This document shows positions 1-36,406 of a stretch of DNA of 36,406 nt, piece after piece. A program made the position numbers and the translations under genes. This stretch comes from an uncultured Porphyromonadaceae bacterium (GTDB taxonomy: Bacteria; Bacteroidota; Bacteroidia; Bacteroidales; Muribaculaceae): positions 1 through 36,406 of the forward strand of contig CAMWMR010000024.1 in assembly GCA_947175425.1 (NCBI GenBank). Direction: 5' to 3'. Under the pieces are notes generated by a model that worked only from the letters and a program-made list of their open reading frames with translations, did no database searches and was not told where the DNA came from. Every line of letters starts with the position of its first letter. Within the stretch, counting starts at the first letter, position 1.

Positions 1-1
1 C

Positions 2-76
2 GGGCGTTTAGCTCAGCTGGTTCAGAGCATCTGCCTTACAAGCAGAGGGTCGGCGGTTCGAATCCGTCAACGCCCA
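2..76 (+). tRNA. tRNA-Val (anticodon UAC)
   Basis: A full cloverleaf can be drawn. The acceptor stem GGGCGTT (2-8) pairs with AACGCCC (69-75), followed by discriminator A76. The anticodon stem TCTGC/GCAGA encloses loop CTTACAA, which gives anticodon TAC and reads GUA valine codons. The T arm is GGCGG-TTCGAAT-CCGTC. The 3' CCA is not encoded, as is common in Bacteroidetes. The gene abuts an accessory region on its 3' side. Confidence 0.96.
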
Positions 77-80
77 CTCA

Positions 81-109
81 ACTCCACCGATTGTTCGGTG
101 GAGTTTTTT
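81..109 (+). terminator. Rho-independent terminator of tRNA-Val
   Basis: A perfect 10-bp stem (ACTCCACCGA at 81-90, TCGGTGGAGT at 95-104) with loop TTGT is followed by a T run at 104-109. It lies five bases past the tRNA end. Confidence 0.9.
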
Positions 110-124
110 GTGTTTATACCCCCC

Positions 125-142
125 GCCACCCGCGAGAGCGCA
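125..142 (+). repeat. Direct repeat copy 1 (tRNA side of the island)
   Basis: GCCACCCGCGAGAGCGCA here recurs at 9071-9088 in the same orientation with one mismatch (A/G at the thirteenth base). Both copies follow a terminator T run. They bracket the accessory region 149-8936, so they may be island borders, or a small dispersed intergenic repeat. Confidence 0.6.
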
Positions 143-148
143 AAAAAA

Positions 149-172
149 GGGCGCATAGTAAAAAACCTGTGT
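149..172 (+). repeat. Left terminal inverted repeat (ISAon1-type end)
   Basis: Perfect 24-bp inverted match to 7128-7151. It lies about 50 bp beyond the stop codon of the transposase C-terminal remnant (223-225), where the 3' end of such an element should be. Confidence 0.85.
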
Positions 173-183
173 TTAGGCGTAGA

Positions 184-203
184 TTTGGGTCAGCGGATTT
201 TTC
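184..203 (+). repeat. 20-bp direct repeat, copy 1
   Basis: Begins TTTGGGTCAGCGG; the same 20 bases recur at 304-323, exactly 120 bp further on. Copy 1 lies in the 3' untranslated part of the ISAon1 remnant. Confidence 0.85.
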
Positions 204-222
204 CGGTGGGCGCCAAGAGATG

Positions 223-306
223 TCAAGAATATATAGTGGCCAGTCTGAACATAAAGAACTTGATGTCGCCGACTCCCCGGAACTGTGTTCTGAACGTTTT
301 TATTTT
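223..306 (-). pseudogene. ISAon1-type transposase, C-terminal remnant
   Basis: The minus strand encodes a 27-residue tail, KIKTFRTQFRGVGD then IKFFMFRLATIYS, ending in TGA at 223-225. This FRGV..FF.FRL..IY ending is characteristic of ISAon1-type transposases as I know them. Reading upstream in frame gives an immediate stop at 310-312, so the remnant begins at the breakpoint near 306. The matching N-terminal part lies 4.6 kb away at 4879-5103. Roughly two thirds of the transposase is missing between the two pieces. Confidence 0.75.
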
Positions 307-323
307 GGGTCAGCGGATTTTTC
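304..323 (+). repeat. 20-bp direct repeat, copy 2, at the ISAon1 breakpoint
   Basis: Second copy of the repeat at 184-203. It starts exactly where homology to the transposase C-terminus stops, so it probably marks the rearrangement junction. Confidence 0.8.
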
Positions 324-392
324 GGGGTCGAGAATGAATCGAAATCTTAAATGAAAGAGCCGTGGCTCACCGTGAACTTCTCGCTCATTTTA

Positions 393-424
393 TTTGTCTA
401 ATTATTACTAATTAGTTATCTTTG
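393..424 (+). promoter_or_regulatory. higBA promoter with operator dyad in the spacer
   Basis: -33 element TTTG (393-396), 20-base spacer, -7 element TATCTTTG (417-424): a near-perfect Bacteroidetes primary sigma promoter. The spacer holds a perfect dyad CTAATTA-TTAC-TAATTAG (398-415), the natural site for autorepression by the HigA-like protein. Only four bases separate the -7 element from the ATG at 429, so the transcript should begin at or next to the start codon. Confidence 0.8.
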
Positions 425-428
425 CACC

Positions 429-794
429 ATGAATTCTGAGGAAAGCACCGAGCAATATGTCCGCATTGTATATAAAACGCGTGAATTTGAGACGTTTTAT
501 AGCTCGTTACCGTCCAAGACGCAGACTAAATTTGACTACGTTATAAACGTAATTTCAACGATTTATAACGTGCCCGGCAAATTTATAAAGCATCTTGAAA
601 ACACTGACCTCTACGAAATGAGAGTGTCGGTTGGCACTAACGAGTATCGCACTGTCCTCTTTGCTATCGACCACGATAACGTGATAGAAGCAAAGAGCAT
701 AATATTGCTCAACGCCTTTCTAAAGAAAGATAACAGAGACTATCGTAAACAAGTCGAGATTGCTCTCTCAATATTAAACAACCTGGAATTATGA
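429..794 (+). CDS. HigB/RelE-type toxin (Gp49-like)
   Basis: A 121-residue protein with the order typical of the phage-derived Gp49-like/HigB family (RelE superfamily): an N-terminal helical part, then a core KFIKHLENTDLYEMRVS and EYRTVLFAI, then the LLNAFLKKD segment that in this family is usually LL.aF.KK. Members are ribosome-dependent mRNA interferases that stop growth when the antitoxin is lost. The stop overlaps the start of the antitoxin gene by ATGA (791-794), so the two are translationally coupled, toxin first, as in higBA loci. The promoter predicts a leaderless mRNA. The pair sits inside the ISAon1-ended element and may stabilise it. Toxicity itself is inferred. Confidence 0.85.
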   Translation: MNSEESTEQYVRIVYKTREFETFYSSLPSKTQTKFDYVINVISTIYNVPGKFIKHLENTDLYEMRVSVGTNEYRTVLFAIDHDNVIEAKSIILLNAFLKKDNRDYRKQVEIALSILNNLEL

Positions 795-1105
795 GACAGA
801 TAAACCCCGAAAAGTTAGCCAAACTCTCAACCGCCAACTCAATGCTTGATGAGAAATACGGCGCACCCGGCACTCCCTCGCGCGAGCAATTCAACGAGAA
901 ATCTCTCGCGTGGTTCTATGGTAATATGCTCCGCGAACGTCGCAAGGAACTCAACCTCACACAGAAACAGCTCGCCGAAAAACTCGGTCGCGAGCAGAGC
1001 TATATCGCCCGCGTTGAGAACGGCAAAGCCGACATTCAACTGTCGAGCTTCTTCCGTATCGCAGCCGTCCTCGGCATCCAGTTCATCCCAACTTTCGTAA
1101 ATTAG
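791..1105 (+). CDS. HigA-like antitoxin, XRE-family HTH
   Basis: A 104-residue protein. Residues about 50-97 form a Cro/C1 (XRE) helix-turn-helix: RKELNLTQKQLAEKLGREQS, YIARVENGKADIQLSSF, then RIAAVLGI. The first 45 residues probably form the toxin-binding part. It overlaps the toxin gene by four bases. By family knowledge it neutralises the toxin and represses the operon, most likely through the dyad at 398-415. No terminator is seen right after it; a short inverted repeat lies at 1151-1181. Confidence 0.86.
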   Translation: MRQINPEKLAKLSTANSMLDEKYGAPGTPSREQFNEKSLAWFYGNMLRERRKELNLTQKQLAEKLGREQSYIARVENGKADIQLSSFFRIAAVLGIQFIPTFVN

Positions 1106-1349
1106 CGATTATTTGGGGACGCGAATAAGCGTTCGTGTCTCAATATTATCTATTTTTGTGAGTGCTGAACGTGCAAAAATAAACATGTAGAACACATTAA
1201 TCGGATTGTAGATAAAAGTATTACTTCAAATTTCATAAGCTATTGTTTTTTAAGAATATAGAAATTGGTGTGTAGACTAATTCATTAATTATGTGTATTG
1301 AATCACACATCCAATTTCTGTAATTTTACATAAAAAAACAATAGTCATT
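1106..1349 (+). other. AT-rich intergenic region before the TonB receptor
   Basis: No gene is visible. An 8-bp inverted repeat (TATTTTTG at 1151-1158, CAAAAATA at 1174-1181) follows higA; each arm also looks like a -7 element, the two facing each other. A larger dyad fills 1240-1344. No full -33/-7 promoter for the receptor could be found. Confidence 0.6.
1240..1344. repeat. Long interrupted inverted repeat ending 5 bp before the receptor start
   Basis: Outer arms CTATTGTTTTTTAA (1240-1253) and TAAAAAAACAATAG (1331-1344) match at 13 of 14 positions. Inner arms GAAATTGGTGTG (1261-1272) and CACACATCCAATTTC (1304-1318) match apart from a three-base insertion. The centre of about 31 bases is unpaired. 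It could be a leader hairpin, a regulator site or an old invertible segment. Confidence 0.7.
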
Positions 1350-3701
1350 ATGCTTAAACAAATATCATTATTTATTGTGCTATTTACTTGCACGATTTGC
1401 GTTGCAGCGCAAACCGGATCTACGCCTGTTTGGCTATCCGGAACGGTTTGTTTTCAGGATAGCACTAATTACCCATACGAATTAATACTTAAATCGGGCA
1501 GCAGCATCGTAGCCGATCATTCTTTCAATAAAGGGGGCTTTTTGATTAAGTCCACAGTCATGCCGACTTCTATATCGGTTAAGGCTTTCGGTCATATACC
1601 CGTTGAAAGAAATCTCACGCAATCTAAGGTAACATATAGAAATGATACAATAATACTTAATGAGCCGTTCACACTTAAATATAATACGCACGTGCTTAAT
1701 GAAGTTGTAGTTACGGCACAAAAGTTGAAAATTCAGGAAGAAGGTTTAGACTACACTATCTCAAACATACAAGGCAGCGACTTGGCCGATGCCGGCACTA
1801 TGCTTGATATGATGGCATGGGTGCCTGGATTGTCGTTGGATGCTGCTGAGAATATTCAAGTATTCGGCGTTTCGGGTTCGCCTCTCGTCTATATCAACGG
1901 AATTAAAGTTACAGATAAAACCAAATTAGCATCGCTTTCTTCCAATACAGTTAAGAAGATCGAGGTCATACGCGCTCCCGGAGCCGAATATCCCACCGGC
2001 ACAAGCTCAGTCGTTAAAATAACAACAGCTATTCCAGTGAAAGACATTGTAAATGCCAACCTCATAGATAAAGCCAATCAAAGAAATCGGTTCAGCAACC
2101 GCACTACCGCAAATGCGTTCGGCTCTATAGGGAAATTTGACTTGCTTGCATCAGTAGGATACTACAACGGAAATAGCAGGCAGTCAGCTACCGCGACAGA
2201 AGCTATCTTCCCAAAAGATGAATCGCTTCTGCGGAATATCAGTACTTCACAAGAAGATTTAATCCATACATCCCGTTGGAATTGGCTCGCAGGTGCTACA
2301 TTCCATTTGTCCGATATTGACGAGTTTCAGTTAGAGTATTCCGGCAATTCATCATTTCGACACAGAGACTTCGTCACCGAACGTTCGACTACAATTAACG
2401 ACGTAACAGAAATTACAAATTACGATTCAAGGAATTCCTCAAAGCCTGAAAACCATACCTTGTTGGCTAACTATTCTCACGAATTTTCAAAATCGAGTCT
2501 TAATATTTCCGCTACTTATAATTATAAGTTGTCAAGTAGTAATGAAGGGGTATTTATTATGCCCGATAATATTTTAAGCGAGACCAATAAGAATCGCTCT
2601 ACATATAATATGTGGACGCTACAGGGCGATTATTCTTGGAAGTTTCTGAATAAACACCAACAGAGCGTCGGTCTTTATGGAGGACGTTCAGAGAATAATT
2701 CAAATGCCGATTATACCTTTATGGGTGTACAGAATGTTAATGGTTCTGTGTCATGGGGAGAATTTTACTATTCATCGAGCTGGGATGTCAAAAGCTTTGC
2801 CATAACGCCCGGTGTACGTTTCAGATATGAAAATCAGCAAAGTAACTCATTTATTGAATCCAATAACTCATCTTTTGATAAATCATACTTTAATGTGGTG
2901 CCTCAGTTGAGCATATTCCATCGCTTTACCAAAAATTTTGCAATGAATCTATACTACAAGTATAGCTACTCCCTTCCAAGTTTTTCGGAGCTAAGTCCGG
3001 CGATTACACTTTCCAACCTCATTTATTACGAAACCGGAAATCCCGATTTGAAGATTCCTCGCCGCCACAATATCTCTTTAGTATTTAATCTCCCCAAATT
3101 CTCTATTGTAGCGGAATATACTGCCATACGCAATAAGATTGTAGAGATTACCTCACCTATTGATAATTCCGAATACTTTATGACAAGACCCATAAACATG
3201 TCGGGGAATTATTATCTGTCATTAACTGGTAGTTATAATCTAAATGTTACTAACAAATTTCGTCTTTATGCAAGAGCTCTTTTGAGAAGAACACATACCG
3301 AATACTACTATCTCGACAAGATACAACGAAAGAATAAAATCTTTGCTTTGCTTTCAGTAAATGCAAGTTATTACATCCGTCGAAATTTCAGTGTTTTCAT
3401 GAACGCAATTTATGCATCGCCTCAGCTTATTGATAATACGGATGTTGGATATACTTGTGACATTTCCTTTGGCAGCAACCTCCAACTCCTGAGATCAAGA
3501 CTAACACTAAGATTTGCAGCTAACGACATTCTTGCCCGTTCGGTAACTCCATATTGGACCTCGTTCTCACCTAACCTATATCGAACCCGCAGAAACCATT
3601 ATGACACACGAGGCATTACGTTGACAGCGACCTATCGTTTTACATTTGCAAAGAAAAAATATTCAGAACTTGATAACGCAGATGACTACGACAGAATGTG
3701 A
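1350..3701 (+). CDS. TonB-dependent outer-membrane receptor
   Basis: 783 residues with a signal peptide (MLKQISLFIVLFTCTICVAA, cleaved near AQT). Residues about 25-105 look like a CarboxypepD-regulatory-like beta sandwich. The plug domain follows (about 110-225), with LNEVVVTAQK at its start and KKIEVIRAPGAEYPTGTSS near its end. The rest is a beta barrel of the outer membrane protein family seen in Bacteroidetes (PF14905-like), rich in alternating aromatic strands. It should import a ligand across the outer membrane using TonB energy; the ligand is unknown and no SusD partner is next to it. A regulator gene starts 20 bp after it. Codons are far more AT-rich than in the genes beyond 9.2 kb, which suggests transfer. 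Confidence 0.88.
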   Translation: MLKQISLFIVLFTCTICVAAQTGSTPVWLSGTVCFQDSTNYPYELILKSGSSIVADHSFNKGGFLIKSTVMPTSISVKAFGHIPVERNLTQSKVTYRNDTIILNEPFTLKYNTHVLNEVVVTAQKLKIQEEGLDYTISNIQGSDLADAGTMLDMMAWVPGLSLDAAENIQVFGVSGSPLVYINGIKVTDKTKLASLSSNTVKKIEVIRAPGAEYPTGTSSVVKITTAIPVKDIVNANLIDKANQRNRFSNRTTANAFGSIGKFDLLASVGYYNGNSRQSATATEAIFPKDESLLRNISTSQEDLIHTSRWNWLAGATFHLSDIDEFQLEYSGNSSFRHRDFVTERSTTINDVTEITNYDSRNSSKPENHTLLANYSHEFSKSSLNISATYNYKLSSSNEGVFIMPDNILSETNKNRSTYNMWTLQGDYSWKFLNKHQQSVGLYGGRSENNSNADYTFMGVQNVNGSVSWGEFYYSSSWDVKSFAITPGVRFRYENQQSNSFIESNNSSFDKSYFNVVPQLSIFHRFTKNFAMNLYYKYSYSLPSFSELSPAITLSNLIYYETGNPDLKIPRRHNISLVFNLPKFSIVAEYTAIRNKIVEITSPIDNSEYFMTRPINMSGNYYLSLTGSYNLNVTNKFRLYARALLRRTHTEYYYLDKIQRKNKIFALLSVNASYYIRRNFSVFMNAIYASPQLIDNTDVGYTCDISFGSNLQLLRSRLTLRFAANDILARSVTPYWTSFSPNLYRTRRNHYDTRGITLTATYRFTFAKKKYSELDNADDYDRM

Positions 3702-3708
3702 TTTTTCG

Positions 3709-3716
3709 TAACTTTG
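3709..3716 (+). promoter_or_regulatory. -7 promoter element before the membrane regulator
   Basis: TAACTTTG fits the Bacteroidetes -7 consensus and is followed by exactly four bases (TAGT) and the ATG at 3721. No good -33 element is seen 19-22 bases upstream, so this is only a candidate leaderless promoter. Confidence 0.45.
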
Positions 3717-3720
3717 TAGT

Positions 3721-4827
3721 ATGAAGCTACTGAAATTCATATATCTCACAATTTTATTGGTTTTGCCCATACAAATGTTGGGCAACACCAATAAGCATAT
3801 TCCATTGGATACTGTAGAAGTTATCACTTTCCGTGATACAGTATATAGTGGGAATTTGCCTGCTATAGAAATAAGCATGGGAACGTATCATAACTTCCAC
3901 GGGGCTACTACGGTTGGATATAAAATGATACTGCGGGGAGAAGAACTCGATATCAAAGGAGCCCTCTTGTACAAGGAGGATCCTGAGTCAAATGATGCAT
4001 ATCCGCTGCAGCTTATATCGCCGTTCGATATTCATTTTGGTGATTCTACTGATAATAGGCGTATCGATCACATTTATGTAAAACACAAGTTCCCCTTTTC
4101 CGATTGTTTCTCTGAAGATGATTCGTTAGTAATAATTACCAACAAAGGTAATTTTACGCTATATATGAGCGAGGATAAACGGTCTGCCGCTAAATATACC
4201 CCTATGCTCGAATCTCTTAATAAGGAGCTGTCTGACACAGAGTCTGATTTAGAAAACACACGGAATAAATCTTACATGATTATAGCCATAATTATTTCTA
4301 TATGTTTAATCGTGACTCTAATTGTATTTCTGTATTTTAGGAAGTATCAGCGCGTCAAATCCGAACAAATGGACAAGCTTCTTATGCTCATATCTGAGCA
4401 CGAGATGAACAACCGTCAGCTCAAAGCCAAAGTGTCGGATCTGATGCGCAACAGTTTCAATACAATCAACCAGTTGTGTTATGACTACTTTGAAATGGCA
4501 GACACCAGTTTCCTGAGAAATAGTATTTATACTAAGGTTGAAGAAGAGATTGAGAGATTAAAGTCACATGAGCAACTGTCTCAATTCGAGAAAGTCCTTA
4601 ATGAAAACTGCGATGGAATAATACTGCGCATAGAGGCGCAAATTCCGCAGATTTCAGATGCAGACAAAACGTTGTTGATATATCTATATTCCGGCTTGTC
4701 AGCAAGGACTATATGCGTATTGATGGATATTCAGCTTAAAACTTTCTATATGCGTCGACTGAGGCTCAAGAACAAAATAGAATCATCCGATGCACCGGAC
4801 AAGGAAAGATTTATATCTATTATGTGA
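3721..4827 (+). CDS. Membrane-anchored helix-turn-helix regulator
   Basis: 368 residues. Residues 1-22 form a signal peptide or first membrane helix. About 23-180 should be periplasmic, with no domain I recognise. A strong membrane segment follows (YMIIAIIISICLIVTLIVFL, about 182-201), then a charged, coiled-coil-like cytoplasmic part (about 205-300). The C-terminus has a LuxR/sigma-4-like helix-turn-helix: DADKTLLIYLYSGLSARTIC then VLMDIQLKTFYMRRLRLKNK. This arrangement recurs in Bacteroidetes as a one-component transmembrane regulator. Placed 20 bp after the TonB receptor, it probably controls the receptor or senses its ligand; that link is inference. It is AT-rich like the receptor. Confidence 0.72.
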   Translation: MKLLKFIYLTILLVLPIQMLGNTNKHIPLDTVEVITFRDTVYSGNLPAIEISMGTYHNFHGATTVGYKMILRGEELDIKGALLYKEDPESNDAYPLQLISPFDIHFGDSTDNRRIDHIYVKHKFPFSDCFSEDDSLVIITNKGNFTLYMSEDKRSAAKYTPMLESLNKELSDTESDLENTRNKSYMIIAIIISICLIVTLIVFLYFRKYQRVKSEQMDKLLMLISEHEMNNRQLKAKVSDLMRNSFNTINQLCYDYFEMADTSFLRNSIYTKVEEEIERLKSHEQLSQFEKVLNENCDGIILRIEAQIPQISDADKTLLIYLYSGLSARTICVLMDIQLKTFYMRRLRLKNKIESSDAPDKERFISIM

Positions 4828-4878
4828 TGAAATATGTAATCAAACAAATACTCTCGCACTCTTGTGCAAAGGCACCAG
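4828..4878. other. Short junction between cargo and ISAon1 remnant
   Basis: No gene or terminator is seen. Homology to the ISAon1 transposase stops near 4882, so the right-hand rearrangement breakpoint lies here. No repeat matching the left breakpoint (near 306) is visible. Confidence 0.5.
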
Positions 4879-5103
4879 TTATAGTTCGCCGCGACTGAGC
4901 GACGTCTCGTCTATGCTCAGTCGCGGGCCTATGTTCTGAGGAAACACGCGCCATTGATCCGCGTGCAGACCCTCGGCGCTGTCTTTCCAATCCCAGTATC
5001 CGCTCAGGTGTCGCTTATACTGACGCTCGAACAAGTCGCCGTCTATGCCGAAGAACCATTCAAGAGAGCGGCCCGTAGTCGGGTATCTGTCCAAGCATAT
5101 CTT
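4879..5103 (-). pseudogene. ISAon1-type transposase, N-terminal remnant
   Basis: The minus strand encodes LDRYPTTGRSLEWFFGIDGD, FERQYKRHLSGYWDWKDSAE and FPQNIGPRLSIDETSLSRGE followed by L and a TAA stop. The LSIDET.LS.GELYT block is a hallmark of ISAon1-type transposases; here it breaks off after GEL. At the other end the reading frame runs into the IS110 element near 5103. Joining 5103 directly to 6684 restores an in-frame N-terminus that begins at ATG 6717-6719 with MKSEITDWGTIH, so the IS110 element interrupted this gene at about codon 12. It has lost its middle and cannot be functional. Confidence 0.8.
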
Positions 5104-5115
5104 CTATATAACCAA

Positions 5116-6507
5116 CTATGCGAATGCAACCTCTAATTGACGATTAAGTTTGTCTAATCTTCTCTGGGTCATCATGATTTTGCGTTCAAGCAGGTCTCTT
5201 TCGTTTATGCCGGTCTTACTTTCGTCATATTCGGTACGGCTTTTTATCATTGTGAAGAATATCTTTGCAATTTTATGGGCTGTCGCCACTATTGCCTGAC
5301 TGTAGCCGCAGCGTGACTGTATGCGTCTGAAATAGTAGCCCAGAGTAGTTTTGTTTCGTTTTAGTGAGTTGGCACACAACCGGAACACTTGCCCGCAAAT
5401 ATTGGTTTTCTTCGGGACTTTACTGGAAAGCAGTTTGCCTCCTGACACTTTGTTGTTCGGGACAAGATTCAACCAACTGCAGAAAGAGTGACAGCTCTCA
5501 AACTTATCCGCAAAATTGTGCCCGAGCTCTCCTATTAATTGCAACAGAGATATTGCACTCATGCCGGGTATTGCCATAATATTGACTTTCCAAATGTCGA
5601 AAGCGTATTTTTCTACGTCAAAATCGACAGCATTCTTTTTCCCGTTTTTCTTTTTGCATCGCGGCAAATTGTCATCTGAAGGATGGCCAAGTTCGGCTCG
5701 GTATCTGATGAGGTGCATTTCAATCTGCCTGTCGCATTTATTGACTTGTTCCTGAATGAAATTGTAAAGATCAAAAGCCTGCTCCAGTTCAAAAAGATGG
5801 TCTTCCGCCCATGAACCCTCAAGTGATTTGGCTATTTCTTCTTTTGATGCCTTGCAGTTGTCTTCTGCAAGCGCGGCAAGTTCCCTTGGATCATGGTTGC
5901 CACTTATGATAGCTCTGATAATGGACATTCCGGATTTACCCAATAAATCGCTTATGACATTACTCAGTTTCAGATTCATTTGTTCCATCGCTTTCTGCAT
6001 ATGTAGTGCTTCTCTACTTGATGACTGTAGCAGATTGGAGCGGTGACGCGTGAGATTGCGTATGGCCCTTGCCTCATTCTCCGGCTGGAAGCTACATTTG
6101 AGCAATCCATAGCTGTGAAGCATCATCAGCCATTCGGCGTCGGCTTCGTCAGTCTTCCTGCCTGAGTAGTTTTTTACATCGCGAGCGTTCACAAGAACGA
6201 CATCGAATCCACGCTCCTTTAGGATGAAATATAATGGAAGCCAATAGACTCCGGTGGATTCCATAGCAACAGTATCTATACGGCAGGATTTCAACCAATC
6301 GGCTATCTGTTTCAAATCCTGCGTGAAGCAGCCGAATGTTCGGTTGCATTCACTGTCACGATCTTCGGGAACACAAACTTGCATTTCCGAGGATGCGATG
6401 TCAATACCGGCTGCATTGGGGTTGACAACCTTGAGTTTCTTTCCAGTGGCCGTCTTTTCAATTTTCGCTTTCTTTGGCATATGTATCTTATGATTAGAAG
6501 AATGCAA
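5116..6507 (-). CDS. IS110-family transposase (DEDD recombinase)
   Basis: 463 residues from the first ATG; a second ATG at 6480 (MPKKAKIEK) is equally plausible. The N-terminal DEDD Tnp_IS110 domain shows GIDIASSEMQV (Asp36), AMESTGVYW (Glu83) and GRKTDEADAEWL (Asp120, Asp123). A helical region follows, then a transposase_20 domain with IMAIPGMSAISLLQLIGELG and SWLNLVPNNKVSGGK, ahead of the serine region LLSSKVPKKT. The C-terminus has a charged coiled coil. Family members excise and insert DNA using a structured guide (bridge) RNA. All catalytic acids are present and the frame is complete, so it may be active. Confidence 0.93.
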   Translation of the reverse strand: MHSSNHKIHMPKKAKIEKTATGKKLKVVNPNAAGIDIASSEMQVCVPEDRDSECNRTFGCFTQDLKQIADWLKSCRIDTVAMESTGVYWLPLYFILKERGFDVVLVNARDVKNYSGRKTDEADAEWLMMLHSYGLLKCSFQPENEARAIRNLTRHRSNLLQSSSREALHMQKAMEQMNLKLSNVISDLLGKSGMSIIRAIISGNHDPRELAALAEDNCKASKEEIAKSLEGSWAEDHLFELEQAFDLYNFIQEQVNKCDRQIEMHLIRYRAELGHPSDDNLPRCKKKNGKKNAVDFDVEKYAFDIWKVNIMAIPGMSAISLLQLIGELGHNFADKFESCHSFCSWLNLVPNNKVSGGKLLSSKVPKKTNICGQVFRLCANSLKRNKTTLGYYFRRIQSRCGYSQAIVATAHKIAKIFFTMIKSRTEYDESKTGINERDLLERKIMMTQRRLDKLNRQLEVAFA

Positions 6508-6683
6508 GTTCGCGGTCGCATCACGATAGGTATTCTTCTATACGGCATCTACGGGCCAATTATCATTCTACGGACGGCGAAGCCAGACTTTTAACTGAAG
6601 TATATCCAAGATGTACTAAGGCTTGTGTACTTGCATCATAAAATACTAACGGATGTGCCAGCTCAAATGGTATGATGAGTTTA
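6508..6683 (-). ncRNA. Candidate IS110 bridge RNA region
   Basis: This 176-base non-coding stretch precedes the IS110 transposase on its own strand, the place and size where the IS110 group carries its bridge RNA. It holds TCTTCTATA (plus strand 6534-6542), identical to nine bases that straddle the inferred left junction of the element (5100-5108), as a guide loop might. No fold was computed, so the RNA boundaries are a guess. Confidence 0.5.
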
Positions 6684-6715
6684 ATGGATAGTGCCCCAAT
6701 CGGTTATTTCTGATT

Positions 6716-7084
6716 TCATTCCACCGGAACGGCGGTCGGTACTTTTAAAAAAGCCGCAAACTCTTTCGAGAAGCGGGTGCCTTCGGCTACTAAATCCCAG
6801 CGTCGGCTGACGCTCTTGTCGGTCTCTGTATCGACCCAGCGACGCCGCTTGATATGAAACGACATCTTCCGCCCTCTGACGGGATAATCGCGCACTATGC
6901 TTTCCTCATAGAATCCGTTAGAACGCAGCTGCCCCGGCTTGTAGCCGTCCACTCCGTTGTCACGTTCTTCCAACGTGACGTCAAGCGTCTCTTTGGTCTT
7001 TTCGACCTTGACAACCTCAAAATATTCCACCATTTCTTCGGGCAGAAGGCATTCTGCCAATTCTATGTACGGATTCTTTTCCAT
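6716..7084 (-). CDS. ISAon1-type transposase N-region protein
   Basis: 122 residues from the ATG at 7084. A longer frame back to a TTG at 7105 is unlikely because that codon lies in the -7 box at 7103-7110. The sequence MEKNPYIELAECLLPEEMVE, the YEESIVRDYPVRGRKMSFHI block, the basic RRRRW-like motif KRRRWVDTETDKSVSRRWDL and EFAAFLK near the end match the small first ORF of ISAon1-type elements, which probably supplies the DNA-binding part of the transposase. Its TGA overlaps the ATG of the second ORF by ATGA (6716-6719), but that second ORF is cut by the IS110 element after 12 codons. It is intact but without a working partner here. Confidence 0.85.
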   Translation of the reverse strand: MEKNPYIELAECLLPEEMVEYFEVVKVEKTKETLDVTLEERDNGVDGYKPGQLRSNGFYEESIVRDYPVRGRKMSFHIKRRRWVDTETDKSVSRRWDLVAEGTRFSKEFAAFLKVPTAVPVE

Positions 7085-7102
7085 TGCGCTTTTTATTTCT
7101 CG

Positions 7103-7110
7103 CAAAGGTA
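7103..7110 (-). promoter_or_regulatory. -7 element of the ISAon1-type element
   Basis: The minus strand reads TACCTTTG, a consensus -7 element, 18 bases before the ATG at 7084 and just inside the right terminal repeat. No clear -33 element is seen. Confidence 0.5.
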
Positions 7111-7127
7111 ATATTTTTATCCGATTT

Positions 7128-7151
7128 ACACAGGTTTTTTACTATGCGCCC
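7128..7151 (-). repeat. Right terminal inverted repeat (ISAon1-type end)
   Basis: Perfect inverted match to 149-172. It lies 43 bp upstream of the N-region protein start, as expected for the 5' end of the element. A6 follows outside at 7152-7157. Confidence 0.85.
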
Positions 7152-7194
7152 AAAAAATTTTATGTTAATCGTACAGTAATTCAAATCAAAGTGC

Positions 7195-7202
7195 TATATT
7201 TG
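7195..7202 (+). promoter_or_regulatory. -7 element for the rloAB pair
   Basis: TATATTTG fits the -7 consensus, 28 bases before the ATG at 7231. No clear TTTG is found at the -33 position. Confidence 0.5.
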
Positions 7203-7230
7203 CAAAATAATTTCAAAAACCACGCTTAAA

Positions 7231-8385
7231 ATGATATTAGAAATCGCTCTCACCAACTTTTTTTCGATACATGAGAAAATAACTTTGGATTTACAAGCTG
7301 CCAACATCCAGACAAAGGAGGCGCGGGCTCTTGCCGATAATACATTTGCTATCGGCAACGAAAGACTGCTCAAAACCGTAGCCATCTATGGTGCAAACGC
7401 CTCAGGCAAGAGTAACATAATTAAGGCGGTAAAAGCTGCGGTTGACATGATACTCAACTCACACAATTATAATGAGGGAGACAGTTTCGGCTTCAAGCCG
7501 TTCAAGTTCGGTGATAAAAACGCTCCGAGTGAATTCTATATCCGTTTCATTATTGACAGCATAGAGCATGAATATTCATTCACCTGTACACGGAACGAAA
7601 TAATAACGGAAAGTCTATATTACTATCCCAAGGGCAGACGTGCGTTAATATTCTCTCGTGATGAGCGTATATCCGGCGGAAAGAAAGATAAATATGAATT
7701 CACCAACGTGATACGTCGTCCAATGGATGTTGCCTCCAACACGTCTCGCAAAACACTGTTCATATCCCGTGCAAGCCAAATGGACAGGGAAAAGGCCAAG
7801 GAGGTATACAGGTGGTTCAACGAACAGTTGGTATTCAGTTATCGCGGCAGAACAACCGTATCTATCGACCGCTTTCTCGGCGACAACAAAGATGCCGTTC
7901 TACGAGTGCTTAAAGCCGCCGACAGCGATATTGTTGAGTTTACATATAAAGACGGCGAACTAACCACATTCCACCGTCGCAATCCGGCTTTGCCTTTTGA
8001 CTTCAACACCGAGGAGTCGGAGGGTACTAAAATTCTGTTCAAAATAATGTTGACGGTAATGGATGTGGTGCGTAACAACAAAGTTATGTTTCTCGACGAA
8101 GTGGAAACAAGCCTGCACACCCGCCTGGTGCAATACCTTATCAACCTGTTCCATTCAAGTAAATCGGCACAGTTGATATTCACAACGCACAATACTCACC
8201 TGCTTGATATGACACGCTTCCGCAAAGACCAGATTTTCTTTGTAAACAAGCGCGATGACAGCTCATCCGACCTTTATTCGCTGTTTGACTACAAAGATTT
8301 TCGTGAGAAAATGGATCTTGAAAAGGCATATCTTCAGGGGCGTTTTGACGCCGTGCCATATATCAACGAATTTGAGAACATCTGA
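7231..8385 (+). CDS. RloA-like AAA-family ATPase (abortive-infection type)
   Basis: 384 residues of an SMC/ABC-like AAA_15/AAA_21 ATPase. The N-terminus MILEIALTNFFSIHEKITLD is the usual opening strand of the family. Walker A is GANASGKS (residues 54-61), Walker B VMFLDEVETSLH (about 285-296) and the histidine switch FTTHNTHLLDM (about 316). A short insertion between them replaces the long coiled coil of true SMC proteins. The next gene, two bases on, is a RloB-like TOPRIM protein, so the two should work as one unit. The same pairing is known for RloA/RloB genes in restriction loci and, to my knowledge, for the lactococcal AbiL system. A role in phage defence is inferred. Confidence 0.85.
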   Translation: MILEIALTNFFSIHEKITLDLQAANIQTKEARALADNTFAIGNERLLKTVAIYGANASGKSNIIKAVKAAVDMILNSHNYNEGDSFGFKPFKFGDKNAPSEFYIRFIIDSIEHEYSFTCTRNEIITESLYYYPKGRRALIFSRDERISGGKKDKYEFTNVIRRPMDVASNTSRKTLFISRASQMDREKAKEVYRWFNEQLVFSYRGRTTVSIDRFLGDNKDAVLRVLKAADSDIVEFTYKDGELTTFHRRNPALPFDFNTEESEGTKILFKIMLTVMDVVRNNKVMFLDEVETSLHTRLVQYLINLFHSSKSAQLIFTTHNTHLLDMTRFRKDQIFFVNKRDDSSSDLYSLFDYKDFREKMDLEKAYLQGRFDAVPYINEFENI

Positions 8386-8387
8386 CT

Positions 8388-8936
8388 ATGGCACGAAAAG
8401 TGAAACAAGCGCGAGGGAAAAAGATGAACCCTACTTTCTTTGTTTTCTGCGAAGGGAAAACTGAGGCGGCATACGTTGACTTGCTGCGTCGCAGTTTCCG
8501 GGTACCGGTTGAAATCATAGCGCGAGTAAGCGACTCCAACATTTCACAACCTTACATCGACCGATGTAAGCGCGAAAGATTTACAACGCAGGAAGATAAG
8601 ACTTTTTTGATGTTCGACCTTGATGTGCCGGGCATGATGGAACATTTGCGTAAAATTAAAGACGCGGTATTGCTACTCTCCAATCCCTGTATTGAATACT
8701 GGTTTGTCCTGCATTATAAAGATATCAATAAAGAAATGTCATCTGCCGAATGTCTTGCATTGCTTAAAGGCATAGATGCGGATTATAGGAAAGGTGCATT
8801 CTCAACGGTTATGAAAAAGATCTTGACAGATGCTATTGAGGACGCCGCAAAACGAGCCAAATCCAAAGAAGCGTACACTAATCCGTCATCTACAATTAAT
8901 CTACTTACCGACGAGCTTATTAAAGCCAAGAAATAG
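8388..8936 (+). CDS. RloB-like TOPRIM protein
   Basis: 182 residues with the RloB-like order. KKMNPTFFVFCEGKTEAAYV carries the TOPRIM glutamate (Glu22), FLMFDLDV the DxD pair (Asp77, Asp79), and SNPCIEYWFVLHY is the family signature between them and the C-terminal helices. TOPRIM proteins of this kind are thought to be nucleases released or activated by the ATPase partner upon phage infection. The gene follows the ATPase by two bases and is closed by the terminator at 8997-9060. The lysine-rich N-terminus (first 12 residues) may bind nucleic acid. Target and trigger cannot be told from sequence. Confidence 0.84.
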   Translation: MARKVKQARGKKMNPTFFVFCEGKTEAAYVDLLRRSFRVPVEIIARVSDSNISQPYIDRCKRERFTTQEDKTFLMFDLDVPGMMEHLRKIKDAVLLLSNPCIEYWFVLHYKDINKEMSSAECLALLKGIDADYRKGAFSTVMKKILTDAIEDAAKRAKSKEAYTNPSSTINLLTDELIKAKK

Positions 8937-8996
8937 AATCTATTATAACTCAAAACAATGTAACGCTCTTAACTACCGAAAATTAACGAATTATTA

Positions 8997-9060
8997 CCCT
9001 CTTTGCAAAGTATCCGTGGAAAAGTTGAAATGGCGGATGTGCGCAAAGAGGGCTTTTTTT
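8997..9060 (+). terminator. Terminator after rloAB, branched
   Basis: CCCTCTTTGC (8997-9006) pairs perfectly with GCAAAGAGGG (9043-9052), followed by a T run at 9054-9060. The 36-base loop can form an inner stem ATCCG/CGGAT, making the structure larger than a simple terminator. Confidence 0.82.
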
Positions 9061-9070
9061 ATAATTCCCT

Positions 9071-9088
9071 GCCACCCGCGAGGGCGCA
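9071..9088 (+). repeat. Direct repeat copy 2 (far side of the island)
   Basis: GCCACCCGCGAGGGCGCA, one mismatch to 125-142, same orientation, and again just after a terminator. Confidence 0.6.
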
Positions 9089-9138
9089 GTGCGTGCGACT
9101 CATGAATTTAACATTTCTATTAACGTTATTTAACTAAC

Positions 9139-9173
9139 GGGGGGGGTATTTCGGAGCCTATTCCTTAATTTTG
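9139..9173 (+). promoter_or_regulatory. Candidate promoter with a G8 tract
   Basis: A -7 element TAATTTTG lies at 9166-9173, 67 bases before the ATG at 9241. In place of a clear -33 TTTG, the upstream part carries eight consecutive G (9139-9146). Slippage in this tract could change promoter spacing. Confidence 0.45.
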
Positions 9174-9240
9174 TGGTTCATAAATGTTTATCCAATTATT
9201 CCACGATTATTATAAACCATTATCACACTAACCGCAAAGA

Positions 9241-11205
9241 ATGAACATCGCTAAACGTATTGTTTTATTCGGCGCTGCAATAGCTATATCGCTATGCGCG
9301 GCAGCCAATAATAACACCTATTATTCAAAGATGACAGTTACCGCCGAACCGACGGGACATGGAAAAGTATATGTGTCGACATCTTCGGGAGATACCCCTA
9401 ACTACAACTCCGAAACATCAACGGCATCAAACACATCAAGCTCAACCGGCAACCACACTTACTATCTCTATGCAAAAGCCGAACCCGGTTATCAGTTCAA
9501 AAACTGGACAACATCAACCGGTAGCCAGGTTGGAACAACCGAGAGTCTGACCCGAACGATTACAACAACCGATGATAATAAAAGCGAAGCCACTGCAGCA
9601 ACGGCAGAATACATTGCAAATTTTGTAGAACGTACACGAGCCATTGTTGCCATAACAGACAATGGAACTGTCACCGTAAGCCCAAAAGACAACAAAATAG
9701 GCGATGATGTAACCGTAACATTCGCTCCGCCAACATATGGAGGCACTGAATACGTTCCCGACCTTGCACTCGATTTTGACGGTTGCTACGACTCGGAGGG
9801 CAATTTAATATCCAAGGAACAGAGCTTTACGATTAAAGCCGAAAAAATGATGGATTTGACAGGCTCATTCAGCATGACTCCGCGTGTTACAAAAGAAAGG
9901 GGCTACTATCGTGTTCTCAGTTGCTACAATGCTCCGATACGTGTATCAGGAAATGCCACTATAAGTATTAGTGCAAGTTCAACGACTGCAGTATCGGTAC
10001 ACGCCGACATCACCAATATAAAGAATCCGTTAGGGCACTCGATTGGTCGTGACGACAGCAAGGCACTTAACCGCAACTTTTACGATGATCCCGCCGCTAT
10101 TTTATATATGGAAGGTACATTAAACTCAAGCAACAGCCAAACCTACAAAGTAGGGAACACTGTTCTGGATAAAGTATCCATGACAGCTCAGGGAATCTCT
10201 TTATTCGATGTTATAAAATTTACCGCGATTTTTAGCACTCCAACTGTATCCTTAAGATGGGCGGCTCAATCGGGACACTACAAACTTGTAGCCTCGATTG
10301 TAACTATAAAAACCCTTTGGGACAGCAACATCAATAAACATAACGACGTTGTCAAAATAGGGAAAGATACATCCGACGACTTTAACTCGAACTGTACCCT
10401 CCAGCCTATTGATGAAGAAAATGCCGACCGTTTTTGGTTCGGCGCCTGCCCTACGGAGAAAATGTACTACGACGGAGGTTACTGGACATCCATGTACGCC
10501 TCGTTCCCCTTTGAATGCTATGAGCCCGACGGTGTGGAAGCATATATTATAAATGAGTTCAAAACCGACGGCGAGGAAAACCTGCTTGTGCTCTCGCGCA
10601 TTGAAAACGGCATTGTACCTGCCGCTACACCCGTGTTGCTCAAATGCCGCCAATGGACCGACACATCGGAGTTCTTCGATCTTACCAAAAAGAAACCTCT
10701 CGCGCCGCAGAACCGCCTCATTCCCCTCTTTCCCGATGACGAACGCATCGACGCCACTGTCGCCGAGGGCAACCTGCTCAGCGGAACCTACAATCTGCTC
10801 AACGGAGTTCCCGCACCTGACTGGACTGATGTCGAGAATTATATGCCCGACAAATACGACGCCTCCAAGCACCGCATTTTCAGTGTGAATGCCGAAGGCC
10901 GCGTAGGTTTCTACAAGCAGCCGGCCGGCTATAAATTCTGGATTGAGAATCCCGATGAGGTTACCGAAATGTCGCTGCGTCCCAACCGCGCCTATCTTGA
11001 TTTGAGCAAGCTTCCCTCGGCTTCGCTGCAAGGTGCGCCGTTCCGCATTATAAACGAGAACGAAGCCGCAGGTATCGACAATATAGTTGTAAAACCCGAA
11101 GCTCCGGTTCGCGAGGGTATTTACGACCTCTACGGCCGCCGCGTGGAACACATGGTTCCGGGCAACATCTACATAGTAAACGGCGTAAAGACTATTGCAC
11201 GTTAA
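9241..11205 (+). CDS. Secreted repeat-containing protein, unknown function
   Basis: 654 residues with a signal peptide (MNIAKRIVLFGAAIAISLCA, cleaved near AANNN). Residues about 30-110 resemble an InlB B-type (Bacteroides-Listeria) repeat: VTAEPTGHGKVYVS, YAKAEPGYQFKNWTTSTG. A second divergent unit follows (IVAITDNGTVTVSPKDNKIG). The large middle part has no domain I recognise. The C-terminus, GIYDLYGRRVEHMVPGNIYI then VNGVKTIAR, is the short end module common on secreted Bacteroidales proteins (type IX sorting-like in shape, although such proteins also occur in species without that system). The start is the first ATG after the predicted promoter. A bidirectional terminator follows. Its location is likely the cell surface or periplasm. 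Confidence 0.78.
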   Translation: MNIAKRIVLFGAAIAISLCAAANNNTYYSKMTVTAEPTGHGKVYVSTSSGDTPNYNSETSTASNTSSSTGNHTYYLYAKAEPGYQFKNWTTSTGSQVGTTESLTRTITTTDDNKSEATAATAEYIANFVERTRAIVAITDNGTVTVSPKDNKIGDDVTVTFAPPTYGGTEYVPDLALDFDGCYDSEGNLISKEQSFTIKAEKMMDLTGSFSMTPRVTKERGYYRVLSCYNAPIRVSGNATISISASSTTAVSVHADITNIKNPLGHSIGRDDSKALNRNFYDDPAAILYMEGTLNSSNSQTYKVGNTVLDKVSMTAQGISLFDVIKFTAIFSTPTVSLRWAAQSGHYKLVASIVTIKTLWDSNINKHNDVVKIGKDTSDDFNSNCTLQPIDEENADRFWFGACPTEKMYYDGGYWTSMYASFPFECYEPDGVEAYIINEFKTDGEENLLVLSRIENGIVPAATPVLLKCRQWTDTSEFFDLTKKKPLAPQNRLIPLFPDDERIDATVAEGNLLSGTYNLLNGVPAPDWTDVENYMPDKYDASKHRIFSVNAEGRVGFYKQPAGYKFWIENPDEVTEMSLRPNRAYLDLSKLPSASLQGAPFRIINENEAAGIDNIVVKPEAPVREGIYDLYGRRVEHMVPGNIYIVNGVKTIAR

Positions 11206-11222
11206 CTTTAATCATTGACCCT

Positions 11223-11253
11223 AAAAAAAAGCAGGCCGAAGCCTGCTTTTTTT
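11223..11253. terminator. Bidirectional terminator between the secreted protein and gdhA
   Basis: GCAGGC-CGAA-GCCTGC (11231-11246), flanked by A8 on one side and T7 on the other, serves both convergent genes. Confidence 0.88.
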
Positions 11254-11271
11254 ATGGTTAATGAGGGAGGT

Positions 11272-12609
11272 TTAGCAAACGCCGAGACCCATCATTGCGT
11301 TGGCAACTTTCATGAAGCCGGCAATGTTGGCGCCTTTCATGTAGTTGATGTAACCGTCGTTTTCAACACCGTAGCGGAGGCACTGTTCGTGGATGTCGGT
11401 CATGATTGTGTGGAGTTTTTCGTCCACTTCTTCGGCAGTCCACTGGAGGTGCATTGCGTTCTGGCTCATTTCGAGGCCGGAAGTTGCAACGCCGCCTGCG
11501 TTAACGGCTTTACCGGGAGCATATACTGTGCGCGATTCGATGAAAGTGTCGATAGCTTCGGGAGTACATCCCATGTTGGAAACTTCGGCAACCATTTCGA
11601 CGCCGTTTGCAACGAGAGCTTTTGCATCGTCGCCGTTAAGCTCGTTCTGAGTGGCGCAGGGAAGAGCAATGTCCACTTTCTGTTCCCAGGGTTTGCGACC
11701 TGCATGGAAAACGGAGCCGGGGAATTTTTCGGCGTAAGGAGCAACAATGTCGTTGCCGCTTGCGCGGAGCTCGAGCATGTAGTCGATTTTTTCCATATCG
11801 AGACCGGCTTCATCGTAGATGTATCCGTCGGGACCGGAAATTGTAACAACTTTAGCACCGAGTTCGGTAGCTTTGAGAGCGGCGCCCCAGGCCACGTTGC
11901 CGAAACCGGAAATTGCAATTGTTTTGCCTTTGATATCGTCGTTACGCTGTTTCAGCATATTCTGAACAAAGTAGAGCGCGCCGAAACCGGTAGCTTCGGG
12001 ACGGATACGGCTGCCGCCGAATTCCATTGCTTTACCGGTGAAAGTACCGTCGTGCTGATTAACGAGGCGCTTGTACATGCCGTACATGTAACCGACTTCG
12101 CGGCCGCCTACGCCGATATCGCCTGCGGGAACGTCGCGGTCGGGACCGAGGTTTTTCCATAGGCCGAGCATGAATGCCTGGCAGAAGCGCATGATTTCAC
12201 GGTCGCTCTTGCCGCGGGGCGAGAAGTCGCTGCCGCCTTTTGCGCCGCCCATGGGGAGTGTGGTGAGGGCGTTTTTGAAAGTTTGCTCGAAACCGAGGAA
12301 TTTAAGAATGGAAAGGTTAACGGAAGCATGGAAACGGATACCGCCTTTGTACGGGCCAATGGCATTGTTGAACTGAACGCGATAGCCGATGTTGTTTTGA
12401 ACTTCGCCCTTGTCGTCGATCCATGTTACACGGAAAGTAACAATACGGTCGGGCTCAACCATACGTTCTATAATTTTGTTGCGTTCGAATTCGGGGTGCT
12501 GATTGTAAACGTCTTCAACGCTCATAAGCACTTCCTTAACGGCCTGGAGATATTCCTTTTCGCCGGGGTGCTTGGCCTCCAGAGAAGCCATGATACTGTT
12601 AATATCCAT
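11272..12609 (-). CDS. gdhA: Glutamate dehydrogenase, NADP-type
   Basis: 445 residues, the normal length of hexameric bacterial glutamate dehydrogenase, which interconverts 2-oxoglutarate plus ammonia and glutamate. The substrate domain shows YRVQFNNAIGPYKGGIRFH, and LPMGGAKGGSDFSPRGKSD carries the catalytic lysine (Lys124) before PAGDIGVGGREVGYMYG. The nucleotide domain starts with AISGFGNVAWGAALKATELG. The GPDR..PAGD form fits the NADP or dual-specific enzymes of gut Bacteroides. It is a single-gene unit with its own promoter (12650-12682) and a shared terminator. This is the main ammonia-assimilating route in many Bacteroidales. Confidence 0.97.
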   Translation of the reverse strand: MDINSIMASLEAKHPGEKEYLQAVKEVLMSVEDVYNQHPEFERNKIIERMVEPDRIVTFRVTWIDDKGEVQNNIGYRVQFNNAIGPYKGGIRFHASVNLSILKFLGFEQTFKNALTTLPMGGAKGGSDFSPRGKSDREIMRFCQAFMLGLWKNLGPDRDVPAGDIGVGGREVGYMYGMYKRLVNQHDGTFTGKAMEFGGSRIRPEATGFGALYFVQNMLKQRNDDIKGKTIAISGFGNVAWGAALKATELGAKVVTISGPDGYIYDEAGLDMEKIDYMLELRASGNDIVAPYAEKFPGSVFHAGRKPWEQKVDIALPCATQNELNGDDAKALVANGVEMVAEVSNMGCTPEAIDTFIESRTVYAPGKAVNAGGVATSGLEMSQNAMHLQWTAEEVDEKLHTIMTDIHEQCLRYGVENDGYINYMKGANIAGFMKVANAMMGLGVC

Positions 12610-12649
12610 AATATTTAGTGTTAGTTATTTCACAGTTGTGTTAACTGCA

Positions 12650-12682
12650 CAAAGATAACAAGTTTATTTGGGATATTGCAAA
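12650..12682 (-). promoter_or_regulatory. gdhA promoter
   Basis: On the minus strand, TTTG (12679-12682), a 21-base spacer and TATCTTTG (12650-12657) match the Bacteroidetes promoter. Transcription should start near 12645, giving a leader of about 35 bases. Confidence 0.75.
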
Positions 12683-12930
12683 TTTTTTTGTCACTTATTT
12701 TTATATGTTTAAAAGCATATTTCCGACACTTTGCCAACAAAACACATCCGCTACCGTTCATTTCCATTCATTATTCCCGCGCAACAGTATTTTTGGAAAG
12801 GTTTTTAAAGATAATTGCCACCTTAAGATATTATTGGCCTTTGAACTTTTATATATAGTGCAATGTTCTAAGAATATCATTCACACGGCTTGCGAGCCTT
12901 GGTTATTTACAAACTTTTTTTAGACACATC
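12683..12930. other. Intergenic region between gdhA and the next secreted protein
   Basis: AT-rich, with no gene, RNA or terminator that I can support. A promoter for the gene at 12931 should lie here but no consensus -33/-7 pair is seen. Confidence 0.5.
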
Positions 12931-13872
12931 ATGCACAAATTTACCTGTCTGCTTTTTGCAACACTTCTTCTTCCGCTTCATTCTTTTGCACAAACAAGCG
13001 ACTCCAATATGGCCATAATACTTGTAGATGCTTCCGGGGAAGCGAATTTCGACGGAACCGATTATCCCGACAAAGTGACTATGACCGAGAATTCCGACGG
13101 AAGTTTCGCGGCGACCTCTGTAAAAATCGATAACGGATTCTATTTTCTGGGCTATTCCACAACAGCGGCTACAGGAACTCTGTACACTCTTTCTTCCTGG
13201 GCACAGAATCCGCCTGTCCAGTTAGGTCCCAACCCGCTAAGCATAACCACAAGCAGCGCAAAAAATTATGTTTCTATCACTGCAGGGACATACGACATTA
13301 CATTTATCCCCACTTCAGTTTCAGCAACAAGCCTGCGAATGTTTACTATTGTTCCATCGGGGGGCAGCGTTATAGAGCCCACATATATCTATCTTGCCCA
13401 AGGCACTTCGGCTTCGGCATGTACTCAAGTGAGCGGCGAATCGGGCATTTACACTGCTATGGCCGGTTATCCTGCCGGAGCATTTAAAATTTCCTATGAA
13501 CCTCGCAACGATTACGAACAGTTCATATACGGCCCCGTCGATGCCTCCGACGCAACAGTCACCGAAGGAAAAACAATTCCTTTACAGCGGGCTGTCAACA
13601 CCGACGTATCGTTCACTGTCCCCGATGAATACAAGGATCACATAATTACAATATCGCTCGTTCCCGGCAACGAATATATGCTCCTTGGCGAAGAAGTGCT
13701 CACCGGAGTGTCATCAACAGTGGACAATCATGTCGGAAACATCACCGTATACACCGCCTCCGGAATTGAAGTGGGAACAATGCAGGAAAGCGATATGCAA
13801 AATCTTCCCGGCAACCTCTACTTTGTGCGCCACAGCAACGGCACGGTTACAAAAACCGTAGTGCGCCGCTGA
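12931..13872 (+). CDS. Secreted protein, unknown function
   Basis: 313 residues with a clear signal peptide (MHKFTCLLFATLLLPLHSFA, cleaved before QTSDSN). The rest is beta-rich and low in charge, with many Ser/Thr/Ala, and I do not recognise a domain. The C-terminal part (VSSTVDNHVGNITVYTASGI to VTKTVVRR) has the same general shape as the end module of the protein at 9241: a GI.VYTASG strand, a loop ending NLPGNLYFVRHSNG and a basic tail. That suggests shared handling after export. It converges with the flippase gene, with only eight bases between the stops, so the two transcripts probably overlap. Confidence 0.7.
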   Translation: MHKFTCLLFATLLLPLHSFAQTSDSNMAIILVDASGEANFDGTDYPDKVTMTENSDGSFAATSVKIDNGFYFLGYSTTAATGTLYTLSSWAQNPPVQLGPNPLSITTSSAKNYVSITAGTYDITFIPTSVSATSLRMFTIVPSGGSVIEPTYIYLAQGTSASACTQVSGESGIYTAMAGYPAGAFKISYEPRNDYEQFIYGPVDASDATVTEGKTIPLQRAVNTDVSFTVPDEYKDHIITISLVPGNEYMLLGEEVLTGVSSTVDNHVGNITVYTASGIEVGTMQESDMQNLPGNLYFVRHSNGTVTKTVVRR

Positions 13873-13880
13873 GCAAAGGA

Positions 13881-15362
13881 TTACTGCGGAACTTTCCCGT
13901 AACGGAAATAAGCAAAAACTTCCCGCTGCAGAGTGGAGCCGAAAAAGCGGTTCCCGCCGATATAGAGACCGAGAGCCACAACAAGCTCCACAACAAGTTT
14001 CAGAGCCGACTGAGGCACAAGTGCTCCAACGGCAAGCATTACGGGTATAATAAGAAGCGTCTGGGCAAGGTAAGGCGACATGTCTCGCATGAACGACATG
14101 AGCGGCACCTTGGTCAGACGCACTGTTTCCCACAATGTGGCCACCCACGTAATAACTGAGGCGGCAAGCTGGCCGTAGAGCAATATTTCAAGCCCCCACA
14201 CGGGGTTGTCGGGCTGAGTAAGGTTAATAAAAGGCAGGCTCACCACAAGGGCAATAAGAGCAACCGTATCGCGCAACACTTCCAGTTTCAATATTGTTCC
14301 GCTGTGTCCAAGGGCAAGCAGGTAGTTGTTGTACAGGGAAACGAGCACCGTAAAGACGCCTCGGAACAGCAACAGCTGAAACAGAATTATGGACGGGTCC
14401 CATTTTGTGCCGAACAAGGTGTGGAACATGGGCGATGCAACGGCGGCAAGTCCAAGCAGAAACGGGAACAGAATGTAGGCGGTGAAACGGTTGGTTTTCG
14501 ACACCACGGCGGCAAAGCGCTCGGGCACATCCTGAACAGCCGAAAGAGCCGGCAGAAATGTGGATGTAAGCACCTGCGACACCGACGTTATTCCCATTTT
14601 GCTCCATTTGTCGCTCTGGGTGTAGTAGCCCAAGGCAACCAGTCCAACCCTATTGCCGATAAAGAAGCCGTAGATATTAAGGAACAAAGTGTTGAGAAAC
14701 GATGTGAACATCATTTTCAAACCTATACCGAAATAGGAGCGCAATACCGGCAGCGAAAATCTTGCCAGCGGACGCCAGCTCGACGATGTCCACAGAATCA
14801 TGGTTTTGCATGCTGCCAGAACTATTGCCTGCCACACAATGGCCCAGGCGCCGAAACCGGTGAGGGCAAGCACTATTCCCGTGACACCGCCCAATACCAG
14901 ACCGATGGTGTTGGACACGGCCACCATGCGCATCTGCATTCCTTTCATAAGCCGGTTGGTGTGGACAATGGCCGAGGCGTTAAGAATTATAACAAGGAAC
15001 TGGACTCGCGACAAGGGAATTATTCGCGCATCGTTCTGAAAACATTTTGCAATGAGCGGCGCCGCTACAAAAAGAACGGCATAAAGCAACACGGCCATTC
15101 CCATGTTGAACCACAGCACCGTGGAGTAATCGAGACGCGACGGTTTTTTACGCTGAAGCAATGCGTAGGAAAAGCCGCTGTCCACCATGAGCGAGGCAAA
15201 AGCCTGGAAAATGAGCATGGCGCCCACAAGGCCGAAATCCTCCTCCGAGAGAACACGGGCAAGCACAATACCGGTAACCGCATAGAGGCACTGGGAGGCC
15301 ACGCGGTCCACAATGTTCCACTTCAGCGAGTGGGCGGTACGGTTTTTGAGCGAGCGCGACAA
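13881..15362 (-). CDS. Lipopolysaccharide/polysaccharide flippase (MOP family, Wzx-like)
   Basis: 493 residues with about 12-14 membrane segments. The opening (RTAHSLKWNIVDRVASQCLY, then LARVLSEEDFGLVGAM) is typical of the WzxC/lipopolysaccharide biosynthesis exporter group of the MOP superfamily, which moves lipid-linked sugars across the inner membrane. GYYTQSDKWSKMG is also a recurrent motif of this group. The start is a TTG at 15360-15362: an AAGGAG sequence, which overlaps the last codons of the upstream gene, lies about six bases before it and there is no nearby ATG. The gene follows the GIN-domain gene by three bases. No sugar transferases are next to it, so the substrate is unknown. 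Confidence 0.86.
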   Translation of the reverse strand: MSRSLKNRTAHSLKWNIVDRVASQCLYAVTGIVLARVLSEEDFGLVGAMLIFQAFASLMVDSGFSYALLQRKKPSRLDYSTVLWFNMGMAVLLYAVLFVAAPLIAKCFQNDARIIPLSRVQFLVIILNASAIVHTNRLMKGMQMRMVAVSNTIGLVLGGVTGIVLALTGFGAWAIVWQAIVLAACKTMILWTSSSWRPLARFSLPVLRSYFGIGLKMMFTSFLNTLFLNIYGFFIGNRVGLVALGYYTQSDKWSKMGITSVSQVLTSTFLPALSAVQDVPERFAAVVSKTNRFTAYILFPFLLGLAAVASPMFHTLFGTKWDPSIILFQLLLFRGVFTVLVSLYNNYLLALGHSGTILKLEVLRDTVALIALVVSLPFINLTQPDNPVWGLEILLYGQLAASVITWVATLWETVRLTKVPLMSFMRDMSPYLAQTLLIIPVMLAVGALVPQSALKLVVELVVALGLYIGGNRFFGSTLQREVFAYFRYGKVPQ

Positions 15363-15365
15363 ATT

Positions 15366-16073
15366 CTACTCCTTATTATATTGCACAGCTTTAACTCCTA
15401 TGCTGCGGTTGGTAATTTTTTCAATATTGCCGGTATAAAGCACCTGTCCTGTACCGGCACCGTAAATTCGCAGGCGCTCCACAGGAGTGCAGTAAATATC
15501 GCCGGTTCCGAATACAAAAGTGTTTACGTATACAGTGGAAACATCGGAAGCATCGAGCTTTCCCGAACTCACGTTGCTGTACTTTGCCTTGTTGGCTTCT
15601 CCTTTAATATATAGAGTGCCTTTTCCGGCGGTGATTCCCGCATCGAGATTGGCGGCATTCACTCCGTGGACTTCAAGTTTGCCGTTGCCAATCTGTCGGC
15701 ATTTGAAATCCTTCACCTCGGGGACATCGAACACCCGCGTGAGCGAATCGCCGCTGTTCTCAACTTTGGCAAGCACGGTGCAGTAAACCGTCACCGTGGG
15801 CATGCCGTCGATTGGAGCTTCGTCGGCAGCAGTACGTATCGAAAGGCGTTCGGCCTTGTTTGTGAACATTATCTGCGATGCCAGTTCGGGCGCGCACGAG
15901 AACACCGCCCAGCCTGCCGAATCGGGCCTGCAATAACAGTTCACATTTATGCCGTCCACAACCGTAAGATCGTTAAAATCCTGAATCTTGAGTTTATAAT
16001 CGGCACTCGTCTGAGCGAACGAAACAAAAACACTTAACAGCTGAATGATGAATAAGAAAATGAAACGTTTCAT
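15366..16073 (-). CDS. GIN-domain (DUF2807-like) exported protein
   Basis: 235 residues with a signal peptide (MKRFIFLFIIQLLSVFVSFA, cleaved before QTSAD). The remainder is a repetitive right-handed beta structure of the GIN/DUF2807 family, starting KIQDFNDLTVVDGINVNCYC and continuing as short hydrophobic strands separated by Gly, Asn and Asp turns (KLEVHGVNAANLDAGITAGK, KYSNVSSGKLDASDV). Function of the family is not established; it is often called an autotransporter-adhesin-like head domain. It overlaps dusB by ATGA and leads into the flippase. A second, longer family member lies at 25443-26252. Confidence 0.8.
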   Translation of the reverse strand: MKRFIFLFIIQLLSVFVSFAQTSADYKLKIQDFNDLTVVDGINVNCYCRPDSAGWAVFSCAPELASQIMFTNKAERLSIRTAADEAPIDGMPTVTVYCTVLAKVENSGDSLTRVFDVPEVKDFKCRQIGNGKLEVHGVNAANLDAGITAGKGTLYIKGEANKAKYSNVSSGKLDASDVSTVYVNTFVFGTGDIYCTPVERLRIYGAGTGQVLYTGNIEKITNRSIGVKAVQYNKE

Positions 16074-17071
16074 TTATCCGAATTGTCTATTGATGGTATA
16101 ATATCGTTTTCTATCGTACAAAGAATCTTTTCCAGTTCGTCAAGCGTATCGGCCTTGAGCATAGCAATTCTCACCGGGCGGAAATTGGGGATACTTTTAA
16201 ACAGGGGCGATGCGGCAAGATGACGGCGGATGTGCAAAATTCCGCGATACTCGTCGATGCGTTCCACACTCTCGCGAATCTGGCGACGCAGGAGCGCGAA
16301 TTTTTCGGCCACACTTATTTCGGCCACCCGGCCGTCGCGCAGCAGCGATGTCATTTCGCGGAAAATCCATGGAGCGCCTATCGATGCGCGCCCCACCATT
16401 ACTCCGTCCACTCCATATATATTAAAGGCATCCACAAGTTTTGCAGGTGTTGTAATATCGCCGTTGCCTATTACGGGAATATGCAGGCGGGGATTGTTTT
16501 TTACCCGGGCTATCTCCGCCCAGTCGGCCTCGCCGGTATACATTTGCGAGCGTGTGCGTCCGTGAACTGTAATTGCCTTTATACCGCAGTCCTGAAGCTG
16601 CTCGGCAAGGTCGACAATTATTTTGGAGTTGCAGTCCCACCCGAGGCGTGTTTTCACGGTAACGGGAATATCCACGGCATTCACCACGGCACGTGTAATT
16701 TCCAGCATTTTGGGAATATCGCGGAGCATGCCGGCACCGGCACCTTTGCCGGCCACTTTTTTTACCGGACAGCCGAAGTTAATGTCAAGAATATCGGGAC
16801 CTGCCTGGGCCACAATCTTGGCAGCCTCCACCATGGGTTCAACTTCACGGCCGTAAATCTGAATTGCCGTGGGTCTTTCGCCCGGCTCTATGTGCAGTTT
16901 GCGCGTTGTTGCGGCAATATTTCGGATAAGCGCATCGGCTGAAACAAACTCGGTATAGGTCATATCGGCCCCCTGCTCCTTACATATAAGGCGAAAAGAG
17001 GCATCGGTGACGTCCTCCATCGGGGCGAGCATTACCGGCTTGGAACCTAAATCGATGTTACCTATAGTCAT
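16070..17071 (-). CDS. dusB: tRNA-dihydrouridine synthase, DusB type
   Basis: 333 residues, a flavin TIM-barrel enzyme that reduces uridines in the tRNA D loop with NADPH. MLAPMEDVTDASFRLICKEQ opens the barrel; PDILDINFGCPVKKVAGKGA carries the active-site Cys; TVKTRLGWD, TVHGRTRSQMYTGEADW, PVIGNGDI and VDGVMVGRASIGAPWIF follow in the canonical order and bind FMN and tRNA. The helical C-terminal domain contains the LRRQIRESVE region. It is first in a minus-strand cluster with the GIN protein and the flippase, overlapped by four bases with the former. The functional link to those genes is unclear. Confidence 0.95.
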   Translation of the reverse strand: MTIGNIDLGSKPVMLAPMEDVTDASFRLICKEQGADMTYTEFVSADALIRNIAATTRKLHIEPGERPTAIQIYGREVEPMVEAAKIVAQAGPDILDINFGCPVKKVAGKGAGAGMLRDIPKMLEITRAVVNAVDIPVTVKTRLGWDCNSKIIVDLAEQLQDCGIKAITVHGRTRSQMYTGEADWAEIARVKNNPRLHIPVIGNGDITTPAKLVDAFNIYGVDGVMVGRASIGAPWIFREMTSLLRDGRVAEISVAEKFALLRRQIRESVERIDEYRGILHIRRHLAASPLFKSIPNFRPVRIAMLKADTLDELEKILCTIENDIIPSIDNSDK

Positions 17072-17556
17072 GTACGGAAATTTTTAGTATCTAAAGTATT
17101 GCAAAGTTAGTGAAAATGGCGATACCGTGAGCACTGCAAAGCCTGAAAGCCCAATTTTTCGGCATCTTGGAATATAAATTCGGCAATGATTATGACGGAT
17201 AAAAAAAAATTACCCGTCGTCACGACGAATAATCTTTTCACCTTAAATCTAATACCATGAAAAACTGGTGCAAAGGTAGACATTTATATGTTATAAAACA
17301 TATTTTTGGAGCATAATTTTCTCGGCTTTAACATTTTTTATCCAATAACATGTTTAAGAGACTTCCAAACCACCCAATTACTGTAAAAACTATTCCGCAT
17401 ACAAAAACAAAAAATTAACGCAACGCTGAACAAAGTTTAAAAGCGGAATGTTAGTATTTCACTACGCGGCACCAAGGCGACAGCCGCAGTGTCTATGTTC
17501 AACTAAAAAACTACTAAATAACAATAAACAGTCTAACAAACCAAAATTCAACCAAA
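17072..17556. other. Divergent regulatory region between dusB and the OmpA gene
   Basis: No gene is visible in these 485 bases. Two back-to-back -7 elements stand out: TACCTTTG on the minus strand (17271-17278) toward dusB, with a 200-base leader, and TATTTTTG on the plus strand (17301-17308) toward ompA, with a leader of about 240 bases. Neither has a clear -33 element. The dusB leader holds a palindrome CGTCGT-C-ACGACG (17215-17227) followed on that strand by nine T, attenuator-like, which can alternatively pair as GACGG/CCGTC (17194-17198, 17214-17218). The ompA leader has ATTCCGC/GCGGAAT arms near 17391 and 17442. Confidence 0.45.
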
Positions 17557-18753
17557 ATGAAAAAGACCGCTCTATTCACCACCGCTGCCTGCTGTGCTAT
17601 TATTGCCCCGTTACAGGTACATGCTCAGGAAGAAACTATCGTCGTTGAGGAAACGGCTGTTGTGAGCGAAGTTCCCTGCAAGAACCACTATTATGTGGAC
17701 AAAACCGACAACTGGTTCATCCAGCTTGGTGCAGGTGTGGCTGTTCCCTTTGTGGAAGGTACCGACAAATCGGGCGACCGCGAACATCACTTCACCGCCA
17801 ACTACAATGTAGGTTTCGGCAAATGGTTCTCGCCATATATGGGATGGCGTCTCGCATTTAACGGCGGCGCTCTCCACTACGAAGATTTGGGCATGCACAA
17901 ATTCAAATATGTAGGCGCCAACCTCGATTTCATGTGGGATATGTTCAACTCCCTCGGCGGCGTAAACTCCAAGCGCGTATTCTCAATTATTCCGTTTGTA
18001 GGTCTTGGAGGTACTTACGGATGGGACTATAATCCTGCCGGAAATATCGAAGGCAAACACGGCCTCAAAAAGAACACATGGGCACTCCCTGTATCAGGCG
18101 GTATCCAGCTGCGCTTCCGCCTTTGCAAATATGTTGATTTCTTTGCCGAAGGCCGCGCAAGCTTCTACGGCGACAACTTCAACAACATTGCATGGGGACG
18201 TCCCGTTGACATCAACGTTACCGTAAACGGCGGTTTCACCATTACTTTCGGAGGCCGCGACTACAAGAGCTATAATCCCTGCGATTATCTTGGCTACATC
18301 AACAACCTCAACAATCAGGTCAACGACCTCCGCGGCGCTCTCGCAACAACCGCTGCCGCCCTCGCCGCTGCCGAAGCTCAGCTCCCCTGCCCCGAAGTGG
18401 TTGCTCAGGAAACCGTTGTTGAAACCGCTCCTCTCATGGCTACAGTACGCTTCAGCCTCAATTCAGCCAAAATTACCGATACCGAAATGGTGAACGTATA
18501 CAACATTGCCGAATGGATGAAGGCCAACCCCGAACAGAACGTAGCTATCTGCGGTTACGCCGACAAGGACACCGGTACAAGCACCTATAACATGGAACTC
18601 TCCAAACGTCGTGCTCAGGCCGTATACGACACCCTCACAAATCAGTACGGCATCAACCCCGAACGCCTCTCAATGGCAGCCGAAGGCTCCGACGTTCAGC
18701 CCTACGATGTAAACAACTGGAACCGTATCGTAATCTTCAATGTAGCCGAATAA
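17557..18753 (+). CDS. OmpA-family outer-membrane protein
   Basis: 398 residues with a signal peptide (MKKTALFTTAACCAIIAPLQ, cleaved near VHAQEE). Residues about 45-245 form an eight-stranded barrel (WFIQLGAGVAVPFVEGT, WFSPYMGWRLAFNGGALHYE). A short Asn/Leu-rich helical hinge follows (LNNQVNDLRGALATTAAALA), where Bacteroidetes OmpA proteins usually have a linker. The C-terminal OmpA domain (about 290-398) has VRFSLNSAKITDTE, ICGYADKDTGTSTYNMELSK and RRAQAVYDTL, the residues that grip peptidoglycan. It has Cys-rich spots and ends in strand VIFNVAE. It has a strong terminator and a long leader, and codon use is strongly biased, as for an abundant protein. Confidence 0.93.
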   Translation: MKKTALFTTAACCAIIAPLQVHAQEETIVVEETAVVSEVPCKNHYYVDKTDNWFIQLGAGVAVPFVEGTDKSGDREHHFTANYNVGFGKWFSPYMGWRLAFNGGALHYEDLGMHKFKYVGANLDFMWDMFNSLGGVNSKRVFSIIPFVGLGGTYGWDYNPAGNIEGKHGLKKNTWALPVSGGIQLRFRLCKYVDFFAEGRASFYGDNFNNIAWGRPVDINVTVNGGFTITFGGRDYKSYNPCDYLGYINNLNNQVNDLRGALATTAAALAAAEAQLPCPEVVAQETVVETAPLMATVRFSLNSAKITDTEMVNVYNIAEWMKANPEQNVAICGYADKDTGTSTYNMELSKRRAQAVYDTLTNQYGINPERLSMAAEGSDVQPYDVNNWNRIVIFNVAE

Positions 18754-18772
18754 GCTAATAAACATCTGCATT

Positions 18773-18806
18773 GCAGCCCGTTCCCCGAGGAACGGGCTGC
18801 TTTTTT
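18773..18806 (+). terminator. Terminator of the OmpA gene
   Basis: Perfect 12-bp stem GCAGCCCGTTCC/GGAACGGGCTGC with loop CCGA, then six T (18801-18806). Confidence 0.93.
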
Positions 18807-18838
18807 GTTGGCAATACGGAGTTTTTTTATTACTTTTG
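18807..18838 (+). promoter_or_regulatory. Promoter of the tricorn-like protease operon
   Basis: GTTG (18807-18810), a 20-base spacer and TACTTTTG (18831-18838). The -33 part starts right at the end of the ompA terminator T run. The start codon lies 32 bases on. Confidence 0.6.
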
Positions 18839-18869
18839 CCCAAAGTATTACCGACCAACACATCATTGC

Positions 18870-21800
18870 ATGAAAAAAATTATTTTAAGCGCCGCATTGC
18901 TGGCCTCGCTTAACGCTATAGCTGCCGACGCCCCTCTGTGGCTTCGCGATGCAGTAATCTCTCCCGACGGTTCTCGAATTGCATTTACTTATAAAGGAGA
19001 TATTTTCACCGTTCCCGTTGACGGTGGCGATGCCCTTCGCCTGACTTCCCAGCCGGGATACGAAACAAGCCCTATATGGAGCCCTGACGGAAAGACTATT
19101 GCGTTCGCAGCCGACCGCTACGGAAACTTCGATATATTCACTGTTGCCGCCGACGGCAGCTCCTCGGAATGGAAACGACTGACGTTCAATTCTACTTCGG
19201 AAATTCCCGAAGCTTTTACTCCCGACGGAAAAGCCGTACTCTATTCGGCAGCAATACAGGACCCGGCAAGCAGCTCGCAGTTCCCGTCCAAACGCCTCAC
19301 CGAGCTGTACTCGGTTCCCGTTAACGGCGGAGCATCCTCGCAGGTACTCTCCACTCCCGCCACAGCCATTTCGTGGGCGCCCGACGGAAAAAGCTTCCTT
19401 TATCAGGACGTGAAAAGCTTTGAAGATACATGGCGCAAGCACCACACTTCGTCGGTGACACGCAACATATGGCGATATACCCCCGCCACAGGCAAACATG
19501 AGCAGATAATAGACTTCGATGCCGAGAATCTTTCGCCCGTGCAGGACGGAGAATATATATATTTCCTCAGCGAACGCGCTCCGTCCAAGAGCATAAACGT
19601 TTATCGCGCCCCGGTTTCCAATCCGGCTACTGCCGAACGTATCACCGATTTCCGCACACATCCGGTGCGCTTCCTCTCCCGCGCAAACAACGGCACAATG
19701 GCCTTTACCTACGACGGCGAGATTTACACCATGCGCAACGGCGCCAAACCCGCCAAAGTTAAAATTGCCGTAAAAGGCGACTTCCCCGACGAAGTGCGCA
19801 AGCTCACCGCAACAAGCGGCGCGCGCGAGGCCACAGCTTCGCCCAACGGCAAAAACGTGGCTTTCATATATCGCGGTGATGTTTATGTAACTCCCGTCGA
19901 ATATGCCACTACAAAACAGATTTCAAATACTCCCGAGGCCGAAAGCGACCTCTCGTGGGGTAACGATACAACATTGTATTATACCAGCGAACGCGACGGA
20001 CTGTACAACATCTACTCCGCCACTCTTGCAATAGCCGGCGAACCCGACCTTGCACACGCAACTATTATTAAGGAGGAACCGGTATTCAAAGCCGACAAGC
20101 ATGAACGAACCGCCGCCCAACTATCGCCCGACGGAAAGAAACTCGCCTTTATCCTGGACCGCAACAAACTTGCTGTTATGGACATGAAGAGCGGTAAAGT
20201 GAAGGAGCTTACCGACGGCAGCACTCACCGTCAGCGCGGAGGACGTTTCAATTTCACATGGTCGCCCGACTCCCGTTGGATTGCTTTGGAAATAATCGAC
20301 CGTCGCCACGACCCCTATTCCGATATTGCCATTATCAACGTTGAGGACGGCTCGCTTACCAACATTACAAACAGCGGATACTTCGATTCCGATCCCCGCT
20401 GGACTATGGACGGCAACGCCATATCCTTCATCAGCGAACGCTACGGCATGCGTAACCATGCTTCATGGGGTTCGATGAGCGACATTCTTCTTGTTTTCCT
20501 CAACCAGGACGCGTTCACCGATTTCAAAAAGAGCAAGGAGGAACGCGAACTTGCTAAACAGGACGACAAAAAGGATAAAAAGGACGCCGACAAAAAAGAC
20601 AAGAAAGACAAAAAAGGCGACGACAAGGAAAAAGCCAAAGCCGACGACGACAAAGCCATTAAGGTTGAGCTCGACGGTATAAGCGACCGCATTGTACGCC
20701 TCACTCCCATGTCGACCGACCTTGTGGATGCTATAATCAATCCCAAGGACCGCGTGCTCCACTTTGTGTCGAATGCCGACGACGGCGATGCGTTCCTGTG
20801 GGAATACGACATGGACAAGGAAGAACTGCAGCTTAAGAAACGCACTCAGCCCGGCCGCTTTGAAATGACCCCCGACGGCAAAAATACTTTCTACTATGGC
20901 CGCACGCTGAGCAAATTCGGCGGAAAGCCCATTAGCTATCGGGCCGTGAAAAAGCTTGATCCCGCCGCCGAACGCCGATTCATGTTCGACAACGCCGAAC
21001 GCGAGGAACGCGAACGCTTTTACACCAAAGACATGCACGGCGTGGACTGGAAAGCAATGTCCGACGCATATCGCAAATTCCTCCCCCACATCAACAACAA
21101 CTACGATTTTGCCGAACTGCTGAGCGAATGGCTTGGAGAACTTAACGTGAGCCACACCGGCGGACGTTACAGCGGAACTCCCGGCGCGCCCGCAGCCGAA
21201 AACACCGCATCGCTTGGCGTGCTGTTCGATATGTCGTACACCGGCAAAGGCGCAAAAATAGAGGAAATTCTTGCACAGGGACCTCTCTACGAACTCAATC
21301 CCGCCATTGAACCCGGCAACATAATAACAGCTGTAAACGGCGAGGAAATTACTCACGAACAGCCCCTCGACGTGCTTCTTGCCGACGCAGCAGGCAAACG
21401 CACGCTCCTTTCCATAAAGGACAACGCCGGAAAGGAACGCAACATAACCGTGCGCCCCATTAGCGGAGGAGCCATGAGCGGACTGCTTTACACCCGCTGG
21501 GTGAAGAACCGTGCCGCCGATGTGGAACGCCTCTCTAACGGCCGACTCGGATATGTGCACATCGCGTCCATGGACGACGCCTCTTTCCGCAAAGTATATT
21601 CCGACTTGCTTGGAAAATACAACGACCGCGAAGGTGTTGTTATCGACATCCGCTGGAACGGCGGCGGTCGTCTGCACGAAGACATCGAAGTACTGCTCAG
21701 CGGTCAAAAATACTTCACACAGGAAGTACGCGGCGAAGCCACTTGCGACATGCCCTCGCGCCGCTGGAACAAGCCCTCTATAATGGTGATGAGCGAAGCC

Positions 21801-22109
21801 TGCTACTCCAACGCTCACGGAACTCCCTGGGTGTACAGCCACCGCGGTCTCGGCAAGCTTGTGGGCATGCCCGTTGCCGGAACCATGACAAGTGTGAACT
21901 GGGTGCGCATGCAGGATCCGTCGCTCATTTTCGGTATTCCCGTTGTAGGCTATCGTCTTGCCGACGGAGGCGTGCTTGAAAACCGTCAGCTCGAACCCGA
22001 CTTCAAAGTAATGAACACCCCCGAAGAAGTTGCTGCCGGCGAGGACGCTCAGCTGCGCGTTGCCGTTGAAGAACTTCTTAAACAAATCGACCGGACAAAA
22101 AAGAAATGA
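18870..22109 (+). CDS. Tricorn-like S41 peptidase
   Basis: 1079 residues. The ATG at 18870 is chosen over an in-frame upstream codon because it opens a signal peptide (MKKIILSAALLASLNAIAAD) and follows the promoter. Residues about 20-560 hold two beta-propellers of TolB/PD40 repeats (SPDGSRIAFTYKGDIFTV, SPDGKTIAFAADRYGNFDIF, SPDGKKLAFILDR). A lysine/aspartate-only linker follows (about 565-605). A C1-type region and a PDZ domain come next (GNIITAVNGEEITHEQPLDV), then the S41 protease domain with GYVHIASMDD, GVVIDIRWNGGGRLHEDI and the nucleophile region MSEACYSNAHGTPW. It should degrade peptides in the periplasm. The kinase gene overlaps its stop by ATGA. Confidence 0.93.
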   Translation: MKKIILSAALLASLNAIAADAPLWLRDAVISPDGSRIAFTYKGDIFTVPVDGGDALRLTSQPGYETSPIWSPDGKTIAFAADRYGNFDIFTVAADGSSSEWKRLTFNSTSEIPEAFTPDGKAVLYSAAIQDPASSSQFPSKRLTELYSVPVNGGASSQVLSTPATAISWAPDGKSFLYQDVKSFEDTWRKHHTSSVTRNIWRYTPATGKHEQIIDFDAENLSPVQDGEYIYFLSERAPSKSINVYRAPVSNPATAERITDFRTHPVRFLSRANNGTMAFTYDGEIYTMRNGAKPAKVKIAVKGDFPDEVRKLTATSGAREATASPNGKNVAFIYRGDVYVTPVEYATTKQISNTPEAESDLSWGNDTTLYYTSERDGLYNIYSATLAIAGEPDLAHATIIKEEPVFKADKHERTAAQLSPDGKKLAFILDRNKLAVMDMKSGKVKELTDGSTHRQRGGRFNFTWSPDSRWIALEIIDRRHDPYSDIAIINVEDGSLTNITNSGYFDSDPRWTMDGNAISFISERYGMRNHASWGSMSDILLVFLNQDAFTDFKKSKEERELAKQDDKKDKKDADKKDKKDKKGDDKEKAKADDDKAIKVELDGISDRIVRLTPMSTDLVDAIINPKDRVLHFVSNADDGDAFLWEYDMDKEELQLKKRTQPGRFEMTPDGKNTFYYGRTLSKFGGKPISYRAVKKLDPAAERRFMFDNAEREERERFYTKDMHGVDWKAMSDAYRKFLPHINNNYDFAELLSEWLGELNVSHTGGRYSGTPGAPAAENTASLGVLFDMSYTGKGAKIEEILAQGPLYELNPAIEPGNIITAVNGEEITHEQPLDVLLADAAGKRTLLSIKDNAGKERNITVRPISGGAMSGLLYTRWVKNRAADVERLSNGRLGYVHIASMDDASFRKVYSDLLGKYNDREGVVIDIRWNGGGRLHEDIEVLLSGQKYFTQEVRGEATCDMPSRRWNKPSIMVMSEACYSNAHGTPWVYSHRGLGKLVGMPVAGTMTSVNWVRMQDPSLIFGIPVVGYRLADGGVLENRQLEPDFKVMNTPEEVAAGEDAQLRVAVEELLKQIDRTKKK

Positions 22110-22942
22110 ATATAATAGCCGAAAGCAGTACCACACGCACGGAATGGGCTCTTGTCGAAGGTGACAAAATTATAGAACACGCCTTTACAACCGGCCTTAA
22201 CCCGTTTTTCCAAACGCGCAGGGAAATATCGCACAGCATACGCCTTGAGCTTCCCGAAGCCTTTTTCCGCCGTCGCTGGAACCATGTATTCTTCTACGGA
22301 GCCGGCTGCGCCAACAAGGAAAAGAACAAGATTATGGAAAGTTCCCTCGTTGCGCAGTTCAAGACTCCCGTCACGGTAGAGAGCGACCTCCTGGGAGCCG
22401 CCCGCGGCCTGCTTGTGCGCCGTGCAGGGCTGGCATGCATCCTCGGCACCGGTTCCAACTCGTGCATGTACAACGGCGAGGAAATTGTAAAGAATGTGGC
22501 ACCGCTGGGGTACATCCTCGGTGACGAAGGCTCCGGAGCATACATCGGCAAACTACTGCTTGCCGACATGCTCAAAGGTATTGCTCCGGCCGACCTCACT
22601 CAGGAATTTTACGAAAAATTCATGGTGACACCCAACGTGCTAATCGATGAAGTGTACACTCATCCTCTTCCCAGCCGTACGCTTTCGCGCTACTCCACTT
22701 TCCTTGCCGAACATCTCGACAATGCCTATGCCTACCAGCTTGTATACTCGGCATTCATGCGATTCTTCTCCCGCAACATCGCCGCCTACCCATACCGCGA
22801 GCATCCGCTCTGCTTTGTAGGTTCAACAGCTGTTTTGTTCAAGGACATATTGCTTCGCGCTGCCGCCGATTTCGGTGTGGAAATTTCCAAAATAGCCCGA
22901 TACTCCATGCCCGGACTCGTGGAATATCACGCAAACGACTAA
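22106..22942 (+). CDS. BadF/BadG-type sugar (N-acetylglucosamine-like) kinase
   Basis: 278 residues of the ASKHA fold. The phosphate-1 loop is ESSTTRTEWALVE; the more usual form is DSGSTKT, so the first acidic residue is Glu. Phosphate-2 is CILGTGSNSCMYNGEEIV, followed by the family motif PLGYILGDEGSGAYIGK. The adenosine motif is near CFVGSTAVLFKDIL. Family members phosphorylate N-acetylglucosamine or related amino sugars during cell-wall recycling. It overlaps the tricorn-like protease by four bases. Peptide breakdown and amino-sugar rescue might be joint wall turnover, which is inference. Confidence 0.82.
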   Translation: MNIIAESSTTRTEWALVEGDKIIEHAFTTGLNPFFQTRREISHSIRLELPEAFFRRRWNHVFFYGAGCANKEKNKIMESSLVAQFKTPVTVESDLLGAARGLLVRRAGLACILGTGSNSCMYNGEEIVKNVAPLGYILGDEGSGAYIGKLLLADMLKGIAPADLTQEFYEKFMVTPNVLIDEVYTHPLPSRTLSRYSTFLAEHLDNAYAYQLVYSAFMRFFSRNIAAYPYREHPLCFVGSTAVLFKDILLRAAADFGVEISKIARYSMPGLVEYHAND

Positions 22943-22952
22943 TTTAATTTTA

Positions 22953-23291
22953 ATGAACGATCTAACAATTTCATTACCGATAAGCCTGAATTTGGAAGGT
23001 CTGCTTGTAGGACTGGCCACCTTTCTTATTATAGGTGTTTTTCATCCTCTTGTAATAAAAGGCGAATATTATTTCGGCACATCGTGCTGGAAAGCGTTCC
23101 TGGCTCTTGGCATTGTAACAGGCATAGCCTCGCTGTTTCTACACGGCGTGCCGGGAATACTCGCCGGAGTGGTGGCATTTTCCTCCCTTTGGTCGATAAA
23201 AGAAGTTTTTGAACAACGCGAGCGCGTACGCAAGGGCTGGTTCCCGGCCAATCCCAAACGGCTTGCAAAGGAAGAAAACCTCAAACAATAA
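22953..23291 (+). CDS. DUF4491 membrane protein
   Basis: 112 residues with three predicted membrane segments (about 15-33, 47-65 and 68-85). It has the DUF4491 landmarks IGVFHPLVIKGEYYFGTSCW, SLFLHGVPGILAGVVAFSSL and a basic tail VRKGWFPANPKRLAKEE. The family is restricted mostly to Bacteroidetes and Firmicutes and has no known function. It starts 10 bases after the kinase and ends at a terminator, so it closes the protease-kinase operon. Confidence 0.85.
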   Translation: MNDLTISLPISLNLEGLLVGLATFLIIGVFHPLVIKGEYYFGTSCWKAFLALGIVTGIASLFLHGVPGILAGVVAFSSLWSIKEVFEQRERVRKGWFPANPKRLAKEENLKQ

Positions 23292-23299
23292 CTCTAAAG

Positions 23300-23332
23300 A
23301 GCGGTTTCCAACTACGGGAACCGCTTTTTTTT
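23300..23332 (+). terminator. Terminator of the protease-kinase-DUF4491 operon
   Basis: AGCGGTTTCC (23300-23309) pairs with GGGAACCGCT (23316-23325) with one G-T pair, followed by eight T. Confidence 0.88.
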
Positions 23333-23440
23333 GAAAAAAAATCGCACCCCCGCAAACTTTTTTACATCGGCTTGTGTTTATACAATACAAGTAAGAAATT
23401 TTTTCATTGCAAGAAATGTGATAATGATTGGTTTATCCAG

Positions 23441-23481
23441 CGAGGCGACACTGTGACAGCGTCGCCTCGTCGGTGTTTTTT
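23441..23481 (+). terminator. Orphan strong hairpin with T run
   Basis: CGAGGCGAC (23441-23449) pairs with GTCGCCTCG (23461-23469), and the loop itself pairs CTGT/ACAG, forming a near-continuous 29-base palindrome. TTTTTT begins seven bases later (23476). It lies between the terminator at 23300-23332 and the next promoter, with no gene before it, so it may end an unseen small RNA. Confidence 0.6.
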
Positions 23482-23493
23482 AGAGTGTTGATA

Positions 23494-23527
23494 TTTGGCG
23501 ATTAATTAATTTTTTTTTGTAATTTTG
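23494..23527 (+). promoter_or_regulatory. Promoter of the yqeY-serS unit
   Basis: TTTG (23494-23497), a 22-base spacer and TAATTTTG (23520-23527). The spacer is slightly longer than ideal. The start codon used here, 23559, gives a leader of about 27 bases. Confidence 0.6.
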
Positions 23528-23558
23528 TGGCTTGAAAGAACAAAAGCATAATTTGTTT

Positions 23559-24014
23559 ATGGAATCACTCAGCAACCGTATTGATGCCGACATAAAAGCG
23601 GCCATGCTTGCCAAGGACGCAGTGCGTCTGCAGGCTCTTCGCGGTATCAAAAAAGAATTTATTGAAGCACGCACCGCTCCCGGCGCCAACGGCGAACTCT
23701 CGCAGGAGAACGCCATGAAAATACTTGCCAAAATGGCCAAGCAGCGCCGCGAAAGCGCCCAGATATACAAGGAACAGTCGCGTCCCGAACTTGCTCAGAC
23801 CGAGCTCGACGAACTGGCTGTTATTGAGGCTTATCTTCCCAAGGCTCTCTCCGACGAGGAACTCACCGCCGAGCTTACCAAAATAATAGAACAGTGCGGA
23901 GCAAGCTCACCCGCCGAAATGGGAAAAGTAATGGGGTTGGCCACAAAAGCATTGGCCGGCCGTGCCGACGGACGCGCAATTTCTGCAAAAGTCCGCGAAC
24001 TTCTTGCAAAATAA
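23559..24014 (+). CDS. GatB/YqeY-domain protein
   Basis: 151 residues. I start at ATG 23559 rather than an upstream TTG because the family begins at the helix MESLSNRIDADIKAAMLAKD, followed by LQALRGIKKEFIEAR and KMAKQRRESAQIYKEQSRPE. The C-terminal half ends with EMGKVMGLATKALAGRADGR and SAKVRELL, the tRNA-binding tail also found in GatB. YqeY proteins stand alone and are thought to touch tRNA, but no reaction is known. It lies 12 bases before serS and is probably co-transcribed with it. Confidence 0.9.
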   Translation: MESLSNRIDADIKAAMLAKDAVRLQALRGIKKEFIEARTAPGANGELSQENAMKILAKMAKQRRESAQIYKEQSRPELAQTELDELAVIEAYLPKALSDEELTAELTKIIEQCGASSPAEMGKVMGLATKALAGRADGRAISAKVRELLAK

Positions 24015-24026
24015 AAACTCACCATA

Positions 24027-25298
24027 ATGCTTACATTACAGCAAATCAAAGCCGACCCTCGCTATATAATCGAGCGTCTGGCCGTTAAAGGATTTCAGGG
24101 CGAAAAACCCATTGCCCGTGTAATCGCACTCGACGACCTGCGTCGCGAGCTGCAGCTTAAGAACGACAACGCCGCCGCCGAACTTAACAAAATGGCCGCC
24201 TCCATAGGCAAAGCCATGAAAGAAGGCCGCAAGGACGATGCCGAAAAAGCCAAGGAAGGTGTTGCAATTCTTAAAGAAGAGCAAAAAGCCTACGCCGAAG
24301 AGCTTGCACGCACCGAAAAAGAAATAGAAACCGAACTTCTGAACATTCCCAACATTCCCTGCGAAGCCGTTCCTCACGGAATGACTGCCGAAGACAATGT
24401 TGTGGAACTCACCGGTGGAAATATGCCCGAACTCCCCGAGGACGCACTTCCTCACTGGGATCTTGCCAAGAAATATAACCTTATCAATTTCGACCTCGGT
24501 GTAAAAATAACCGGAGCCGGATTCCCCGTATATCTCGGCAAAGGCGCAAAACTCCAGCGCGCGCTCATTCAGTTCTTCCTCGACGAGGCTTCGGCCGCCG
24601 GATACCTTGAAGTACAGCCTCCTTATGTTGTCAACGAGGCTTCGGGCTACGGAACAGGACAGCTTCCCGACAAGGAAGGCCAGATGTATCACGTAAATCT
24701 GGACAACCTCTACCTTATCCCCACTGCCGAAGTTCCCGTTACCAACCTCTACCGCGACGTTATTCTCACGCCCGATCAGCTTCCCATTAAAAACTGCGCT
24801 TACTCGGCATGTTTCCGCCGCGAAGCCGGCAGCTATGGCAAGGATGTGCGCGGCCTCAACCGTCTGCACCAGTTCGACAAAGTTGAAATCGTACGCATTG
24901 AAAAACCCGAAGATTCCTACGCTGCTCTTGAGGAAATGAAAGCCCACGTTCAGGGACTTCTTGAAAAACTCGGTTTGCCCTGGCACATTCTCCGTCTGTG
25001 CGGCGGCGACATGAGCTTTACTTCGGCCATTACTTTCGACTTCGAGGTTTACTCCGCAGCCCAGAAACGCTGGCTTGAAGTAAGCTCGGTATCCAACTTC
25101 GAGACCTATCAGGCCAACCGTCTGAAATGCCGCTACAAAGGCGATGACAAAAAAACACGCCTGTGCCACACTCTCAACGGCTCGGCTCTTGCCCTGCCCC
25201 GAATTATGGCCGCTCTGCTCGAGAACAATCAGACTCCCGAAGGTATAGTTGTTCCCGAATGCCTGCGCAAATACACCGGTTTCGACATAATAGACTAA
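24027..25298 (+). CDS. serS: Seryl-tRNA synthetase
   Basis: 423 residues, class II synthetase that charges tRNA-Ser and tRNA-Sec. The N-terminal antiparallel coiled coil (about 30-105) grips the tRNA long arm. Motif 2 is AYSACFRREAGSYGKDVRGL (near residue 260) with RLHQFDKVEIV after it; motif 3 is NGSALALPRIMAALLENNQ. TAEVP and LRLCGGDMSF also match the active-site order. Its downstream terminator is clear, and it follows the YqeY gene by 12 bases. It is the only synthetase in the window. Confidence 0.98.
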   Translation: MLTLQQIKADPRYIIERLAVKGFQGEKPIARVIALDDLRRELQLKNDNAAAELNKMAASIGKAMKEGRKDDAEKAKEGVAILKEEQKAYAEELARTEKEIETELLNIPNIPCEAVPHGMTAEDNVVELTGGNMPELPEDALPHWDLAKKYNLINFDLGVKITGAGFPVYLGKGAKLQRALIQFFLDEASAAGYLEVQPPYVVNEASGYGTGQLPDKEGQMYHVNLDNLYLIPTAEVPVTNLYRDVILTPDQLPIKNCAYSACFRREAGSYGKDVRGLNRLHQFDKVEIVRIEKPEDSYAALEEMKAHVQGLLEKLGLPWHILRLCGGDMSFTSAITFDFEVYSAAQKRWLEVSSVSNFETYQANRLKCRYKGDDKKTRLCHTLNGSALALPRIMAALLENNQTPEGIVVPECLRKYTGFDIID

Positions 25299-25320
25299 TC
25301 TATCGACACATACACACTTC

Positions 25321-25347
25321 AACGCCGCGACAAAATCGCGGCGTTTT
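25321..25347 (+). terminator. serS terminator
   Basis: AACGCCGCGA (25321-25330) pairs with TCGCGGCGTT (25336-25345) around CAAAA; T-rich sequence follows. Confidence 0.88.
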
Positions 25348-25442
25348 AATTTTTTTGAAAAAAATTCATGTCATAGTGTAACTTTTCGGGAAACCGTGCG
25401 TCATATATATGTAATCTAAACCTATAAAACCTCCAAAAATTT

Positions 25443-26252
25443 ATGAAACGCTTTATTTTATTCGCCGTTCTCATTGTAGCATGTCTCAGCGCCACAGCAG
25501 TAATAGGCTGGGCACTGCGCAACGGATCGTCAAATTCCACACGTCCGTCCGACAACCTTGTAACCCGCGACATAAACACCGGTCATTTCAATGAAATCCG
25601 GGCCTATCGCATCAACGTGGTATACACTCAGTCGGAAAACTTCAGCGCCACCCTCGAAGCCCCCGACAACATTATCGACCTTATTGAAATAAGCAATCAA
25701 AACGGCAAACTCGTCATTGCCGAGGATAAAGACAAAAATCTTCCCCGCCACAACCTCAAGGCTACACTTACCCTCAGCTCGCCATATGTGGAAGAAATTA
25801 CCGCCGGCGTATCGGCAAAAGTTTCCATGCCCGAACCCTATGTAAGCGACTCCAAGCTGGAAGTAAGTGCCACAACCGGCAGTCGCATAAGCATTGCGTC
25901 GGCAAAAGTTGCCGAGTTTTCGGCCGAAACTTCTACAGGCTCCAATATCGAAGCCGACTCCATTATGGCCGTGCGAGAAGCCGACATCGAAACATCCACA
26001 GGCTCAAGTATTGAAATTTCCAAGCTGTGTGCCGCCGAGCTGGAACTTAAAAGTTCCACAGGCTCCCGCGCCGAAATAGGCGGCGGCGCAATAAGCGTGA
26101 TGAAAGCCGAAGCAAACACCGGCGCTTCCGCTTATATAATGGCAACAGTAGACAATGCCTCTACAAAAGCCACAACCGGAGCACGCATCAAATGCCCCAA
26201 TGCAAACCTCAGCAAGGTTAAAAGGACTACCGGCGGCTCCGTCGACCAATAA
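25443..26252 (+). CDS. GIN-domain (DUF2807-like) envelope protein
   Basis: 269 residues. The N-terminal hydrophobic segment (FILFAVLIVACLSATAVIGW) has no clear cleavage site and may anchor the protein. From about residue 45 it has the same start as its paralogue (NTGHFNEIRAYRINVVYTQS), then LEAPDNIIDLIEISNQNGKL. The rest is a repeated parallel-beta stack in which STGSSIE / SSTGSRAE-like units recur roughly every 20 residues (about 150-260), each ending in a hydrophobic strand. Function is unknown. It is a single-gene unit between two terminators. Its N-terminal start, like that of 15366-16073, opens MKRFI. Confidence 0.8.
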   Translation: MKRFILFAVLIVACLSATAVIGWALRNGSSNSTRPSDNLVTRDINTGHFNEIRAYRINVVYTQSENFSATLEAPDNIIDLIEISNQNGKLVIAEDKDKNLPRHNLKATLTLSSPYVEEITAGVSAKVSMPEPYVSDSKLEVSATTGSRISIASAKVAEFSAETSTGSNIEADSIMAVREADIETSTGSSIEISKLCAAELELKSSTGSRAEIGGGAISVMKAEANTGASAYIMATVDNASTKATTGARIKCPNANLSKVKRTTGGSVDQ

Positions 26253-26279
26253 TTGACAGCTTCCATTCTCCCCACTCCC

Positions 26280-26313
26280 GCCGCCTCGAGCTTCTGCTCA
26301 GGCGGCTTTTTTT
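26280..26313 (+). terminator. Terminator after the GIN-domain gene
   Basis: GCCGCCT (26280-26286) pairs with AGGCGGC (26300-26306) and GAGC pairs with GCTC inside, with one bulged C; seven T follow. Confidence 0.87.
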
Positions 26314-26347
26314 ATATTTTTTTCTGCCGCGATTGAGCTTTTTGTAT

Positions 26348-26355
26348 TAATTTTG
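26348..26355 (+). promoter_or_regulatory. -7 element of the glycosyltransferase-rmuC unit
   Basis: TAATTTTG, 17 bases before the ATG at 26373. A TTTC at 26321-26324 is the best -33 candidate but is spaced too far. Confidence 0.45.
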
Positions 26356-26372
26356 CATTATAATATATACTT

Positions 26373-27557
26373 ATGTATCTATCGCCTGTAATTCCCGACA
26401 TTGCTCTGTGGCTGCTTTGCGCATGCTTTGCATGTGTAATGCTGTTGGCAGCCATATATTTTTTCCGTGTAAACACCGTTGTCAATCACCGCCGGCGTGC
26501 CGATGCCGAACGTCCCGACAAACCCGAGGCCGACTATCTTGCCGCATCGGTGATAATTTACTCGCAGGGCGATGCCGATGCCTTGCGCGAAATGCTTGAT
26601 GCTGTTCTTGCACAAGATTATCCCGCCGCCTATGAGGTTATTGTTGTGAACGAAGGCGAATCGGCCGATGTGCGCGACACCGTTTCCATGCTCCGCGCCA
26701 CACACAGCAATCTCTACCTCACGTTCACTCCCGAGGGCGTGGTGAACCTGAGCCGAAAAAAATTGGGAATTACATTAGGCATAAAAGCAGCCCGCTACGA
26801 CATTGTAGTGCTAACCACCACTGCCGCCGAAATAGAGTCGCCGCTGTGGCTGCGCCGTATTATGCGCCCGTTTAACAAGGACAACAATATTGAAGTTGTG
26901 CTCGGATTTGCCTACGTGGATGCTGATGAGGATCACAGCTACGGACGCCGTCGCCGCGCTTTCGATTACGTTGCCGACAGTGTGCGCTGGCTTGGTGTTG
27001 CAATTGCCGGAAAACCTTTCCGCGGCACCGAGTACAATATTGCCTATCGCAAAAGCGCATTTTTCAAAAACAAAGGCTTTGCACGCCGTCTTAACCTGCA
27101 CAACGGCGACGACGATATTTTCATAAGCGAAATCGCAAACCGTAACAACACCGCGGTGGAACTCTCCGACGAATCGATGGTTCGTCTGCGCCACGGCAAT
27201 CATCCCCGCATTTTCAACGAACGTGTGTTGCGGCGCCTGTTCACCGAGCATTTTATAAAACGGCGTCCTCGACTGCTCTTGCCGCTCACCGGCTGGCTGC
27301 AGATTATTGCAATTCTTTGCGGAGTTGCCGCAGCCCTATATTCCTACCCCAACATGCAGGCTGCCATTGCCGCCGGTGTAATTATTACATGTATGTGGGC
27401 TTTGGATATTTTCATTTGGCGTAAGGCCATGAAAGCCATGAAATCGCGCCGACTTTTCTTTACCTTGCCGTGGCTGTCGCTCAGCTATCCCCTGCGACGC
27501 TTCTCGCGCCGTATCCGTTCGCGTTTCGGCAAACAAAAAAAATATACCTGGGACTGA
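26373..27557 (+). CDS. Family 2 glycosyltransferase, membrane-bound
   Basis: 394 residues. One N-terminal membrane helix (about 12-33) is followed by a GT-A catalytic domain: ASVIIYSQGDADALREMLDA starts it, VIVVNEGESAD is the nucleotide-binding strand, and LNLHNGDDDIFISEI stands where the family has its (D)ED acceptor motif. The DxD region is replaced by TTTAAEIES. Two C-terminal membrane helices end in a basic tail. Such enzymes build envelope polysaccharides, but no other sugar genes surround this one and the product is unknown. The rmuC start follows its stop by two bases, so translation is probably coupled. Confidence 0.83.
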   Translation: MYLSPVIPDIALWLLCACFACVMLLAAIYFFRVNTVVNHRRRADAERPDKPEADYLAASVIIYSQGDADALREMLDAVLAQDYPAAYEVIVVNEGESADVRDTVSMLRATHSNLYLTFTPEGVVNLSRKKLGITLGIKAARYDIVVLTTTAAEIESPLWLRRIMRPFNKDNNIEVVLGFAYVDADEDHSYGRRRRAFDYVADSVRWLGVAIAGKPFRGTEYNIAYRKSAFFKNKGFARRLNLHNGDDDIFISEIANRNNTAVELSDESMVRLRHGNHPRIFNERVLRRLFTEHFIKRRPRLLLPLTGWLQIIAILCGVAAALYSYPNMQAAIAAGVIITCMWALDIFIWRKAMKAMKSRRLFFTLPWLSLSYPLRRFSRRIRSRFGKQKKYTWD

Positions 27558-27559
27558 TT

Positions 27560-28921
27560 ATGCTTGTTCTCTCCATTGTGCTTGGCATAGCCCTTGTGGC
27601 TGCCGTTATAGTTCTTTTCCGTGTTCAAAGTTCCCGCAGCTCACTAATGGCGGAGATTGCCGCCGTTAAGCAAACTCTTCAGGCCGAGAATGAAAATTCG
27701 CAGCGTGAAAAAGACCGTGCCGACAAGCTTGCCGCCGACCTTGCAGCAGCCCAGGGAATGCTTTTGAGCGCACAGACGGAAAATGCACGTGTCAACGAAC
27801 GTATAAAAGCCGCCGAGGCTGAAATGGAACGACGCAAAGACGACTTCCGCGCGCTCATCGACCAATCCGAAACACGTTTTGCCGAACTTGCCGCCAAAGC
27901 GCTTGCCAGCAACTCGGAAGCCTTGCGCACACAAAGCACGAACAGCCTTGACGAGATTCTCAAGCCAATGCGGGAGAACCTCGAGAACTTCCGCCGCACA
28001 ATTTCCGAACGCTACGAAAAGGAAAGCAACGAACGCAGTTCTTTGGCCGCCGAACTGGAAAAGCTTAACAAACTCAGCACCACCGTCAGCCGCGAGACGC
28101 AACGCCTTACCGACGCTCTCAAAGGCAACTCCCGCATGCAGGGCGACTGGGGTGAAATGATTCTGAGCGAAATTCTTACCGGTGCCGGACTCCGCGAGGG
28201 ATACGAATTTACCGTGCAGCAGTCGCTCCCCGGCGAGGACAACTCGCGCCTGCGCCCCGACGTGATTATAAACTACGGCGACGGCCGCAAGCTCATTGTC
28301 GACTCCAAAGTATCCATTCAGGATTACCTTAAAATGCTCAATGCCGAGACTCCCGATGTTCGCGAGCAGCTTGCCAAAGCGCATGTCGACTCGGTAAAAA
28401 AGCACGTGGGCGAGCTTAAACGCAAACAGTATCAGGCATGTTTCGGCGAGAACAGCTTCGATTATGTGCTTATGTTCATTCCACACGAAGGAGCATTTAT
28501 GGCAGCCGTCGATTTCGACCCCTCGCTGTGGCAGGACGCATGCCGCGACAAAATTCTTATAGTATCGCCGGCACAACTCGTTCCCATAGCCCAGACTGTG
28601 GAACGTCTGTGGCGCCAGCAGCAGCAGGACAGAAACGCCGTGCGTATTGCCGAGGAAGCCGGCAAAATGCTGGAGAAATTTATGGACTTCCTTGCCGACC
28701 TCAAAAAAATAGGCGACAACATAGGAACCATACAGCAAAACTACGACAAGGCACTGAAACGTCTCAGCACCGGCACCGGCAACCTTGTAAAACGTGCCCG
28801 CGACCTGCAGACAATGGGTGTGAAAGTTAAAAAAACACTGCCGGCGGCATTTCAGGACATCGACGAAACCGATGAGCCGCTGCCTGCCAACAACGCAACA
28901 GAGACCGAGGCGAACATTTAA
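27560..28921 (+). CDS. rmuC: RmuC-family DNA recombination protein
   Basis: 453 residues. The ATG at 27560 is used because it lies just past the glycosyltransferase stop and starts a membrane helix (MLVLSIVLGIALVAAVIVLF). A long coiled coil follows (about 30-200). The RmuC domain shows MQGDWGEMILSEILTGAGLR, LRPDVIINYGDGRKLIVDSK and FDYVLMFIPHEGAFMAAVDF, carrying the restriction-endonuclease-like acidic residues. It limits inversions at short inverted repeats, according to work in E. coli. The link with the preceding glycosyltransferase is positional only. Confidence 0.94.
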   Translation: MLVLSIVLGIALVAAVIVLFRVQSSRSSLMAEIAAVKQTLQAENENSQREKDRADKLAADLAAAQGMLLSAQTENARVNERIKAAEAEMERRKDDFRALIDQSETRFAELAAKALASNSEALRTQSTNSLDEILKPMRENLENFRRTISERYEKESNERSSLAAELEKLNKLSTTVSRETQRLTDALKGNSRMQGDWGEMILSEILTGAGLREGYEFTVQQSLPGEDNSRLRPDVIINYGDGRKLIVDSKVSIQDYLKMLNAETPDVREQLAKAHVDSVKKHVGELKRKQYQACFGENSFDYVLMFIPHEGAFMAAVDFDPSLWQDACRDKILIVSPAQLVPIAQTVERLWRQQQQDRNAVRIAEEAGKMLEKFMDFLADLKKIGDNIGTIQQNYDKALKRLSTGTGNLVKRARDLQTMGVKVKKTLPAAFQDIDETDEPLPANNATETEANI

Positions 28922-28930
28922 AGCGCACGG

Positions 28931-28965
28931 GGTGTTATTATTTCATTAAACGATAATATAACACC
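28931..28965 (+). other. Inverted repeat in the flavodoxin leader
   Basis: GGTGTTATTAT (28931-28941) and ATAATATAACACC (28953-28965) can pair with two extra bases in the second arm. It ends five bases before the flavodoxin ATG and has no T run, so it is more likely an operator or a leader hairpin than a terminator. Confidence 0.5.
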
Positions 28966-28970
28966 ACACT

Positions 28971-29462
28971 ATGAAAACAGGTATATACTACGGCTCGGCC
29001 ACCGGCACAACAGCCGAAATAGCTCGTCGTATAGCAAGTATGACGGGTGTTTCCGATGCCGACATCCACGATGTTGCCGATACCGCCCCGCACACGGCAG
29101 GCGACTACGACCTCCTTATATTAGGTTCCTCCACCTGGGGAAACGGCGAACTTGAGGACGACTGGTACGATTTTCTCGACGGTCTCCGGGCTCTTGACCT
29201 CACAGGCAAAAAGATAGCCTTGTTCGGTTGCGGAGACGAAACAATGAGCGACACGTTCTGCAACGCTGTAGGCATACTCTACGACCGGCTCAAAGACACC
29301 GGCGCCACATTCATCGGCGAATTTCCCGCCGACGAATATCACTTCGACAAGAGCGCCGCTTCCGACGGAGCCGTCATGCGCGGACTGCTGCTTGACGAGG
29401 TAAATCATCCCGAGCTTACCACAGCACGCCTGCGCCGCTGGACCGAGCTCATCAAAAGCTGA
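28971..29462 (+). CDS. Flavodoxin
   Basis: 163 residues, long-chain flavodoxin that carries low-potential electrons with FMN. The phosphate loop is YYGSATGTTAEIA (residues 6-18). LLILGSSTWGNGELEDDWYD supplies the tryptophan stacking on the flavin, and ALFGCGDETMSDTFCNAVG the third loop, with Tyr replaced by Asp-Glu near the usual second aromatic. It probably replaces ferredoxin under iron shortage. It is a one-gene unit with an inverted repeat before it and a terminator after it; a ferredoxin gene lies 3.3 kb downstream. Confidence 0.93.
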   Translation: MKTGIYYGSATGTTAEIARRIASMTGVSDADIHDVADTAPHTAGDYDLLILGSSTWGNGELEDDWYDFLDGLRALDLTGKKIALFGCGDETMSDTFCNAVGILYDRLKDTGATFIGEFPADEYHFDKSAASDGAVMRGLLLDEVNHPELTTARLRRWTELIKS

Positions 29463-29484
29463 AAATACAAGCCCTCTACCCTTG

Positions 29485-29510
29485 CGCCGCACACCTCTGC
29501 GGCGTTTTTT
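29485..29510 (+). terminator. Flavodoxin terminator
   Basis: CGCCGCA (29485-29491) pairs with TGCGGCG (29498-29504); six T follow. Confidence 0.87.
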
Positions 29511-29560
29511 GTGCAAATGACAAAAAACGTGAACAAGAACGATTTTTCATTTTTTGTGCG

Positions 29561-29568
29561 TATATTTG
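29561..29568 (+). promoter_or_regulatory. -7 element directly before the nrnA-like gene
   Basis: TATATTTG followed by CACA and the ATG at 29573: four bases of spacing, predicting a leaderless transcript. No convincing -33 TTTG is seen. Confidence 0.5.
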
Positions 29569-29572
29569 CACA

Positions 29573-30613
29573 ATGATTTCACAAAGAATCGATCAACATA
29601 GTGTGGAGCGTGCCAAAACGCTGATAGCAGGCGCAAACAGCATTGCAATTATATGTCATACCTCGCCCGACGGCGATGCCATTGGCTCGTCGCTGGCCGC
29701 CGCGCATGTACTGTCGGCAATAGGCAAGGACGTGCATGTGGTTATTCCCGATACTTTTCTTTCGAACCTGCGCTGTCTGCCCGGTTCAAAAGAAATTGTA
29801 GATGCTGCACGGTACTTCGATTTCGCCTGCAAACTGCTGGCCGAGGCCGACCTTATACTGTGCCTCGATTTCAACGAGCCCAACCGCACGGGACGTCTCG
29901 CCGAGGCCCTCACCGCATCCACAGCCCCCAAAATACTTATCGACCACCATCCGTATCCCTCCCTCAATGCCGATGTTACAATTTCGCATCCCGAAATGGC
30001 GGCAACGGCTTACCTGCTGTTCCGTTTTATTTGCCGGATGGGGTGGTTCAATTTTATCGACCGCAACGCCGCCGACTGCCTTCTTGCAGGCATGATGACC
30101 GATACAGGCAATTTCTCGTATAATTGCACCGACCCGGAAATATACATTGTTGTTGCCGAGCTTATTGGCAAAGGAGCCGACAAGGAAATGCTCTACCGCG
30201 AGCTGTTCAATACTTTTTCGGCCGACTGCCTGCGCCTGAACTCCTACGCCCTCCTGAATAAAATGGAGATACACAAGGATTGCGGGTGCTCGCTTATAAC
30301 CCTCAGCCGCGATGAACTCAACCGCTTCCATTACACCAAAGGCGATACCGAAGGACTCGTAAACCGTCCGCTTGCCATTCCGGAGGTAAAATTCAGCGTG
30401 TTCATGCGTCAGGAAAGCGATTGCATACGCATTTCAATGCGCAGCAAAGGCGATTTTCCCGTCAACACCCTGTGCAGCGAATACTTTGGCGGCGGAGGAC
30501 ACATAAATGCCGCCGGCGGTGAATTTTTCGGAACCCTTTCCGAAGCAGCCGATCATCTGCGCAAGCACTTTCCCGAAATCAAAGAGCGTTTTTTAACAAC
30601 CGACACCAAATAG
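29573..30613 (+). CDS. DHH-family phosphoesterase, NrnA-like
   Basis: 346 residues. The DHH domain has motif HTSPDGDAIGSSLAAAHVL (near residue 29), CLDFNEPNRTGR, the DHH itself in LIDHHPYPS and GMMTDTGNFSYN, all Mn-binding. The DHHA1 domain ends with YFGGGGHINAAGGEF, the substrate glycine loop. NrnA-type enzymes remove the last nucleotides from oligoribonucleotides and some also cleave pAp. The gene opens a run that continues with a DUF4827 lipoprotein and glmM, an order I know from other Bacteroidales. Its candidate promoter predicts a leaderless mRNA. Confidence 0.93.
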   Translation: MISQRIDQHSVERAKTLIAGANSIAIICHTSPDGDAIGSSLAAAHVLSAIGKDVHVVIPDTFLSNLRCLPGSKEIVDAARYFDFACKLLAEADLILCLDFNEPNRTGRLAEALTASTAPKILIDHHPYPSLNADVTISHPEMAATAYLLFRFICRMGWFNFIDRNAADCLLAGMMTDTGNFSYNCTDPEIYIVVAELIGKGADKEMLYRELFNTFSADCLRLNSYALLNKMEIHKDCGCSLITLSRDELNRFHYTKGDTEGLVNRPLAIPEVKFSVFMRQESDCIRISMRSKGDFPVNTLCSEYFGGGGHINAAGGEFFGTLSEAADHLRKHFPEIKERFLTTDTK

Positions 30614-30617
30614 AATA

Positions 30618-31178
30618 ATGAAAATTTCGCGTTTCGCAGCCCTTGCGGCGTTAATTATAACCATTGTATGCACATCGTGCAACGATGGCAAATCCTACGC
30701 CCAACTTCTTAACGAAGAGGACCTTTACGTAAACAATTTCCTTGCCGACCAGAAAATTGTTCTGGATATTCCGGCCGACACCATATTTGAAACCGGCCCC
30801 GACGCCCCCTACTACCGACTGGACGACGATGCAATGGTGTACATGCAGGTAATAAATCCGGGCACGCCGGGAAATATGGTGGAAAATGATGAACAGATAT
30901 ATTTCCGCTATACCCGCTACGCCCTTTCCGGTTACTCCGACGGAGCGCTTCCGTCCGGCGAAGGCAACAATCTAACCCTCGTCTCAGCATGGTTCCGCTA
31001 CAACAACTATCAGCTTCAAAGCTCCTACACCTGGGGGCCGGGAGTACAGTTGCCATTGGCCTACCTGCCTGTTGACTGCGAAGTGAATGTTGTTATAAAA
31101 TCACAGATGGGTCCCACCGACGAAACCGCCAACGTGCAGCCCTACCTGTGGAAACTCACCTACCAACGTAAACAGTAA
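30618..31178 (+). CDS. DUF4827 lipoprotein
   Basis: 186 residues. A lipoprotein signal (ISRFAALAALIITIVCTSCN) ends in lipobox CTSC with the acylated Cys near residue 22. The mature part begins KSYAQLLNEEDLYVNNFLAD, then shows PYYRLDDDAMVYMQVINPG, QIYFRYTRYALSGYSDG and, near the end, GVQLPLAYLPVDCEVNVVIK. Its shape resembles FKBP-like prolyl isomerase domains, which DUF4827 is thought to resemble, but no activity is established. It is four bases after the phosphoesterase gene and before glmM, a conserved order in the group. Confidence 0.86.
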   Translation: MKISRFAALAALIITIVCTSCNDGKSYAQLLNEEDLYVNNFLADQKIVLDIPADTIFETGPDAPYYRLDDDAMVYMQVINPGTPGNMVENDEQIYFRYTRYALSGYSDGALPSGEGNNLTLVSAWFRYNNYQLQSSYTWGPGVQLPLAYLPVDCEVNVVIKSQMGPTDETANVQPYLWKLTYQRKQ

Positions 31179-31233
31179 TACAGGAACAAGTTTCAAAAAC
31201 TAACACACAAAATCTATATCATTTCAACTGATT

Positions 31234-32622
31234 ATGAGCTTAATTAAATCCATTTCGGGCATCCGCGGCACTATCGGCGGTCCTGCCGGCGATGGTCTGT
31301 CGCCTATCGACATTGTTAAATTCACGGCGGCTTTTGCTGCTTTCACAGCCAAAAACACCACTAAAAACACCCGCACAATAGTTGTGGGCCGCGATGCACG
31401 CATCTCAGGACCAATGGTGCAGAAACTTGTTATTGGCACATTAATGGGAATGGGCTTCGATGTTGTCGACATCGACCTTGCCTCCACTCCCACAACCGAA
31501 CTTGCCGTTACAGGCGAAAACGCATGCGGCGGCCTCATTCTCACCGCCTCGCACAATCCCCGCCAGTGGAACGCCCTTAAGCTCCTCAACGAAAATGGCG
31601 AATTCCTCAATGCCGCCGAAGGCGCCGAGGTGCTTCGCATTGCCGAAGAATGCGACTTTAATTTCGCAGGAGTGGACGAACTTGGAAAAGTTTACAAAAA
31701 CACTACCTATAACCGCCGCCACATTGAGCAGGTTCTTGCTCTCAAGGCTGTGGACACCAAAGCTATTGCCGAAGCGAATTTCACTGTTGCCGTCGATGCG
31801 GTAAACTCCGTTGGCGGTGTTGTAATTCCCGAGTTGCTCAAAGCTCTCGGTGTTAAAAATGTTATTGAGCTTAACTGCACACCCACAGGCGATTTCGCTC
31901 ATAACCCCGAACCTATACCCGCCAACCTCACCGGAATTTCGGAACTTATGGCACAGGGAAAAGCCGATGTGGGCTTTGTTGTCGACCCCGACGTGGATCG
32001 TCTTGCCATAGTGTGCGAAAACGGCGAAATGTTCGGCGAGGAGTACACCCTCGTTTCGGTTGCTGACTATCTTCTCGGCCTCACTCCCGGCAATACAGTG
32101 AGCAATCTCAGCTCCTCGCGAGCTCTCCGCGATGTTACAACGGCACACGGCGGCGAATATAACGCTTCGGCTGTTGGAGAAGTTAATGTAACCACCCTCA
32201 TGAAAGCCACCAATGCCGTTATCGGCGGTGAAGGCAACGGCGGTGTAATTTATCCCGAACTTCACTACGGACGCGACGCTCTTGTAGGCGTGGCTTTGTT
32301 CCTTACCCTGCTTGCCAAATCGGGCAAAAAGGTGAGCGAACTCCGCAAGCAATATCCGGCCTACGAAATATACAAAACCAAAATAGAACTGCATGCCGGC
32401 ATTGACGTTGACGCCATTCTTGCAGCCGTAAAGGAGAAATTTTCCGGCGAACGCATTACCGACATCGACGGTGTTAAAATCGATTTCGACGAATCGTGGG
32501 TTCACCTGCGCAAATCGAACACCGAACCTATTATACGAATCTATGCCGAAGCTCACACTCAGGACGAAGCCAAATCATTGGCCGACAGAATAAAGAGTGT
32601 AATTGATGCAATGATTCAATAA
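31234..32622 (+). CDS. glmM: Phosphoglucosamine mutase
   Basis: 462 residues. The phosphoserine loop is LTASHNPRQWNALK with Ser106; the metal loop VDPDVDRLAIV lies near residue 250; the sugar-binding loop GGEGNGGVIY lies near 331; the phosphate-binding C-terminal domain includes RKSNTEPIIRIYAEA. These fix it in the alpha-phosphohexomutase family. The adjacent DUF4827 lipoprotein and the absence of other sugar genes favour GlmM (glucosamine-6-phosphate to glucosamine-1-phosphate, for peptidoglycan and lipid A precursors) over a plain phosphomannomutase. The MSLIKSISGIRGTIGG start is typical of the Bacteroidetes enzyme. Confidence 0.92.
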   Translation: MSLIKSISGIRGTIGGPAGDGLSPIDIVKFTAAFAAFTAKNTTKNTRTIVVGRDARISGPMVQKLVIGTLMGMGFDVVDIDLASTPTTELAVTGENACGGLILTASHNPRQWNALKLLNENGEFLNAAEGAEVLRIAEECDFNFAGVDELGKVYKNTTYNRRHIEQVLALKAVDTKAIAEANFTVAVDAVNSVGGVVIPELLKALGVKNVIELNCTPTGDFAHNPEPIPANLTGISELMAQGKADVGFVVDPDVDRLAIVCENGEMFGEEYTLVSVADYLLGLTPGNTVSNLSSSRALRDVTTAHGGEYNASAVGEVNVTTLMKATNAVIGGEGNGGVIYPELHYGRDALVGVALFLTLLAKSGKKVSELRKQYPAYEIYKTKIELHAGIDVDAILAAVKEKFSGERITDIDGVKIDFDESWVHLRKSNTEPIIRIYAEAHTQDEAKSLADRIKSVIDAMIQ

Positions 32623-32635
32623 TTTTATGGCAGAA

Positions 32636-32669
32636 TTTGCTCTCGTACCAAAAAAAAAGCGTAAATTTG
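32636..32669 (+). promoter_or_regulatory. Ferredoxin promoter
   Basis: TTTG (32636-32639), a 22-base spacer and TAAATTTG (32662-32669). The ATG at 32716 follows after a leader of about 40 bases. Confidence 0.6.
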
Positions 32670-32715
32670 CACGACAAATAAAAAGACAATATCCGTAAAT
32701 TTTAAACAAACTACT

Positions 32716-32886
32716 ATGGCATACGTAATTACCGACAGCTGCGTAGCATGCGGCACCTGCCTCCCCGAATGCCCCGTGGGCGCTATCTCCGAAGGTGACA
32801 TCTATCACATCGATCCCGACACCTGCATCGACTGCGGCACCTGCGCATCTGTTTGCCCCAGCGAGGCTATCATCCCTGGTGAATAA
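32716..32886 (+). CDS. 2[4Fe-4S] ferredoxin
   Basis: 56 residues, too short for many gene finders. Two CxxCxxCxxxCP motifs are present: CVACGTCLPECPVGAI and CIDCGTCASVCPSEAI. This is the clostridial-type ferredoxin, an electron carrier for pyruvate and 2-oxoacid oxidoreductases. It has its own promoter and a strong palindromic terminator, so it is a single-gene unit. The convergent neighbour is a diiron LuxR-type regulator; whether they are related is unknown. Confidence 0.97.
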   Translation: MAYVITDSCVACGTCLPECPVGAISEGDIYHIDPDTCIDCGTCASVCPSEAIIPGE

Positions 32887-32902
32887 TTTAAGAAACACCT
32901 AT

Positions 32903-32940
32903 AAAAAACAGGCTGCCTACATGTAGGCAGCCTGTTTTTT
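32903..32940. terminator. Perfect-palindrome bidirectional terminator
   Basis: A 38-base perfect palindrome (AAAAAACAGGCTGCCTAC then its complement) ends in T6 on both strands and serves the ferredoxin and the convergent regulator. Confidence 0.93.
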
Positions 32941-32955
32941 ACCGTTATATTGAAA

Positions 32956-33900
32956 TTACATGAGTTCCTTGGGGTCGACAAGTCCGTTGAGAATGGCATA
33001 TATGGTGAGACCTGCCGGTGAATGAATTTCGAGTTTGGAGCAAATGTTGCGTCGGTGTGTTGTTACCGTATGCACCGATATGCAAAGTTTTTCGGCGATT
33101 TCTTTGTTGCTCATACCCATTGCAATACAAGTTATGATTTCCTTTTCGCGTCGTCCGAGGGAATTTGCGCTGTCGTTCTCGGCGGTTTTTTCCGGGGCGG
33201 CCGAAGCGGGAATTCGCACGGCAAGCTGCTCGGCTTTCATCACAGCCGGAACAAGAATGTTGTCCTCAACCTCGCAATGGCTTATCAAATCGGCCTCACA
33301 GCTTATTATATCGAAAAGAACGGAATTAAGAATATCGGTGTTTCCTGCGGGACAATACCGAATCAACACGTCCTTCAAGCGGTTGAGCTTTTGGGAAATA
33401 GCATCGTGATGTGAGGCGAATACCGAAATATCGTAACTGTCGTCGACAGGTATGCCGTTGAGCAATTTGTCAATATAGCCGAACAAGGTCTTGTTCTCAA
33501 AATCCATGTGGCGGCGCACCTCGGCCACATACTCATCGAAAAATCTGAGAATAAGCTGAGGGACATCGCCTGCCGAAGCAAAATCCACTGCCGTTATGAA
33601 TTTGCGGCGAATGGAGGGCAGAAAAAAATCGAGGAAAAATGCATGAGCACGTTTAAGATATGCCGTAAGGCATACCAGATTCACGTTCTCCACCGAGTAA
33701 GGTTTGCCGCTTACCATGTTTGCCACACACAAAAAAGTTGCGGCATCCACTCCGGTATCGGCGCACATCTGTTCCACAGTTTTGTTTGCCTGGCCAAGCG
33801 TAAGGCCAAAACGGCTTATCGCCATAAGCATCAGGCTATTGTCGGCAATTATATCGGCAAGTTTGTCGGCAGAGGTATATACTTCGCTATTCACTAACAT
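32956..33900 (-). CDS. Hemerythrin-like diiron domain fused to LuxR HTH
   Basis: 314 residues. About 22-66 resemble the ScdA/YtfE N-terminal domain (GLTLGQANKTVEQMCADTGV). About 75-225 form a hemerythrin-like four-helix bundle with the ligand set of the repair-of-iron-centres family: His86, His131-x3-Glu135, His164 or 165, His208-x3-Glu212. A linker follows (225-247), then a LuxR-type HTH (RREKEIITCIAMGMSNKEIA, EKLCISVHTVTTHRRNI). YtfE-like proteins deal with nitric oxide and iron-sulfur damage, so this is likely an NO, O2 or iron sensing regulator; that role is inferred. Its promoter carries a perfect dyad and predicts a leaderless transcript. Confidence 0.85.
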   Translation of the reverse strand: MLVNSEVYTSADKLADIIADNSLMLMAISRFGLTLGQANKTVEQMCADTGVDAATFLCVANMVSGKPYSVENVNLVCLTAYLKRAHAFFLDFFLPSIRRKFITAVDFASAGDVPQLILRFFDEYVAEVRRHMDFENKTLFGYIDKLLNGIPVDDSYDISVFASHHDAISQKLNRLKDVLIRYCPAGNTDILNSVLFDIISCEADLISHCEVEDNILVPAVMKAEQLAVRIPASAAPEKTAENDSANSLGRREKEIITCIAMGMSNKEIAEKLCISVHTVTTHRRNICSKLEIHSPAGLTIYAILNGLVDPKELM

Positions 33901-33904
33901 GTTG

Positions 33905-33937
33905 CAAAGTTACAAATAAGTAAACACTTATGCCAAA
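33905..33937 (-). promoter_or_regulatory. Promoter of the diiron-LuxR gene with spacer dyad
   Basis: On the minus strand, TTTG (33934-33937), a 21-base spacer and TAACTTTG (33905-33912), then four bases and the ATG at 33900. The spacer holds the perfect dyad TAAGT-N4-ACTTA (33917-33930), a likely operator, perhaps for autoregulation. Confidence 0.75.
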
Positions 33938-33981
33938 TTATTTGCAACATAAAAACGCATGAGGAATTGCAATAAAATTCG

Positions 33982-33989
33982 TATTTTTG
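33982..33989 (+). promoter_or_regulatory. -7 element of the DUF5715-AsmA unit
   Basis: TATTTTTG, 16 bases before the ATG at 34006. No -33 TTTG is found at the right distance. Confidence 0.45.
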
Positions 33990-34005
33990 CAATGAAAATA
34001 AATCC

Positions 34006-34752
34006 ATGCGTAAAAAAGTATTTTTTCTCGTTCTTCTATTGCCCGTTCTGCTGTGTCAGTGCGGAGGAACTGAGCGTGTATCGCCCGAACTTCATTCAAT
34101 CCTCACAGCCGACGAAAGCAATATGTATGCCCTTGCGGGCGACACCGCTCCCGACGGAGGCTGCCTCCGCATGCGTTCCCGCCGCCTTTCGGGGCCGTTC
34201 AGCCGTGTTTTCAACGACAGCAACCATGTTCATCTTGCACAGGCCAAGGCCGGCGGCATAGTGCCCATTTCCGGTCCGCAGGAAGCCTGGACAAATACAC
34301 AGGGGATAGTTAAGGTTGTATCGGACAGTACTATATTCATTGATTCGCTTACTCATTCCTATGCCTATCTCAAACCTCATGCAGCAGAACTTCTGCACGA
34401 AATAGGCACACGGTTCCGCGACAGTCTTGCCGCTCGCGGCGGAGGCGACTATCGCCTTAAGGTGACAAGCCTGCTACGTACCGACGGTACTGTGGGCCGC
34501 CTCAGGCGTGTAAACCGTAACGCCAGCTCCGAGAGTGCCCACTGCTATGCCACGACTTTCGACATAAGCTACAGCAAGTTTATATGCGACAATGCTGCGG
34601 GCACGCGTCGTTCGTTCGAAGACCTTAAAAATCTTTTGGCTGAAATTGTGGACGACCTTCACAGCGAAGGCCGTTGTCTGGTAAAGCATGAACGCCGTCA
34701 GGCATGTTTCCATATAACTGCAACCGTTTCAGAGAAATGCGAAAAACCTTAG
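34006..34752 (+). CDS. DUF5715 lipoprotein, M15 peptidase-like
   Basis: 248 residues. A lipoprotein-like signal (VFFLVLLLPVLLCQCGG) offers Cys17 or Cys19 for acylation. The C-terminal part matches DUF5715: YRLKVTSLLRTDGTVGRLRR, VNRNASSESAHCYATTFDIS, then GRCLVKHERRQACFHITATV. The His-x6-Asp pair (AHCYATTFD) and the final His (CFHIT) stand like the zinc ligands of M15 D,D-carboxypeptidases, so cutting of peptidoglycan peptides is a fair guess. An in-frame-shifted ATG at 33991 is ignored because it gives no signal peptide. The last 16 bases overlap the AsmA-like gene. Confidence 0.84.
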   Translation: MRKKVFFLVLLLPVLLCQCGGTERVSPELHSILTADESNMYALAGDTAPDGGCLRMRSRRLSGPFSRVFNDSNHVHLAQAKAGGIVPISGPQEAWTNTQGIVKVVSDSTIFIDSLTHSYAYLKPHAAELLHEIGTRFRDSLAARGGGDYRLKVTSLLRTDGTVGRLRRVNRNASSESAHCYATTFDISYSKFICDNAAGTRRSFEDLKNLLAEIVDDLHSEGRCLVKHERRQACFHITATVSEKCEKP

Positions 34753-36406
34753 TAAACATAGTATTTATAGTGCTATGGGCCGTCATGGCTCTGGTGCTTG
34801 CCGGTGCTGCCGCTCTTATTTGCGCAGTGAAAACCTTTACTCCCGAGCGGCTCACTCCCATTGTATGCAAAATTGCAAACGATATGACGGATGCAGATGT
34901 GCAAATGTCCAAAATCCGTATATTTTTCAAGCCGGCTTTCCCTGTAATAGCGGTGGAAATGGACTCGCTCACGGTTATATCGCATGCGTTCCGTTCGCTT
35001 CCGGCAGAGGAACGTGCCGAGTTGCCCGCATTTGCCGATACTCTGCTCACTCTTGAACATTTTGCAGGCTCGCTGAATCTCAAGCCCTTGCTTACGCGTG
35101 GTGAGATAGCACTGAAAGACGTGGAACTCGTGCGTCCCGGCGTAAATATTGTGCTGGACCGTAACGGCATAGGGAATTTCAATATCAGCAAAAGCGAACC
35201 CGACACAACTTCAACGTCAACAACGACAATTCCCTCTCTGTCCATTGAACACTTTGCCTTTGTAGAACCACGCGAAATACGTTATTTCAATGCCTCCGAC
35301 AATACCTCGGCAGCAGTTCTGCTGCTTAACACGGCTTTTGTGGACGGCGCCGAGCAACCCCGTTATCATATAAAAGTTAACGGCCGACTGGACGGCCCCA
35401 TGGCCAGGACTCTGCTTAATCTGGATGACATTGAATTCGGTATGGACGGTCGTGTGAACTGGGCACCGGCCAATCCAAGGCTTCTCACATTGGAAGAATT
35501 CAATATCCAAGGCGCTTTTTTCAGGGCTATGCTTAACACGCGCATAAGTCTTGACAGTGTGCTGACAATAGAACAGGCCGATTTCAGCACAGCTCCCGTT
35601 GCAGTGAGCGAAGCACTTGCAGTAGTGCCCGACAGCCTGCTGGAGGCCTATCGCCTTAAAGCTCCTTACTTCAGCACAGATGCGGCAATTTCACTAAACG
35701 GAAAACTTAACAGGCCTTTTACTCCGGGGCGCGACACCATTCCATATGCATCGGCCGGCATAGAGATGCCTGCATGTTTACTGAATTACGGACCTGCACG
35801 GCTGCATAACCTCAGCCTCTCGGCTAAAATAGAGCTTAAGGGGAATAACCTTGACGCCGCTCAGGCTGTTATAGAAAAATTTACAGTTGCCGGTCCGGCA
35901 ACATCGCTCGACATCAATGCCAACATAAGCAATGCCATAAGCGATCCCCGGTTCACCACCGCCTTAAAAGGAAAAGTTCAGTTGAAGGACCTTCCTCCAA
36001 TTGTGGCCGATATGGCGCAAGGGTATATCTCGGGGCGCCTTGATATTGACATTGAAGCCAACGGGGCGGCACACATGTTTACAGCCTCTCATTTCCACGA
36101 ATTGGATGTTCACGGCACAATGACCGGCAACAAGCTTTTTTATCTGTCCAACGACACGGCCAAAATGGTGGATATAAATGCGGCACGGTTTAATTTCGGT
36201 TCCCGGGAGCAAACCGAGTCGGCCACGGGGGAAAAAGCTCTTGTTGCCACTCTTAAAATGGATACGGCCAATATTCTTGTCGACGGTGTTGACATAAGCG
36301 TTGGCAAATTCGGAATAGGAGCCGGCGTGCTTAACCAAAAACGGAGCGCCGACACCACTCTTGTTGTTCCTATGGGAGGAGGAATAAGCATTGGCAGTCT
36401 CAAAGT
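34737..36406 (+). CDS. AsmA-like envelope protein, partial (runs off window)
   Basis: 556 codons are open to the window edge with no stop. The ATG at 34737 overlaps the previous gene by 16 bases and begins a membrane anchor (NIVFIVLWAVMALVLAGAAA). Then comes a long beta-rich periplasmic part typical of AsmA/TamB-related proteins: LTPIVCKIANDMTDADVQMS, a strand-turn block SLNLKPLLTRGEIALKDVEL then VRPGVNIVLDRNGIGNFNI (about 125-165), and a later repeat of the same type near 400. AsmA-like proteins are thought to carry phospholipids across the envelope. The C-terminus is outside the window. Confidence 0.83.
   Translation, partial: MRKTLVNIVFIVLWAVMALVLAGAAALICAVKTFTPERLTPIVCKIANDMTDADVQMSKIRIFFKPAFPVIAVEMDSLTVISHAFRSLPAEERAELPAFADTLLTLEHFAGSLNLKPLLTRGEIALKDVELVRPGVNIVLDRNGIGNFNISKSEPDTTSTSTTTIPSLSIEHFAFVEPREIRYFNASDNTSAAVLLLNTAFVDGAEQPRYHIKVNGRLDGPMARTLLNLDDIEFGMDGRVNWAPANPRLLTLEEFNIQGAFFRAMLNTRISLDSVLTIEQADFSTAPVAVSEALAVVPDSLLEAYRLKAPYFSTDAAISLNGKLNRPFTPGRDTIPYASAGIEMPACLLNYGPARLHNLSLSAKIELKGNNLDAAQAVIEKFTVAGPATSLDINANISNAISDPRFTTALKGKVQLKDLPPIVADMAQGYISGRLDIDIEANGAAHMFTASHFHELDVHGTMTGNKLFYLSNDTAKMVDINAARFNFGSREQTESATGEKALVATLKMDTANILVDGVDISVGKFGIGAGVLNQKRSADTTLVVPMGGGISIGSLK

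Follow-up and report, generated by a model that had tools for sequence, protein, structure and literature searches.

A 7-kb transposon-like structure between ISAon1-type ends in a Muribaculaceae genome appears to be a commonplace accumulation of mobile-element debris

We analysed a window of 36,406 nucleotides (the whole stretch of DNA under study) from an uncultured Porphyromonadaceae bacterium of the Muribaculaceae. Near its start, beside a tRNA-Val gene, a perfect 24-bp inverted repeat (149-172 and 7128-7151) encloses some 7 kb, with A-runs immediately outside both ends, as the original prediction had described. This length exceeds chance: when the first 9.5 kb were simulated 100 times under a first-order Markov model, the longest perfect inverted repeats had a median length of 14 bp and a maximum of 20 bp. 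The features in this region are:

150-183, minus strand: left end of an ISAon1-type element, IS-A; 23-bp terminal repeat (150-172) and the transposase's last codons, 34 bp
187-306, minus strand: C-terminal end of a second ISAon1-type element, IS-B; terminal repeat GGGTCAGCGGATTTTTC from 187, transposase remnant 226-306
307-326, plus strand: another IS-B terminal repeat, exact over 17 bases (307-323) and lacking an adjoining IS-B body
327-365, no strand assigned: last 39 bp of IS-C (ISAs1 family), body missing; ~95% match elsewhere
429-794, plus strand: HigB-like toxin (Gp49/DUF891); PF05973, 35.1 bits (cut-off 23.9), no NCBIfam match
791-1105, plus strand: HigA-like antitoxin (HTH_3); PF01381, 52.8 bits, TIGR03070 under its cut-off
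1350-3701, plus strand: TonB-dependent receptor; plug and OMP_b-brl_3
3721-4827, plus strand: predicted regulator paired with the receptor; role assigned by eye, no family match above cut-off
4880-5103, minus strand: N-terminal part of the IS-A (ISAon1) transposase, 224 bp; NF049917 match at 4879-5094
5104-6741, minus strand: IS110-family element; transposase 5116-6507, NF033542
6742-7150, minus strand: right part of IS-A; N-region gene and 23-bp terminal repeat (7128-7150)

Comparison with relatives sets the IS-A terminal repeat at 23 bp. The outermost base varies among copies (G in 31 of 46 distinct ends from the fetched loci), so base 149 belongs to the target; the 24-bp repeat of the original prediction is real, but its 24th base is not part of the element. 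The assignment to an ISAon1-type element held: both terminal repeats agree base for base with ends found in other genomes, and they fit the terminal repeats of family members, the full-length copies L040, L041 and L042 among them. By homology, then, the outer ends are those of IS-A, an ISAon1-type, ISL3-like insertion sequence of ~1.43 kb. With 0-3 mismatches allowed, the 24-base pattern occurs in 50 of the 297 sampled family genomes (one genome per species, our own included) and only twice in the genome under study. The repeat is thus dispersed, which had been named as a point against the prediction, but it is dispersed precisely as ISAon1-type ends.

What remains of IS-A amounts to 667 of ~1430 bp (34 bp on the left, 224 + 409 bp on the right), and ~770 bp of its transposase are absent. 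The left 34 bp share 94% identity with the opening 34-35 positions in L040, L041 and L042. On the right, 4880-5106 is 81% identical to positions 805-1031 of L040, and 6742-7150 is 79% identical to positions 1023-1432 of L041, whose open protein matches NF049917 with 490 bits. A profile search showed that the transposase remnant covers about positions 1-68 to 1-77 of NF049917. The N-region gene (6716-7105) matches NF049916 with 133.3 bits (cut-off 55), its final codons being supplied by IS110 DNA. These matches confirm the predicted N-region gene and transposase N-terminus inside the right end, and the window has an N-region gene followed by a transposase remnant in place of an intact DDE transposase. 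The retained pieces match the full-length copies in order and do not overlap (1-34 versus 805-1430), so that one original copy and two both fit; the left remnant, at just 34 bp, is not long enough to establish a common copy as the source of the two ends.

Four other IS pieces, from three elements (IS-B, IS-C and IS110), lie inside the IS-A ends. The transposase piece at 223-306 had been taken for part of the same IS as the ends, and this we ruled out. It belongs to IS-B, whose terminal repeat, beginning at 187, differs from that of IS-A: 187-306 aligns throughout to the first 121 bp of an intact IS-B (L120, 1462 bp), and the remnant corresponds to positions 301-327 of NF049917. The same IS-B end recurs near contig ends in the bacterium's own genome, with 91% identity over 56 bp to the copy on contig C44. 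The IS-C end is matched at ~95% at eight other places listed, in five family genomes, and the copy at L200 adjoins an ISAs1 transposase. This end, the lone IS-B repeat at 307-323 and the IS110 element were all overlooked in the initial reading of the sequence.

The IS110 family is RNA-guided. The transposase of the element in the window matches NF033542 with 229.5 bits (cut-off 140), and also PF01548 and PF02371 above cut-off, that is, the DEDD domain and a C-terminal Transposase_20 domain. The element sits exactly at the junction between the IS-A N-region and transposase, CTTTTTTAAAAG, a site that is uninterrupted in L040, and its boundaries have only a short core, CTT, in common. It is single-copy in its genome at the thresholds searched; DNA matches (E up to 1e-30) were found in 2 of 297 sampled family genomes and protein matches (E up to 1e-70) in 3 of 297, its own genome included in both counts. 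As regards a possible guidance of IS110 to ISAon1-type elements, the relative in G276 is flanked by two long ORFs that by eye are not ISAon1-like; the plasmid-borne relatives of the protein all fall below 60% identity. A search for bridge-RNA guides, run without a control, turned up, apart from the donor end, just short and scattered stretches of 5-7 matching nt. On viral contigs, a relative of the IS110 element or of the receptor was unconfirmed and the left junction had no match.

Between the transposase pieces lie ~4.55 kb, and the middle of the transposase is missing, in agreement with the predicted 4.6 kb of AT-rich cargo; the low GC content is confined to part of it (higBA 44%, spacer 28%, receptor-regulator 39%, window 48%). 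Receptor homologues occur in G258 (79% identity), G266 (55%) and G299 (54%), and the regulator adjoins the receptor at three other loci (L075, L076 and L077). The receptor-regulator locus is found elsewhere next to ordinary genes, and higBA and the receptor-regulator pair occur apart from each other in relatives. A cargo captured as one block was therefore rejected as the simplest view; on present comparisons the cargo is a patchwork whose units occur apart. The receptor, higBA and IS110 were each searched for, and at none of the loci compared was any of them seen between IS-A ends. Cargo without the ends in relatives, an outcome that the original prediction had set against itself, was thus found in part, for the separate units.

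The outer flanks, CAAAAAAAG on the left and CAAAAAAT on the right, are not an identical duplication. They have a 7-bp run, CAAAAAA, in common and agree at 6 of 8 positions; among 1030 flank pairs taken from different loci, which are not independent of each other, 2 equal the shared run and 18 reach the agreement at 6 of 8 positions. They resemble a decayed target duplication, suggesting that the two IS-A ends probably came in together. IS-A favours A/T runs (11 of 46 flanks contain A5 or T5), so part of this likeness could be target preference, and the duplication test is weak because, of the three full-length copies for which both flanks were read, L040 and L042 have none, while L041 has a perfect 8-bp duplication. 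As for the neighbouring genes, 42 of 49 genus genomes gave a match to the tRNA-Val query (148 bases); the matches stop within base 88, apart from one weaker match reaching 113. Among nine AAA-gene homologues from other genomes, the DNA match starts at 7177 in four and at 7182 in one; two are contig-cut or intragenic only (from 7261 and 7500), and two have no DNA match. None of these matches extends to the 148/7152 join expected of an empty site.

These remains can be read in several ways. We consider it probable that a single IS-A copy was invaded and gutted by nested insertions and deletions, and we infer the following order of events. IS-A would have landed in an A-run beside the tRNA-Val gene. 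It would then have been broken up as an IS110-family element inserted between N-region and transposase, IS-B inserted into the transposase's final codons, and further IS ends, higBA and the receptor-regulator genes took the place of ~770 bp of transposase. Our guess at the likeliest arrival route of the 4.5 kb of non-IS genes is rearrangement via IS-B and ISAs1 copies. Counting against the gutted copy, receptor-regulator genes inside an IS require an extra event, whose mechanism is hypothetical. A composite transposon, in which two same-orientation IS-A copies moved the cargo beside tRNA-Val as a unit and were later trimmed inwardly, is unlikely. The outer ends are perfect, without a difference between them over 23 bp, and duplication-like flanks are also expected from movement as a unit, but two independent inner deletions would be required, the cargo is made of separate units, and the places listed for the 50 of 297 genomes showed no pair of this kind, although composites could be hidden there because many IS-A copies sit at contig ends.

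We find it less likely still that two unrelated IS-A insertions, each truncated, came to lie around ordinary chromosomal genes that never moved together with them. IS-A is common in the family and the receptor-regulator locus elsewhere adjoins ordinary genes; against this, such flank likeness is rare between different loci (the 18 of 1030 pairs), and at none of the relatives' loci that were read does the cargo lie between tRNA and AAA-RloB genes. Most improbable is that the surviving ends form a functional 7-kb non-autonomous transposon, still mobilised in trans by the ISAon1-type transposases of related bacteria, with higBA stabilising it and travelling along with the receptor-regulator genes. 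The terminal repeats are intact and mismatch-free to ends elsewhere, but in the bacterium's own assembly a profile search for an intact IS-A transposase found only the window's own fragment, and there is no third IS-A end. No second copy of the 7-kb unit was seen in the loci compared, nor any other IS-A end pair enclosing cargo among the places listed for the 50 of 297 genomes. The expected intact copy with identical ends and the expected end pair around different cargo thus failed to appear in these searches, and movement in trans is possible yet unsupported. Since the left piece is another IS, the cargo a patchwork, an intact IS-A transposase not found in the genome and a second end pair with cargo not seen among those places, the prediction of a cargo-carrying transposon is unsupported; of its two proposals, cargo within an IS or a composite, the invaded IS fares better.

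The locus therefore appears to be commonplace debris of mobile elements, not a functioning 7-kb transposon, and it resembles one because both outer terminal repeats survive. A perfect terminal-repeat pair can thus persist while unrelated insertions accumulate between its members, and mimic a transposon. The corrected anatomy comprises five mobile-element pieces within 7 kb, and the ends of two ISAon1-type elements, with the target preference of one, are now documented for Muribaculaceae. If the unit did move, outer-membrane receptors could spread by this route in the company of an addiction module.

No paper on the name ISAon1 was found in the literature searched. Like other ISAon1-type ISs (NF049916 and NF049917; Pfam DDE_Tnp_ISL3), the copy in the window has 23-bp terminal repeats, the N-region/transposase gene order and an AT-rich target, and its length matches full copies in relatives; it differs in the missing 770 bp of transposase, the IS110 element between its two genes and the left end cut by IS-B. 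The IS110 element resembles its family (NF033542) in a transposase above cut-off and boundaries with a short CTT core, and differs in being single-copy at the thresholds searched and in yielding no assignable bridge-RNA guides. Transporter ISs (tISs) and composite transposons, as treated in the relevant part of PMC9330008, have IS ends that bracket non-transposition genes, including a toxin-antitoxin pair, as here. A transporter IS holds passengers and a transposase inside one end pair; the window, by comparison with that part of the source, differs in its patchwork cargo, with no second copy seen, and in carrying no working transposase of its own IS between the ends, nor an intact IS-A-type transposase elsewhere in the genome.

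The perfect 24-bp inverted repeat on which the original prediction of a 7-kb transposon-like structure rested (149-172/7128-7151) is real: when the first 9.5 kb were simulated 100 times under a first-order Markov model, the longest exact inverted repeats had a median length of 14 bp and reached 20 bp at most. The source genome is a 2.5-Mb assembly of 64 contigs, in which the window is contig 24 and begins with a tRNA-Val gene; at up to three mismatches, the repeat is present there in these two copies only. At the same tolerance it occurs in 50 of the 297 family genomes sampled (own included). Exact copies lie on six stretches from two MAGs labeled Bacteroides sp. and uncultured Muribaculaceae.

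Three loci fetched from relatives hold full-length copies, with both ends, of the element owning these ends, here called IS-A: L040 (1430 bp), L041 (1432 bp) and L042 (1403 bp). Both genes are open in L041 only; L040 is without an open N-region frame, and the L042 transposase is split over two frames. The prediction had rightly identified the element as ISAon1-type: on NF049917, the ISAon1 model, the transposase of L041 reaches 490 bits (cut-off 250); on the general ISL3 model it has 150 bits, under the cut-off of 180, and it matches Pfam DDE_Tnp_ISL3. Among 46 distinct ends from the fetched loci, a subset of the places found, the outermost base varies (G in 31), so the terminal repeat of IS-A is 23 bp. 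The bases adjoining it are A/T-rich, with A5 or T5 runs in 11 of the 46 flanks; the A-runs noted outside both outer IS-A ends thus fit a target preference. About six of the 46 ends, all in family relatives, adjoin part of another IS-A terminal repeat, giving tandem ends (L010, L016, L020, L023, L028, L031). IS30 is described as inserting beside its own inverted repeats (PMC9333248).

Alignment to L040 showed that 667 bp of IS-A remain in the window and about 770 bp have been lost. The right part retains the N-region gene, above cut-off, and the first 68-77 transposase positions.

Features from one outer IS-A end to the other
150-183: IS-A left piece, matching L040 positions 1-34
187-306: end piece of another ISAon1-type element (IS-B)
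307-323: second IS-B terminal repeat, without body, in the same orientation
327-365: last 39 bp of another element, of the ISAs1 family
429-1105: HigBA-like pair (PF05973, HTH_3)
1350-4827: TonB-dependent receptor and predicted regulator
4880-5103: IS-A transposase-start piece, matching L040 from 805
5104-6741: IS110-family element, 1638 bp (229.5 bits)
6742-7150: IS-A right piece, matching L040 up to 1430

The IS110-family element, omitted from the original inventory, sits between the N-region gene and the transposase start of IS-A, and L040 shows the uninterrupted version of this site. IS110 insertions have boundaries that share a core, and the two boundaries here share CTT, as expected. In L041, L042 and L120 (an intact IS-B), the N-region gene and transposase meet at a common CTTTTTTAAAAG and are read in different frames, which could reflect slippage; it is exactly at this junction that the IS110 element broke IS-A.

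The left transposase remnant had been assigned to the same element as the outer ends. We rejected 187-306 as the IS-A transposase C-terminus: its alignment is to bp 1-121 of L120, and it belongs to IS-B. L120 is 1462 bp long, with terminal repeat GGGTCAGCGGATTTWYC and a transposase scoring 417 bits on NF049917. No IS-B transposase was found in the own assembly, where GGGTCAGCGGATTTWYC lies close to the ends of contigs C5, C14, C44 and C59, as expected of a multicopy element breaking assembly. At another locus, L125, IS-B adjoins part of another IS-B terminal repeat, with tandem ends as for IS-A. An IS-A-like terminal repeat at L093 (G262:C17) has its first bases directly against an exact IS-B terminal repeat, so each element may insert into the ends of the other. 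The 327-365 segment matches at ~95% eight other places among those listed, in five genomes; one match (L200) has a transposase of the ISAs1 family next to it (158 bits against a cut-off of 70).

The cargo genes also occur apart from these ends. The stretch 310-1349 has DNA matches in 38 of the 397 family genomes sampled; this count includes the own genome, and some of the matches cover the IS end only. The top higBA match (87%, genome G259) lies between an M13 peptidase gene and an FeS-assembly gene, at a locus with no further match to window 1-5200. The receptor occurs at E up to 1e-60 in four of 49 genus genomes, own included. One of the sampled genomes, G258, carries the receptor-regulator pair at 78% DNA identity; the 14 kb read around it held no match to the higBA, IS-A, IS110, AAA or RloB proteins, and an IS-A end and an AAA homologue lie on other contigs of G258.

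The outer flanks, CAAAAAAAG and CAAAAAAT, agree at six of eight bases. When IS-A flanks taken from separate loci were compared in 1030 pairs, 18 pairs agreed at six bases or more and two had a 7-bp common run like theirs, the pairs being non-independent and a few same-locus pairs having been dropped. Once one flank is known to be a run of A, such agreement is less unusual. It is modest evidence that both ends arrived together, and fits a gutted single copy and a two-copy composite moved as one alike. A perfect target duplication (CAAATTCG) is present in L041 but in neither of the other two full copies whose flanks were both read, so a missing one means little.

Beyond the outer ends, the 17-base CCACCCGCGAGNGCGCA lies just outside the IS-A left end (126-142) and again at 9072-9088, after AAA-RloB genes, framing an 8.9-kb stretch beside tRNA-Val. 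Two matches in the window compare with 0.01 expected, and none was found in the loci fetched from other genomes; the pair could mark the edge of an island or belong to a dispersed repeat. The AAA-RloB genes, an AAA_21 ATPase then an RloB-like gene (7231-8936), may be a defence pair. Of 49 genus genomes, 10 (own included) have the ATPase at E up to 1e-40, and in five of those DNA homology begins ~50 bases upstream of the gene. For the 654-aa protein at 9241-11205, two adjacent copies lie at another place in the own genome (G000:C12:11990-15731), one partial and 96% identical, the other at 45%.

The idea of a unit transposon needs correction. Besides the window's, the inward-facing same-contig IS-A end pairs among the places listed are the three 1.4-kb full copies only, none with cargo, and many IS-A copies in relatives lie at contig ends, where larger pairs may be hidden. 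A complete ISAon1-type copy elsewhere had been proposed as able to move the unit in trans; no IS-A transposase besides the window fragment was found in the genome, and such movement is possible on paper but unsupported. That cargo was captured inside an IS was partly right. The structure is best read as an insertion sequence that has decayed while both of its ends survived around nested and rearranged DNA, a new example of what is already known.
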